Source: Bacteroidota bacterium (GTDB lineage Bacteria; Bacteroidota; Bacteroidia; Flavobacteriales_C; GCA-002722245). Taken from it: a DNA stretch of 52,404 bases. The notes under the pieces were generated by a model. It had not been told where the DNA came from. It worked only from the letters and a program-made list of their open reading frames with translations, and did no database searches. The stretch is from contig JAPLEZ010000032.1 of the NCBI GenBank assembly GCA_026390935.1, positions 7,055 to 59,458 on the forward strand. Direction: 5' to 3'. The position numbers and the translations under genes were made by a program. Below, in pieces: positions 1 through 52,404 of this stretch (the stretch's first letter is position 1; every line of letters starts with the position of its first letter).

Positions 1-990
1 GGTGATTTTGGTGTAACTCCATTTGATGTTGTGGCCATTTTTTTTGAGCATGGCATCAATAAATTGCTCTTCAGAATTATTTTTTCCACCTTCTTCATCC
101 TCGTCTACCCACAATTGCGGAAAGTTTTTTTGTATATCGGCAGGCATCATTCCTGCAAAAATTGCATTGCGCGCAAACTGAGTGGCGGTGGGCAATATAG
201 AGTAGTAGCAATCTTCTTCTTTTACCATGAAATGTTCACTGAAGGTTTCTTGCAAAACTTTCCATTGATCGTATCGAAGACAGTCAATTAGTAAAAAGTA
301 AACCGGATTTCCTTTGCCAATATGCGGTGCAACTTTTTGTTTGAAAAGGTTATTCGACATTAATGGCGCATCCTGTGGTTTGTTGACCCATGACACATAA
401 TTTCTTTCTACGTATTTACAAAACTGCAAATTGGCTTCGGCTTTTTGTGTGTCCAAAGTTTCAGTCATGCTAGGTTCTTTTGCTAAATCCATCTGCATGT
501 CCCAGTACACCATTTCCTTGTAAAAGCTGATCCATTCGCGCCAATCCATGTTTTCATTGAGGCGCATGGAAATTTTACGGAACTCTTGTAAATATTCGGA
601 AACCGATTTCTGACTTACCAGTTTTTTCTCGTCGAGGTTCTTTTTAATCGACAATAAAATCTGATTGGGATTTACTGGTTTGATGAGGTAATCGGAGATT
701 TCGGAACCAATGGCATTTTCCATGATCATCTCTTCTTCACTTTTGGTGATCATGATGACAGGAATAGATTTCTTTATTTTTTTTATTTCCTGAAGGGTGT
801 CGATGCCGGTGAGTCCGGGCATGTTTTCATCTAAAAAAACGATGTCGAAATATTCCGTCCTGATTTTCTCAAGTGCTTCGTTACCGCTTAAAACAGTGCA
901 AACGTCGTAGCCCTTCGCAGTGAGGAAAAGCACGTGGGGTTTCAATAAATCAATTTCGTCGTCGGCCCAAAGTATTTTAATTTTCTCCAT
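1..990 (-). CDS. porX: PorX-type response regulator with PglZ domain (3' part outside window)
   Basis: The reading frame is open from the ATG at 988-990 to the left edge, giving 330 residues; family members are about 520 residues, so the C-terminal third is missing. Residues 1-125 form a CheY-like receiver (start MEKIKILWADDE, phospho-acceptor Asp in FLDENMPG, conserved Lys in the SDYLIKPVNP segment). The following region includes the start of a PglZ alkaline-phosphatase-like domain (FLLIDCLRYDQW and the segment SILPTATQFARNAIF). This receiver-PglZ combination is the known PorX architecture, a regulator of the type IX secretion system acting with the kinase PorY in Bacteroidota. It fits the type IX sorting domain on the protein at 16424-20035. 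PorY is not in the window. Confidence 0.9.
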   Translation of the reverse strand, partial: MEKIKILWADDEIDLLKPHVLFLTAKGYDVCTVLSGNEALEKIRTEYFDIVFLDENMPGLTGIDTLQEIKKIKKSIPVIMITKSEEEMIMENAIGSEISDYLIKPVNPNQILLSIKKNLDEKKLVSQKSVSEYLQEFRKISMRLNENMDWREWISFYKEMVYWDMQMDLAKEPSMTETLDTQKAEANLQFCKYVERNYVSWVNKPQDAPLMSNNLFKQKVAPHIGKGNPVYFLLIDCLRYDQWKVLQETFSEHFMVKEEDCYYSILPTATQFARNAIFAGMMPADIQKNFPQLWVDEDEEGGKNNSEEQFIDAMLKKNGHNIKWSYTKIT

Positions 991-999
991 TTTGTTATA

Positions 1000-1113
1000 G
1001 TTCAAAGTTTAAGGTTCAAAGTTTAAGGTTGTAGACCGTATTCATTCTGTTCGAAAATAGAAATTTGCAAGGATAGTTTGCTAACTTTGATCTTTGAACA
1101 TTAAACTTTGAAC
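1000..1113. repeat. Inverted-repeat element, copy 1 of 2
   Basis: The 22-base arm at 1000-1021 (GTTCAAAGTTTAAGGTTCAAAG) is the reverse complement of 1092-1113 with one mismatch. The left arm is itself a tandem duplication of a TTCAAAGTTTAAGG unit. About 70 bases separate the arms. A related element lies at 41738-41833, also directly upstream of a gene. The right arm contains the only start codon available to the gene at 1108. It could be a terminator-like or MITE-like element; no transposase is associated. Confidence 0.7.
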
Positions 1114-2337
1114 TCTTTAGTTAATAAAAGAAAGATCATCAACGACCCGGTGTACGGTTTTATTACCTTACCCCATGAAATCATTTACGATTTAATTGAA
1201 CATCCCTTCTTTCAAAGGTTACGAAGGATACGCCAGTTGGGTTTAACCACTATGGTTTACCCTGGTGCTTACCATACCCGTTTTCACCATGCTTTAGGTG
1301 CAATGCATTTGGCAACTGAGGCCATTGCGACTTTAAAAACCAAGGGAATTCAAATTACGGATGAAGAGGCGAGAGGTGTTACCATTGCTATTTTGTTGCA
1401 CGATATCGGTCACGGTCCGTTTTCCCACGCCTTAGAAAATTCTATTGTGAAAGGAACAGGGCACGAGACTTTGTCGCTCATGATCATGGAGCAGTTGAAT
1501 GAGCAATTCACTGGACAACTGACTTTGGGCATCTCCATTTTTAAAGATGAATATCCAAAGAAATTCTTGCATCAGTTGATTTCGAGTCAGTTGGATGTGG
1601 ACCGATTGGATTATCTCACTCGCGACAGTTTTTACACGGGAGTGAGTGAAGGAGTGGTAGGAGTGGAGCGCATCATTAAAATGCTTAATGTTAAAGACGA
1701 TAATATAGTAGTAGAAGCCAAAGGGATTTATTCCATCGAAAAGTTTTTAATTGCTCGTCACATCATGTACTGGCAGGTGTATTTGCACAAGACGGTGATC
1801 TCTGCTGAGTTTTTGTTGATTAAGGCTTTGAAAAGAGCAAAGGAACTGGCAGGAAAAGGAGTTCAATTGTTTTGCACACCTACGTTGCAAAAATTTTTGT
1901 ACAACGATTTTTCTACTGCCGATTTTGTGAAGGAACCATCACTGCTGAAAGATTTTTCAAGTTTGGATGATTATGATATTCTAACTTCTATCAAGGTTTG
2001 GCAACAACACGACGATTTTATTTTATCAAAATTATGCAGCGCCCTCATCAACCGTAAGCTCTACAAAGTGGAGTTGCAGGTGGAGGAATTTGATACTGCT
2101 TATTTGGAAAAAGTAAAAAAGGAAGTGAAGGAAAAATTTGCTATCGATAGTAATGACTTAGATTATTTCGTTTTTTCCGACAGTGTAGAAAATAGAATTT
2201 ACAACAAGGATAAATCTCCAATATTACTGCAATACAAAGACGGCTCCACCAAGGAGATCAGCGAAACTTTTGATTTATTTAATGTGGCGAATTTGGTGAA
2301 ACCGGTGAAGAAGCATTTTTTGTGTCAATTGCGGTAA
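1108..2337 (+). CDS. HD-domain phosphohydrolase (dGTPase-like family)
   Basis: A 409-residue protein of the HD superfamily resembling the COG1078/dGTPase-like group. The metal-binding signature is visible: the His in TRFHHALGAMHL, the His-Asp pair in LLHDIGHGPFSHA, and the later Asp in SQLDVDRLDYLTRDS. The probable reaction is hydrolysis of a nucleotide triphosphate or other phosphoester, but the substrate cannot be read from sequence. The start is unusual: a stop at 1102-1104 precedes the frame and the first usable codon is TTG at 1108, inside the right arm of an inverted repeat. No in-frame ATG occurs before the conserved KIINDPVYGFI segment, so TTG is the likely start. It ends just before the convergent higA gene. 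Confidence 0.85.
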   Translation: MNSLVNKRKIINDPVYGFITLPHEIIYDLIEHPFFQRLRRIRQLGLTTMVYPGAYHTRFHHALGAMHLATEAIATLKTKGIQITDEEARGVTIAILLHDIGHGPFSHALENSIVKGTGHETLSLMIMEQLNEQFTGQLTLGISIFKDEYPKKFLHQLISSQLDVDRLDYLTRDSFYTGVSEGVVGVERIIKMLNVKDDNIVVEAKGIYSIEKFLIARHIMYWQVYLHKTVISAEFLLIKALKRAKELAGKGVQLFCTPTLQKFLYNDFSTADFVKEPSLLKDFSSLDDYDILTSIKVWQQHDDFILSKLCSALINRKLYKVELQVEEFDTAYLEKVKKEVKEKFAIDSNDLDYFVFSDSVENRIYNKDKSPILLQYKDGSTKEISETFDLFNVANLVKPVKKHFLCQLR

Positions 2338-2342
2338 ATTGA

Positions 2343-2744
2343 TCAAGCTGCGTTTTTCTTTTTCCCTTTTAAGTTATATTCTCTATTAAAAGCTTCTTGA
2401 CGCAGTTTAAATCGCTCCGCCAGAATTCGGATACTTTCTTTTGAAAATCCTTTTTTATAATTCAGCATATCAGACACCAAACCCTCACTTACTTTAAGTA
2501 ATCCAGCGATGTGAAGGGCTTTCAATTTATGATCTTTCATTAATGATTTCAGGAGTTGAACAGGATCTGATTCTTTAAAAAAAGAGTGTTGCTTGTCGTA
2601 AGTTTCAATGAGAAGAGTGAGCAAGTTTATTTCATCTTCCAATGCTTTGGTCTTTTTTTTTGAAAAAACTAATTCCTCAAGTATATCACAGTATTGGAAA
2701 TATTGTTTTTCCGAAGTAATTACTTTATACTTTAAAGTTTCCAT
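2343..2744 (-). CDS. higA: HigA-like antitoxin, XRE-family HTH
   Basis: A 133-residue protein with a Cro/C1-type helix-turn-helix in the C-terminal half (around residues 68-115, with LKALHIAGLLKVSEGLVSDM as recognition region). The N-terminal half is charged and helical. It lies 5 bases downstream of the HigB-like toxin on the same strand. The toxin-first order is typical of higBA and unlike most toxin-antitoxin operons. By family knowledge HigA binds and neutralises HigB and represses the operon. Confidence 0.75.
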   Translation of the reverse strand: METLKYKVITSEKQYFQYCDILEELVFSKKKTKALEDEINLLTLLIETYDKQHSFFKESDPVQLLKSLMKDHKLKALHIAGLLKVSEGLVSDMLNYKKGFSKESIRILAERFKLRQEAFNREYNLKGKKKNAA

Positions 2745-2749
2745 GCTTA

Positions 2750-3079
2750 CTAGATTTTTACTGTGTATTGTTGGTTTTTACTGCAAAGTCTGTCGTATTC
2801 GTGATGTGTGCCAATCCAGCAGATGAAAATATGAACTTCTTTTCTGCCAAAATTATATTTGCAAATCATTCTGTATTTATTTCCGCCAATATCAAATATT
2901 ATTCTGTTCGAACTTTTTCCAAGTAAATCAGCAGAGCCAAAATAATTAAGGATATCAGCAGGTTTATCCCAATCCGATTGTTTTATATTATTCAACCTAT
3001 CCTCAAACGCAGCTTTACTTAAAGCGTGCTCTTTAACAAAATTCCTTACGGTAGTTTCCTTAATCAAATGAACTCTCAT
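2750..3079 (-). CDS. higB: HigB-like mRNA interferase toxin
   Basis: A 109-residue protein of the HigB toxin family (RelE-fold, HigB_toxin type). Typical features are the N-terminal helix region with SKAAFEDRLNNIKQSDW, the strand segment RIIFDIGGNKYRMICKYNFG and the C-terminal IFICWIGTHHEYDRL with a catalytic-site His/Tyr pattern. The family cleaves mRNA in the ribosome context. It is followed by higA with a 5-base gap. The pair stands between an HD hydrolase and lpxD and looks intact. Confidence 0.85.
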   Translation of the reverse strand: MRVHLIKETTVRNFVKEHALSKAAFEDRLNNIKQSDWDKPADILNYFGSADLLGKSSNRIIFDIGGNKYRMICKYNFGRKEVHIFICWIGTHHEYDRLCSKNQQYTVKI

Positions 3080-3106
3080 GTAAATATACGTTAGAAAAAA
3101 TAAAAG

Positions 3107-3121
3107 TTCACAAAAAGTGAA
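3107..3121. promoter_or_regulatory. Small inverted repeat upstream of higBA (candidate operator)
   Basis: TTCAC-AAAAA-GTGAA lies 28 bases upstream of the higB start codon, in the gap shared with lpxD. HigA-type antitoxins bind palindromes in their own promoter, so this is a candidate operator. The arms are short (5 bases), and chance occurrence in an AT-rich gap is possible. Confidence 0.25.
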
Positions 3122-3181
3122 GATTTATTTTGTTTAGTTTTTGTTCGGCTGCACAATAATATAAAAATTTGTTCTTTTACC

Positions 3182-3189
3182 TATATTTG
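3182..3189 (+). promoter_or_regulatory. Bacteroidota -7 box upstream of lpxD
   Basis: TATATTTG matches the TAnnTTTG -7 consensus of the Bacteroidota primary sigma factor and ends 22 bases before the lpxD ATG. I see no well-spaced -33 TTG box, so the call rests on the -7 element and its position. Confidence 0.4.
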
Positions 3190-3211
3190 CCACAAGTCCT
3201 AAATACAAAAA

Positions 3212-4237
3212 ATGGAATTTACAGCACAGCAAATCGCCGCAATGTTGAACGGCACAGTAGAAGGAGATGCGCAGGCAAAAGTGAACACTGTTGCGAAGAT
3301 TGAAGAAGGCCATGCCGGTGCTTTGTCGTTTTTAGCCAATCCATTGTATACTTCTCACATATATGATTGCGGTTCATCAGTGGTTTTGGTAAACAATGAT
3401 TTTGTTGCTGAAAGAACAGTGAAACCAACTTTGGTTAGAGTGGCTAATGCTTACGAAGCTTTCGCTGGTTTGCTCGCGCAATACGATAAAATAAAAAGAC
3501 AAAGATCAGGTGTTGATGGTCCGCACTTCATTGGTAAAAATTCCACCCACGGAGAAAATATTTATTTAGGCGCTTTTGCTGCCATTGGATCTAACGTTAA
3601 AATTGGAAAAAATGTGCAGTTGCACGCTCAATCCAGCATCGGTGATAATTGCACTGTAGGCGACAATACCGTTATTTTTTCAGGAGTGAAAATTTATGAA
3701 GGTTGTGTCATCGGCAATGATTGCATTTTACATGCAGGTGCAGTGATTGGGAGCGACGGATTTGGATTTTCTCCCAACGCCGAAAACAATTATAAAAAAG
3801 TTCCGCAGATCGGAAATGTAGTGCTGGAAGATCATGTGGAGATTGGTGCTAATACTACGATCGACAGGGCAACCATGGGATCAACCATCATTCGTAAAGG
3901 AGTGAAACTCGACAACCTGGTGCAAATTGCGCACAATGTTGAAATTGGAGAAAACACAGTGATTGCCGGACAAACAGGTATTGCTGGGTCAACTAAAATC
4001 GGGAAAAATTGCATGATAGGCGGACAGGTTGGAATTGTTGGCCATCTTGTTATTGCCGATGGGGTGAAAATCGCCGCTCAATCCGGTATCGGACAAAGTA
4101 TCACCAAAGAAGGTTCTATCTTTCAGGGATCTCCTGCTTTTGAAATCGGAGATTACCGCAGATCATATGTTGTTTTTCGCTCATTACCTGAATTAAATAA
4201 AAGAGTGTCGAATCTTGAAAAAGGTGCATCAGAGTAA
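3212..4237 (+). CDS. lpxD: UDP-3-O-acylglucosamine N-acyltransferase
   Basis: A 341-residue LpxD, the usual length for the family. The N-terminal uridine-binding domain (about 1-100, with [17 protein letters not shown]) is followed by a left-handed beta-helix of hexapeptide repeats (about 105-320, repeated IGxNxxIG pattern). The probable catalytic His is in [15 protein letters not shown]. It transfers a 3-hydroxyacyl chain from acyl-ACP to the glucosamine amine in lipid A synthesis, in the cytoplasm. It heads a same-strand series with a SET-domain gene, lpxC-fabZ and lpxA. A second LpxD-like protein is encoded at 8363-9292. Confidence 0.95.
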
Positions 4238-4262
4238 CAGTAAATAATTAATTTTGCCCGCT

Positions 4263-4676
4263 ATGGCTTTAATCGTTAAAACTTCCATCTTACCGTCGGC
4301 CGGAAAAGGCCTCTTTACTAACAAACTAATATTAAAGGGCCAAAAAATTGTAGAATACCGAGGGGAAATTATTACCTGGAAAGAGTACAAAAGAAGAGTA
4401 GATCAGGATAGGGATGGCTACCTTTTGTTTATCAATAGAAAGCGCTGTATTGATGCTTTTGATGCACACCAATATAAAGCCCGATATGCCAATGATGCCA
4501 AAGGGTTGAGTAGAGTAAAGGGTTTAAAAAACAACGCTGTATATGAAATTCACGGCGACAAAGGTTTTGTTGTTGCTACTCGTGATATTCAGGCCGGTGA
4601 AGAGATTTTTGTAAACTACAGCAAAGAGTATTGGGACTGCATTCGCCACAACATCAAAAACAACTTGTACAATTAA
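4263..4676 (+). CDS. Small SET-domain protein (putative protein-lysine methyltransferase)
   Basis: 137 residues from the ATG at 4263; an upstream TTG at 4254 adds three residues and is less likely. The protein is almost entirely a SET domain: GKGLFTNKLILKGQKIVEYRGE is the N-terminal SET strand region, RYANDAKG sits at the place of the usual NHS/C motif, and GEEIFVNYSKEYW is the C-terminal GEE-x-Y motif. Known SET enzymes use S-adenosylmethionine to methylate lysines; the bacterial target is unknown. The NHSC motif is replaced by a YANDA form. It is inserted between lpxD and lpxC-fabZ, genes that are commonly adjacent in Bacteroidota, with 25 bases to lpxD and 130 to lpxC, so any link with lipid A may be only positional. 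Confidence 0.8.
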   Translation: MALIVKTSILPSAGKGLFTNKLILKGQKIVEYRGEIITWKEYKRRVDQDRDGYLLFINRKRCIDAFDAHQYKARYANDAKGLSRVKGLKNNAVYEIHGDKGFVVATRDIQAGEEIFVNYSKEYWDCIRHNIKNNLYN

Positions 4677-4775
4677 TTGCATTGTGTTTTCTGCTGAGTG
4701 AATGTTCTCTTCCTCTTGCTATTTCTAGCTTATTTCTAAATCTGCCGAATCATAGGTATTTTTAAGGCATTTACT

Positions 4776-4783
4776 TACATTTG
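4776..4783 (+). promoter_or_regulatory. -7 box upstream of lpxC-fabZ
   Basis: TACATTTG fits the TAnnTTTG consensus and ends 23 bases before the ATG at 4807. It lies in the 130-base gap after the SET gene, suggesting that lpxC-fabZ has its own promoter. No clear -33 box was found. Confidence 0.4.
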
Positions 4784-4806
4784 CCACTTTGTGTTTACAA
4801 GATATT

Positions 4807-6189
4807 ATGGACAAACAAAATACACTCGATAAAGAAGTTTCTTTGGAAGGCGTGGGATTGCACACCGGACAAATTGTTAAACTGACTTTCAAACCCGCTG
4901 CAGAAGATCACGGAATAGTTTTTCAAAGAGTTGACCTTGAAGGCCAGCCAAAAGTTCAGGCAATTGCCGACAATGTAACTGAAGTTCAAAGGGGAACCAC
5001 CATTGAAAAAAAGACTGCCAAGGTGAACACTGTTGAACATGTGATGGCTTCTTTAGTGGCCATGCAAATCGACAATTGTTTGATTGAGCTGAACGGACAA
5101 GAAGTGCCTATCATGGATGGAAGTGCAAAGCCTTTCATCGATTTATTGAAAAAAGCTGGCGTAAAAAAGCAAGAAAAAGCCCGTAAATACTACGCTGTAC
5201 AAGAAACTATCGTTTATAAGGATGAAGCTAGAGGGGTAGAATTGATGGTAGTTCCTGATGACAAATACAGCGTTACAGCAATGATTGATTTTAATTCTCC
5301 GGTGCTAGGGACTCAACATGCTTCCCTCGACCGACTAGAGGATTTTGAAGAGAACATTGCTTCTTCCCGTACATTTTGTTTTTTACACGAGTTGGAGCAA
5401 TTGCTGAGCAACAACCTTATTAAAGGTGGTGATTTGAGCAATGCCATAGTGGTTGTGGATAAAGTAGTACAACAAAGCGAACTGGACAAGTTGGCCAAAT
5501 TGTTCAATAGAACTCATATTGAAGTAAAACAAGAAGGTATTTTAAATAACGTTGAATTGCGTCATCAAAATGAACCTGCGCGACATAAATTGCTGGATGT
5601 AGTTGGCGACTTGGGTTTGGTAGGAGCGCCCATCAAAGGGAAGGTTTTTGCTAAAAAACCTGGTCACGCTGCCAACGTTGAATTTGCAAAAATCATCAGA
5701 AAAAAAATGGAAGCAGAGAAAGATGCAGCACCAAGATTTGATTTGACCAAAACAGTTTACGATGTAAATAAAATTATGGAATTGCTTCCGCATCGTCCGC
5801 CATTCCTATTTGTTGATCGTATCATTGAAATGGGTAAAGAAACCATAGTTGGTTGCAAAAATGTGACAATGAATGAGACTTTCTTTCAAGGGCATTTCCC
5901 CGGACAACCGATCTTCCCTGGTGTTTTGCAGTTAGAGGCAATGGCGCAGGTAGGTGGGATTTTGGCTTTGAGCCAGGTTCCGGATCCGGAAAATTACTTG
6001 ACCTATTTCATGAAAATTGATAAAGTGAAATTCAGAAACCCTGTGGTTCCAGGTGATACACTGGTTTTCTCTCTGCATTTTGTGTCTCCATTCCGAAGAG
6101 GAATAGTGCACATGGGAGGATATGCCTATGTTGGAGATAAAATAGTAATGGAGGCAGAAATGATGGCCCAATTAGCAAAAGTTAAATAA
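4807..6189 (+). CDS. lpxC-fabZ: Bifunctional UDP-3-O-acyl-GlcNAc deacetylase / 3-hydroxyacyl-ACP dehydratase
   Basis: A fusion of LpxC (about residues 1-305) and FabZ (about 315-460), 460 residues from the ATG at 4807; a GTG at 4789 would add six residues unlike the conserved start. LpxC zinc ligands are visible in NTVEHVMASL and RHKLLDVVGDLGLVG, with the later catalytic His in KKPGHAANVEFAK. FabZ shows HRPPFLFVDRI and the active-site segment GHFPGQPIFPGVLQLEAMAQ. LpxC commits UDP-acyl-GlcNAc to lipid A; FabZ dehydrates 3-hydroxyacyl-ACP for fatty acid elongation, so the two activities compete for one acyl pool. This fusion is a known Bacteroidota trait. lpxA follows one base after the stop. 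Confidence 0.95.
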   Translation: MDKQNTLDKEVSLEGVGLHTGQIVKLTFKPAAEDHGIVFQRVDLEGQPKVQAIADNVTEVQRGTTIEKKTAKVNTVEHVMASLVAMQIDNCLIELNGQEVPIMDGSAKPFIDLLKKAGVKKQEKARKYYAVQETIVYKDEARGVELMVVPDDKYSVTAMIDFNSPVLGTQHASLDRLEDFEENIASSRTFCFLHELEQLLSNNLIKGGDLSNAIVVVDKVVQQSELDKLAKLFNRTHIEVKQEGILNNVELRHQNEPARHKLLDVVGDLGLVGAPIKGKVFAKKPGHAANVEFAKIIRKKMEAEKDAAPRFDLTKTVYDVNKIMELLPHRPPFLFVDRIIEMGKETIVGCKNVTMNETFFQGHFPGQPIFPGVLQLEAMAQVGGILALSQVPDPENYLTYFMKIDKVKFRNPVVPGDTLVFSLHFVSPFRRGIVHMGGYAYVGDKIVMEAEMMAQLAKVK

Positions 6190-6190
6190 T

Positions 6191-6994
6191 ATGCATCAAC
6201 CTTTAGCCTACGTACACCCCCAAAGTAAAATCGCTAGAAATGTAGTGATAGAGCCTTTTGTAACCATTAGTAAAAATGTTGAAATTGGTGAGGGAACCTG
6301 GATTGGTTCCAACGTTACTATCATGGAGGGCACCAAAATAGGTAAGAATTGTAGGATTTTTCCTGGTGCAGTAATAGCTGGTTTGCCGCAGGATTTGAAA
6401 TTTGATGGTGAAGAAACAACTGTGGAAATAGGCGACAATGTTACTATTCGTGAATGTGTAACGGTGAACAGAGGAACCAAAGACAGATATAAAACAGTCA
6501 TTGAAGACAACGTGCTGCTTATGGCTTATGCTCACGTGGCACACGATTGTATCATTCGAAAGAACGCGATATTGGCTAATGCAGTTAATTTGGGCGGACA
6601 TGTAGTGGTGGATGATTATGCTATTTTAGGTGGTGGTTGTTTGGTTCATCAGTTTGTACATGTTGGCAAGCACGCCATGGTTTCTGGTGGATCATTAATT
6701 CGTAAAGATGTTCCTCCTTTCACCAAAGCAGCGCGTGAACCACTTTCCTATGTGGGTGTAAATTCGGTGGGTTTGAGAAGAAGAGGTTATAGCTCAGAAC
6801 AAATAGGTTCCATACAAGAAATTTACAGATATTTATATCTGAAAGGTTATAACAATACACAGGCGATTTCACTGATTGAAGCATCTCACACAGCTACAGC
6901 TGAAAGAGACGAAATCATTTCTTTCATTCAGGAATCGAAACGCGGTATCATGAAAGGATATTTCCAAACCAAATCAAATGGATCTGAAGGTTAG
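6191..6994 (+). CDS. lpxA: UDP-N-acetylglucosamine O-acyltransferase
   Basis: A 267-residue LpxA. A left-handed beta-helix of hexapeptide repeats spans about residues 5-190, and the C-terminal helical domain (SEQIGSIQEIYRYLYLKGYN) is typical. The catalytic His is in MAYAHVAHDC. It catalyses the first lipid A step, 3-O-acylation of UDP-GlcNAc. It begins one base after lpxC-fabZ and its 3' end overlaps the ABC ATPase gene by 17 bases, so the three are probably co-transcribed. Confidence 0.95.
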   Translation: MHQPLAYVHPQSKIARNVVIEPFVTISKNVEIGEGTWIGSNVTIMEGTKIGKNCRIFPGAVIAGLPQDLKFDGEETTVEIGDNVTIRECVTVNRGTKDRYKTVIEDNVLLMAYAHVAHDCIIRKNAILANAVNLGGHVVVDDYAILGGGCLVHQFVHVGKHAMVSGGSLIRKDVPPFTKAAREPLSYVGVNSVGLRRRGYSSEQIGSIQEIYRYLYLKGYNNTQAISLIEASHTATAERDEIISFIQESKRGIMKGYFQTKSNGSEG

Positions 6995-7592
6995 TAACCT
7001 CGGCAAGAAGTACGAAGGAAACTGGATTTTCAGGAACATCAATCTGTCGGTATCTTCTGGCAGCAAAATTTTAATTAGGGGCCGAAATGGCTCAGGGAAA
7101 TCCACATTTGCTAAAGCAGTTTCAGGATTGATTTTGCCTTCCGAAGGCAGTGTTTCTTATTCCGTTCAGGGAAAGGAAATTCCGGAAGAGCAAGCATATC
7201 AAAAAATTCAGCTCATCGGACCATACATTGATCTGATTGAGGACTTTACCTTACGAGAAGTGTTGGATTTTCATGCAGGGTTCAAACCATTTGCCGATGG
7301 CATGAGCATCGCCGATATTATCGCTGCAGGGAATTTCAATGGTCAGGAAGAAAAGTATCTCCGTCATTTTTCTTCGGGTATGAAGCAACGTGTTAAATTA
7401 TTGTTGGCTTTGTTTACGAGTTGTCCCTTACTCATTTTAGATGAACCTACCTCCAATTTGGATGAGTGGGGTGTGGAGTGGTATCTCCGATTAGTGAGTG
7501 ATAACGCTAAAAACAAAACTATTTTGGTGTGCTCAAACAGTCCGCAACAAGAGGCTTCTTTTTGCACCGAAAGTATTTCGATGGAAGTTTAA
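6978..7592 (+). CDS. ABC transporter ATP-binding protein, orphan
   Basis: A 204-residue single ABC ATPase domain. Walker A is GRNGSGKST (about residue 35), the signature is HFSSGMKQRVKL and Walker B is LLILDEPTSNLD. After the D-loop the switch segment reads ILVCSNSPQQE, where a His is expected, so the H-loop residue appears substituted. No permease gene is adjacent, and the start lies within the 3' end of lpxA. It may power an exporter encoded elsewhere or act as a non-transport ATPase. Confidence 0.8.
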   Translation: MDLKVSNLGKKYEGNWIFRNINLSVSSGSKILIRGRNGSGKSTFAKAVSGLILPSEGSVSYSVQGKEIPEEQAYQKIQLIGPYIDLIEDFTLREVLDFHAGFKPFADGMSIADIIAAGNFNGQEEKYLRHFSSGMKQRVKLLLALFTSCPLLILDEPTSNLDEWGVEWYLRLVSDNAKNKTILVCSNSPQQEASFCTESISMEV

Positions 7593-7613
7593 TTTATCTA
7601 AAGATTTAGGAAG

Positions 7614-7675
7614 TTCCCACAGATTTCACAGATCAACACAGAAGCATCTGTGAAAATCTATGTGATCTGTGGGAA
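7614..7675. repeat. Imperfect inverted repeat of the CACAGAT type
   Basis: The arms are 7614-7642 (starting TTCCCACAGATTTCACAGAT) and 7647-7675 (ending GATCTGTGGGAA), pairing over most of their 29 bases with a 4-base loop. Each arm contains repeated CACAGAT/ATCTGTG units. It fills the gap between the ABC ATPase gene and efp and could terminate transcription. Similar sequences recur in intergenic regions of many Bacteroidota genomes, so it is probably a dispersed repeat family. Confidence 0.7.
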
Positions 7676-7729
7676 ATATCTTGTTTGAGCTCGGTGCTTT
7701 TTGTATTTTCGCTTAAATTCAAATTTTTT

Positions 7730-8290
7730 ATGGCAACTACCGCAGATTTTAAAAACGGTGCATGCATCAAGCACAATGGCAAACTCTATCAGATAGTGGA
7801 GTTTCAACACGTTAAACCAGGAAAAGGTCCCGCTTTCGTAAGAACAAAAATCAGAAATTTAGAAAACGGAAGATTGGTGGACAATACTTTCACAGCAGGA
7901 GTGAAAATCGACTTCGTGAGAATTGAAAGACGTCCTTACCAGTTTTTATACAAAGATGAAAACGGATACAACATCATGCATCAGCAAACTTTTGAGCAGG
8001 TTTCTATTCCTGCTGAATTGATTGATCATCCTCAGTTTTTAAGAGAGGGAATGACAATGGAAGCGATGGTGCATGCTGAAACTGAAGAGTTTTTGTCGGC
8101 TGAAGTTCCAACTTACATTGAAGCGGAAATCACTTACACTGAGCCAGGAATGAAAGGAAATACAGCTACAAACACTTTGAAACCTGCAACGATTGATACT
8201 GGGGCTGAAATCAGAGTTCCTTTATTCATCAACAATGGCGACAGAATTAAAGTGAACACTGGTACAGGAGAATACAGCGAAAGAGTTTAA
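7730..8290 (+). CDS. efp: Translation elongation factor P
   Basis: 186 residues from the ATG at 7730, the standard EF-P length; an upstream in-frame start at 7685 adds a non-conserved hydrophobic leader and is rejected. The start [20 protein letters not shown] and the loop [12 protein letters not shown] identify EF-P, with the Lys at the tip of domain I that is modified in many species. Domains II and III follow ([12 protein letters not shown]; ending [17 protein letters not shown]). EF-P relieves ribosome stalling at polyproline stretches. Its position next to an lpxD-like gene is probably a conserved neighbourhood. Confidence 0.97.
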
Positions 8291-8292
8291 TA

Positions 8293-8339
8293 AATGAAAT
8301 ATTCATTCATTAAAATATTTTCAATGAATATTCCATTTG
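8293..8339. terminator. Hairpin between efp and the lpxD-like gene
   Basis: AAATGAAATATTCATT (8293-8308) pairs with 8324-8339 with one mismatch around a 15-base loop, starting three bases after the efp stop. No long T tract follows, so it may be an attenuating or mRNA-stabilising hairpin rather than a strong terminator. Confidence 0.4.
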
Positions 8340-8362
8340 ACCTTAAAAGATAAACGCGACAA

Positions 8363-9292
8363 ATGAAATTTCCAAAGCCTTTAACATTAAGTGAAGTAGC
8401 TGCTTTTTTATCTTGTAGATACTTAGGTGATGCTAATTTACCTGCTTTGGGAATGAATGAAATTCATAAAGTTGAAAGAGGAGATATTTCTTTTGTAGAT
8501 CATCCGAAGTATTATGAAAAATGTTTAAACTCAAGTGCCTCAATTGTGATTATCAACAAAGAAGTAGCTTGTCCGGAAGGAAAAGGTTTAATCATTAGTG
8601 AAGATCCTTTTGGCGATTTCAATCGTTTGGGGAAAAAATATTCACCTTTTGTAAGTTCTTTAAAAGCTGTGAGTGATTCGTCCTCTATTGGTGAAGGAAG
8701 TATAATTCAACCCAATGTTTTCATTGGCAACAACGTTAAGATTGGGAAGAATTGTTTGATCCACTCGAATGTTAGCATTTACGACAATACGGTGATTGGC
8801 GACAATGTGGTGATTCAGGCCAATACTGTTTTGGGCAGTGATGCTTTTTATTTTAAAAACAGAGGAACGCACCGCGAAAAATTATTGTCGACAGGTTACG
8901 TTGAAATTGCTAACGATGTGGAGATAGGCGCTGGATGTACCATTGATAAAGGAGTTTCGGGTGTGACTTACATCGGTAGAGGAACCAAGATTGACAACCT
9001 GGTGCAAATTGGTCACGATACAGAAGTTGGCGAAATGTGTTTGTTTGCAGCTCAGGTAGGAATTGCCGGTTGCGTTAAGGTTGGAAAAAATGTAATTTTG
9101 TGGGGACAGGTTGGTGTGGCGAGCGGAGTGGAAATAGGTGAAGGTGCAGTGGTGTTGGGGCAGTCGGGGGTTGGCAAGGATTTGGAAGGCGGTAAAACTT
9201 ACGCTGGAACTCTGGCACAAGACGCCAGAACACATTGGAAAGAAAAGGTGTTGCTAAAGCAATTGCCCGACATGATAAAGAAATTAAAATAG
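8363..9292 (+). CDS. LpxD-like N-acyltransferase paralogue
   Basis: A 309-residue LpxD-family protein, about 30 residues shorter than the LpxD at 3212-4237. It has the N-terminal domain (VERGDISFVDHPKYYEK) and a long hexapeptide beta-helix. The catalytic-type His is retained in NLVQIGHDTEVGEM. The C-terminal trimerisation helix is shortened. It may acylate a different UDP-sugar or use another acyl chain. It lies between efp and a SpoIIE phosphatase, four bases from the latter, so those two may be co-transcribed. Confidence 0.85.
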   Translation: MKFPKPLTLSEVAAFLSCRYLGDANLPALGMNEIHKVERGDISFVDHPKYYEKCLNSSASIVIINKEVACPEGKGLIISEDPFGDFNRLGKKYSPFVSSLKAVSDSSSIGEGSIIQPNVFIGNNVKIGKNCLIHSNVSIYDNTVIGDNVVIQANTVLGSDAFYFKNRGTHREKLLSTGYVEIANDVEIGAGCTIDKGVSGVTYIGRGTKIDNLVQIGHDTEVGEMCLFAAQVGIAGCVKVGKNVILWGQVGVASGVEIGEGAVVLGQSGVGKDLEGGKTYAGTLAQDARTHWKEKVLLKQLPDMIKKLK

Positions 9293-9296
9293 CTAA

Positions 9297-10526
9297 ATGG
9301 CAGTTAAATCGATAAAACGGGCAGATGCAAAGATTCGGGTGAAAGACCAGAAGCTTAATGCTTTGCTTGAAATCACCAATGCCATCAATAGCAATTTAAG
9401 TAAGGAGAAACTCTTTGCAATTTATGAGTTTGTACTTCGTGAGCAATTGAACATCGGTAAACTGTGTTTGTATTTGAACGAAGGGGAATGGAACTGCGCT
9501 TTAAAATTCGGATTGGAAAGTAATGAGTTGGATGTTGACGTGGAGCGCGATTTACTCACTATCACAGAAATTACAGAAGTAAATTCGCATACTTACGGTC
9601 CATTCAAAGAGTTTGATGTAGTGGTTCCAGTCTACCATAAAACAAAACCTTTAGCCTATTTATTGATTGGAGATTTGATTGAAGAAGCTTTGCAAATCAG
9701 TCCGATCATCAAACATTTACCTTTCATACAAACGCTTACCAACGTGATTGCGGTGGCGGTGGAGAATAAAAATTTGGTTGAAGAATCGTTGCGTCAGGAA
9801 GGGATGAAAAAAGAGTTGGAATTGGCCTCTGAAATGCAATCCATGTTGTTGCCATCGGCATTGCCTGATAACGAGCAGATGGACATTGCTGTATTTTACC
9901 AATCGCATCAGCAGGTTGGAGGCGACTACTACGATTTTATAGAATTGGGTGAAAATGAATTTTGTTTTTGCATAGCAGATGTCTCTGGGAAAGGAGTTTC
10001 TGCGGCGATATTAATGTCGAATTTCCAAGCCAATTTGCGTGTTTTGGTTCACCATACTGCGTCTTTATCTGAGTTGATTCAGGTGTTAGATAAAAAAGTG
10101 ATGGACAATGCGAAGGGCGAAAAGTTTATCACAATTTTCGTAGCCAAGTACAACATCAAAACTCGAGAGTTGAATTATGTCAACGCAGGACACAATCCTC
10201 CAGTTCTAATCTCTGGCGATGATCTATCACTGCTTAAGTCGGGTTGCCCTGGTTTAGGAATGGTTGATGATTTGCTGCTCATCAAAGAAGGTAGAATTTC
10301 TATTCCGGAAGGATCAAAATTGTTTTGCTATACGGATGGATTGGTAGAAACAGAAAACGAGCAAAATGTAGAATTCGGTACTGAAGGTTTGGAAGAATCT
10401 TTGCGTCGGAACATCGCCGAGAAACCTTCAGTGATAAATAAAAATGTATTGGCTGATCTAAAGAAGTACAAGGGGAAGGCGAACTACGCCGATGATATCG
10501 CCCTGCTGAGTTTAAAGTTCTTCTAA
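9297..10526 (+). CDS. SpoIIE/RsbU-type PP2C serine phosphatase with GAF-like sensor
   Basis: A 409-residue protein. Residues about 20-165 form a GAF-like sensor region, followed by a linker helix (ELELASEMQSMLLP) and a PP2C-type phosphatase domain (about 195-409). Metal-binding Asp residues are in QVGGDYYDFIEL and FCIADVSGKGVSAAILMS, with further motifs NAGHNPPVLI and FCYTDGLVETEN. Relatives dephosphorylate anti-sigma-factor antagonists in partner-switching pathways; no partner is visible here. Its last 15 bases overlap the convergent ligase gene. Confidence 0.88.
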   Translation: MAVKSIKRADAKIRVKDQKLNALLEITNAINSNLSKEKLFAIYEFVLREQLNIGKLCLYLNEGEWNCALKFGLESNELDVDVERDLLTITEITEVNSHTYGPFKEFDVVVPVYHKTKPLAYLLIGDLIEEALQISPIIKHLPFIQTLTNVIAVAVENKNLVEESLRQEGMKKELELASEMQSMLLPSALPDNEQMDIAVFYQSHQQVGGDYYDFIELGENEFCFCIADVSGKGVSAAILMSNFQANLRVLVHHTASLSELIQVLDKKVMDNAKGEKFITIFVAKYNIKTRELNYVNAGHNPPVLISGDDLSLLKSGCPGLGMVDDLLLIKEGRISIPEGSKLFCYTDGLVETENEQNVEFGTEGLEESLRRNIAEKPSVINKNVLADLKKYKGKANYADDIALLSLKFF

Positions 10527-11969
10527 TTGCTCTTCCAATTCTTTCGGAGAGTATTTTTTCTGATTGTATAAATCCATCACAACTAATATAGCTGTCATTC
10601 CATAAAAGGGAGCTGTGATTTTATCTGTATCGAGGAAGTTGTTTAAGAATCCGTGAATCATGTAAGTAGTCAATCCAACAAGACAACACATAGAATACAT
10701 GCGAAAGAATTTGCTTTCACTTCGCTTGTAAACACGCACTCCAGTAATGAGGATAGTGACGAAGAGGCCCAATACAATCAATAATCCAAGTAATCCCGAT
10801 TCGGAAAGTGGTCCCATATATTCACTATGCGCATTTCCCATGTCACCGGCATTCGTACTGATGATGGTTTTATCACTTTCCTTTTGAAAACTACCGTAGT
10901 TGAAGGAATATGTTGCAGGTCCCCATCCAAAAACTGGTCTTTCCTTAAACATGGCATACGCCGATTTCCAGCGGTTAATGCGCTCTTTGTTAGAGGCATC
11001 CGAAGTAACATTCGACATGGATTTAACATGTTGATTAATGTCGGTGGAAGAGTTGACTTTGTTTTTAGAAAAGTAATCTCTGATGTCATCTTGCATCACC
11101 AATGCGCTGATTGCAGCAATGACTACTCCCATAAATAGAATTTGCCACTTGATTTTAAATTTCAAAATCAGATATACCGCCCAACCACCAATTAAACTGA
11201 TCCAAGCGGCACGTGTATAAGATAGCAAGGTGGCAAGGATAAGGTACAAAAGAACACCAAAAATTATTGGTTTTATGATGGCTGTTTTGTTGTTGTTTTC
11301 GAAGGTTTTTGCAATTACAAAGGGAATAAAAAGAGCGAGCGCTGCACCGTATGAAGTATGGTCGTTGTAAAAAGGCTTCATTACCCAATTGCCCGATTGC
11401 TGATCAAATCCGTGTTGAGAATGATTAATTAATGTGTAAGCAATGATGCCGCAAAAAGGGATGATGTACAACCAAAAAAAATGTTGAATGTTTTTTATTT
11501 TTTTAAAAACCTGAGTGGCTATAAAGTAAAATGTAGTGATGAACCACATTTGTGAAATGAGGTATTTAAAGGAAATGATGTGCATCGAACTCGTAAGCGC
11601 AGTTATGAAAACCCACGCCAACTGAATACTTAGGAAAATACTTACAGGATGCAGCAATACTTGCTTATCGAATCCGCCATCGTAAATGGTTTTAATTATG
11701 GTGAACAAAAGGAGCCCGAAAAGTATCGGGTCGGTGGGTATTGCTACTCCAACGCCCATTCCAATATTGTCCAAATTGGCAGACAATGGCACTAAAAAAA
11801 TGGTCACAAGATATAGGAGCTCCAGCTTAAAGAGTGCTAAATAGATGATGACAGCCGCAAAGGGTAGTAGTAATATTTCGAAATGCTCAAAGTAAACAGA
11901 TATGGCGGTGCACAAGATAAAAATCCCTGTGACACTATAGAGCCATAGTAGTTTTGATGAGCTTTGCAT
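10512..11969 (-). CDS. O-antigen ligase / polymerase family membrane protein
   Basis: A polytopic protein of about 485 residues from the ATG at 11967-11969 (an upstream start at 12020 would overlap the preceding gene). About ten or more hydrophobic segments are visible. The Wzy_C/WaaL-type region includes SYTRAAWISLIGGWAVYL and the periplasmic loop with FGWGPATYSFNYG, then NAHSEYMGPLSESGLLGLL. Relatives join or polymerise glycan repeat units on undecaprenyl carrier at the periplasmic face. It directly follows two Wzz-like genes, supporting a polysaccharide assembly role. Ligase and polymerase cannot be told apart here. Confidence 0.85.
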   Translation of the reverse strand: MQSSSKLLWLYSVTGIFILCTAISVYFEHFEILLLPFAAVIIYLALFKLELLYLVTIFLVPLSANLDNIGMGVGVAIPTDPILFGLLLFTIIKTIYDGGFDKQVLLHPVSIFLSIQLAWVFITALTSSMHIISFKYLISQMWFITTFYFIATQVFKKIKNIQHFFWLYIIPFCGIIAYTLINHSQHGFDQQSGNWVMKPFYNDHTSYGAALALFIPFVIAKTFENNNKTAIIKPIIFGVLLYLILATLLSYTRAAWISLIGGWAVYLILKFKIKWQILFMGVVIAAISALVMQDDIRDYFSKNKVNSSTDINQHVKSMSNVTSDASNKERINRWKSAYAMFKERPVFGWGPATYSFNYGSFQKESDKTIISTNAGDMGNAHSEYMGPLSESGLLGLLIVLGLFVTILITGVRVYKRSESKFFRMYSMCCLVGLTTYMIHGFLNNFLDTDKITAPFYGMTAILVVMDLYNQKKYSPKELEEQLEEL

Positions 11970-11970
11970 T

Positions 11971-12927
11971 CTACTTAGATGCAATATTTTGTTCGTACAA
12001 TGAAATGGTGACCAAAGCAAGGGTCATACTGGAAATAACAGAGATCATCACGATCAACCAGCGAATTGGATAAGATTTTTTATCGGCCTTTTCCGGACTC
12101 ACTACAATCTGCGTATAATCCAACTTTCTGTTGAGCTCTTTAACTACATTGTCGTATTCCGCTTTGATACCATTGAAGGAGGAACGGGCTTGGTCCAATT
12201 GGTTTTGCGCCGCAATGTATTTGCCCCCGTGTTCTTTTAAGTTGCGGATGAGGGTAGGTGATTTTGAATTCACGCCCATAGATCCTACTAGGTCTTCGTC
12301 TTTGAGGTCTCCGTTTCTCGACATGTATCGCACCTGATTTTCGTAATCCAGAATCCCATATTGCATCCTCATGGTTTTTACTGTGCTATCAGCGATATCC
12401 ATCTCTAGCTTCTTAGACGCCATTTGAGCTTTCAATGTTTTTTCTATTTCTATCAGAGAGATTTTTTGAATGTAGTGCAGCTTTAAATTGTACAAACGTA
12501 TAATGTCTTTTGCGATTAACAGAGCTGTATCACCAGAATAATCGAGCACCTCAATTTCTACAGATTCATATTTTGTTTTGTCGAACACAATATTTTCAGC
12601 ATACTCCATCCGCACATCAGTAAGGTAGTAAGGATTATCAACGGAGTCGATTCCATAATGAGCCAACAAATTGAATTTGTTGATGATTGAATCACGAATG
12701 TCATTGGCTTCCAGCATTTGCAGCATTTGCTCAATGGGAGTTTCGGTTCCGTAGGGTTTAACATTTGTAGGATATACAACGATTGACGATTTGAACTTCG
12801 GCTTGATAAACAACGGAGAAGAGCCTACAGCCGAAATTAATACAGCCGAAATTAGCACAATGAGTAAATGGATTTTCCATTTCCACATAACGGCCATAAA
12901 CTTGGATACATCAAAAACCTTTTCCAT
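11971..12927 (-). CDS. Wzz-like polysaccharide chain-length determinant
   Basis: A 318-residue protein with an N-terminal transmembrane segment (IHLLIVLISAVLISAVGSS), a large periplasmic helical part and a second transmembrane segment near the C-terminus after KKSYPIRWLIVMISVIS. This is the Wzz topology. Members control glycan chain length in Wzy-dependent assembly. It sits directly before the ligase-like gene and just after a paralogous, frameshifted Wzz gene, apparently a tandem duplication. Confidence 0.85.
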   Translation of the reverse strand: MEKVFDVSKFMAVMWKWKIHLLIVLISAVLISAVGSSPLFIKPKFKSSIVVYPTNVKPYGTETPIEQMLQMLEANDIRDSIINKFNLLAHYGIDSVDNPYYLTDVRMEYAENIVFDKTKYESVEIEVLDYSGDTALLIAKDIIRLYNLKLHYIQKISLIEIEKTLKAQMASKKLEMDIADSTVKTMRMQYGILDYENQVRYMSRNGDLKDEDLVGSMGVNSKSPTLIRNLKEHGGKYIAAQNQLDQARSSFNGIKAEYDNVVKELNRKLDYTQIVVSPEKADKKSYPIRWLIVMISVISSMTLALVTISLYEQNIASK

Positions 12928-12929
12928 AA

Positions 12930-13941
12930 TTATTGTTTAGAGGAGCTTTTAATCAAATTGATTTTTTCATTCACTAATAAGGCCAACAGTGAAAAAACAA
13001 AAGTGCATACTGCAGCCATTATTACAATTAATGAACGTATTGGATATGATTTTTTTTCGGCCGCTTTGGCTTCGTTGACCATAAAGAAGTTGGGAATTCT
13101 TTCATCGGCGTCAATTTTAGCCTCGTCGTATTTTTCTTTCAGCATACTTAGCTGAATGGCGGTGTTTTGAAGCTTTTCTTTAAGGTTGTACTGTTGTGCG
13201 CCGTATTTATTGAGTAGGGCCATTTTTTCATTGATGGATTCCACCGCGGCTTTGTTTCCTTTACCTACAGCATCAGCGTAGGCAGAGGTGAGTACTTCTG
13301 ATTGCGCTTCTACAATGCACTCCTTTTCCCATGATGAAATTCAAGGAGTCTTCCAGACTTTGTTGGTAGGCCATAAAGTTGAGGTAAGATTTTTCCACAA
13401 TTTTAAATCCGGGCATTGATCTTTCTTTTTGAATGTCGTTCATCACGTCATCCAGTATTCGTGCAATTCCGTTAGCGATCGCAGCAGCTTTTACAGCATC
13501 TTTATCTAAAACATTGATTTCAACGGCCATGTATTCGTTGCGGTTGAATTGGATATTGCTTTCAAAAGTCTCGTTCAAATTAGTGTATTTAGAGGCAGAA
13601 GTAGTGTCAATTTCGTAGTGGTTAATCAAATCAAATTGTTTCACTACAGCATCTCTCACCTTGTCGGAATGCAAAACTTGGAGCAATTGTTCCACTTTCT
13701 CTTCTTCACCAAATTCAAGGATGTCACCTTTTCCATTGCTGCTATTGATAAGCACTTTAGAAATAGAACTGGTGTTGGAAGGATATAAAATTACTGTGGA
13801 TTTGAACTTGTTTTCAATTAAAAACGATACTCCGGCTGCCACTACAGCCGCCAATAATGAGAGGATGATAAGAGGCTTTAAATGATTGTAAATAAAGGCA
13901 ATCAATCCGAATGAGCTATTTTGTTTTTCCTGGGCTTCCAT
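12930..13941 (-). pseudogene. Wzz-like gene with a one-base frameshift
   Basis: Two reading frames (13941-13273 and about 13320-12930) together give a protein of about 336 residues matching the intact Wzz at 11971-12927. The N-terminal part has the first transmembrane segment and the conserved QLLQVL...YMAVEINVLD region; the C-terminal part has KKSYPIRSLIVIMAAV and the second transmembrane segment. Removing one A from the four-A run at 13324-13327 (T on the plus strand) restores a continuous frame reading MGKECIVEAQSEVLTS. The break could be a real inactivation, a switchable tract or a sequencing error. Confidence 0.8.
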
Positions 13942-14040
13942 TGCTTACTTTATAAGGTTTACAAACCTAAGCCATTTTTTATAAAAATCACAATTGTATT
14001 TTTATGCGATTTCCCTTCTGCCGACTAGGTTAAACGATCG

Positions 14041-14763
14041 TTATTTTGTTGCTACAAAGTAGTATTCTTTGTTGGTGTTGAAACACTCTTCAAATTCCTT
14101 GGTTGTTAGCGGAGAATGTTGATTTATAAAGGATTTCAGTGTGTATATTTTAAGTCCGATTTCAATAGTAATAAAATCATACAACTCATTGGGCTTAGTG
14201 CCATAAAAGTCGCTGGCACCCAGTCCGCTTTCAAAAATGATAGTAGGCTTGTCCTTTTTGAGTAGGTTTTTTGCCCCTTTCAATACCCCGAATTCACCGC
14301 CTTCCACATCAATTTTGATCAAATCAATTTTTATGTCGCTCGGAATCAACTCATCCAAGGTTTTTAATTCCACTTTAATTTCTTCGATATCAGGATTTGC
14401 TGTATCGTAATTTCTTTTGTTGATACCACTATACGCAGGGGCGTTCTTTACAAAGTTAAAAGTCGATGTTCCGTTTTTATCTGAAAGAGCGTAAGGATAA
14501 ATTGTTGCTTTGCTGTTGTATTTTTCTTTCAACGCATTAAACAAATAGGGGATGGGTTCAAAGCCAAAATGCCTGCCTTTAGGAGAAAGTTTTAAGATGG
14601 AATCCAGTATTTCTCCTTTATGACAACCTACATCAATGCAGTTGGATGAAGCTTTGATTTCCTGTTTCAAAATGATTTTTGTCAATCGGTCGTATTCCAA
14701 GTTTTTGGTTAAATCCAAATGGAGAAAATTCAAAGTGGTTCTGATCGCGTTTTTGATACTCAT
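14041..14763 (-). CDS. FkbM-family SAM-dependent methyltransferase
   Basis: A 240-residue protein. The SAM-binding motif I is SNCIDVGCHKGEILDSIL with the following acidic residue in HFGFEPIPYLF. The FkbM hallmark DLIKIDVEGGEFGVLKGA is present. Such enzymes O-methylate sugars or other small substrates; inside this locus the target is plausibly a glycan sugar. It lies 33 bases downstream of the flippase gene on the same strand. Confidence 0.88.
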   Translation of the reverse strand: MSIKNAIRTTLNFLHLDLTKNLEYDRLTKIILKQEIKASSNCIDVGCHKGEILDSILKLSPKGRHFGFEPIPYLFNALKEKYNSKATIYPYALSDKNGTSTFNFVKNAPAYSGINKRNYDTANPDIEEIKVELKTLDELIPSDIKIDLIKIDVEGGEFGVLKGAKNLLKKDKPTIIFESGLGASDFYGTKPNELYDFITIEIGLKIYTLKSFINQHSPLTTKEFEECFNTNKEYYFVATK

Positions 14764-14795
14764 TGAAATGTACTTTTGCTAAATATATAACGAAT

Positions 14796-16312
14796 TTAGG
14801 AAGTTTTGCTTTTTAGCAACTTGGATATTCCGGGTAGAGGAATAGTTTTAGTAACTATAGCAATTGCGAAACCAACACAAATGGCTGCCGTTATTTGAAG
14901 CGGCCAGGGGATGGTACTTTGTTGCAGCAAATATAGACTTGCGCCGAAAATCGTAAGTGTCAGTAGGTTTTTGAATAAATGCGACCAATCAAAATGTAAC
15001 GAGAATTTCTTGGTGGCTAAGGCTATTTGAAGCAAGCAAACTATGCTTTGGGTCAACAAACTAATGATGGCAGAACCTAGCGGACCATAAATAGGAATCA
15101 GTAAAAAATTCCCTCCTAAATTAATCACAACGCCAATAGCTGCTGTAATATTAAGGCTTTTCATTTCTCCGGCAGCAGTGAGCAAGGTGCCGTACACATA
15201 CAGAGCGCTGATAGGAATAAAATTTAAAATCACATACATGAAAATATCTGCCGACAAAGCCACTTCTGCGGGATTTTGAATACCTGACAATTCGCCATTG
15301 AAGGAGAGTAAAATTCTTTGCGCCATGTTGGTGCCGTCTACTTTTCCATACAAGGCCGAAATTATTTCAGTAGAAAAAGCGGCACAGGAAACCGCAATAA
15401 AAACTGAAGTTAAAATGAGCAAAGAGCTTGCTAAGCGGATCAGTTCTTCTGGATTTTCTTTTTAGAAATCATTTTGGAAAACATGGGCAACAACAACACC
15501 GAAAAAAGATAGGAGATGTTGGTTAAAGCCAGCAGAATCCGGAACGACTGCGCGTAAACGCCCGCAGCTTCATCGCCATTAGGAAGCATTCTTTCCAGCA
15601 TTACCGAATCGGAAAAGGAGTAGAGCAACATTAGAATACCTATCAAGGCATAAGGCAAGCATTTCTTTAGGAATACAAGGGAAAAGGCCAGATCAAACCT
15701 GAGTTTGAATTTTATTTTTGAATGTGTCACCAGAAAAATTCCGGCCAGTAAAACAGCAAAAAGATATCCTAAAGTTTGGATATAAATAAACCATTCAATT
15801 TTAAATGTTTCGGTTTTTACGGCATAGAGCATATAAATGACTAGAAGTGCCATGATCACTCTGTCAGCAATTGAAATGACGCTATCACTTCTGAAAAAAT
15901 GCAGTCCTTGCAAGTTGGATCTTAAATACAAAAGTAAAGCAAGTAGCAATTGATTAACACCCAAGCTTCCCAGCATGAACATAGCTGTTGAACTATAATT
16001 CAAAATCCAACCAGTAATGAAAATAAGTAGGAGGTAGATGATACCCAATAAAGCCCTGAGCGGAATGAGTCGATTGGTATATTTTTCAATTAGTAGTGGG
16101 TTTCCGGCAATTTCCTTATTGTTGAAATTAACGATGCCAGCATCTAAAATAATGTTGAAAATGAGGGTGAGATTAAACAGCGCGAAATACAATCCGTAAT
16201 GCTCTGTGCCCACTTTGTTTTGCACTTCAATTTCAATAAATACCCATAGTGGTTTAATCAATAGATTGAGAAAAACCAGTAGGAGGATATTTACAAGGAA
16301 GTTTCTTTTCAT
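14796..16312 (-). pseudogene. Polysaccharide flippase (Wzx/MOP family) with a one-base frameshift
   Basis: Two frames (16312-15440 and about 15460-14796) together encode a membrane protein of about 505 residues with some 14 hydrophobic segments, the size of a MOP-family lipid-linked oligosaccharide flippase. The first frame ends in a short off-frame tail (KKKIQKN). Adding one A in the A runs at 15454-15463 gives the continuous reading SKKENPEELIRLASSLL. This indel in a homopolymer may be real, phase-variable or an error. Part of the 5' end is duplicated at 20183-20357. Confidence 0.82.
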
Positions 16313-16377
16313 GCGGCCGACTAAGGTAACTATCTTTTGTGTTGTTGGAAAAAATACAGAAATTACTGGAAATATAT

Positions 16378-16385
16378 TACATTTG
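16378..16385 (+). promoter_or_regulatory. -7 box upstream of the secreted DUF5060 protein gene
   Basis: TACATTTG matches TAnnTTTG and lies 38 bases before the ATG at 16424, in the gap between the divergent flippase and this gene. No well-spaced -33 TTG was found. Confidence 0.4.
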
Positions 16386-16423
16386 TGCCCGATTAGCCTT
16401 GCTTAAACTAAATTTAAATCTTT

Positions 16424-19400
16424 ATGAAACACATGCTATTATTGGTTGCTATGTCCTTCATTTTAATAGGGCAAGCTCAAACTCTCAATTTTTTCAGTCC
16501 GGTCAACGGAGTTGTTGGTCAGTATGAAAAAATGGAATTCAGCGTCAACACACTGGCATCCACACAAACATTGATTGATAATTTTTTTGGAGATGGAGGT
16601 TATGGTCGCGCATTTAACTTGTCGAATGGAAACATCAATCCTTACGACCCAGATCAGATCAGCATTGAAGTTACTTTTACTTCGCCTAGTAATCCATCAA
16701 TACCTGCACAGGTGATTTATGGATTTTATTATCGTGAGTATAGTTATTCGCAATCAACAATGGATCTTACCACTACATATATAGAGAATAAAACCCTAAG
16801 TACGCATTGGCGCGTGCGTTTTGCGCCAAAGTACCTTGGACAGTGGATAGGTAAATTGGTCATTCGTCACAATGGTGTTGTGATTTATTCTGATGCTGTT
16901 GGTAAAACCTTTACCTGTGTGGCTTCAGCTAATAAGGGCTTCGTGCAATTGGGTGCCAATAAAAAGTATTTGAAATATTCGAACGGTGATGAAGTTTTTC
17001 CGGTAGGAGTGTGTACTTCTCATGGAGATCCTTATTTAGATGGAGATATGACTAAGCACAGTCCGATAGAATACAATGAATTCCGAAAAACTTTAAATAC
17101 AGTTGCGGATGGCGGTGCGAATTACACAAAAATATGTTTTACTCCTTATTCCTTTCAGATAGAATGGGAAAAGCTGAATGTTTATGATGCTTATCCAGGA
17201 ACTGGACCAGTGGATAACGCTCGTTCCCGTCAGGCGGTCATGTGGGAATTCGATAATGTTTTAGACTTGGCAAAAAACAAAAATTTATTGCTGCACCTTT
17301 CTCTTGATTTGCCTCAGGAAGGTTTTGTTACCTATAAAGATGCAAATGGCCAACCTATTAATTATGCTTATCACTGGCCAACCAATCCTTACAAATCCGC
17401 TTCTGTTCAAACAGTCGATGATTTTTTTAGTGATCCTAATGCCATTAAAACATATAATAAGAGAATTCGCTACATGATAGCTCGCTGGGGATATAGTACC
17501 AACATTGCTCATTTTGAAATATTGAATGAAGTAGATTATTTATCTGATGCTATGAAATACCCAACACCAGCTAACTTTACCTATTGCGATAATATATTAA
17601 CGAACTGGCATAATGCCATTGCTAATCATATAAAAGTCACCTTAAATCATAAAGAGCATCTTGTAGGAACTTGTTTCGGGATTTATGATTTTCATATCGC
17701 ATCGGGTTCTTCTATTGATGCCAACAACCCTCATGTTTATAGTATGTCGCGTGATGCTATTGAACGACGTCATGTTGTTGTTACAAGATTTGCGCAATGG
17801 ACTCAAAAACCCAATTTTTTGTCTGAATTTGGATCGATATTTTATGATAATGGATGCGCACCTTTAGAAGTTGGAGTGCTTGAAGCTGTAAAGCCAACTT
17901 TTCATGGAGGTTTATGGGCAAGTGTATTTACTGGTTCTCCGATTTCTGGTTTGGATTGGTATGCATATACACCGGTAACGCCGAGAGTTCCAACACCTTC
18001 TTATATTTTAGCGGAATTTCCGGTACTTAAAAAGTTTATGGCAGGAACTAAATTGGATGTAGGCAATTTTGTTCCTCAGAAATATCCTCTGTCGCCTCTT
18101 CCTGCTAACCATGATGCCGACATTTTGGAAACTTTTATGTTGGTTAATAACGGAGGTGTTGCAGCTACTGAAATTTTGGGATGGACTAATAATAAAACTT
18201 ATTACTGGAAGAATTTATCCTCAGACGTAAGCTGTAAATATTATGATAACAAGGTGCCTGTATATGAAACTATGTGCAATGGCGGTTATTCTCCAGAGCA
18301 GAATATGCTTGACGACAGCTATAATTGTCCGCTAGAAGGACAACTGGGTACTTTTGTAGTGAACGGTGTAATTCCTAATAAAAAGTACGGAGTGGAGTGG
18401 TACAGCACCAGCACAGGAGAGATGATCAAAACAGATTTAGTGATGTCCTCTTCATCTTCTCAGCTTACCATCGCGCCTCCTGCTATGATTAACACCAATA
18501 TGGATTATGCTTTCAAAATCCGCGTTTTTACAGGTCCTTGCAGTGTCAATGACCGACTGGCTATCGCCGTTGTTGAAGGAAACACACAAAAATCTTCCAT
18601 TGTGCTGAACAACCGGTGCAACCAGGCCAACGGTGCTATTCGCAGTATCAACATTAGCAACAATAATCAGTTTTTGATCAACCATGGGATCGATAAGTTC
18701 GATGGTTGGATGGATGAATCAGATAAACTATTTATTGCTGATGTGAATGCGGATAATGTCGAAGATATGATATTGGTGAATACTACTTATTCAATGGGCG
18801 CTATCCGTTCTGTTGATCTTAAAACCGGTGCGGATATTACCCGGTTAGGGCATGGTACCTATAGCGGCTGGATGGACGCTACTGATAAAATGTTTGTAGG
18901 TGATGTTAACGGTGATGCCAAAGCTGATCTGATATTGGTCAATACGTCTTATACTAACGGAGCCATTCGTGTAGTGGATTTGGCTACAGGAAGCAATATC
19001 GTCTGGATCAATCACGGAGATTTTGGCGATTGGATGGATGCAAGCGATAAAATGTTTTTGGGTGATGTGAACGGGGACAATAAAAAAGATCTGGTACTTG
19101 TAAATACTAGTTATTCTGGTGGAGCAATTCGTGTTATTAATCTCACCACAGGGGGCAATCTGGCGTGGATCAGTCATGGTGATTTTGGTGGATGGATGGA
19201 TGGTACCGACAGAATGTTTGTAGGCGATGTCAATGCCGATGCTAAGGAAGATCTGGTGTTGCTGAATACAGCTTATGCACCAGGAGTAGGTGCTGTAAGA
19301 TCTGTAAGTCTGCAAGGCACCACCGTTAGTAATTTGGCGTGGGTGAGTCATACTTCTTCTCTGTTCCAGAACTGGATGGATGCCAGCGACAAGATTTTAC

Positions 19401-20035
19401 TGGAAGATGTGAACGGCGACAACAAAAAAGATCTCGTGTTTGCCAACACTGATGGAGTGAACGGTTACCTGAAAGCATTCAACATTGTGGCCGGAACAAA
19501 TATTGCTACACTTACTTCAGGACCATTTTCAGGATGGCTAGATTGTTCCGACAGACTTATGATAGGTGACGTTACTGGCAATACTACTAAAGAAGTAGTA
19601 CTAGTGAACTCGGCCAATAATTTCGGTGCTTTCCTGGCCTATAATTTTGTAACAGCTACAATGACCATCAAAAATCATAGTGACTATACTTACGGTCTCA
19701 ATGGTTGGAAAGATGGTGCCGATGCCAATACTATTTGCGGAACTATACCTTCAGGAGCCAATCCGTACAGAAGCGACGAAGAAATAGTGACTGAAGAGCA
19801 GGGGACTATCATCACCGTATATCCTAATCCTTCCTCAGGATCACTTATTATTGCAGGTGTTGTGAAACAGGATGAGGTGAAGATATACAGTTTGTTGGGT
19901 GCAGAGCTTTATTCAAAAGAAGTTACTGAAATCCCGCTGAGAGTTGATGCCGGATTTTTGTCCAATGGAATTTATTTTGTTGAGGTGAACAGCAATGGCA
20001 ATAAAACCAATGTCAAGATCATTATAGAAAAATAA
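16424..20035 (+). CDS. Secreted DUF5060/glycoside-hydrolase-like protein with FG-GAP-type repeats and type IX sorting domain
   Basis: A 1203-residue protein. A signal peptide (MKHMLLLVAMSFILIGQAQT) is followed by a DUF5060-like beta domain (about 25-165; STHWRVRFAPKYLGQW) and a TIM-barrel glycosidase-like domain (about 170-600). Candidate catalytic Glu residues are in HFEILNEVDYL (about 364) and NFLSEFGSIF (about 466), fitting a retaining GH5/GH-A-type arrangement. Residues about 735-1105 hold six or seven repeats of GWMDxSDKxFxxDVNxDxxxDLxLVN type, FG-GAP/VCBS-like with Asp/Asn-rich calcium-binding loops. The last about 73 residues (from ITVYPNPSSGS) are a type A type IX secretion sorting domain. 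It is probably exported by the type IX system and cell-surface attached or released. Its substrate is unknown; the polysaccharide context suggests glycan processing. Confidence 0.85.
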   Translation: MKHMLLLVAMSFILIGQAQTLNFFSPVNGVVGQYEKMEFSVNTLASTQTLIDNFFGDGGYGRAFNLSNGNINPYDPDQISIEVTFTSPSNPSIPAQVIYGFYYREYSYSQSTMDLTTTYIENKTLSTHWRVRFAPKYLGQWIGKLVIRHNGVVIYSDAVGKTFTCVASANKGFVQLGANKKYLKYSNGDEVFPVGVCTSHGDPYLDGDMTKHSPIEYNEFRKTLNTVADGGANYTKICFTPYSFQIEWEKLNVYDAYPGTGPVDNARSRQAVMWEFDNVLDLAKNKNLLLHLSLDLPQEGFVTYKDANGQPINYAYHWPTNPYKSASVQTVDDFFSDPNAIKTYNKRIRYMIARWGYSTNIAHFEILNEVDYLSDAMKYPTPANFTYCDNILTNWHNAIANHIKVTLNHKEHLVGTCFGIYDFHIASGSSIDANNPHVYSMSRDAIERRHVVVTRFAQWTQKPNFLSEFGSIFYDNGCAPLEVGVLEAVKPTFHGGLWASVFTGSPISGLDWYAYTPVTPRVPTPSYILAEFPVLKKFMAGTKLDVGNFVPQKYPLSPLPANHDADILETFMLVNNGGVAATEILGWTNNKTYYWKNLSSDVSCKYYDNKVPVYETMCNGGYSPEQNMLDDSYNCPLEGQLGTFVVNGVIPNKKYGVEWYSTSTGEMIKTDLVMSSSSSQLTIAPPAMINTNMDYAFKIRVFTGPCSVNDRLAIAVVEGNTQKSSIVLNNRCNQANGAIRSINISNNNQFLINHGIDKFDGWMDESDKLFIADVNADNVEDMILVNTTYSMGAIRSVDLKTGADITRLGHGTYSGWMDATDKMFVGDVNGDAKADLILVNTSYTNGAIRVVDLATGSNIVWINHGDFGDWMDASDKMFLGDVNGDNKKDLVLVNTSYSGGAIRVINLTTGGNLAWISHGDFGGWMDGTDRMFVGDVNADAKEDLVLLNTAYAPGVGAVRSVSLQGTTVSNLAWVSHTSSLFQNWMDASDKILLEDVNGDNKKDLVFANTDGVNGYLKAFNIVAGTNIATLTSGPFSGWLDCSDRLMIGDVTGNTTKEVVLVNSANNFGAFLAYNFVTATMTIKNHSDYTYGLNGWKDGADANTICGTIPSGANPYRSDEEIVTEEQGTIITVYPNPSSGSLIIAGVVKQDEVKIYSLLGAELYSKEVTEIPLRVDAGFLSNGIYFVEVNSNGNKTNVKIIIEK

Positions 20036-20061
20036 AAGTGCAGTTTCACAACCTACAGGAT

Positions 20062-20118
20062 AAGGGCCGTTGGAAATTAAATGGTAATGCAATCACTATT
20101 TAATTTCCAATGGCCCTT
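20062..20118 (+). terminator. Terminator hairpin after the DUF5060 gene
   Basis: The 21-base arms 20062-20082 and 20098-20118 pair with one mismatch (AAGGGCC...GGCCCTT ends) around a 15-base loop, 27 bases after the stop codon. A short T-rich stretch follows. This probably ends the upstream transcript. Confidence 0.7.
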
Positions 20119-20182
20119 GTTAATTTTAAATTCTGGACAAATTAATTAAATCATTCAAATATAAAGGAGAACTACTGGCTGA

Positions 20183-20357
20183 GGGTTTCTAGCAATTTCC
20201 TTATTGTTGAAATTAACGATGCCAGCATCTAAAATCATGTTGAGAATGAGATTAAACAGCGCGAAATACAATCCGTAATGTTCTATGCCCACTTTGTTTT
20301 GCAATTCAATTTCAATAAATAACCACAATGGTTTTATCAATAAATTGAGAAAGACCA
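20183..20357 (-). pseudogene. Truncated copy of the flippase 5' region
   Basis: By hand alignment this block matches 16098-16278 inside the flippase gene with about 13 mismatches over 175 bases and one 6-base gap, in the same orientation. The encoded segment is KPLWLFIEIELQNKVGIEHY and onward, lacking two residues. It has neither the flippase start region nor the rest of the gene. It is a partial duplication that brackets the DUF5060 gene together with the full flippase. Confidence 0.85.
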
Positions 20358-20455
20358 TCATGGTGTTGTGATTTTGTTTCGGAAACATATTTCATTTTTT
20401 TTACTTTAGCGCTGCATGCCCTATTTCGGTATTTATGTTGAGATCTTTCAATTTT

Positions 20456-22324
20456 ATGGAGCAAAAAAATAATAAATCGTTAATTGCTGTTTGGGTCATT
20501 GTTTTTGCAATACTGCTGGCGCATGTTTTTAACCCGAGAACTTCCGGTGACCAATATAAAAAGGAATTGTCGTACGATACTTTTTGCTATTACCTCTATC
20601 TCCCCACTACTTTTATATACGATGACATAGAAATGCAAAAACAGGATACCATTAAATCTCTGTTTGAAAAGTATAAACCTTCACCTACATTATATCAGAT
20701 TTACCAAATTGAAAATGGGAACTGGACACCTAACTACACGTGTGGTTTAGCGATACTTTGGTTTCCTTCATTTTTAGTGGGGCATACATGGGCAAGTCTT
20801 TCAGATTATTATCCGGCTGATGGTTTTTCTTTTCCTTATCAGTTTAGTGTTGCGATGGGAACAATACTAATGATCCTCAGTGGTGTTTTTGCGCTCAGGA
20901 AAGTTTTGCTAAACTTTTTTACAGATGGAGTTTCTGCCATTACCTTGTTGTTGATTGTATTTGGAACGGTTTATTTCCATGAGGCTTTTGACGATTATTT
21001 ACAACCCAATGCTTTGCTTTTTGCGGGCTACGCCTTGCTTTTACATTGTACAATATTATGGCACAAAACTCCCAAAAAGAAGTATGCAATATATATAGGT
21101 TTGCTGATGGGCATAATGATTTTAATCCGTCCAAGTGAAATCTTATGTGTTTTGCTGCCTTTGTTTTGGAATGTGTCCGATAAGGTTTCTTTTAAAGCGA
21201 AGTTGGATTTGGTTAAAAGTAATTTTTCGCATGTAGTATATGTTATGGTTGCAGTTTTTATAGCTGCCCTTCCGCAAATTATTTATTGGAAGATAGTGAC
21301 TGATTCTTTTATCTTTTTCTCCTATCAACGCACCGAAGGATTTGATTTTGCGCATCCACACTTTTTTGAATCCCTTTTCAGTTTCAAGAAAAGTTTATTG
21401 ATATACACGCCACTTACAGTTTTTCCGGTGATAGGAATATTTTTTCTGAGAAGGCATCGAAGGGAAATTTATTTTTCTGTCTTGAGTTTTGTGGTTCTTA
21501 ATTTCTTATTGTTGGCTTCGTGGTCCTGCTGGTGGCAAGGAGGGGGTTATGGCTCAAGATATTTTACGCAGTCTTTTGTGGTGATGGCTCTGCCGCTTGG
21601 TGTACTGATCAATTCGTTGCTGGGAGCAAAGCTTTGGATGAAATTAGTATTCGGTACTCCAATGTTGATTCTCACCGCGTTGAATCTTTTTCAAACTTGG
21701 CAGTACGTTAACTTTATTATTCCACCTGATCGAATGAATTTTGACTATTATAAAAGGATATGGTTGAAAACTGAAGTAAATGATGAAGATAGGTCGTTCA
21801 TGGAAATAGAGCGTTCTTATGGTCCTACGGAAGCATTTTCAAATGAACAGAATTACAACAGGAGAAGCGCTGCTTTTTTTAATTTTGAAAATCTCAATAC
21901 TGATTATGTGGATGCCGGAAGATTGGATACTTTTTCTTTAAGCAAACCTTATTCATACCGTTATGCCCCAGATCAAGAGTGGGGCTTGGAATACAATATC
22001 CCTTATGAGCAATTGCTCAAGAAAGGTGATGATCATGTTTGGCTTCGCGTATCAGTGGATTATTTTGCAGGGGCAAGTATTTCTGAAAATCCAGCGACTA
22101 TTGTTGTTAATATGCCTCATGGTGATTATTTGCTGAAATACAAGGCTTTTGATCTGGAAAAACATCCGTTCATACCCAATGAGTGGAACCATATTTCTTT
22201 TGATTACATGACCCCTTTTCCTTATTTAGAAAGTGATAAAATACAGATTTATGTGTGGCATAAGGGCAAGAAGAATTTCTACATCGACAATTTGCATATT
22301 GAGGCTTTCCACAAAAAAAGATAA
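20456..22324 (+). CDS. GT-C-like multi-pass membrane protein with C-terminal soluble domain
   Basis: About 622 residues from the ATG at 20456 (an alternative ATG at 20435 adds seven). About ten hydrophobic helices fill residues 10-430, beginning with SLIAVWVIVFAILLAHVF. The layout with a periplasmic loop after helix 1 (YDTFCYYLYLPTTF) resembles GT-C (PMT/ArnT-like) lipid-linked glycosyltransferases. The C-terminal about 190 residues look soluble and beta-rich, ending with KKNFYIDNLHIEAF. No family could be confirmed. It overlaps functionally with the small partner gene that follows after 5 bases. Confidence 0.6.
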   Translation: MEQKNNKSLIAVWVIVFAILLAHVFNPRTSGDQYKKELSYDTFCYYLYLPTTFIYDDIEMQKQDTIKSLFEKYKPSPTLYQIYQIENGNWTPNYTCGLAILWFPSFLVGHTWASLSDYYPADGFSFPYQFSVAMGTILMILSGVFALRKVLLNFFTDGVSAITLLLIVFGTVYFHEAFDDYLQPNALLFAGYALLLHCTILWHKTPKKKYAIYIGLLMGIMILIRPSEILCVLLPLFWNVSDKVSFKAKLDLVKSNFSHVVYVMVAVFIAALPQIIYWKIVTDSFIFFSYQRTEGFDFAHPHFFESLFSFKKSLLIYTPLTVFPVIGIFFLRRHRREIYFSVLSFVVLNFLLLASWSCWWQGGGYGSRYFTQSFVVMALPLGVLINSLLGAKLWMKLVFGTPMLILTALNLFQTWQYVNFIIPPDRMNFDYYKRIWLKTEVNDEDRSFMEIERSYGPTEAFSNEQNYNRRSAAFFNFENLNTDYVDAGRLDTFSLSKPYSYRYAPDQEWGLEYNIPYEQLLKKGDDHVWLRVSVDYFAGASISENPATIVVNMPHGDYLLKYKAFDLEKHPFIPNEWNHISFDYMTPFPYLESDKIQIYVWHKGKKNFYIDNLHIEAFHKKR

Positions 22325-22329
22325 GAGAC

Positions 22330-22932
22330 ATGAACAAAAAAATATTAAGCATATTCCCATACGTACTTGTGGTTGTAATCATTGTTTATTTGCTTATAAC
22401 CTATGATAGAATCAACAGGGGTATTGTTGAAGAGGGAGAAATTGCAGAAAAGGAAGAGAAGGATCTGAGTTCCTCATCAAGTTCTTCTAAAATATTTTTT
22501 TCCGCTTCTTTTGATGGAGCAGATAAAATTGAATTCCCTTCAGACAGCATTATAAAATTTGAGGGTATAGGCTCGGCAAAAATTATTGCTTCTCAATTGT
22601 TCGGACCAACATTTGTGTCTAATGATGCAGAAAGTTTGAAAAAGATAAAAAGAGTGACGGCTAGTTTTATGGCTTATAGCGAGGTAATGGTTATTGGTCC
22701 ACAGATTATTGTTTCAATATCCAATGATAAAAAGGTGATTGTATATCAGGCTGTACAACTTCCACAACAATTAAGAATGAAAGAGTGGACGAAGATGGAA
22801 GTTACTTTCCCTATCGACAATGGGCTGTTGGAGAAGGAAAGTAAATTAGAATGCAAAGTGTATGTGATGAATCCAAAAAATGAAGTGTTCAACATCGATA
22901 ATTTTAAGGCCGATTTGTGGGACACCAAATAG
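22330..22932 (+). CDS. Membrane-anchored protein of unknown function, partner of the preceding gene
   Basis: 200 residues with one N-terminal membrane anchor (IFPYVLVVVIIVYLLITY), a Glu-rich linker, a run of seven Ser, and a beta-rich domain ending FNIDNFKADLW. That ending resembles the C-terminal NFYIDNLHIEAF of the preceding protein, suggesting both carry a related beta-sandwich domain. The 5-base gap to the GT-C-like gene indicates co-transcription. I do not recognise a family. Confidence 0.6.
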   Translation: MNKKILSIFPYVLVVVIIVYLLITYDRINRGIVEEGEIAEKEEKDLSSSSSSSKIFFSASFDGADKIEFPSDSIIKFEGIGSAKIIASQLFGPTFVSNDAESLKKIKRVTASFMAYSEVMVIGPQIIVSISNDKKVIVYQAVQLPQQLRMKEWTKMEVTFPIDNGLLEKESKLECKVYVMNPKNEVFNIDNFKADLWDTK

Positions 22933-22948
22933 TAAATAATTTTGAGGA

Positions 22949-23554
22949 ATGCTGAAGTCTTACTTCAAAAAAGGTACAATTGAAGCTGGTTGTGATGAAG
23001 CCGGTCGTGGTTGTCTCGCCGGACCGGTATTTGCCGCTGCGGTGATCTTACCTCCGAAGTACAAAAACAAAATGCTCGACGATTCCAAAAAGCTGAATGA
23101 AAAAAAAAGATTGCTGCTTCGAGAAGAAATTTTGAATGATGCCATTGCCTGGCACATTGCAGCAGTGAGCAATGAAGAAATTGACGAAATCAATATTTTG
23201 AATGCTTCTTTTTTAGCAATGCACCGTGCTTTGGATGGATTGAAAATGACTCCTGAATTATTGCTCATTGATGGCAATCGTTTTAAAAAGTATAAAAGTA
23301 TCCCACATGAATGCGTGATACAAGGCGACGGAAAATTCATGAGCATTGCCGCTGCATCCATCTTGGCAAAAACAGAGCGGGATGCATTCATGGAAGATAT
23401 TGCAAGACAATTCCCTCCCTATGGATGGTCGGTGAATAAAGGCTATCCTACCCTAAAACATCGCAATGCAATTAGATTGCACGGCATAACTCCATATCAC
23501 CGAACTACGTTTCGCTTACTCCCGCTTGGTGAGCAATTGTCGCTTTTTGAATAA
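22949..23554 (+). CDS. rnhB: Ribonuclease HII
   Basis: A 201-residue RNase HII. The signature EAGCDEAGRGCLAGPVFAAA carries the first two catalytic acids, LLIDGNRFKKY the third Asp, and AAASILAKTERDAFM the fourth region. It removes ribonucleotides from DNA and RNA-DNA hybrids. It lies 16 bases after the previous gene and may share its transcript. Confidence 0.95.
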   Translation: MLKSYFKKGTIEAGCDEAGRGCLAGPVFAAAVILPPKYKNKMLDDSKKLNEKKRLLLREEILNDAIAWHIAAVSNEEIDEINILNASFLAMHRALDGLKMTPELLLIDGNRFKKYKSIPHECVIQGDGKFMSIAAASILAKTERDAFMEDIARQFPPYGWSVNKGYPTLKHRNAIRLHGITPYHRTTFRLLPLGEQLSLFE

Positions 23555-23606
23555 GAACTTGTTTATAAGTATTGATAGCGCTCGTCAAAATTGGTTTTTA
23601 TCCTAA

Positions 23607-23614
23607 TATTTTTG
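23607..23614 (+). promoter_or_regulatory. -7 box upstream of the DUF3352-like gene
   Basis: TATTTTTG fits TAnnTTTG and ends 19 bases before the ATG at 23634. No -33 box at the usual spacing is evident. Confidence 0.3.
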
Positions 23615-23633
23615 TGGTTCGAAATCTACGTCC

Positions 23634-26378
23634 ATGTCTCAAAAAATAGGTATTGTTTTAATTGTTATTCTGCTTGCTGTTGCAGGAGTATTTGCATATT
23701 TTTTTTACTTCACAAAAGAGGATGTCAAAGTTCAGTTGACATTAAACGCCATTCCTGAAAATGCAGGAATAATTTTGCGTGCTTCCGATCCTTTTGCAAA
23801 ATGGGAGGAAATAAAAAATAAGGGTGAGTACTGGAAAGATTTTTCGTCGCTGCCTGGCGTTGCAGCTTTGGATAGTCAGATCACCTATTTCGCGAAAGCA
23901 TTTAAAATGAATTCAAAATTGCACAAGATGCTGGAAGGTGGCGAGCCTGCATTTTTATCAATGCACATGACTGGTGTTCATGAATGCAGTGTGCTTTTTT
24001 CATTTCAGTGCAAAGATGCTTCTGTTGTTCAGGATTTTCAAAAGGTAATCAATGGAGGAGATACTGCGGTAAGACTTTTATCCAAAACCTACGAAGGGGT
24101 GGAGATTTATGAGAGTCGCAATTCCAAAACAGGTAAAGGTCACTCCATTGCTTACGCCGATGGAATTTTGGTGATAAGTCCTAGTACCATTTTAATTGAA
24201 GATGCTGTTCGTTATTTAAAGCACGGTTCACCGCTGGTAGCCAATACTTCGTTTCTAAAGGTTTTTAAAGCCGCTGATCCCAATGCTTCTGCCAATTTAT
24301 TTGTGAATTACCGAAAGCTGCCTGATATTATTTCATCATTAGTGAACACGGAGTTTAGCAAAGATTTGCAAGATTTAGCGAGCTTCGGCAGCTGGTCGGA
24401 AATTGATATTAATTTGAAAGCCGACGGACTTCTTCTCAACGGTTTTACTTTTGAACCCGACAGTGTAAATACTTATTTGAAATTATTTTCGGGACAAAAG
24501 GCTCAAAAAATTACAGTTACCAGTATCCTTCCAGAAAACACTGCTTTCTTTTTATACTACGGTATAGAGGATTTCTCTGCTTTCAAAAAAGGCTACAAAA
24601 ATTATTTGGCGGGGACGAAGAGTTTGTTTGAATTTGAAAAAAGTCATGCTGCTCTTGCCGATAAAAATGAAATTGACATTGAAGAGGATATTTATCCTTG
24701 GGTGGGCAATGAGGCTTGTTTGTTGATGGCGCAATCCCAGTCGGAAGAATTTAAGCAGTCGGCTTACTTTGTAATTCACGTAAGTGATGTGGAATTGGCC
24801 GATAGCAAACTGAAAGAGATGCAAGCAAAAACCAATCCTGCTGCCGATTTAATTGAGTTTCAAGGTTACAAAATTGAAAATCTCGGCTTAAGCGATTTGT
24901 TGCCAAAAGCTTTTGGCAACATGGCGGGAGTGATTGAAAATTCTTATTACATCATGCTGGAAGAGTATGTGGTTTTTGCCAACGATCCTGGAGCACTTAA
25001 GCATTTTATCAATTCATACATTGGTGGAAAAACTTTGGCTAAAGATGTTCGCTTCCTGCAATTTATGGAGCAGTTTTCCGACAATACCAATTTCATGACT
25101 TACCTAAATTTTAAAATGGCCGGAAGTTTATGGAAGCCTTTTATCGCTGAGGAGTATTATAAAAATTTGGAGACGCACTTGGATACCATTGCCAAATTTG
25201 AGGCTTTTGCCTATCAGTTAAGTTCCAATGGGAATCTCTTTTATTCCAGTGCTTACTTGAAATACAATCCTAAAGTGGAGAAAAAATCTACATCACTGAT
25301 GGAGATAAAGTTGGATAGCACTTTTTCTTCGCGACCGCAAAGTGTGCTGAACCATTTGACTAAAGAAAAGGAAATCATTTTGCAGGATGACGCCACCAAC
25401 TTGTGTCTCATCAGCAAAGGCGGTAAAATTTTGTGGAAGAAAAAAATCGGTGAAAAAATATTGGGTGAAATTCATCAAGTAGATAAATACAAAAATGGAA
25501 AATTGCAGTATCTGTTTAATACTGCTACCAAACTGTATCTGGTAGATAGAAATGGAAATGATGTTCCTGTTTTTCCTGTAGTGTTTAAAGTGAAAGCTAC
25601 TGCTCCGCTGGCTTTGTTGGATTATGATAACAGTCGTTCTTATCGCATTTTGGTTCCTTTTGCCAACGGGAAATTGATCAATTATGAAATTAGTGGCGAG
25701 CCTGTTAAAGGATGGGAATTTGAAGGAATGCCACGTGAAATACGCACTACGCCTGTATATCTTTCTTTCAATAAAAAGGATTATATAGTTGTAGTTGACT
25801 TTGCTGGTAACGTGAAAGTGATTGGCAGAAAGGGAGAAGAAAAAGCAAAGGTGAAAGGTAAAATTCCGAAATCAAAAAACAATGAATTTGCAATTTTGGC
25901 TGGGCCTTCTTTTGAACGATCAGCAATAGTAAATACAGATGAAGACGGAACCTTGCATTTACTGTATTTAGATGGAAGAACGGAACAAATCGTTTTTAAA
26001 TCCATGAGCGCTGATCATAAATGGTATTTGCAGGATGTGAATGCCGATGGGGCACAAGATTTAGTGTTTTGCGATGAGGAAAACATTTACGCATTCAAAA
26101 TGAGCAAAACAGAAATCTTTAATGTTGACTTGGGAGAAGCGGAAGTAAAAGGTAAATTGTACTTTGATGTTTTAGATAAAGGAACGTTTCGTTTGGGCTA
26201 TGTGGATTATTTAAAAAATAAATTATATTTGGTGGATAACACGGGCAGTACTATAGAGGGATTTCCAATTGAAGGTTCATCGGCATATTTGATTGAGGAT
26301 TTGGACAATGATGGTTCTCTGGAGTTGATTGTGGGAGATAGCAAAGGGAGTTTATATTTTTATCCATTATCCAAGTAG
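23634..26378 (+). CDS. DUF3352-like membrane-anchored protein with C-terminal propeller-like part
   Basis: 914 residues. One N-terminal membrane segment (IGIVLIVILLAVAGVFAYFFYF) precedes a region resembling DUF3352 proteins, including the opening TLNAIPENAGIILRASDPF. The C-terminal about 330 residues contain repeated short beta motifs with DVNADGAQDLVFCDEENIYA and LDNDGSLELIVGDSKGSLY, suggesting an FG-GAP or PQQ-like propeller. The function is unknown; it probably faces the periplasm. It stands alone between rnhB and a lipoprotein gene. Confidence 0.65.
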   Translation: MSQKIGIVLIVILLAVAGVFAYFFYFTKEDVKVQLTLNAIPENAGIILRASDPFAKWEEIKNKGEYWKDFSSLPGVAALDSQITYFAKAFKMNSKLHKMLEGGEPAFLSMHMTGVHECSVLFSFQCKDASVVQDFQKVINGGDTAVRLLSKTYEGVEIYESRNSKTGKGHSIAYADGILVISPSTILIEDAVRYLKHGSPLVANTSFLKVFKAADPNASANLFVNYRKLPDIISSLVNTEFSKDLQDLASFGSWSEIDINLKADGLLLNGFTFEPDSVNTYLKLFSGQKAQKITVTSILPENTAFFLYYGIEDFSAFKKGYKNYLAGTKSLFEFEKSHAALADKNEIDIEEDIYPWVGNEACLLMAQSQSEEFKQSAYFVIHVSDVELADSKLKEMQAKTNPAADLIEFQGYKIENLGLSDLLPKAFGNMAGVIENSYYIMLEEYVVFANDPGALKHFINSYIGGKTLAKDVRFLQFMEQFSDNTNFMTYLNFKMAGSLWKPFIAEEYYKNLETHLDTIAKFEAFAYQLSSNGNLFYSSAYLKYNPKVEKKSTSLMEIKLDSTFSSRPQSVLNHLTKEKEIILQDDATNLCLISKGGKILWKKKIGEKILGEIHQVDKYKNGKLQYLFNTATKLYLVDRNGNDVPVFPVVFKVKATAPLALLDYDNSRSYRILVPFANGKLINYEISGEPVKGWEFEGMPREIRTTPVYLSFNKKDYIVVVDFAGNVKVIGRKGEEKAKVKGKIPKSKNNEFAILAGPSFERSAIVNTDEDGTLHLLYLDGRTEQIVFKSMSADHKWYLQDVNADGAQDLVFCDEENIYAFKMSKTEIFNVDLGEAEVKGKLYFDVLDKGTFRLGYVDYLKNKLYLVDNTGSTIEGFPIEGSSAYLIEDLDNDGSLELIVGDSKGSLYFYPLSK

Positions 26379-26443
26379 GGAAAATTTTTATAACCTTTGA
26401 CTGTAGCCTTTCGTACCTAAGGCCGTGAAATTTTATTAATACT

Positions 26444-28519
26444 ATGAAAAGACTTGTGTTTCTTGTGTTTCCGGCTGTTCTGCTAACATCGTGCTTAAAA
26501 GATGAGTATGATTTTGCACATTTGAATACTAAAACACTGAATCCAGGTGTTGCTGCTCCACTTATTAACACCGATCTTGTACTGGGTGACTTGATAGAGT
26601 CGGTAGATACAAATTTAATTGGTCCTGATCAGGACAACTTACTCCATCTTACTTATTCGTCAAATCTTTTTTCTTATAAAGTTGCTGATTTAATCACCAT
26701 TCCTTCGCAATCGATTACTCAAGCTTTCGGCTTATCTGCATTTACAATTCCGGCCATTAATACTAGCGCTTCAGTTACACTAGGTACCGTTGTTGCTGGA
26801 ATGAGTAATCCTCAAAAATCAACATTGCAAAGTGCTAACGGATCAAGTGCTCCCTTTCCTGCAATTCCAGCGCAGTCGGGTGGTTCGGTGGCAGTGCCAA
26901 CGTTAAGCGGTTTTGCTTCAGTAACATTTAGTTCGGGTACTTTATCAATGGACATTACCAACAACTGGCCAACATCCTTGAGTAATTTGAACATAGAAAT
27001 TAGAAACGTGTCTGGGAACGGACTAGTAGCTACTTTCAATTATCCTAGTATTGCTGCCGGCGCAAGTGCATCTGCCAGTGCAAGTTTGATTGGTGTAACG
27101 ATGAAAAGTGACATTAAAGTAATGATCACTTCTTTTAGTTCTCCAGGTACTTTCCCAATTGCAGTGCCAATTGATTTGAGTGATGATCTTTCTATGGATA
27201 TTTCCACTGCCAATTTGGGTGTTGCTTCTGCAAGTGCAGTTTTTCCTTCTCAAGAGGTATTGAACCAAAGTATTGAATCTAATTTAAGTATGCCCAATGG
27301 CGCTGAACTGAATACAATAATTTTAAAGGCAGGAGCTATTTCTTACGACATTGATTATGGCATTAGAGAGAACGCTCAATTATTATTGACGCTTCCTTAC
27401 GTGAAAAAAAATGGTGTGGCTTTCAGTCAAGTAATCAACTTGAATTCAAATCACATTACGGCAACCAATGCCACGGGTTCATTTGATTTGGCTGGATATA
27501 CCTTCGACTTAACTGGAGGCGGGTCAAAAGTAAATTATTTGCCAGCGAATATAGTCGCTAGTGTTGTTTCATCTGGAAGCGCTGTGCCAATTAATAGCAC
27601 CGATTCAGTGAAAGCAACTATAACAATTGATCAGCTCGCTTTCTCTTATATCGAAGGATATTTAGGTACTCAGGCATTAAATATTCCTAGTGATTCTCTT
27701 GACTTCTCTTTCTTTAAAAATCCATTAGGTGCTAACATTTCATTGGCCGATCCTAAACTGACTTTAAAACTAAAAAGCTCTGTTGGTATTCCAATAAACG
27801 GTGATTTATCAGCCCTTTCCGTTATTGGAGAAAATGGCAACAACCTCGCTTTCACAGGTATTGCAAATCCTTTGGTGATTAATAGTCCTATAGTAGTTGG
27901 AAATACTGCAATTACAAATATTGTGATTGATAAAAATACTACTAACATCATTGATGTGCTGAGCAGCAATCCTAAAAGTATTATTTATGGTATGACTGGA
28001 ACGTTGAATCCCAATGGAAAAACAACCAACTTTATCACCGATTCAAGCGCTATTTCGGTGGCAATGGACATGGATGTTCCGTTGTATGGAAGTGTTTCTG
28101 GTTTTGTAATTAAAGATACCATTGCCTTCCCAGTACAGGCTTTTGAAAATGTGCTTACCGCGACTTTGCGCACCAATATTACAAGTGAATATCCAATTGA
28201 GGCCGAAGTACAAATGTATTTTTTGGATGAAACATATCAGTTGGTGGATTCACTTTTTACTAACGGCTACGAAGTGGTAGTTCCTTCATCAACTGTAGAT
28301 GTGAACGGTGAGCTCGTTTCTGCTTCCACAAAACAAACTGATTTAAAGATTGATGAAGCCAAAGTTGAAGCGCTTAAAAACGTGAAATATGTGGTGCTTG
28401 CTTCAAAATTGGCAACAGCAAATGGCGGAGCAACAGCCGCTAAGTTTTATTCTACCTATAAAATGAACGTCAAATTGGGGGTATTGGCACAAGTAAAAAT
28501 TGATATTAAGCAGAAATAA
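26444..28519 (+). CDS. Secreted lipoprotein of unknown function
   Basis: 691 residues with a lipoprotein signal peptide (MKRLVFLVFPAVLLTSCLKD, lipobox LTSC). The mature part is rich in Ser, Thr, Ala and Ile in a beta-strand pattern. No catalytic motif was recognised. The next gene starts immediately after the stop codon, so the two are an operon and may form an envelope complex. Confidence 0.75.
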   Translation: MKRLVFLVFPAVLLTSCLKDEYDFAHLNTKTLNPGVAAPLINTDLVLGDLIESVDTNLIGPDQDNLLHLTYSSNLFSYKVADLITIPSQSITQAFGLSAFTIPAINTSASVTLGTVVAGMSNPQKSTLQSANGSSAPFPAIPAQSGGSVAVPTLSGFASVTFSSGTLSMDITNNWPTSLSNLNIEIRNVSGNGLVATFNYPSIAAGASASASASLIGVTMKSDIKVMITSFSSPGTFPIAVPIDLSDDLSMDISTANLGVASASAVFPSQEVLNQSIESNLSMPNGAELNTIILKAGAISYDIDYGIRENAQLLLTLPYVKKNGVAFSQVINLNSNHITATNATGSFDLAGYTFDLTGGGSKVNYLPANIVASVVSSGSAVPINSTDSVKATITIDQLAFSYIEGYLGTQALNIPSDSLDFSFFKNPLGANISLADPKLTLKLKSSVGIPINGDLSALSVIGENGNNLAFTGIANPLVINSPIVVGNTAITNIVIDKNTTNIIDVLSSNPKSIIYGMTGTLNPNGKTTNFITDSSAISVAMDMDVPLYGSVSGFVIKDTIAFPVQAFENVLTATLRTNITSEYPIEAEVQMYFLDETYQLVDSLFTNGYEVVVPSSTVDVNGELVSASTKQTDLKIDEAKVEALKNVKYVVLASKLATANGGATAAKFYSTYKMNVKLGVLAQVKIDIKQK

Positions 28520-30463
28520 ATGATTAGGAAGGTATTTACTTTTTTATTGTTTTCACTTGTGGTTAACGGGACGTTTGCACAAGGACTAACAATGTATAAC
28601 ATGGACATGATTCCACAAGCAACAAGAACCAATCCCGGAATGATGCCCAAAGCTAAATTCCATTTTGGCTTGCCAGTATTATCCTATCTGGATTTAGGTT
28701 TAGTGAACAACGGTTTTGTGTTTGCTGATTTTGTAAAAGGAAGTGATTTTACGTCGGATAATATGTTGTCGAAATTGCAAAACGACAATTACATTTCTTT
28801 CAACATGAACTTGGATTTGATTTCTTTCGGATTCAAAGCCAACAAGAAAAATTATTTCTCGTTTAATGTTACTGAGAAAATCGCCTTTAACTTCGATTAT
28901 TCCAAAAACTTCATGACCTTGCTCACCAAAGGAACTCTTCCTTTTATTGGTGAAACGGTATCCATGGTGGGTACGGGTTTACGCTTTTCACATTATAGAG
29001 AATTTGGTCTTGGGTATACACATGCCTGGAACAATAAGTTAACTACAGGCATTAAATTAAAGATGTTGCAAGGCTTAAGTAATTTCAATAGTGAGGAGTT
29101 GGACATTGCGTTAACTACCGCTGCTGATGACTATAAATTAACTGCAACTTCTACCATTGGATTAAGAACTGCAGGACTTGCTTTTTTAACCGATTCGAAT
29201 TCCAATTTTAATCCGGGTTCTTACGTGTCAAATTTTGATAATTTGGGAATGGCTGTAGATCTTGGCGCCAATTACAAAATAACCGATAAAATTTCGGCTT
29301 CCTTTGCTGCTACTGATTTAGGAGCTATTCAATGGAAAACCAATGCTCGCCGTTACTACAACAATAAAGCTGAATTTGCATGGGATGGTTTGGATGTGAT
29401 TAAGTATTTAAGTGATTCAAATAATACTGCCTACACTAAAAACTTGAGTGACAGTTTGACCAATATTTTTGGTTTGAAAAAACAGGATTATGTTTATACT
29501 ACTAACATCGTAGGTAATATTTATTTAGGTGGAGAATATCAGTTTAACAAGTGGTTCAATGCGGGATTGTTGTTTCACGGTCAGCTCTTTGCCGGAAATT
29601 TATATCCATCCTATACCGCTTCAGTGGGAACTAATTTAGGGAGCATCTTGCAAGCAAAAGTGAGCTACTCTGTTCTCAACAGAAGTTACAGCAATGTAGG
29701 CGCTGCAATGGCTTTGAATCTTGGACCTATTCAGTTATACATGGCTGGAGACAATGTACTTGGCTTCTCTCAAATTGATTATGCTAAAACACTTAACCTT
29801 CGCTTGGGAGTTAACATCATGACGGGTTACTACACCAAATTATCTAAGGATCAAAAAGAGCAGGAAAAAATCAAACGTACCTTATCTAAGAAAGATACCG
29901 ATGGTGATGGTGTGAACGACTACGAAGATAAATGTATAGAGCTGGCCGGTTTGAAAGAGTTTAAAGGTTGTCAGGATAAGGATAGTGATGGCATTCCTGA
30001 TAATGAAGATATTTGTCCAACTGAACCAGGTACTGTTGGTGGTTGTCCGGATGGTGATAACGACGGAATTGCCGATAGAGCAGATGATTGTCCTACTCAA
30101 TATGGTTTACTAAAAGGTTGTCCGGATTTGGATAAAGATAGCATCCGCGATGCTGACGATGCTTGTCCGAGCCTAGCTGGTACAAAAGCAATGAAAGGTT
30201 GTCCGGATACCGATAAAGATGGTATCTCAGATGTTGAAGATCTTTGTCCTCAATTGAAAGGTAGTGCAGATCATAAAGGTTGTCCTGATACAGATGGCGA
30301 CGGTGTGTTCGATAATGAAGATAAGTGTCCGAATGAAAAAGGAACTGTGGAATTGCAAGGTTGCACCGATAAAGACAGCGATCATGACTCTATTCCTGAC
30401 GTGTTGGATAAATGTCCTTTACGTGTAGGTCCAGCTGAAAATGGCGGTTGTCCTTTAGAGTAG
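28520..30463 (+). CDS. Outer-membrane DUF5723-like protein with thrombospondin type 3 repeats
   Basis: 647 residues with a signal peptide ending near NGTFAQGLTMYNMD. Residues about 25-440 look like an outer-membrane beta-barrel of the DUF5723 type (DMIPQATRTNPGMMPKAKFH and alternating strands). From about residue 450 there are thrombospondin type 3 calcium-binding repeats (DTDGDGVNDYEDKCIE, DGDNDGIADRADDCP, DTDGDGVFDNEDKCPN). The protein stops after CPLRVGPAENGGCPLE without the OmpA peptidoglycan-binding domain that often follows such repeats. It may bridge the outer membrane and periplasm or bind the neighbouring lipoprotein. Confidence 0.75.
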   Translation: MIRKVFTFLLFSLVVNGTFAQGLTMYNMDMIPQATRTNPGMMPKAKFHFGLPVLSYLDLGLVNNGFVFADFVKGSDFTSDNMLSKLQNDNYISFNMNLDLISFGFKANKKNYFSFNVTEKIAFNFDYSKNFMTLLTKGTLPFIGETVSMVGTGLRFSHYREFGLGYTHAWNNKLTTGIKLKMLQGLSNFNSEELDIALTTAADDYKLTATSTIGLRTAGLAFLTDSNSNFNPGSYVSNFDNLGMAVDLGANYKITDKISASFAATDLGAIQWKTNARRYYNNKAEFAWDGLDVIKYLSDSNNTAYTKNLSDSLTNIFGLKKQDYVYTTNIVGNIYLGGEYQFNKWFNAGLLFHGQLFAGNLYPSYTASVGTNLGSILQAKVSYSVLNRSYSNVGAAMALNLGPIQLYMAGDNVLGFSQIDYAKTLNLRLGVNIMTGYYTKLSKDQKEQEKIKRTLSKKDTDGDGVNDYEDKCIELAGLKEFKGCQDKDSDGIPDNEDICPTEPGTVGGCPDGDNDGIADRADDCPTQYGLLKGCPDLDKDSIRDADDACPSLAGTKAMKGCPDTDKDGISDVEDLCPQLKGSADHKGCPDTDGDGVFDNEDKCPNEKGTVELQGCTDKDSDHDSIPDVLDKCPLRVGPAENGGCPLE

Positions 30464-30485
30464 AGATATTTTAATATTAAAACTC

Positions 30486-30519
30486 AAGGCCTAAAGTTCT
30501 TTTTGAAACTTTAGGCCTT
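30486..30519 (+). terminator. Terminator after the TSP3 outer-membrane gene
   Basis: AAGGCCTAAAGTT (30486-30498) pairs perfectly with 30507-30519 over an 8-base loop and is followed by TTACTTTT. It lies 23 bases after the stop codon. Confidence 0.75.
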
Positions 30520-30574
30520 TTACTTTTCTGCTTTCGCCATTCTATTTCTTATTTTTACCGCCCAATCATTTCAA

Positions 30575-31663
30575 ATGAAAGAAATTAAATCTCAGGATTA
30601 TTCTGTTTACATCGGCGATGATGTTTTGTCTTCGCTGGAAAGCTTTCTGGTCAAAGGATCTACACAATATAGTAAGTGTTTTATTTTGGTGGATGAAAAC
30701 ACATTGACGCACTGTTTGCCAATTGTGTTGGCTGAGGTTCCTTATTTGAAAGATGCTGAGATTATTGAAATTGAAAGTGGTGAATCCAATAAATGCATTG
30801 AAGTAGTAACGCAAGTGTGGATTGCATTGAGTGAAGTGGAGTCGGATAGAAAGGCTTTGTTCTTGAATCTTGGAGGTGGCGTCATTGGTGACATGGGAGG
30901 ATTTATTGCTGCTACCTATAAAAGAGGAATTGATTTTATAAATATCCCAACTACATTATTGTCGCAGGTGGATGCCTCTGTTGGAGGTAAATTGGGCATT
31001 GATCTCAATGGATTGAAAAATCAGATTGGTGTTTTTGCCTACCCAAAGGGGGTGTTCATGAATCCTGTTTTTTTAGAGACTTTGCCTGCCGGTCAAATTC
31101 GTTCAGGCTTTGCCGAAGTATTGAAGCATGCGCTCATCCGCGATAAAAACCATTGGGATACAGTGAAGAAAATTAACCTGAAGAAATCTGTCAATTGGGA
31201 AGAAATCATTGCTTGGTCAGTCAATATTAAAAACGAAATAGTAATGGAAGATCCTCGTGAAAAAGGATTGAGAAAGTTGCTCAATTTCGGCCACACGATA
31301 GGTCACGCTGTTGAAACCTTATCCATAGAACATCCAACTTTGCGCGATTTGATGCATGGGGAAGCAATTGCTGTGGGTATGATAGCAGAATTGTATTTAA
31401 GTAAATCAATTGCCGGAATGCCAACAAACGAAGTGGAAGAAGTGGTAGATGTGTTGGTAAATTTATATCAACCGGAAGTGCTGCGTGAAGCTTTTTTTGA
31501 TGCCTATCTTCAACTCATGATGCAGGATAAAAAGAACGATAAGGGTGCCATCAACTTTACCTTATTGAAATCCATTGGTAAGGGTGAAGTGAACTATACT
31601 GCGGATAAAGTGCAAATCATTGAAGCTCTTAATTATTATAATTCAGTTTTAGCCCGTGCTTAG
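30575..31663 (+). CDS. aroB: 3-dehydroquinate synthase
   Basis: 362 residues, normal for AroB. The NAD-binding segment LNLGGGVIGDMGGFIAATYKRG, the NIPTTLLSQVDASVGGK motif and the metal-binding His region NFGHTIGHAVE and MHGEAIAVGM are all present. It converts DAHP to 3-dehydroquinate in the shikimate pathway. The aroA start codon lies within its last eight bases. Confidence 0.95.
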   Translation: MKEIKSQDYSVYIGDDVLSSLESFLVKGSTQYSKCFILVDENTLTHCLPIVLAEVPYLKDAEIIEIESGESNKCIEVVTQVWIALSEVESDRKALFLNLGGGVIGDMGGFIAATYKRGIDFINIPTTLLSQVDASVGGKLGIDLNGLKNQIGVFAYPKGVFMNPVFLETLPAGQIRSGFAEVLKHALIRDKNHWDTVKKINLKKSVNWEEIIAWSVNIKNEIVMEDPREKGLRKLLNFGHTIGHAVETLSIEHPTLRDLMHGEAIAVGMIAELYLSKSIAGMPTNEVEEVVDVLVNLYQPEVLREAFFDAYLQLMMQDKKNDKGAINFTLLKSIGKGEVNYTADKVQIIEALNYYNSVLARA

Positions 31664-32864
31664 TATTCCAAAACACAATAGAATTTTAAAAGGAGAAATT
31701 GTATTAACAGCTTCTAAAAGTGAAAGCAATCGCTTGCTGTTGATTCGCGCTTTGTGCGATACTTCATTTCCTATACATAATCTCGCTGCGGCGAAGGACA
31801 CGCAAACAATGATTGCTCTTTTGGAAAGCAAGAGCAATACCTGGGATGTCGGTCCGGCCGGAACAACCATGCGTTTTTTAACGGCGCATGCTGCTTTGCA
31901 GTCAGGCAATACCATCCTAACAGGAAGTGAGCGCATGCGCAATCGTCCAATCAAAATATTGGTAGATGCTTTGCGCACTTTAGGTGCCGATATTCAATAC
32001 ATGGAAAAGGAGGGTTGTCCGCCCTTGAACATTCAGGGTGGGAAACTCAAAGGTGGTAAAATTTCTATTGACGGAAGCGTGAGTAGTCAGTATTTATCGG
32101 CTTTACTGATGATCGCTCCAAAATTGAAAGGTGGATTGGAAATGAACTTAACAGGCAAAGTGGCTTCTGTTCCCTATTTAAAAATGACTTTGCGCTTGAT
32201 GGAATATTTTGGTGCGAAATGGAGTTGGGAAGGATCGGTGATTAAAGTGGAAGAAGGAACTTATATACCTAAAGAATTTATCGTAGAAGCTGATTGGAGT
32301 GGTGCAAGTTATTGGTATCAGATGGCAGCATTTGCAAGTGAACTGGATCTGACTATCAAAGGATTAAAGCAACATAGTTTACAAGGTGATTCGGCCATCG
32401 TTGAGATGTATGAAAGATTGGGGGTTCATTCTGAATTTTTTAAAGATGGAGTGCGACTAACGAAAAATAGTATTGCTCTTCCCTCAGAATTTAATGACGA
32501 TTTCACCGATTGTCCCGATGTAGCTCAAACCCTTGCGGTAACCTTGGCCGGATTGGGAATAGGGGGCAAGCTGGTTGGTCTGGAAAGCTTACGCATCAAA
32601 GAAACCGATCGTATTGCTGCCGTTCAAAATGAGTTAGCGAAATTCGGAATTAAAGTGGATGCTGAAGGAGATTACGCAATGATCATTCATGCTGGCAAAT
32701 TAAGTGAATCAGCTCTTCCAGTGCATACCTACGAAGATCACCGAATGGCAATGGCTTTTGCACCTTTGGCAATGCTACTCAATAACATTAGTATAGAGGA
32801 GCCAGAGGTAGTTGAAAAATCTTACCCTGCTTTTTGGAATGACTTGAAAAGTGTTGGATTTTAA
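31656..32864 (+). CDS. aroA: 3-phosphoshikimate 1-carboxyvinyltransferase (EPSP synthase)
   Basis: 402 residues starting at GTG 31656, overlapping aroB by 8 bases. Substrate-binding motifs are the KSESNRLLLIRAL segment, GPAGTTMRFLTAHAAL, and ESLRIKETDRIAAV near the C-terminus with YEDHRMAMAFAPL. It joins PEP to shikimate-3-phosphate. It is somewhat shorter than the usual 420-430 residues but the key motifs are intact. The last four bases overlap the convergent response-regulator gene. Confidence 0.93.
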   Translation: MLSIPKHNRILKGEIVLTASKSESNRLLLIRALCDTSFPIHNLAAAKDTQTMIALLESKSNTWDVGPAGTTMRFLTAHAALQSGNTILTGSERMRNRPIKILVDALRTLGADIQYMEKEGCPPLNIQGGKLKGGKISIDGSVSSQYLSALLMIAPKLKGGLEMNLTGKVASVPYLKMTLRLMEYFGAKWSWEGSVIKVEEGTYIPKEFIVEADWSGASYWYQMAAFASELDLTIKGLKQHSLQGDSAIVEMYERLGVHSEFFKDGVRLTKNSIALPSEFNDDFTDCPDVAQTLAVTLAGLGIGGKLVGLESLRIKETDRIAAVQNELAKFGIKVDAEGDYAMIIHAGKLSESALPVHTYEDHRMAMAFAPLAMLLNNISIEEPEVVEKSYPAFWNDLKSVGF

Positions 32865-33514
32865 ATCTCCACCAGTTTATTTTTCACAGCGTACATCACC
32901 AACTCGGCAACATTTTTAACCTTTACTTTTTGCATAATATTGGTTCTGTGGGTATCCACTGTACGGTGACTTATAGAAAGTAAACCCGCTATTTTCTGGT
33001 TGTTTAGTCCTTCCAAAATAAGCTTTACAATTTGCAATTCACGTTTGGTGAGGAGTTCTCCTTTGCTTAATTTGGAGTCCATCCCGTCCTGAGTTGCCAT
33101 GTAGTTTAATGCCATAATGCGCGATACTTCCTGCGCAAAATATTTTCCGCCATTGGCTACTTCCTTTACAGCAAGAATTAATTCTTCGTGCGGCGAGTTT
33201 TTCAAAATGTACCCATCAGCACCGGCCTGAACACTTCTTTTTATAAAATCTTCTTTCAAATGCATTGAAAGCATGATTACTCTTGTTCTCGGATTTTTTT
33301 GAATAATTTCTTTGGTTAACAATATACCGTCAGCTTCTTCCAACGAAATGTCCATTAGTACAACATCTGGTTTTGTTGCTGCCACTAGTTCAAAACATTG
33401 AAACTCATCAGCAGCCTCACCAACCACTTCAATGTCATCGTTGTTGAGTAGAGAAGAAATAGCTCGACGAATCAATCTGTGATCGTCGACAATCAGAACT
33501 TTAATTTTACGCAT
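32861..33514 (-). CDS. NarL/FixJ-type response regulator
   Basis: 217 residues. Receiver domain 1-120 with VLIVDDHRLIRRA, phospho-acceptor Asp in VVLMDISLEEADG and conserved Lys in ADGYILKNSPHEE. A LuxR-type HTH at about 150-215 reads LTKRELQIVKLILEGLNNQK and SISHRTVDTHRTNIMQKV. No histidine kinase is adjacent, so its partner is elsewhere. Confidence 0.93.
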   Translation of the reverse strand: MRKIKVLIVDDHRLIRRAISSLLNNDDIEVVGEAADEFQCFELVAATKPDVVLMDISLEEADGILLTKEIIQKNPRTRVIMLSMHLKEDFIKRSVQAGADGYILKNSPHEELILAVKEVANGGKYFAQEVSRIMALNYMATQDGMDSKLSKGELLTKRELQIVKLILEGLNNQKIAGLLSISHRTVDTHRTNIMQKVKVKNVAELVMYAVKNKLVEI

Positions 33515-33692
33515 ACGTGCCCCGTTTCTAAATACCTTTACTTAATAATACCCGACTCACAATTTAATCATAATTACGAACCCTAGCAAATGAGCCGATT
33601 ATTATATGATTGCACAGTTATCTAAATATAGTGTTTTTTTCGATTAAAAATTCTTAATAATCGACAAATGGCGAAAAATCATCGACTAAAAT

Positions 33693-33723
33693 TTGACAAC
33701 TCTATATTCTTATCCTATCTTTG
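33693..33723 (+). promoter_or_regulatory. Promoter of a candidate small RNA
   Basis: TTGACA at 33693-33698 and TATCTTTG at 33716-33723 match the Bacteroidota -33 TTG and -7 TAnnTTTG boxes, with 20 bases between TTG and the -7 box, a normal spacing. It is the best-formed promoter in the window. No reading frame begins downstream before the terminator at 33790-33819. Confidence 0.65.
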
Positions 33724-33728
33724 ATACA

Positions 33729-33824
33729 CTAAAAATACTCCCACAGTACAACTGTAAGTAATTTAGTTAAGTTTAGTTAGGTTAGGTTAGAAAATGCTGG
33801 ATGCCCGTCCGGCATTTTCTTTTT
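33729..33824 (+). ncRNA. Candidate small RNA between the response regulator and the MBL-fold hydrolase genes
   Basis: A transcript started by the promoter at 33693-33723 would begin near 33729 and end at the strong terminator at 33790-33819, giving about 95 bases. The interior includes a small hairpin (ACAGT-ACA-ACTGT) and a repeated GTTAGGTTAG stretch next to the terminator. No ORF of useful length lies inside. It could instead be a leader region for the downstream gene with an attenuator. No known RNA family was recognised. Confidence 0.45.
33790..33824 (+). terminator. Strong intrinsic terminator
   Basis: GAAAATGCTGGA (33790-33801) pairs with TCCGGCATTTTC (33808-33819), 12 pairs including one G-U, over the loop TGCCCG, followed by TTTTT. 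It precedes the MBL-fold gene, and an ATG at 33801 lies inside the hairpin, arguing against that start. Confidence 0.8.
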
Positions 33825-33896
33825 GGTTTAACTCAAATTAATTTTATCCCTTTCAGAAATTCCCTAGTCTTGTGGCCAGGAACACTAAAAACTACC

Positions 33897-34988
33897 ATGA
33901 TGATCATCCCATTTGCTCTTGCAATTTTAATATTTGCTGTGTACCAGTTTTTACAACATCCTAAATTTGGCAAAGTGCCGATGGGTGAGCAACTCGAAAC
34001 AATCAAACAATCTCCTAATTTTAAAAACGGAAAATTTGAAAACATCCATCATACTCCTGAAATTTTAGAAGGAGTGAGTTATTTTAAAGTGTTTAAAGAG
34101 TTCTTTTTTAATAAAAGCAAAGCGAATAAACCTGCCAATATTTTACCTACACAAAAAACCGATTTGCTGAATTTATCTTCCAGCGAAAATATTTTGGTGT
34201 GGTTTGGTCATTCATCATACTTCATGCAAATTGACGGCAAGAAAATTCTGGTAGATCCTGTGCTGAGTGGCAGTGCTTCTCCTGTTCAATTTACAACCAA
34301 AAGCTTTAAAGGAAGCGATGTATATACAACAGAAGATATTCCTGAGATAGATTATTTGTTTATTTCCCACGATCATTGGGATCATTTGGATTACGAAACA
34401 ATTACCGCACTTAAACCAAAAATAAAAAAAGTGATTACTGGTTTAGGTGTTGGTGCTCACCTTCAATATTGGGGTTTTAACCAAGAGATCATTACTGAAA
34501 AAGACTGGAACGAGGAAATTGTTTTGCATCCAGGATTTACGGTCCATACCGCTTCTGCACGCCATTTTTCAGGTCGCTTATTTAAAAGAGGACAATCGAT
34601 TTGGTCTTCTTTTGTTTTGAAAACGCCTTCCATGAAAATTTATCTCGGAGGTGATTCAGGCTACGATACCCATTTTAGTGAAATAGGAAAAAAGCACGGA
34701 CCCTTTGATCTTGCGATTTTAGAATGCGGACAATACAATTTATACTGGAAATATATCCACATGCTTCCTCACGAAGTGATTCAAGCGGCGGAAGATTTGC
34801 ACACAAAAAAAATATTGCCAGTGCACTGGGCTAAATTTTCATTATCTCTTCATGCCTGGGATGATCCTATTAAAGAAGTGATAAAAGCCAATAAAAATAA
34901 TATTCCCTTGCTGCATCCAATGATAGGCGAGAAAGTTGATTTGAAAAGTGATTTTGTGGGCGAGGTCTGGTGGGAGAAAGTGAAGTAA
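33897..34988 (+). CDS. Metallo-beta-lactamase-fold hydrolase (UlaG/NAPE-PLD-like)
   Basis: 363 residues from ATG 33897; the upstream ATG at 33801 lies in a terminator hairpin. An N-terminal membrane segment (MMIIPFALAILIFAVYQFL) anchors the protein. The metal motif is LFISHDHWDHLDYETI, with further ligands at SARHFSGR, GGDSGYD and the late His in LPVHWAKF. The opening ILVWFGHSSYFMQIDGKKIL is typical of the UlaG/NAPE-PLD-like branch. A phosphodiester or lactone substrate is likely, but not defined. Confidence 0.85.
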   Translation: MMIIPFALAILIFAVYQFLQHPKFGKVPMGEQLETIKQSPNFKNGKFENIHHTPEILEGVSYFKVFKEFFFNKSKANKPANILPTQKTDLLNLSSSENILVWFGHSSYFMQIDGKKILVDPVLSGSASPVQFTTKSFKGSDVYTTEDIPEIDYLFISHDHWDHLDYETITALKPKIKKVITGLGVGAHLQYWGFNQEIITEKDWNEEIVLHPGFTVHTASARHFSGRLFKRGQSIWSSFVLKTPSMKIYLGGDSGYDTHFSEIGKKHGPFDLAILECGQYNLYWKYIHMLPHEVIQAAEDLHTKKILPVHWAKFSLSLHAWDDPIKEVIKANKNNIPLLHPMIGEKVDLKSDFVGEVWWEKVK

Positions 34989-35091
34989 TCGCAATAAGAC
35001 TTTGATTTTCGTGGAAAACTTTGGATAAACTATTTGAAGTTTAATTCTTTCCCCTTTTAGATTTGTTGCGCCTAAACAAAATTCTAAAATC

Positions 35092-35625
35092 ATGAAAACA
35101 CAACAAGGAATAACTACGCCTGATGAAATGCTTATCAATAAAATTTATTTCATCAGAGGACAAAAAGTAATGTTAGATAGGGATTTAGCTGAGCTTTATG
35201 GAGTGGAGACAAGGAGATTGAATGAGCAGGTCAGGAGGAATATTGATCGTTTTCCTGAAGATTTTATGTTTCAGCTGACTCCCGAAGAACTTGAAAACTT
35301 GATGTCGCATTTTGCGACATCAAGTTGGGGAGGGATAAGAAAAATGCCTTTAGTCTTCACGGAACATGGTGTTTTAATGCTTTCTTCAGTTTTGAATAGT
35401 CAGCGTGCAATACAGGTGAATATTCAAATTATGCGGGTTTATACCAAATTACGTGAAGCTATTCTTACTAATAAAGATATTTTGTTAAAACTTGAGCAGC
35501 TTGAAAAACAATCGAGTAAACAAAGCAAAGAAATTCAATACATTTTTGATGTGTTAAAGAAATTGATTGAACAACCTGTTCAACCGAGGACAATGATTGG
35601 TTATAAGTTGAAAAGGGAAGAGTAA
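35092..35625 (+). CDS. ORF6N-domain DNA-binding protein
   Basis: 177 residues. The N-terminal about 90 residues form an ORF6N domain (KIYFIRGQKVMLDRDLAELY, LNEQVRRNIDRFPEDFMFQL, FTEHGVLMLSSVLNSQRA), and the C-terminal part is a helical coiled segment. ORF6N occurs in phage and mobile-element regulators and also in many bacterial chromosomes with unknown function. It is directly followed by the large inverted-repeat element at 35724-35836. Confidence 0.85.
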   Translation: MKTQQGITTPDEMLINKIYFIRGQKVMLDRDLAELYGVETRRLNEQVRRNIDRFPEDFMFQLTPEELENLMSHFATSSWGGIRKMPLVFTEHGVLMLSSVLNSQRAIQVNIQIMRVYTKLREAILTNKDILLKLEQLEKQSSKQSKEIQYIFDVLKKLIEQPVQPRTMIGYKLKREE

Positions 35626-35723
35626 GTACGTTTGTAGTTTCAAATTTTTAATTTGAAACAAAAGTTAAAGCGATTTTCAATCGCATTTTTATATTTGAAA
35701 GAGTTCACAATGTATGAAAGCGT

Positions 35724-35836
35724 ACTCGCGCGCGTCTGAGACGCGTGCGGATTTATTAAGGCATTTGAAATGCCAAGAATTAGAAACAATACAATTGTTA
35801 AAGATAAATCCGCACGCGTCTCAGACGCGCGCGAGT
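35724..35836. repeat. 113-base element with 33-base perfect inverted repeats
   Basis: 35724-35756 and 35804-35836 are perfect reverse complements over 33 bases, starting ACTCGCGCGCGTCTGAGACG. Each arm contains its own palindrome CGCGTCTGAGACGCG. The arms are very GC-rich against AT-rich surroundings. The interior has two more small hairpins (GGCATTTGAAATGCC at 35759-35773 and AACAATACAATTGTT at 35785-35799). This is a MITE- or REP-like mobile repeat in form; no transposase is nearby. Confidence 0.85.
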
Positions 35837-35937
35837 GAAGCTCCTGCAACGCGAATTAATTGACTAAACAGATTTACTTTTCAACACTCCTTTTCTCCCA
35901 CCTCATTCTTCCCTATTTTTAAGCATTCAAATCCGCT

Positions 35938-38900
35938 ATGTATTTAATCTTCGATACTGAAACAACTGGTTTACCGCGCAATTGGAATGCGCCTATCACC
36001 GATACCGACAATTGGCCGCGCTGCGTGCAGATTGCTTGGCAGTTGCACGATGATATGGGAAGATTGGTGGAGCACAAAGATTATTTGATTCGTCCTGAAG
36101 GTTACAATATTCCTTACGATGCGGAAAGAGTTCACGGAATTTCTACCGAATTGGCTGAAGAGCAGGGCGTGGATTTGCTAATGGTACTCGAGGATTTCAA
36201 TCGTGCCTTGTCGTTGTGTAAATTTGTGGTGGGACAAAATCTCGGTTTCGATTTAAAAATTATGGGTTGTGAATTGCACAGAAAAAATGTGCAGTCTCCA
36301 TTGCTAGAAAAACCTGTTCTCGATACCTGTACAGAGTTAACAGCTGAAATGTGTCAGTTGCCCGGCGGACGAGGCGGAAAATTTAAACTGCCAACATTAA
36401 CAGAATTGCATTTTCATTTATTTCAGCAAAAATTTGAAGAGGCGCATAACGCCACTGCCGACGTGGAAGCAACCACCAGATGTTTCTTTGAGTTGCTGCG
36501 TTTAGGATCTTTTCCAGCTCAGCTCTTACAAGCGCCGGCATCTTATCTTGAAGCTTTTCAAACCTTCAATACTTCTGCAATTGCGCTGGCTGGATTAAAA
36601 CACGTCAACCTTAAAGAAGCAAGTGAAAAAGTAAAAAAACAGAAATCGAAAGGGGAAGTTGTTGAGGAAAAGGAAATTGATTCTTCTGTTTTAATTGATG
36701 TTCCATTTTCGCATTTACACAATCATACACAATACTCTATCCTTCAATCTACAACAGAAGTAGAAGATTTAGTGAAAAAAGCGGCCGACATGAATATGCC
36801 TGCCGTGGCCCTCACCGATTTAGGAAATATGATGGCGGCCTTTGATTTTGTTAGCGCCCTCAAAAAACACAATGACAATATCGCAAAACAAAAAAAGGAA
36901 GCCGAAGAAAAAGGCGAGCCCTTCAACAAAATTCCACTGAAAGGAATTGTTGGTTGCGAATTTCATCTTTGTAAAGACAGAAAAAATAAAACAGTAAAAG
37001 ACAATGGCTATCAAATTCCGATGATAGCTAAAAATAAAAAGGGCTATCACAATTTGGCCAAACTTTCCTCATCAGGATTCATTGAAGGATCTTATTATGT
37101 GCCGCGTATCGACAGAGATATTTTGTTGCAATTGAAATCGGATATCATTGTTTTTACTGGCGGATTGAAAGGTGAAATTGCCGACTTAATTTTAAATGTT
37201 GGTGAGCGCCAGGCAGAGGAAGCTTTTTTGTGGTGGAAGGAACAATTTGGTGACGATTTTTATGCGCAATTGACGCGTCACGGATTGGAAGAGGAAAATC
37301 GTGTAAATGATACTCTACTTAAGTTTTGTAAGGCGCATGGTGTAAAATATTTTGCGGCCAACGAGACTTTTTATCTCAATAAAGAAGACGCCAACGCCCA
37401 CGATATTTTGTTGTGTGTGAAGGAAGGCGAAAAGAAAAGTACGCCCATCGGAAGAGGTCGCGGATTTCGCTACGGTTTTCCCAACGATGAATATTATTTC
37501 AAGTCGACGGAAGAGATGAAAATGCTCTTCAAAGATTTGCCTGAAGCGATAATCACTACCAATGAAATTGTAGAAAAAATTGAATCATATAAATTGGCTG
37601 CCGATGTTTTGTTGCCAAAGTTTGAGATTCCTGAAGAATTTAAAAATCCGGATGATGTAACCGATGGCGGCAAGCGTGGCGAGAATGCTTATTTGCTGCA
37701 TTTAACCAACGTTGGTGCGCAAAAAAGATATGGAGAAGTGACTCCTGAAATTCAAGAGCGTTTGACTTTTGAGTTGGATACCATTTCTAAATCGGGTTAT
37801 CCTGGTTACTTTTTAATTGTTCAGGATTTCATTGCAAAGGCTCGTGAAATGGGTGTTTCTGTGGGACCTGGTCGTGGTTCTGCTGCGGGATCGGCTGTTG
37901 CTTATTGCACCGGAATAACGAATGTTGATCCAATCAAATACGATTTACTTTTTGAGCGTTTCTTAAATCCGGAAAGGGTGTCATTGCCCGATATTGATAT
38001 CGACTTTGACGATGAAGGTCGACAAAAAGTGATTGATTACGTGATCAATAAATACGGATCGAGTCAGGTGGCACAAATCATTACCTATGGTACAATGGCC
38101 GCCAAATCATCAATTCGTGATACCGGTAGGGTTTTGGATTTGCCTCTATTTGATACCGATCGTATATCTAAGTTAGTGCCTAACATGAAGCTGAATAAGC
38201 TTTTTGGGATGGACGAAAAACAGCTGAAAGAAGCGCTGAATGGTGATGAGGTGGAGATGGCCAAACGTTTGAAAGAGATTTATCTGAAAGATGATTTGGA
38301 AGGTCAAACCTTGCGTCAGGCAAGGATTCTCGAAGGCTCTGTGCGCAATACTGGTATTCATGCCTGTGGTGTGATCATTACGCCTAGCGACATTCGTGAA
38401 TTGCTTCCTGTAGCAACAGCGAAGGATTCGGAGATGTGGTGCACACAGTTTGATAACTCCGTGGTGGAAAGTGCCGGACTATTAAAAATGGACTTTCTCG
38501 GATTAAAAACGTTAACGCTCATTAAAGATGCCATCGTGATCATTAAAGATCGTCATGGTATTCAAATAGATATTGATGAAATTCCTCTCGACGATGAGCT
38601 GACTTACAAGCTTTTCCAAAAGGGTGAAACGGTTGGGATTTTCCAGTATGAATCTCCTGGTATGCAAAAACACATGAAGGATTTAAAACCTACAGTGTTT
38701 GCCGATTTAATTGCCATGAATGCCCTGTATCGTCCTGGTCCGATTGAATATATTCCTTCTTTCATCAAGAGAAAACACGGCGTGGAAGAAATCACTTACG
38801 ATCTCGCCGATATGGAAGAGTATCTTAAGGAAACTTACGGTATCACGGTGTATCAAGAGCAGGTGATGTTGTTGTCGCAAAAACTGGCGGGCTTTACCAA

Positions 38901-40302
38901 AGGTGAGGCCGACGTTTTGCGAAAGGCGATGGGGAAAAAACAACGTGATGTGTTGGATAAAATGCGTCCGAAATTCATTGAAAAAGGAAAAGCAAAAGGT
39001 CACGCCGAAGATAAGTTGGCGAAAATCTGGAAAGACTGGGAAGCCTTTGCTGCCTATGCTTTCAATAAGTCGCATTCTACTTGTTATGCTTTAATTGCGT
39101 ATCAAACTGCGTATTTAAAAGCGCATTATCCGGCTGAATATATGGCGTCGGTATTGAGCAATAATATGAATAATATTAGTGAGGTCACCTTCTTTATGGA
39201 AGAGTGCATGCGCATGGGAACTCCAGTGTTGGGGCCTGATGTAAATGAATCGGTGTATAAGTTTACGGTGAACTCCGCCGGTGCAATTCGCTTTGGATTA
39301 GGTGCTATCAAAGGAGTGGGAGAAGGTGCTGTGGAATCCATTGTTGAAGAAAGAAGAAAGGGCGGCGTGTACAAAAACATTTTTGATATGACCAAGCGCA
39401 TTAACCTGCGTGCGGCCAATAAAAAGTGCATGGAAAATTTAGTGTTGGCGGGTGGTTTCGATTGTTTCAAAGGAACGCATCGCGCACAATATTTTTTCAA
39501 GGCGAATGAAAAAGATTCTACCTTTTTAGAAAAGGCCATTAAGTATGGCACACAATCAAAAAGTGATGAAGATTCCAATCAGCAATCTTTATTCGGATCG
39601 GAAAGTGCAGTGGATTTGCCGGTTCCGCCAATTCCTAGATGCGAGGAATGGTCGAACATACAAGCTTTAAATCAGGAAAAGGAAGTGGTGGGGATTTTTA
39701 TTTCCGGACATCCATTGAATGATTTCCGATTGGAAATCGACAATTTTGTGAACTCCAGTTTTCAGCAAGTGAATGAAGATATCGTGAAATTTAAAAATCG
39801 CGATTTGTCCTTTGCAGGCGTTGTTACCGAGGTTTCGGAGAAGGTGAGTAAAAATGGAAATCACTTCGGGATATTGGCGATGGAGGACTATACAGCATCA
39901 TACAAGTTTTTTCTTTTTGGTGAAGATTACTTGAAATACCGTCGCTATTTAGTGATGGGATCGTACCTCTATCTCAAAACAAAAGTTCAGCCGCGTAAGT
40001 TCAATCAAGATGAAATGGAGTTGAAGGTGAACAACATTGAGTTATTGTCTGATCTTCGTGAAAAGCTTGTGAAATCAATCACTTTAAAGCTCGATATTAA
40101 AAATTTAACTGAAAAATATTTAGAAGATCTCTCTCTGCTTTTTGATAAACATCCGGGCACCTGTCGTGTGAAATTAAATGTAGTTGATCCTATAGAAAAG
40201 ATCTCTGTTGAAATGCCATCTCGAACCAAAAAAGTGAATCTAAATAATGATTTCATCACGGATGTGAAGAATAAATTTGATATGGATTTGAAGATTAATT
40301 GA
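35938..40302 (+). CDS. dnaE: DNA polymerase III alpha subunit with N-terminal proofreading exonuclease domain
   Basis: 1454 residues. An N-terminal DEDDh exonuclease (about 1-185; YLIFDTETTGLP, VVGQNLGFDLKIMG, HNATADVEATTR) is joined by a charged linker to a DnaE polymerase. The PHP domain begins near 257 (HLHNHTQYSIL). Polymerase motifs are GPGRGSAAGSAVAYC (about 640) and LPDIDIDFDDEGRQ (about 683) with the catalytic Asp residues. The C-terminal OB-fold begins near 1289 (LSFAGVVTEVSEKVSKNG). Fusion places the proofreading activity, normally the separate DnaQ subunit, in the same chain. I regard this as lineage-typical in Bacteroidota rather than local novelty. Confidence 0.95.
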   Translation: MYLIFDTETTGLPRNWNAPITDTDNWPRCVQIAWQLHDDMGRLVEHKDYLIRPEGYNIPYDAERVHGISTELAEEQGVDLLMVLEDFNRALSLCKFVVGQNLGFDLKIMGCELHRKNVQSPLLEKPVLDTCTELTAEMCQLPGGRGGKFKLPTLTELHFHLFQQKFEEAHNATADVEATTRCFFELLRLGSFPAQLLQAPASYLEAFQTFNTSAIALAGLKHVNLKEASEKVKKQKSKGEVVEEKEIDSSVLIDVPFSHLHNHTQYSILQSTTEVEDLVKKAADMNMPAVALTDLGNMMAAFDFVSALKKHNDNIAKQKKEAEEKGEPFNKIPLKGIVGCEFHLCKDRKNKTVKDNGYQIPMIAKNKKGYHNLAKLSSSGFIEGSYYVPRIDRDILLQLKSDIIVFTGGLKGEIADLILNVGERQAEEAFLWWKEQFGDDFYAQLTRHGLEEENRVNDTLLKFCKAHGVKYFAANETFYLNKEDANAHDILLCVKEGEKKSTPIGRGRGFRYGFPNDEYYFKSTEEMKMLFKDLPEAIITTNEIVEKIESYKLAADVLLPKFEIPEEFKNPDDVTDGGKRGENAYLLHLTNVGAQKRYGEVTPEIQERLTFELDTISKSGYPGYFLIVQDFIAKAREMGVSVGPGRGSAAGSAVAYCTGITNVDPIKYDLLFERFLNPERVSLPDIDIDFDDEGRQKVIDYVINKYGSSQVAQIITYGTMAAKSSIRDTGRVLDLPLFDTDRISKLVPNMKLNKLFGMDEKQLKEALNGDEVEMAKRLKEIYLKDDLEGQTLRQARILEGSVRNTGIHACGVIITPSDIRELLPVATAKDSEMWCTQFDNSVVESAGLLKMDFLGLKTLTLIKDAIVIIKDRHGIQIDIDEIPLDDELTYKLFQKGETVGIFQYESPGMQKHMKDLKPTVFADLIAMNALYRPGPIEYIPSFIKRKHGVEEITYDLADMEEYLKETYGITVYQEQVMLLSQKLAGFTKGEADVLRKAMGKKQRDVLDKMRPKFIEKGKAKGHAEDKLAKIWKDWEAFAAYAFNKSHSTCYALIAYQTAYLKAHYPAEYMASVLSNNMNNISEVTFFMEECMRMGTPVLGPDVNESVYKFTVNSAGAIRFGLGAIKGVGEGAVESIVEERRKGGVYKNIFDMTKRINLRAANKKCMENLVLAGGFDCFKGTHRAQYFFKANEKDSTFLEKAIKYGTQSKSDEDSNQQSLFGSESAVDLPVPPIPRCEEWSNIQALNQEKEVVGIFISGHPLNDFRLEIDNFVNSSFQQVNEDIVKFKNRDLSFAGVVTEVSEKVSKNGNHFGILAMEDYTASYKFFLFGEDYLKYRRYLVMGSYLYLKTKVQPRKFNQDEMELKVNNIELLSDLREKLVKSITLKLDIKNLTEKYLEDLSLLFDKHPGTCRVKLNVVDPIEKISVEMPSRTKKVNLNNDFITDVKNKFDMDLKIN

Positions 40303-40303
40303 G

Positions 40304-40398
40304 AACCCACCCCTAGCCCCTCCAAGGAGGGGAATACGTAGATTTTCGAGAAATACCAGCTAACTAATTCCCCTCCTTGGAGGGGTTAGGGGTGGGTT
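40304..40398. repeat. 32-base inverted repeats, bidirectional terminator-like
   Basis: 40304-40335 (AACCCACCCCTAGCCCCTCC...) and 40367-40398 pair with a single mismatch. Each arm also contains the hairpin CCCCTCCAAGGAGGGG. It fills the gap between convergent dnaE and the gene ending at 40399. This CCCACCCCT/CCTCCAAGGAGG sequence style is a widespread Bacteroidota intergenic repeat. Confidence 0.8.
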
Positions 40399-41205
40399 TT
40401 ACTTCAATTTTATTTCCTTCACTTGGTTATCAAAAAAAAGCATCAAGCGTTTTCTTTTTGGAAGATCAGTACAGATTATTTCATTGGAATAACCATGTTG
40501 GAGTGAGTTTCCAAACATATCAAATAACTCAAAAGAAGTATTGCTGCTAAATATAATTTTATCGGCGGCTTTTTGGTAGGAATAAGAAATTTTAGGCAAA
40601 TCAGATTTTACAGATACTTCACATAGGACAAGATCACTCCAGTAGAGTACTTTAATTCTTATTTTATTTTCACCTGAATGCATATTCGGTATTTTGTAGG
40701 AATATTCGCAGGTATCACATCTTTTTCTTTCGTTTATTTCTCCAACTTTTCTCCAACTGTTCCATTGGCATTGTTCAATGATGAATGATTCTATTTTATT
40801 CTGCGCGGTGGTCCAGGTGAGTTCTCCGTTTTTTGAAAGATTATATTTTAAAACTTTACAGGTGGTTGGAGGTAAGCATCCTCCTGTTACCAAAACTCTG
40901 GGTTTACAGCCTTTTTTATGAAAGAGAACAATGTTCACGCTGTCTCCTTTGTGAATATGAAGGGAATCAAATACGAGTTCAAAAGCAGAGTTATTGATGT
41001 TTCCTGTATATTTTTTACCGTTGACTAAAATGCTATCGGTGCAAAAGCGATTTTTGTTGTATTCTACACTGTCTGCAGTTTGCGGCGGCGCAAATGGGTT
41101 TTGAAAGTACAAGCTTTTATCTAGTTCACCCTTCAACTCCAATGTGTTTTGCGAGTGAGAATATAACGTTAGAAATAAAAATAAGGAGGTCAATAATCTT
41201 TCCAT
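40399..41205 (-). CDS. Secreted protein of unknown function
   Basis: 268 residues with a signal peptide (MERLLTSLFLFLTLYSHSQN). The mature part has Cys pairs (GCKPRVLVTGGCLPPTTCK and KRCDTCEYSYK) suggesting disulfides. The last about 55 residues (SFELFDMFGNSLQHGY to the Lys-rich end) recall a short Por-type sorting-domain fold but lack the usual YPNP motif, so type IX export is only possible. No family recognised. Confidence 0.55.
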   Translation of the reverse strand: MERLLTSLFLFLTLYSHSQNTLELKGELDKSLYFQNPFAPPQTADSVEYNKNRFCTDSILVNGKKYTGNINNSAFELVFDSLHIHKGDSVNIVLFHKKGCKPRVLVTGGCLPPTTCKVLKYNLSKNGELTWTTAQNKIESFIIEQCQWNSWRKVGEINERKRCDTCEYSYKIPNMHSGENKIRIKVLYWSDLVLCEVSVKSDLPKISYSYQKAADKIIFSSNTSFELFDMFGNSLQHGYSNEIICTDLPKRKRLMLFFDNQVKEIKLK

Positions 41206-41360
41206 TCTTTAAAAATAAGAAATAATAGTTTTCACTACATTCAAGCGCTAATGATTCACTATAGATTTTGTTTATAAGTACTTAACAAAAATTATTCATT
41301 GTATTATTTTCAATCCCAGAATTAAACCTAATTTTAACACAACAATTAAATCATACGATT

Positions 41361-41678
41361 ATGGCAATAGAATTTACAGATGCAAACTTCGAGGAGTTGG
41401 CACTAAAATCAAATAAACCGGTGTTAGTAGACTTTTGGGCAGAGTGGTGTGGACCATGTAGAATGGTTGGGCCAATCGTTGAAGAGTTATCTAAAGATTA
41501 CGATGGTCAGGCAGTAGTTGGTAAAGTGAACGTGGACAACAATCCTGGAATCTCTGCTAAATACGGTATCCGTAACATTCCTACCATACTTTTTATTAAA
41601 AACGGAGAAGTAGTAGACAAACAAGTAGGCGCAGTACCTAAAGCGGTATTGGGCGATAAATTAAAAGCTTGTCTTTAA
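41361..41678 (+). CDS. trxA: Thioredoxin
   Basis: 105 residues with the active site WAEWCGPCRM and the conserved cis-Pro in NIPTILFIKNG. It is a cytoplasmic protein disulfide reductase. It is monocistronic, followed by an unusually long perfect terminator hairpin. Confidence 0.97.
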   Translation: MAIEFTDANFEELALKSNKPVLVDFWAEWCGPCRMVGPIVEELSKDYDGQAVVGKVNVDNNPGISAKYGIRNIPTILFIKNGEVVDKQVGAVPKAVLGDKLKACL

Positions 41679-41680
41679 AA

Positions 41681-41733
41681 TAGCATAAACAAGAAAGCCC
41701 CGCAAATTTTGCGGGGCTTTCTTGTTTATGCTA
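41681..41733 (+). terminator. 53-base perfect palindromic terminator after trxA
   Basis: 26-base arms 41681-41706 and 41708-41733 are perfectly complementary around one central base, including CCCCGCAAA/TTTGCGGGG and AAGAAAG/CTTTCTT. Symmetry means it can act in both directions. Confidence 0.85.
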
Positions 41734-41737
41734 TTTT

Positions 41738-41833
41738 AGTTCAATGTATAAAGTTCATTGTTCAAAGTTAGCTGGAGTACTAAGCACGATTTTGAATGTA
41801 GAACATTGAACATTGAACTTTTAACATTGAACT
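41738..41833. repeat. Inverted-repeat element, copy 2 of 2
   Basis: The 30-base arms 41738-41767 and 41804-41833 pair with four mismatches and are built from GTTCAA(A/T)GT units like the element at 1000-1113. The right arm ends three bases before the start codon of the DUF58 gene. Same arrangement as copy 1: element directly abutting a start codon. Confidence 0.65.
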
Positions 41834-41836
41834 TAT

Positions 41837-42754
41837 ATGTTGTTAGAAGATTTAAATAAATTCGGTAGCCTTGAAATCCTTGCCAAACAAGTGGTGGAGG
41901 GTTTTATTACTGGTTTGCATAAAAGTCCCTTCCATGGTTTTTCTGTGGAATTTGCTGAGCACCGTTTGTACAACTCGGGAGAATCAACCAAAAACATCGA
42001 TTGGAAATTATTCGCTCGCACCGATAAGTTATTTGTTAAGCGCTACGAAGAAGAAACCAATTTGCGTTGCCAAATCTTGTTGGATTTTTCATCTTCCATG
42101 TATTTTCCCGAAAAACCCAAAAAAGGGCAGATGCGCAAAATTGAGTTTTCTTGTTTTGCTGCAGCGGCAATTATTAATTTATTGCAGCGCCAAAGGGATG
42201 CTGTGGGTTTAAGCACCTTTGCTACAAAGGTGGAAGAGCACACGGAATGTAAGTCGGGGACGATGCATGTAAAACGATTGTACCACCTTTTGGAATCCTA
42301 CCTGGCCAATACTAGCGGGGAGAGAGCTACCAGAGTGGTAGATGCCTTGCATGAAATTTCCGATCAAATTCATCGCCGCTCGTTGGTGGTGATCTTTAGT
42401 GATATGTTTGAAGCCTATGAAGGAGCCGATAATGATGCTATGTTTTCGGCTTTGCAGCACTTGAAGTACAACAAGCATGAAGTGATTTTGTTTCACGTGA
42501 TGGACAAAAATGTGGAGTTAGATCTTAATCTCGAAAATCGTCCCTATAAGTTTATTGACCTTGAAAGTGGGGAAGTGGTGAAAGTAAATCCAAATAATAT
42601 TAAGGAGGAATATGTGCTAAAAATGCAAGCCTTCCAAAAAGAGTTGGAATACCGTTGTGGCCAATACCGCATTGACTTTGTTAGCGTGGATGTGAATGAA
42701 AGTTTAGATAATATATTGTTGTCATATCTTATAAAACGCGCGAAAATGCATTAA
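41837..42754 (+). CDS. DUF58-domain protein
   Basis: 305 residues of the DUF58 family, with EFAEHRLYNSGESTKNIDWKLFA and a vWFA-like segment containing CQILLDFSSSMYF (MIDAS-like DxSxS), then RRSLVVIFSDMFE. DUF58 proteins are often encoded with MoxR ATPases and vWFA proteins and may act in protein assembly. No MoxR gene is adjacent here. Confidence 0.88.
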   Translation: MLLEDLNKFGSLEILAKQVVEGFITGLHKSPFHGFSVEFAEHRLYNSGESTKNIDWKLFARTDKLFVKRYEEETNLRCQILLDFSSSMYFPEKPKKGQMRKIEFSCFAAAAIINLLQRQRDAVGLSTFATKVEEHTECKSGTMHVKRLYHLLESYLANTSGERATRVVDALHEISDQIHRRSLVVIFSDMFEAYEGADNDAMFSALQHLKYNKHEVILFHVMDKNVELDLNLENRPYKFIDLESGEVVKVNPNNIKEEYVLKMQAFQKELEYRCGQYRIDFVSVDVNESLDNILLSYLIKRAKMH

Positions 42755-42780
42755 TCTTCAGGATTAATTTTCAAAAAAGT

Positions 42781-42810
42781 TTGTCCGAGAGAAAATTTGG
42801 TGTAAATTCG
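42781..42810 (+). promoter_or_regulatory. Promoter of tRNA-Asp
   Basis: TTGTCC at 42781-42786 and TAAATTCG at 42803-42810 (one mismatch to TAnnTTTG) are separated by 19 bases between TTG and the -7 box, about 39 bases upstream of the tRNA. Confidence 0.5.
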
Positions 42811-42848
42811 CCTTCCGTTAAATAAATCAGTTCTTTTTAACGAATAAT

Positions 42849-42925
42849 GGTTCGGTAGTTCAGTTGGTTAGAATGCCTGCCTGTCACGCAGGAGGTCGCG
42901 GGTTCGAGTCCCGTCCGGACCGCCA
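42849..42925 (+). tRNA. tRNA-Asp (GTC)
   Basis: 77 bases with encoded CCA. Acceptor GGTTCGG pairs with CCGGACC, the anticodon GTC lies at 42883-42885 in the loop CTGTCAC, and the T-arm reads GCGGGTTCGAGTCCCGT. It lies at the boundary between the core genes on its left and the accessory region on its right. No second copy of its 3' end is seen in the window. Confidence 0.97.
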
Positions 42926-42935
42926 TTAGGCGAAG

Positions 42936-42968
42936 AAACCCCTTGATTTTCAAGGGGTTTTTTGTTTT
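42936..42968 (+). terminator. Terminator after tRNA-Asp
   Basis: AAACCCCTTGA (42936-42946) pairs with TCAAGGGGTTT (42950-42960), followed by TTTGTTTT. Confidence 0.8.
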
Positions 42969-43103
42969 AAGGGATCAGAATAGGGGTCATTTTATCTTGC
43001 GACCAGTTTAAAAATCACATTCTTTATGTAACATCTTGTTTACAAATAGTGCTTTTAGCATCTTCTCATCGTATTTTTATTGCCTAAACAAAACGACGTT
43101 TAT

Positions 43104-43751
43104 ATGGCTAAGAGAATCAAAACGGTAAGGGCAGTGCTGGAATATCACCCGGATAATGTGTGTGCCCTTGATTCGTATAACAAATTCATTGAAAAACATA
43201 TTGAACAGGGAAATAAAATTCCTGCAAGAGTGCTGAAAAGGTTCTTTTCGATGTTCAAATTCAAAATCTACAATAAATATGAAATAGATGCAGATTTGCA
43301 AAAGGAAAAGATCTTGCAGCGATTTGGTGCAGAAAAGGGTTTCACTTTTATTGTAATAGAGAAGGGTGAGGTTTTGTACTCATTTAACCACATGATTAAT
43401 GAATTATGCCTTGAGATGAAGAAGAATTATTCGGGATTTCTCGAGAAAACTAAAGTAGAACAAAGAAAAAAGAAGGTTTGTTACTTCATCTTTGCTAAGA
43501 TGCATTGGTATAAGCAAAAGGCTGAAAAACACGTAGGAAAACCATTGTTGTCAAACTATGCTTTAGGTGCTATAACAGCATATTTTATGAATGTTTTAGG
43601 GTGGAATTTTGGAGGTAAGGATGCGAAAACTAAGAAGCTCTATGATTCAATGAAAGGTATGATTAGGATTTTCGTTAAAAAAAATATGCTTCCCGTTTAT
43701 AATGCACACCCTTTTCTAGGTAATTTTGAAATCCCTCCAAGTAGGAAATAA
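43104..43751 (+). CDS. Unknown protein at start of accessory region
   Basis: 215 residues from ATG 43104 (an upstream TTG at 43080 adds eight). Basic, helix-rich, with LSNYALGAITAYFMNVLGWN as the most distinctive segment. No signal peptide and no recognised domain. It is the first gene beyond tRNA-Asp and stands alone, with a 220-base gap after it. Real coding is supported by length and its position; the function is unknown. Confidence 0.5.
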   Translation: MAKRIKTVRAVLEYHPDNVCALDSYNKFIEKHIEQGNKIPARVLKRFFSMFKFKIYNKYEIDADLQKEKILQRFGAEKGFTFIVIEKGEVLYSFNHMINELCLEMKKNYSGFLEKTKVEQRKKKVCYFIFAKMHWYKQKAEKHVGKPLLSNYALGAITAYFMNVLGWNFGGKDAKTKKLYDSMKGMIRIFVKKNMLPVYNAHPFLGNFEIPPSRK

Positions 43752-43803
43752 CTAAATCCGTACCATTCAAATATTTCAAATCTATTGTCAATAAAGACCT
43801 TCT

Positions 43804-43835
43804 GACTTTATCCGTACCGAGGTACGGATAAAGTC
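43804..43835. repeat. 15-base perfect palindrome in an accessory gap
   Basis: GACTTTATCCGTACC and GGTACGGATAAAGTC flank a 2-base centre (GA). No T tract follows, so it is more likely an operator, recombination site or structured element than a terminator. The half-site TCCGTACC recurs at 43758-43765. The gap 43752-43972 has no gene. Confidence 0.65.
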
Positions 43836-43972
43836 GTTGTTTATCAACTTCTTTCTCCTGAATTTTAATTTGCAAGTGTCTATTTGGGGAAAATTCAAGC
43901 TTAATTTACCCCAAGTCATTTCTTGGATGCAAGCCCCTATTCCTTCAAATTGGTGTCAACACATTATTATAA

Positions 43973-44272
43973 ATGAAGAAACATATGCAAAATGAGAATA
44001 TACCAATTTGGCAACTTTCTGTAGAGGAACTTCAGAAAATGATTGAAACCGTTGTTTATAAAGCAATGAGCGGGAAAGAGAAAGTGGTCCAAATAAAAAA
44101 GGAAATAGAATTGCTTTCGAGAAAAGCGGTTGCAAAAACTTTCGGAATAAGTTTAGTTACACTCAATAAGTGGAAAAAACTAGGGTTGCTTCCTAAGCCA
44201 ATCAAGCAGGGAGGGAAAGTGTTGTTTGTTAAATCAGAAATAGAAGATTTAATCTTAAAAGGTAGATTATGA
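43973..44272 (+). CDS. HTH DNA-binding protein (excisionase/MerR-like)
   Basis: 99 residues. A winged-helix-like HTH of the helix_turn_helix 17/excisionase type occupies about 48-95 (LSRKAVAKTFGISLVTLNKW, then KPIKQGGKVLFVKSEIEDLI). Such small proteins are frequent on Bacteroidota mobile elements. The next gene overlaps its stop by four bases. Confidence 0.75.
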   Translation: MKKHMQNENIPIWQLSVEELQKMIETVVYKAMSGKEKVVQIKKEIELLSRKAVAKTFGISLVTLNKWKKLGLLPKPIKQGGKVLFVKSEIEDLILKGRL

Positions 44273-44712
44273 ATGATGAAAGAAAAATTGATGAGTTTGG
44301 TCGAGAGATAAGAAAATGCGCTTATTGTGGCGATGAATTTGTCGCCACACATAAATTGCGACAATTTTGCCCCGAGAAATTTGGGCGCACTGATTATTGT
44401 AAATACAAACAAAAGGCTTTGATCGCGGAATCACATTTAGTTCAGGAACCACTAAATATGATTAAAGGAGGATTGATTCCATACACCAAGCAAGAGTCTC
44501 CCTTAGACAAAAACATTCGAATACTTGATAAAATCATGAATGGATCCAGTTCAAAGCTAATACTTCCGAATGAGTTGTCATTTTATGGCTATGATATCTA
44601 TGAATTTAATGAACGGCATAAAATTTCTGATAATGAGCAATATTTGATTAAAGTCGGAGATTATCGCATGAAGCTTCAGGCGGAAAATAAATTATTAATC
44701 ACAAAAGGATAA
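44269..44712 (+). CDS. Small protein with N-terminal zinc-finger-like motif
   Basis: 147 residues. Near the N-terminus, CAYCGDEFVATHKLRQFC and a following Cys in GRTDYCKYKQ form a C-x2-C...C...C zinc-ribbon-like pattern. The rest is not recognised. It overlaps the HTH gene by 4 bases (ATGA), implying translational coupling, and a small membrane protein gene follows after 4 bases. Confidence 0.65.
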   Translation: MNDERKIDEFGREIRKCAYCGDEFVATHKLRQFCPEKFGRTDYCKYKQKALIAESHLVQEPLNMIKGGLIPYTKQESPLDKNIRILDKIMNGSSSKLILPNELSFYGYDIYEFNERHKISDNEQYLIKVGDYRMKLQAENKLLITKG

Positions 44713-44716
44713 TCCT

Positions 44717-44890
44717 ATGAATATTGAAGATTTGAACAAAGTATTTGGTCCAACACCAGTGAATTCAGGAGCACCAAAAACCAATTATTTATTAATTGGT
44801 TTATCGGTTTCTATAGTTCTTATTGTTGGTGTTTTGGTCTACCAAGAAATAGATAGAAGAAACAAGAAGGAAATAATCAAGAAAAGGTAA
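44717..44890 (+). CDS. 57-residue single-pass membrane protein
   Basis: Starting MNIEDLNKVFGPTPVNSGAP, with one membrane segment (NYLLIGLSVSIVLIVGVLVY) and a basic tail ending NKKEIIKKR. The 4-base gap after the zinc-finger gene supports translation as the third member of a small operon. No family recognised; small size makes the call moderate. Confidence 0.5.
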   Translation: MNIEDLNKVFGPTPVNSGAPKTNYLLIGLSVSIVLIVGVLVYQEIDRRNKKEIIKKR

Positions 44891-45000
44891 ATCAAGAGAG
44901 AAAGGAATCAATGGAGCGATGATTTCTTAATGATAATTATTAATCTTGTAAAAACTAAGTAAGGTGATGCCTAATTAATTTGTCGTCTGTAAAATTATCC

Positions 45001-45633
45001 ATGGAAATGATAGATCTTTGGTATGTAAATGTTGATTTTGTTAGCGACGAAGGGCATAATAATCTTCTGAAATTACTACCTTCTTTTATCCGGCAGGATA
45101 TAATAAGATACAAATTCTTGAAGGATCAGAAGTTAAAGTTATTTGCCAGGTTATTGATTGCCAGATATTACCATGAAGATATCAAAGACTTTGACTGGAC
45201 TGAATGGAAAACAGATCAAAAGGGAAAACCCTATTTAACACAAGGAAGATATTTTAATATCACTCATTCCGGCGACTATGTATTGGTAGCTTTTTCAAAG
45301 GATGAAATTGGCGTTGACCTGGAAAAAATTAAAGAAATTGATGTTGAATCGTTTTTAGGATTCCTTCATATTGACGAAAAGACACATCTTCAATCTAATC
45401 CGGATAAGGAATCTTTTTATGAGGTTTGGACCAGGAAAGAAGCGTTTCTTAAGGCACAGGGGATTGGAATTGTTAAAGGGCTGAATAATGAAAATTGCTT
45501 GAATTCATTGGTTGAGAAGGAGAGAAAATGGTTTATTCAGTCGCTGACTTTTGATAAAGAGTATAAATTGGCTATCTGTACAACTATTGAAAACGCCGCT
45601 GTAAAAATTCAAGATGTTATTGATTGGCATTAG
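45001..45633 (+). CDS. Sfp-type 4'-phosphopantetheinyl transferase
   Basis: 210 residues from ATG 45001 (a TTG at 44980 adds seven). The hallmark metal-binding segment GVDLEKIKEID and the WTRKEAFLKAQGIGI motif identify the Sfp/AcpT family; FNITHSGDYVLVAFS is the substrate-binding part. It attaches phosphopantetheine from CoA to carrier-protein serines and would activate the free ACP and the synthetase carrier domain encoded downstream. It opens the biosynthetic operon, 10 bases before the thioesterase. Confidence 0.9.
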   Translation: MEMIDLWYVNVDFVSDEGHNNLLKLLPSFIRQDIIRYKFLKDQKLKLFARLLIARYYHEDIKDFDWTEWKTDQKGKPYLTQGRYFNITHSGDYVLVAFSKDEIGVDLEKIKEIDVESFLGFLHIDEKTHLQSNPDKESFYEVWTRKEAFLKAQGIGIVKGLNNENCLNSLVEKERKWFIQSLTFDKEYKLAICTTIENAAVKIQDVIDWH

Positions 45634-45643
45634 ATAATGTAAA

Positions 45644-46330
45644 ATGAAAAAAGTTAAAGTGTTTATGTTGCATTTTGCCGGAGGAAACAAGTATTCCTTT
45701 CGTTTTCTTCAGGATAAATTAGATAATTATGAAACCATTCCATTGGAACTTCCGGGGAGAGGTAGTCGGTTTGGAGAGCCATTGATTTATGACGCGAAAT
45801 CGGCGGTGAAGGATATTTATTACCAAATCAAACAGCATTTAGTAGCTGAAGATATATTCATTATTTACGGTCATAGTATGGGGGCTAAGCTTGGTTTTCA
45901 TGTTATTCATGAGTTGGAAAAAGAAGGCTTATGGCCTAAATGTTTTATTGCTACTGGTAATGCAGGGCCTGGTTTACCCAGAGATAAAATCCGATATAAG
46001 CTTCCGGATAATGAGTTTGTTGTTGAGTTAAAAAAGTTGGGAGGTACTCCTACTGAATTTTTTGATAACGAAGAGTTATATAAATTGTTTTCCCCCATTA
46101 TGAGAGCCGATTTTCAAATAGTGGAGGCTGAAGACGAAAAGGTAGACTTTAAAATTAAGACTTCTCTTTTTGTTTTAATGGGTGATCAGGAAGAAATGGT
46201 TTCGAATATTACGAATTGGGCAAAATATGCTGAGGAATTTCAATTTAAATTATTGCCTGGAGATCATTTTTTTATATATAATCATAGTGTGGAAATTACG
46301 CACATAATTACCAATTGTGCAAATAACTGA
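45644..46330 (+). CDS. Type II thioesterase
   Basis: 228-residue alpha/beta hydrolase. The nucleophile is the Ser in GHSMGAKLGFHV, the acid is probably in FVLMGDQEEMV and the His in LPGDHFFIYNH. The start MLHFAGGNKYSFR and PLELPGRGSRFGEPL are typical of type II editing thioesterases, which clear wrong acyl groups from carrier domains in NRPS and PKS systems. It follows the phosphopantetheinyl transferase gene by 10 bases. Confidence 0.9.
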   Translation: MKKVKVFMLHFAGGNKYSFRFLQDKLDNYETIPLELPGRGSRFGEPLIYDAKSAVKDIYYQIKQHLVAEDIFIIYGHSMGAKLGFHVIHELEKEGLWPKCFIATGNAGPGLPRDKIRYKLPDNEFVVELKKLGGTPTEFFDNEELYKLFSPIMRADFQIVEAEDEKVDFKIKTSLFVLMGDQEEMVSNITNWAKYAEEFQFKLLPGDHFFIYNHSVEITHIITNCANN

Positions 46331-46395
46331 TCAAAAAAGAAGAGAATTGTAGAAAAAAGTATAATTTCGCCCTACCTAGCTAAATTATTTATCAC

Positions 46396-46671
46396 ATGGA
46401 AACATCCAATAGTAAACATCATTTAGATGTTGAAATTCAGGTTATTAATCTGGTCTGTTCAGTTTGCGAAATTGAAATTAAGGATCATAATGTGGAACTT
46501 AACAGTTCCATAAAAGATTTGGGCATTGATTCAATACGATTCATGAGTTTGTTGATTGGAATAGAGGAGATCATTGATTGTGAAATTGAGGATGTTATTG
46601 CTGAGATTGAGTTTTCTGAATTGAAGACTGTTGGAGATATTGCTGAATTGGTGAAGAAATTTAAACGGTAA
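46396..46671 (+). CDS. Free-standing acyl/peptidyl carrier protein
   Basis: 91 residues with the phosphopantetheine site in DLGIDSIRFMSLLIGIEE and a four-helix-type pattern. The modified Ser is that of GIDSI. It would hold an intermediate for the enzymes encoded next to it. It is 5 bases before the adenylating enzyme gene. Confidence 0.9.
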   Translation: METSNSKHHLDVEIQVINLVCSVCEIEIKDHNVELNSSIKDLGIDSIRFMSLLIGIEEIIDCEIEDVIAEIEFSELKTVGDIAELVKKFKR

Positions 46672-46676
46672 CTCTT

Positions 46677-48305
46677 ATGAAAGACGTTTGGTATAAAGCG
46701 TATCAAAAGCTAGAAAAAGAGACTAATCGGCATATTTGTTACTTCGAAAAAAATCAGAGATGCATAAAATCTTTTCAGGATTTTATGCTGGATGTAAATA
46801 AGGCAGTTACCTTAATACAAAAGGCTTCTAATAATCCCGGATTAGGAAAAAAAATCGGGATACTTGGGACAACATCATATATGTGGATGGTGATTGATCA
46901 TGCATGTATTAGGGGTGGATTCCAATCTGTTGCAATACCAGAAACTTTTTCTCAGGAGGCACTTAACGAGGTAATTTCAGGATTAGGTTTAGATTTGATT
47001 TTAGTTGATTATTCTCTTGTCAGTTCGTTTTCTTTTGAGAAAGTAAAATCACTTTATTTTAATGTAGATGAGGATTCTACGCTAGATTCTTTTATCATAA
47101 AAGAATCTACAGTTCCTTTCTATTCTAATAAAAATTTAATACAGGAGGACTTTAGTATTGTATTTTCTTCAGGGACCTCAGAAAAAGTAAAATATATTAA
47201 CAGAAAGTTTTTTAAACAAGAGCATCTTAATCTTTTAAAAAAAATTAAGCTGTATTTCCGATTACGAGGGTCTGTATGGATGATTTTAAGGAAGAAAAAT
47301 AATAAAATTTTTATTTTTCTTCCTTTTTCTCATCCGATGCAAAGGGATTTTGTAAGGATTGCCTTACTTAATGGAATGGATATATTGTTATCTACTCCGC
47401 AAAATTGCATTAAGCACCTTATGATGGAAAAACCCAATATCATGATTTCTGTTCCTCCTGTATATGATGCAATAGCGGAGCTGATAGAGGCACGTATCAA
47501 AAAGTTTACTGGTAAGGAAAAAAAATTATTTAATCTTTTTCTTAAGCTGGGACTAAATAAGAAAAGTGATAAGCATCTCCTTAAAAAATGGTTTGCCAAA
47601 AGGCTATTTGAGAAAGTGAAAAAAGTATATGGTGGACATGCAGACTTATTTGTTACAGGTAGTGCTCCAACAAAAAAAGCTACCCTAGAATCTTTCTATA
47701 AAGTTGGCGTTAAAGTATATGAAGCTTATGGGCAAAGTGAACAAACTACAACTGTTATGAATAGTCCTAAGGATTTTAAAATAGGTAGTGTAGGAAAACC
47801 TGCTAAAGGAACAGTAAAGATTGATGATAATTCAGAGGTGCTTATTAAGTTTAATAAGGAATATGACGCTATTAATGAAAAAGTTTTAAATATCAAGAAT
47901 GATTATATCCACACAGGAGATACTGGTTATATTGATGAAAATGGTTTTTTATTTATTACAGGAAGGGTTGATGATGTAATAGTATTGTCAAGTGGTAAAA
48001 AGGTTTACCCTTTAAAGCTTGAAAAGAAGCTAAATCAAATACCTAAAGTTAAAACATCTCTGGTTTATTCTCCTAATGGATATGATATAAAGGCATTTCT
48101 TTTTTCTGAGACCTCTTCATTATCAGACATAAAGCAACTTATACAGAGGGTAAATAAGGACCTTTTGGAGTATGAAAAAATATCGAGTATTTCATTAATT
48201 GGTAAAGAGCCATCTATTGATAATGGATTACTTACTTCAACTATGAAGCTTAAGAGAAAAAAGGTAATTATAGATTATAAAAATATCGAATCAATTAATA
48301 TATGA
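46677..48305 (+). CDS. Acyl-adenylating enzyme (ANL superfamily), divergent
   Basis: 542 residues resembling long-chain acyl-CoA synthetases. Visible motifs: FVTGSAPTKKATLESFYKVG, VYEAYGQSEQTT (A5), YIHTGDTGYIDENGFLFITG (A7), VDDVIVLSSGKKVYPLKLEK (A8) and the late Lys in LLTSTMKLKRKK (A10). The A3 ATP-binding loop reads FSSGTSEKVKY instead of SGTTGxPKG, so activity may be altered. The gene is AT-rich (line 47281-47340 has 14 of 60 G+C). Next to a free ACP, it could load an acid onto that carrier. The next gene overlaps it by four bases. Confidence 0.85.
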   Translation: MKDVWYKAYQKLEKETNRHICYFEKNQRCIKSFQDFMLDVNKAVTLIQKASNNPGLGKKIGILGTTSYMWMVIDHACIRGGFQSVAIPETFSQEALNEVISGLGLDLILVDYSLVSSFSFEKVKSLYFNVDEDSTLDSFIIKESTVPFYSNKNLIQEDFSIVFSSGTSEKVKYINRKFFKQEHLNLLKKIKLYFRLRGSVWMILRKKNNKIFIFLPFSHPMQRDFVRIALLNGMDILLSTPQNCIKHLMMEKPNIMISVPPVYDAIAELIEARIKKFTGKEKKLFNLFLKLGLNKKSDKHLLKKWFAKRLFEKVKKVYGGHADLFVTGSAPTKKATLESFYKVGVKVYEAYGQSEQTTTVMNSPKDFKIGSVGKPAKGTVKIDDNSEVLIKFNKEYDAINEKVLNIKNDYIHTGDTGYIDENGFLFITGRVDDVIVLSSGKKVYPLKLEKKLNQIPKVKTSLVYSPNGYDIKAFLFSETSSLSDIKQLIQRVNKDLLEYEKISSISLIGKEPSIDNGLLTSTMKLKRKKVIIDYKNIESINI

Positions 48306-49192
48306 AAAATATCATTGATATCCATACCCATATGGCTTATCATGCATTGTATCCTGAAAAGTTTTTAGAAGGAGTGATGAGCCATAAAGATGAAAACTCT
48401 CTTATAACAAGGAAAAGAGTATCCTTAATGAAAGCATTTCTTCGTGATGAATATTGTGAAAAGATGCTCGTTCAAATGAATAATGCCAATATCAAGAAAT
48501 CAATATTGCTTATTGTGGACGATAACGGTGTAATTGGAGAAGCAGATGAAAGCATTGAAGATAGGTATTTAAGACACTATAAAATCTTAAATAAGTACCC
48601 TGGTAGATTTGAGGTTTTTGCAGGTTTTCACCCGGAAAGAGTGGGAGGACTTGACCTTTTAAAGAAAGGTGTTGAAGAATATGGTTTTTCAGGGATAAAG
48701 CTATATCCTCCATTTGGATTCGCAATTGATGATATAAGGTTGAATGATTGTTATGAATATGCTAATTCAAAAAAACTCCCTGTATTAATACATACTGGCT
48801 TTTCAATTGAAAAATTAAAAAATGAATACGCTGAACCAGGAAGAATAGTTAATGTTGCGAAAAACTATCCTAATGTAAATTTCATATTGGCCCATGCTGG
48901 ATTTAAGCTGGACCAACCTTTAATAAGAGAATTGCTGGAAATAGATAATGTTTATGCTGATTTATCGGGATTTATTAATAGCTCCAAGGAGACCTTAAAA
49001 TTAGTGTTTCAGGAGCCGTATAATTCGAAAATACTTTTCGGATCAGATTGGCCTATTGTCAATTTCATGGAACCGTTGAGTAATTTAATTGATAAGGTTA
49101 TTTCAATTTATAATGAAGTAGAATTTCCTGCTGAAAATGCACTTGAAAACATCTTATTTCTAAACGCTAATAAAATTTTGTGTGGTGAGTGA
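48302..49192 (+). CDS. Amidohydrolase_2-family protein (decarboxylase-like TIM barrel)
   Basis: 296 residues. Metal motif IIDIHTHMAYH (DxHxH) at the start, then LPVLIHTGFS, VNFILAHAGF and ILFGSDWPIVNF. This is the amidohydrolase_2 family, which includes ACMSD and gamma-resorcylate decarboxylases and lactonases. Its role could be decarboxylation or hydrolysis of a building block or intermediate. It overlaps both neighbours (4 bases upstream, 8 downstream), so it belongs to the operon. Confidence 0.85.
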   Translation: MKNIIDIHTHMAYHALYPEKFLEGVMSHKDENSLITRKRVSLMKAFLRDEYCEKMLVQMNNANIKKSILLIVDDNGVIGEADESIEDRYLRHYKILNKYPGRFEVFAGFHPERVGGLDLLKKGVEEYGFSGIKLYPPFGFAIDDIRLNDCYEYANSKKLPVLIHTGFSIEKLKNEYAEPGRIVNVAKNYPNVNFILAHAGFKLDQPLIRELLEIDNVYADLSGFINSSKETLKLVFQEPYNSKILFGSDWPIVNFMEPLSNLIDKVISIYNEVEFPAENALENILFLNANKILCGE

Positions 49193-52100
49193 AGATGGAA
49201 AAATATCAGATCTTTCACCTTTCCAATCTATAACAGAGATTGTAGAAAAAAGAGCGGTTTTATTTCCCGATAAGGTAGCTTTTGTTTTTTTGAATGGTAA
49301 AGGGGAAGAAACTGAGCTCACGTATTCTGAGCTTTATGAAGAGGCCAAAAAAATCGCTGCCTATCTGCAAAAAACGGGAAAGAAGGGTGATCGTGTTCTT
49401 TTACTTTTTCCTCAAGGCCTGGATTTTATTAAATCTTTCATGGGCTGTTTGATGGCAGGTATGATTGCCGTTCCGTCCTATCCACCTAAAAAAAATAAAA
49501 AAGGAGCTGGTTTAATTAAAATCATTGAAGATGCAAGTCCTTCCATCGTTTTGTCTATTTCGGGAAGTGGATTTCTTTCAGGTATAGAAAACAATGCTAT
49601 TTCACTTTGTGAAATTGATAAGATTGAAGAAGATTTTGCTTATTCATCCGTTGAAATCAGTAAAGAGGATATCGCCTTTTTGCAATATACTTCAGGTTCA
49701 ACCGGAAATCCAAAAGGAGTGATGGTGTCGCACGGCAATATTTTACACAATGAACTTTCGATAAAGGAAGTCTTTAAAATGTCGGCCAATGATATTTTGG
49801 TAGGTTGGCTTCCTTTTTATCATGATATGGGCTTGATAGGAAATATCCTTCAATCTTTATTCACCGGATTTAAAGCCATTTTAATGGCGCCGATTGATTT
49901 TTTACAATCGCCGACAAAGTGGCTGGAAGCTATATCTCACTATAAAGCAACGGTGAGCGGCGGTCCGAATTTCGCCTATGATTTATGTGTAAAAAGTATT
50001 GATCAGGAAGCTTTAAAAGCCATTGATCTTTCTTCCTGGAAGGTTGCTTTTAACGGTGCAGAACCTGTAAGCGCTAAAACTTTACGTGATTTTCATGAGA
50101 AATTTAAAAGCTGCGGATTTAGTTTTAGTTCATTTTATCCATGTTACGGAATGGCTGAAACTACTTTGCTGATTTCAGGCGGATCTGTTTCTGATTATGG
50201 AAATTTCACGCTTGCAGGAACGGAGCTGGTGAATTGCGGAAGTGTTTCTGCCTTAGACATCAAAATAATTACAGAAGATTTACAGGAGCAGGAAAATGGA
50301 AAAGTGGGAGAAGTCATTGTTAGCGGAGAAAGCGTAGCGCAGGGTTATTGGAATGATGCAGTAAAAACCAAAGAAAATTTTGCTGTTCAACTAAAAGGTA
50401 AAAAGTATTTTAGAACAGGAGATTTAGGGATTTACAGCAATAACAACTTATATATAGCGGGCCGGATAAAGGATTTGATCATCATTAACGGTAGGAATTA
50501 TTATCCTCAGGATATTGAGCATCTGACAGGAATAGCGCATGATTATCTTATTCCAAATTCGGTAGCTGCGTTCAATGTTAATGAAAAACTGGTGGTTGTT
50601 GCTGAGGCGAAACTTAACAGTCAGACCAACAAAGAGCAAATCATCAATGCTGTAGTATCCAATTTGTCAACCGAACTGGAATTACCCATTGATGAGTTGG
50701 TATTGGTTCGTAAAGGGACTTTATCTAAAACCACCAGTGGGAAGATTCAGCGTGCGGCATGCAGGGAAGCGTTTATGAATGAAAAACTACATGAGGTTTT
50801 CCGTTTATCTTCTTTAACTGATACACAAAATTTTGAAGCTGAGGAATTAATTTATACCAGTGAAGAAAAAGAGATTCTGAATGTTTTGAAAGAAGAACTC
50901 GGGAAGGATTTTACCATACCTAGAAACCAATCGTTCTTTAATTATGGGATTGATTCAGTAGTAATAATGAGGATGGTTTTCTTCATTAACGAGCGCTTCA
51001 ATACAGATCTTTCAGCCGATGTTTTGTATGAATATGATACTATAGAAAAATTAATGAAGCAGATATATGCTTCTTTGCCTGTATTATCAACTTTTAATGG
51101 TGATTCTTCTGCTCATGGTAAGGCATCAAGTCTTCAAATCAGTATGTGGATCAATCAGCAAAAAAACATTAATAGTTCTGCATACAATATTCCAATGTTC
51201 CTTGATGTTGGTGAAGATGTATGTGTTGAATGCCTCCGTGTCGCCACTAATAACTTGCTTAAAAAGCATAAAATTCTTCGGTCAACATTTGATTTGAGAG
51301 AAGAGAAATTATATCGAAAATCTGATTCTGTAAATTCAGTTAATATTCAGGAGTATGAAGTCGATGGAGAAAATCAATTTAATCTAAAAGTCACAAAGAT
51401 CTGCAGAAAAGCATTTGATCTTAAAAAAGGCCCATTATTTAGTTTTAGTGTAATAAAAAATAAAAACGGAGGATCAAGGGTTTTGTTTGTGATTCATCAT
51501 ATTATTATTGACGGAACTTCTTTAATGATAATGGTTAAAGAACTTGAAGAGAGATATTTTTCTATTAAAAGCATAGGAAGTGATACTGTTGATATTTCTG
51601 AAAGTAGATATTTTGATAAATATGTATTTGATGAACAAGAATTGTTAAAAGGCGAGGGGAAGAATATTAAAAAGAAATATTGGAAAAATTTCCTTGAGAA
51701 TTATAATGAGAAAATAAAGTTGCCTACTGAAAACACAAGTATTTCTTTAAATCGTGAGGGGGCAAGTATATATTTTGAATTTGATAGTTCCTTTACTTTC
51801 CTTATAAGGGAATTTGCTCAGAGTAATAACATTAATTTGTTTTCTTGTTTATTGGCGGGATATAATGTTTTCCTTAGTAAGATCAGTGGAAGTAAGGATT
51901 TAGTTGTTGGGATACCGGTTTCTTTGCGCTCTAAAGAAGAATATTTAAGAGCTTCAGGGTTGTTTATTAATCCTTTAATGTTTAGATCAAAAATTGAAAA
52001 TTTTGAAACTTTCAGCAGTTTGGTTAAAAAGGTATATTCTAATTCAAGAGAAGCTATTAAAAATGGAAATTATCCTTTTGGAGAGATATTAAAAGATATA

Positions 52101-52404
52101 GCGATTAATGGTGTTGAAGATCAACTTGCCCTTACTTCAGTATATTTTAATTTTTTAGATTTTGTTCAGGATGAATCAGGGAAAAGGTTCTTTGATGTTT
52201 ATCAATCTAATATCGGAGTAGATATTAATTTTGATATGAATTTATATGTTCTCCCTGAGGCTGACATAATAAGATTTCGATTAGATTATTGTAAATATTC
52301 CTTTTCTGAAGATTCAATAAAGAATCTTGTTTCTTATTTTTCTTCAATAATAAAAGAATCCATAGCAAAACCAGGTGAACTGGTTGTCAATATTGAAGGT
52401 GAGT
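49185..52404 (+). CDS. Nonribosomal peptide synthetase, FAAL-carrier-condensation start (3' end outside window)
   Basis: Open from GTG 49185 (or GTG 49182) to the right edge, more than 1070 residues. A fatty-acyl-AMP ligase-like domain (about 1-530) shows FLQYTSGSTGNPKGVMVS (about 167), GWLPFYHDMGLIGNIL (about 207), YFRTGDLG and the Lys in TTSGKIQRA; the FYHDMGL form is typical of FAALs. A carrier domain has FFNYGIDSVVIMRMVFF (Ser about 587). A condensation domain has VIHHIIIDGTSLMIM (HHxxxDG, about 770) and continues past the window. FAALs load fatty acids on a carrier without CoA, so the product is probably a lipopeptide. GC falls after the carrier domain. Confidence 0.9.
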   Translation, partial: MSEDGKISDLSPFQSITEIVEKRAVLFPDKVAFVFLNGKGEETELTYSELYEEAKKIAAYLQKTGKKGDRVLLLFPQGLDFIKSFMGCLMAGMIAVPSYPPKKNKKGAGLIKIIEDASPSIVLSISGSGFLSGIENNAISLCEIDKIEEDFAYSSVEISKEDIAFLQYTSGSTGNPKGVMVSHGNILHNELSIKEVFKMSANDILVGWLPFYHDMGLIGNILQSLFTGFKAILMAPIDFLQSPTKWLEAISHYKATVSGGPNFAYDLCVKSIDQEALKAIDLSSWKVAFNGAEPVSAKTLRDFHEKFKSCGFSFSSFYPCYGMAETTLLISGGSVSDYGNFTLAGTELVNCGSVSALDIKIITEDLQEQENGKVGEVIVSGESVAQGYWNDAVKTKENFAVQLKGKKYFRTGDLGIYSNNNLYIAGRIKDLIIINGRNYYPQDIEHLTGIAHDYLIPNSVAAFNVNEKLVVVAEAKLNSQTNKEQIINAVVSNLSTELELPIDELVLVRKGTLSKTTSGKIQRAACREAFMNEKLHEVFRLSSLTDTQNFEAEELIYTSEEKEILNVLKEELGKDFTIPRNQSFFNYGIDSVVIMRMVFFINERFNTDLSADVLYEYDTIEKLMKQIYASLPVLSTFNGDSSAHGKASSLQISMWINQQKNINSSAYNIPMFLDVGEDVCVECLRVATNNLLKKHKILRSTFDLREEKLYRKSDSVNSVNIQEYEVDGENQFNLKVTKICRKAFDLKKGPLFSFSVIKNKNGGSRVLFVIHHIIIDGTSLMIMVKELEERYFSIKSIGSDTVDISESRYFDKYVFDEQELLKGEGKNIKKKYWKNFLENYNEKIKLPTENTSISLNREGASIYFEFDSSFTFLIREFAQSNNINLFSCLLAGYNVFLSKISGSKDLVVGIPVSLRSKEEYLRASGLFINPLMFRSKIENFETFSSLVKKVYSNSREAIKNGNYPFGEILKDIAINGVEDQLALTSVYFNFLDFVQDESGKRFFDVYQSNIGVDINFDMNLYVLPEADIIRFRLDYCKYSFSEDSIKNLVSYFSSIIKESIAKPGELVVNIEGE

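Follow-up and report, generated by a model that had tools for sequence, protein, structure and literature searches.

How did part of a polysaccharide flippase gene come to lie on the far side of a gene encoding a large secreted protein, about 4 kb from the full-length flippase gene? The question is raised by a window of 52,404 nucleotides, the whole stretch of DNA that was analysed, from a Bacteroidota bacterium. Two segments in the window match each other; the left one lies within the flippase gene, and the right one is a short flippase stub (Table 1).

The repeat and the genes around it

The first-pass annotation, made from the sequence alone, had reported the pair with about 13 mismatches and one 6-base gap, in the same orientation, bracketing a gene for a protein of 1203 residues. 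Repeat finding and alignment reproduce this description exactly, including the coordinates. The two copies point the same way, with the open reading frame of the 1203-residue protein between them, and are identical in 162 of 175 aligned bases (92.6%), with 13 mismatches and one 6-base gap in the pairwise alignment. No exact run common to both exceeds 44 bases. When the whole genome (3.76 Mb in 155 contigs) was searched, the right copy was matched at E = 2.8e-64, which excludes a chance origin of the repeat, and no third copy was found.

Table 1 Features of the flippase locus, in positions of the window
Feature	Position	Strand	Basis and remarks
Wzx-type polysaccharide flippase gene, frameshift-split	14796-16312	-	ORFs 15440-16312 (290 aa) and 14796-15422 (208 aa) in different frames; PF01943
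Left repeat copy	16098-16278	-	Approximately codons 12-72 of the flippase gene; repeat finding and alignment
Flippase upstream region	16313-16374	.	Conserved with G002 and G004 in alignments; homology ends near 16374
Gene of the 1203-aa secreted protein	16424-20035	+	ORF; profile matches: weak DUF5060-like N-terminal part, FG-GAP repeats, type IX sorting domain
Hairpin with 27-nt arms	20062-20118	+	Inverted repeat; fold -39.3 kcal/mol, z -9.2
Right repeat copy (flippase stub)	20183-20357	-	Genome search and alignment; no matching start region or promoter; 6-base in-frame deletion
Gene of a 629-aa membrane protein, weak PMT_2-like match	20435-22324	+	ORF; profile; ortholog follows the cassette in G002

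The stub is 175 bases long, and the homology to the flippase ends abruptly at 20183. Neither the initial codons nor the upstream region that relatives share with the left copy are present in the stub. The frame of the stub is open from 20155 to 20388 (77 amino acids), and the gap keeps the frame. Positions 20036-20182 gave only self-matches and weak hits in the loci compared, and 20020-20470 has no further copy in the genome apart from the flippase gene itself. Upstream regions were compared as a test of whether the duplication extended across the promoter; 16362-16426 and 20373-20437 reached the joint top score of 406 upstream pairs, a score equalled by an unrelated control pair (16424/35092). 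Besides the repeat under study, no short flanking direct repeat was recognised around the gene of the 1203-residue protein. Insertion of a mobile element (transposon, integron or IS) is not supported, as neither a repeated element nor terminal repeats were recognised at the insertion.

The 1203-residue protein carries a type IX C-terminal sorting domain in residues 1132-1201 (PF18962, 41.6 bits; TIGR04183, 39.7 bits) and a match to FG-GAP repeats. The match to DUF5060 (PF16586), the label used in the first-pass annotation, has 22.8 bits, below the curated cutoff of 27.2. Pfam and NCBIfam scans matched no catalytic glycosidase family in the protein; therefore, the designation as glycosidase-like is unproven. 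A literature search for DUF5060 in the context of glycoside hydrolases returned nothing relevant. The gene has a G+C content of 37-43%, with 34-43% in its neighbourhood, which is nothing striking. Five 78-base repeats, 162-180 bases apart, lie within the gene at 18707-19450 and overlap the FG-GAP stretch. The hairpin downstream is probably the terminator of the gene.

The N-terminal piece of the flippase matches PF01943 (Polysacc_synt) with 50.1 bits against a cutoff of 28.2, and the match spans most of the N-terminal half; the intact flippase of the closest relative, G002, reaches 53.1 bits. The flippase is a single open reading frame of 503-506 amino acids in G001-G003 and one open frame in G004. 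Unlike G001-G003, the genome studied here has no intact reading frame of about 500 amino acids for the flippase, which may be a pseudogene or may contain a sequencing error. The locus also encodes a Wzy_C protein and Wzz-like proteins. The first Wzz-like gene (12930-13941) is likewise split by a frameshift; in relatives it is a single open reading frame of 335-337 amino acids, intact in G001-G003. Should both frameshifts be genuine, the locus may be losing its polysaccharide pathway, with the stub as part of a wider remodelling. A gene for an FkbM-type methyltransferase (14041-14763) lies between the flippase and the Wzz gene. It is not found at this place in G001-G004; a 70% identical gene is present at another place in G004.

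The locus in related genomes

The first-pass annotation had proposed that relatives lacking the inserted gene should have a single, uninterrupted flippase, and this is what all four congeners have. A match to the flippase is present in all nine family members examined. The N-terminal 689 residues of the 1203-residue protein, a query that finds itself in its own genome (G000), have no match in any of the nine. The possibility that all relatives carry the flippase fragment falls away as well: none of the nine has a separate stub, and across ten genomes, including the one studied here, the stub region matches only the flippase in G001-G004 and nothing in G005-G009. In a sample of 395 genomes from the phylum, the N-terminal 689 residues were matched in four, one of which is the genome itself, with at most 34% identity in the others. 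Identity to the closest relatives of the gene is 31-34%, and a few more distant relatives of the protein occur among 60 relatives. Of the eight loci bearing relatives of the gene, none has matches to the flippase, Wzy, Wzz or the cassette described below, and no donor in which the gene adjoins a flippase was found among the loci examined.

The closest relative reveals what occupies the place of the new gene. In G002, the flippase is followed, in divergent orientation, by genes for a GT2 glycosyltransferase, a DUF2304 protein and a 447-residue membrane protein, and then by the gene of a 622-residue ortholog of the protein encoded at 20435. The same three cassette genes lie beside the flippase in G004. 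The neighbours of the flippase in G001 and G003 differ from those in G002, and thus the spot is variable. The genome studied here contains only distant matches to the 447-residue protein (35%) and the GT2 protein (30%), and no ortholog of either. At either end of the locus, the genes show synteny with G002. Since the three-gene cassette is absent and its place is taken by the new gene and the stub, the variable polysaccharide locus has undergone a replacement. The earlier proposal, that duplication or recombination had inserted the gene beside the flippase, is therefore correct in part: the absence of the gene and stub from all nine family members and the single, uninterrupted flippase of the four congeners support recombination, but insertion alone does not account for the missing cassette. 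The region upstream of the flippase matches G002 and G004 until approximately position 16374 and then diverges; this position marks the left edge of the replaced segment.

Partial flippase copies were absent from 35 related flippase loci, several of which are cut by contig ends; the same test detects the stub of the genome studied here. An apparent second flippase fragment in G004 was rejected as a recurrence, because it is a 149-base exact overlap of the ends of two contigs (C6 and C106).

Origin of the repeat

The copies differ from each other by a dS of 0.235 and a dN of 0.045. By contrast, the left copy and its counterpart in G002, the nearest species, are separated by a dS of 1.305 and a dN of 0.033. 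The repeat is therefore far younger than the split from G002, yet not very recent. With the copies 7.4% apart and a dS of approximately 0.24, the first-pass description of the event as recent is too strong, albeit the divergence is far below the 1.3 to the nearest species. The dS between the copies is compatible with either the divergence of a donor from the recipient or the age of a duplication. The repeat takes in the most conserved part of the flippase gene: the first 150 bases are 87%, 79% and 81% identical to G002, G004 and G001, respectively, and the values beyond are mostly 47-79%. It is plausible from this pattern of conservation that the 5′ part served as an anchor for recombination.

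We favour, with about even confidence, the reading that the repeat is the scar of a cassette exchange in a variable polysaccharide locus of the Wzx/Wzy type, anchored by homology in the flippase on one side and joined illegitimately on the other. The sequence of events that we infer, including the donor and the one-sided mechanism, would be as follows. A related strain or sister species would have supplied DNA with the 5′ end of a flippase gene and, beside it, the gene of the 1203-residue protein, and one side of this DNA would have paired by homology with the flippase region of the resident. On the other side, an illegitimate join would have formed within the resident flippase near codon 72, so that the 5′ end of the resident gene stayed behind, to the right of the new gene, as the stub. 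A deletion at the same time or later would have taken away the initial codons and the promoter of the stub together with the old GT2-DUF2304-membrane protein cassette, to just upstream of the gene of the 629-residue protein. This second event is needed because the stub lacks its own first codons.

The chief rival, and a serious one, is a local duplication, which we consider possible but somewhat less probable than the cassette exchange. According to this explanation, the 5′ region of the flippase duplicated on the spot when the new gene arrived, either in tandem or through a template switch in break repair, and deletions then trimmed the copy. There would have been no donor flippase, and the 7.4% divergence would be the age of the copy. 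In favour of a local duplication, the two copies resemble each other (92.6%) far more closely than they resemble any relative (at most 84.5%). Most lineage-unique changes lie in the stub, and at four of the 13 mismatches, which are private to the stub, all four relatives agree with the left copy. The ratio of dN to dS is raised between the copies, which differ by 7 synonymous and 6 non-synonymous changes, versus 23.5 and 4.5 between the left copy and G002; the excess is borderline, with a Fisher p of 0.049 or 0.073 depending on the rounding of half counts. The amino-acid changes in the stub fall on residues conserved in relatives, and these substitutions hint at relaxed constraint on the protein. 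However, at four other mismatches the stub has the state of G001, and at three of them also that of G003, which is a weak hint of separate ancestry. At all four of these sites, the left copy agrees with G002 and G004, joined at one of them by G003. A tree of the 181-base segment joins the right copy with G001 and G003 at a node with a support of 49 and does not discriminate a resident from a donor stub. Furthermore, local duplication alone leaves the loss of the cassette and the gain of the gene unexplained.

A chimera or a join of mixed strains in the metagenome bin is improbable. The draft state of the genome, in 155 contigs, and the frameshifts in two nearby genes would speak for it. However, a single 59-kb contig contains both copies well away from its ends, and synteny with G002 holds for the genes at the two ends of the locus. 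The 13 differing sites and the gap, together with exact runs of no more than 44 bases within this single contig, make it unlikely that the copies were mixed up in assembly, and the assembly itself displays no sign of the chimera that the first-pass annotation had named as a concern.

It is very improbable that the stub has been kept as a functional element, either as a peptide of 77 residues, for which the open frame and the in-frame gap would speak, or as an RNA complementary to the flippase message through transcription of the plus strand: a 58-codon stretch at such divergence would often stay open by chance, the changes strike residues that relatives conserve, the strong probable terminator separates the new gene from the stub, and none of the 35 related loci carries a partial copy. 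It is also very improbable that the stub was retained because a transcript complementary to the flippase message couples expression of the secreted protein to that of the flippase.

Known systems and other features of the window

The cassette exchange would be ordinary in kind, an instance of a well-understood process. Homology-facilitated illegitimate recombination (HFIR) is described in PMC3240628, a paper that does not concern this locus and according to which one-sided illegitimate recombination is rare where it has been measured. As in HFIR, a foreign gene would have entered by way of a homologous anchor, with a homology-free junction and loss of resident DNA. The anchor side would correspond to the conserved 5′ part of the flippase and the upstream region at the left edge, and the junction side to position 20183, where the flippase homology stops. 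Unlike in HFIR, the stub is also trimmed at its start, and the two-sided nature of the event is presumed.

A study of a different locus, the type VI secretion clusters of Vibrio (PMC5361080), uses the same one-sided recombination in a model that explains leftover genes. Like the orphan immunity genes of Vibrio cholerae described there, the stub would be a remnant downstream of a new module that displaced an old one. However, the remnant in V. cholerae is a whole and possibly useful gene, whereas the stub amounts to a short piece of a transporter gene. The locus also resembles cassette exchange in Wzx/Wzy-dependent systems, in that genes for the flippase, Wzz and Wzy are conserved on either side of a segment with a gene content that varies among species. 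By contrast, the newcomer here is no glycosyltransferase but a secreted protein that carries a type IX sorting domain. A literature search for truncated wzx copies associated with recombination returned no match.

The locus records a step of turnover in uncultured Flavobacteriales-type bacteria, with a before-state identifiable in a sister species. It lost a glycosyltransferase cassette and acquired the gene of a secreted type IX protein, next to flippase and Wzz genes that now look broken. The case helps in reading polysaccharide loci.

Elsewhere in the window, a gene for a small SET-domain protein is located at 4254-4676, between lipid A genes. An ORF6N-domain protein is encoded at 35092-35625; the domain is often found in phages and mobile elements. 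A HigB-type toxin gene (PF09907) at 2343-3079 is followed by a small partner gene, with which it likely forms a toxin-antitoxin pair.

Follow-up and report, generated by a model that had tools for sequence, protein, structure and literature searches.

The gene cluster

The stretch of DNA analysed here (the window; 52,404 nucleotides) comprises bases 7055–59458 of a 59,458-bp contig, which belongs to a 3.76 Mb genome assembled in 155 contigs. Judged by gene content and relatives, the source organism probably falls within the class Bacteroidia. Its right end holds six consecutive genes, all on the plus strand and all with significant Pfam matches (Table 1). They encode an Sfp-type 4'-phosphopantetheinyl transferase (PPTase), a type II thioesterase (TEII), a free-standing acyl carrier protein (ACP), a free-standing ANL enzyme, an amidohydrolase, and an NRPS protein that begins with a FAAL domain. 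This is the gene set read from the sequence in the initial annotation. It was also described there as a complete starting set; the six genes are indeed present, but the contig ends within the first condensation (C) domain, too early to speak of a complete assembly line.

Table 1. Features at the right end of the window (positions are those of the window).
Feature	Coordinates	Strand	Evidence and remarks
tRNA-Asp (GTC)	42849..42925	+	ARAGORN; probable left attachment site of the island
DUF3853 / HTH_17 excisionase-like gene	43973..44272	+	Pfam DUF3853 2.6e-7; HTH_17 under cut-off
Sfp-type 4'-phosphopantetheinyl transferase	44980..45633	+	Pfam ACPS E 2.5e-13, AASDHPPT_N
Type II thioesterase, alpha/beta-hydrolase, GHSMG	45644..46330	+	Pfam Thioesterase 1.8e-27
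Free-standing ACP, LGIDSI 4'-PP site	46396..46671	+	Pfam PP-binding 4e-8
Free-standing ANL enzyme, FadD-like	46677..48305	+	Pfam AMP-binding 9e-23, AMP-binding_C_3
PF04909 amidohydrolase	48302..49192	+	Pfam Amidohydro_2 2.9e-23
NRPS FAAL-ACP-C, cut by contig end	49182..52404	+	Pfam; domains FAAL, ACP, C

The genes are closely packed. Gaps of 10, 65, and 5 bases separate PPTase from TEII, TEII from ACP, and ACP from ANL, respectively. The ANL and amidohydrolase genes overlap by 4 bases, and the amidohydrolase and synthetase genes by 11, or by 8 if the second GTG (49185) is the start. This spacing suggests that the six genes form an operon, with coupled translation of the ANL enzyme, the amidohydrolase, and the synthetase. 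The short gaps and 4–8 base overlaps first reported are therefore borne out as regards the overlaps (4 and 8–11 bases), although the 65-base gap before the ACP gene exceeds what could be called short. A search for the Bacteroidetes -33/-7 promoter pattern gave no match at the operon, and the total in the window was not above chance. The PPTase gene is listed with a TTG start, an ATG at 45001 being the alternative; its product matches the NCBIfam AusB-type model at 1.2e-25, which is under the cut-off.

A probable genomic island

To the left of the cluster lie genes for DnaE, thioredoxin, and a DUF58 protein. Synteny with three congeners runs up to the tRNA-Asp gene and ends at its terminator, after which come an unknown gene, the excisionase-like DUF3853 gene, and then the cluster. 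GC content is 31–34% in this stretch, the cluster included, compared with 35–42% before it. The source organism's order is represented by ten species in the genome collection, and no ortholog of the ANL gene was found in the four congeners. Because of the tRNA-Asp site, the low GC content, the end of synteny, and the lack of an ANL ortholog in congeners, the cluster is probably located on a genomic island and horizontally acquired. A decayed 3' half of tRNA-Asp with a similar terminator (94 bases, 91%) is found on contig C22, where it adjoins a HipA-like gene and a tyrosine recombinase gene. This copy may mark where the island ends on the right.

A FAAL-initiated synthetase cut by the contig end

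The part of the synthetase that is present consists of a FAAL domain (aa 1 to ~540), an ACP domain (~564–625), and a C domain (~648–1067). The FAAL domain matches Pfam AMP-binding (2.7e-71) and the DIP2-like C-terminal domain (5.6e-13). Its top relatives in the PDB are FAALs (7r7g, 6e-129; 3kxw, 8e-121; FadD23/32), whereas CoA ligases are far weaker matches, starting from about 1e-33. On these comparisons, the N-terminal domain can be firmly predicted to be a FAAL, solved FAALs being nearer relatives of it than CoA ligases or A domains. The ACP domain (PP-binding, 8.5e-11, aa 564–625) is the acceptor fused to it. The C domain (Condensation, 2.2e-69) covers profile positions 7–440 of 456 and has an intact HHxxxDG active-site motif, HHIIIDG. 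FAALs load fatty acids onto the ACPs of NRPS and PKS lines, including holo-ACPs fused to NRPSs for lipopeptides (PMC8460268). A FAAL-ACP unit followed by a C domain with an intact motif is one mark of a FAAL-initiated lipopeptide NRPS, and both domains and gene order support the view of a lipopeptide-type operon with a free ACP/ANL/amidohydrolase trio directly upstream of the synthetase.

The reading frame of the synthetase runs without a stop to base 52404, where the contig ends. That the synthetase runs on past the right edge was noted at the outset and holds for the frame, but this edge is the contig end and no continuation was found in the assembly. The C domain is the sole one found in the whole assembly. 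No NRPS-type adenylation (A) domain was found elsewhere in it, the other AMP-binding proteins being Acs, MenE, and other stand-alone enzymes. Nor was a further NRPS carrier found; outside the cluster, the carriers are AcpP and an ACP encoded next to a KS gene. With no other NRPS domain found on any contig, either the assembly lacks the rest of the synthetase or the gene stops shortly beyond the contig end. Consequently, peptide production in the source organism is inferred from relatives. The part of the cluster present on the contig shows neither a TE domain nor a transport gene.

The cluster might instead be a dead or truncated remnant at the edge of the island, without a product. Nothing was found beyond the C domain in an assembly scored 100% complete, which speaks for such a remnant. 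Nevertheless, multi-module NRPS genes often break assemblies, all six open reading frames are free of frameshifts and stops with their catalytic motifs kept, and identity to the relatives described below is about 40% across the whole synthetase part. We therefore regard a remnant as rather improbable.

A conserved, putative starter cassette

Relatives of the cluster were sought in several genome samples. Short exact peptide patterns from the ANL enzyme, run against a single genome for each species, led to Flavobacterium undicola and F. daejeonense, and one more genome came from a profile search across 397 genomes of the family to which F. undicola belongs. Among 399 genomes of the genus of F. 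undicola, no further trio was found. The ANL profile found none besides the source organism's own genome among 395 genomes of the class, and the same was true of the amidohydrolase profile among 395 genomes of the phylum, a sample that overlaps the class sample. A viral collection yielded no relatives. These scans were samples or limited to patterns, rather than exhaustive.

In F. undicola BBQ-18 (NZ_JAAAPM020000002.1), F. daejeonense DSM 17708 (NZ_AUDK01000006.1), and the third Flavobacteriaceae genome (G558:C31), the arrangement ACP-ANL-amidohydrolase-FAAL-ACP-C has the same order and strand as in the window. The three share 51–53% identity with the window in the ANL enzyme, 50–53% in the amidohydrolase, and 48–49% in the FAAL. 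The window C domain is 33–35% identical to its counterparts after the FAAL, and 24–27% identical to other C domains. The combination was proposed as undescribed; no named product was matched to it in the literature searched, but it is not confined to the window, as the trio and FAAL are common to three Flavobacteriaceae clusters.

The surroundings of this block vary. Upstream, the three Flavobacteriaceae clusters carry an antiterminator-like gene and two alpha/beta-hydrolase genes, in contrast to the PPTase and TEII genes of the window. Downstream, the synthetases of the relatives continue with A-PCP and C-A-PCP modules, and diverge after the first modules. In F. undicola, a second synthetase (C-A-PCP-C) is followed by genes that, as named from their translations, encode a heme-oxygenase-like oxidase, ATP-grasp, flavin, and dioxygenase-like proteins, and a TEII. 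The downstream genes of F. daejeonense and the third genome, also read from translations, differ from these. Because the order is constant while PPTase/TEII and the downstream modules vary, the constant unit comprises the trio and the FAAL loading part. We regard ACP-ANL-amidohydrolase-FAAL-ACP-C as a conserved but rare putative starter cassette, and its conserved gene order supports the prediction that the block functions as a single unit.

Downstream of the FAAL part, the Flavobacterium clusters have a first A domain that carries FSAS at the FDxS position. Loss of the Asp of this motif usually goes with substrates lacking an alpha-amino group. The replacement of FDxS by FSAS thus suggests that this domain may take a non-alpha-amino substrate.

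Several partial resemblances were set aside. An ANL enzyme in another genome (G014; 28%) adjoins a reductase and is not part of a trio. ANL-ACP pairs in a further Flavobacterium genome (G1364), Sinorhizobium, and Streptomyces are parts of other clusters, in which GNAT, C45 peptidase, and tRNA-ligase-like genes occur but an amidohydrolase gene does not. The Flavobacterium alpha/beta-hydrolases are distantly similar to exosortase-A hydrolases 1 and 2 (43.2 of 168 and 110.7 of 203 bits); these scores are under the curated cut-offs, and hydrolases 1 and 2 are absent from the six window genes, so an exosortase-A accessory set of hydrolases 1 and 2, ligase, and PLP decarboxylase was rejected.

The trio enzymes

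The free ACP retains its 4'-PP serine and aligns with the Flavobacterium ACPs that occupy the equivalent place in the gene order. The protein is otherwise poorly conserved, with 25–27% identity to those of two Flavobacterium species. The ANL enzyme has FadD-like C-terminal motifs and keeps the A5, A8, and A10 motifs. Its P-loop is atypical (FSSGTSEKVKYI in the window protein): a family-specific version, FSSGTS[EQ]x[VI]KYI, replaces TSGSTGxPKG. The AlphaFold model of this enzyme (pLDDT 33) was too low in confidence for use.

In the amidohydrolase, the metal-site residues H8-x-H10, H164, H198, and D249 are kept in five homologues, one of them from Nonomuraea. Its structural model is a TIM barrel (pLDDT 66, pTM 0.72) with a weak N-terminal part. 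The best fold matches of the model (Z 17–21) are PF04909 decarboxylases, hydratases, and uncharacterised members. Among these, ACMSD, gamma-resorcylate decarboxylase, the LigJ hydratase, and the uncharacterised 3irs and 3cjp have the fold and the HxH/H/H/D residues in common with the window protein, but within the aligned part they are only 11–22% identical to it. The amidohydrolase matched no NCBIfam model. As judged from alignment and model, the protein displays the pattern of the mononuclear hydrolase/decarboxylase type, that is, HxH, two later His residues, and a C-terminal Asp on a TIM barrel.

Some PF04909 members that act in natural product pathways, such as PtmU3, LynB7, and SfbO, are dinuclear metal oxygenases (AROs; PMC10811679, PMC10127204), and the fold matches of the model include SfbO and TruffO. 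An enzyme of this type could hydroxylate the acyl group. The ligand set of AROs is D-x-H...H...E...D-x-x-H, yet the D-x-H and D-x-x-H ligands (D11/H13 and D320/H323 in LynB7) read H-x-H and D-W-P-I in the window protein, by a comparison of motifs rather than a superposition of structures. A Rieske partner is also absent from the six genes. We rejected this assignment and consider it highly improbable.

Proposed function of the cassette

On balance, we favour the interpretation that the window holds the 5' part of a lipopeptide NRPS cluster that is FAAL-initiated and was probably acquired horizontally, with a conserved starter cassette at its head that tailors a carrier-bound group. As read from protein and domain families, the PPTase would arm the carriers, and the FAAL would adenylate a fatty acid and load it onto its fused ACP, for the first C domain to join it to the next residue. 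In parallel, the free ANL enzyme may charge a carboxylic acid onto the free ACP. The PF04909 amidohydrolase would then catalyse the metal-dependent hydrolysis or decarboxylation of the carrier-bound group, or of a product made from it. The TEII, or the two alpha/beta-hydrolases in Flavobacterium, would clear, proofread, or release the carrier. The outcome would be an unusual building block, acyl or non-alpha-amino, placed at the N-terminus or close to it.

A bolder and more tentative proposal is that the trio constitutes an unrecognised on-carrier pathway, in which the PF04909 enzyme makes an unprecedented lipopeptide starter, and that genomic islands have carried it from one Bacteroidota order to another as a portable head for different peptide lines.

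A point against the preferred interpretation is that a cluster with two acyl-activating enzymes may use them for two distinct acylations.

The FAAL and the trio might accordingly be two separate inputs: either the ANL enzyme and free ACP bring in another acyl group, independent of the first (for example, on an oxygen or a side chain), or the trio makes ready the residue that the first A domain takes up. An ACP in cis is already available to the FAAL, the first A domain of the Flavobacterium clusters is without the usual Asp, and the extra C domain that terminates the second F. undicola NRPS could attach an acyl group; in the readable parts of the other clusters, however, this terminal domain was not seen. 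We think such a division of labour quite unlikely.

Relation to known systems

A worked parallel in logic comes from the vicenistatin pathway, where the free ANL enzyme VinN charges the free ACP VinL, chemistry takes place on the carrier (VinO), and an amidohydrolase (VinJ) acts later, VinM and VinK being further members of the set (PMC11284099). In contrast to the window cluster, that pathway is an actinobacterial PKS system that uses beta-amino acids and a PLP decarboxylase (PMC11284099). Since other families are used, the likeness is one of logic and not of membership. To our knowledge, the vicenistatin amidohydrolase, VinJ, belongs to a family other than PF04909 and does not have its fold.

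By analogy, the window amidohydrolase might act late, stripping off the acyl cap installed by the FAAL or another protecting group, with the ANL/ACP pair supplying that group. Protection and deprotection involving an ANL enzyme, a free ACP, and an amidohydrolase are established for macrolactam clusters (PMC11284099), and mononuclear, hydrolase-type residues are present. Against this, counterparts of VinO (PLP decarboxylase) and VinK (acyltransferase) are absent from the six genes, although the right part of the cluster is missing, and the analogy suffers from the presumably different fold of VinJ. Late deprotection therefore seems unlikely, and we retain on-carrier tailoring by a starter cassette as the preferred interpretation.

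FAAL-led lipopeptide lines are already known, also in Bacteroidota. The chitinopeptin clusters, as presented in the portion of their description drawn on here, likewise have a fatty-acid ligase (CAL) domain and an ACP ahead of the NRPS modules (PMC9248904). The same portion makes no mention of the trio, and the two systems are set apart by description rather than by gene-by-gene comparison (PMC9248904). What seems new is the ACP-ANL-amidohydrolase trio as part of the head: in keeping with the initial annotation, which could match it to no named product, no characterised cluster containing the trio was found in the literature searched.

Lipopeptide activity depends in large part on the starter unit, and Bacteroidota have so far furnished few known examples. 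The preservation of gene order across distant Bacteroidota, while the assembly line varies, points to one defined chemical step. Two of the cassette genomes are those of named strains, F. daejeonense DSM 17708 and F. undicola BBQ-18, which opens both the product and the amidohydrolase reaction to direct testing. The adjacent ANL-amidohydrolase pair also offers a handle for genome mining.

Probable genomic island

The window probably holds a genomic island anchored at tRNA-Asp. Its other end may lie on another contig of the same genome (C22), where a decayed tRNA-Asp 3' half and a similar terminator adjoin HipA and a tyrosine recombinase.

Related and distant clusters

In the Flavobacterium lines, the first amino-acid A domain of the FAAL-led synthetase NRPS1 has FSAS in place of FDxS, and at locus L020 also GLGCTE in place of xYGPTE; these motif differences suggest that its substrate is unusual. 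The continuation of the F. undicola cluster is a putative rich tailoring set, comprising heme-oxygenase-like, ATP-grasp, flavin, phytanoyl-CoA dioxygenase-like and isopropylmalate-synthase-like genes plus a TEII.

The ANL-amidohydrolase pair also occurs beyond Bacteroidota. In Nonomuraea gerenzanensis, an ANL gene precedes an amidohydrolase with 33% identity to that of the window. Genes of the GMC oxidoreductase, ATP-grasp, BtrH_N-like and Orn/DAP decarboxylase types lie near the pair, and no motif typical of a free ACP was seen in its vicinity. ANL-ACP-GNAT-C45 peptidase genes beside a tRNA-ligase-like gene and an NRPS are found in three distant phyla, some on plasmids, and look like one hydrazine/azoxy-type cluster shared among them, represented in Flavobacterium too.

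Locations of the features discussed
Feature	Source	Position
Probable island	Window	42849-44980
Decayed tRNA-Asp half and neighbours	G000, C22 (L059)	10955-14331
NRPS1	L020	12523-20808
NRPS1	L045	11353-16578 (aa 1319)
Putative tailoring genes	F. undicola, L034	9259-19968
ANL-amidohydrolase	NZ_LT559118.1, L042	13278-15903
ANL-ACP-GNAT-C45	Flavobacterium G1364, L063	5900-16600
ANL-ACP-GNAT-C45	Sinorhizobium pSmeSM11b, L041	
ANL-ACP-GNAT-C45	Streptomyces plasmid, L040
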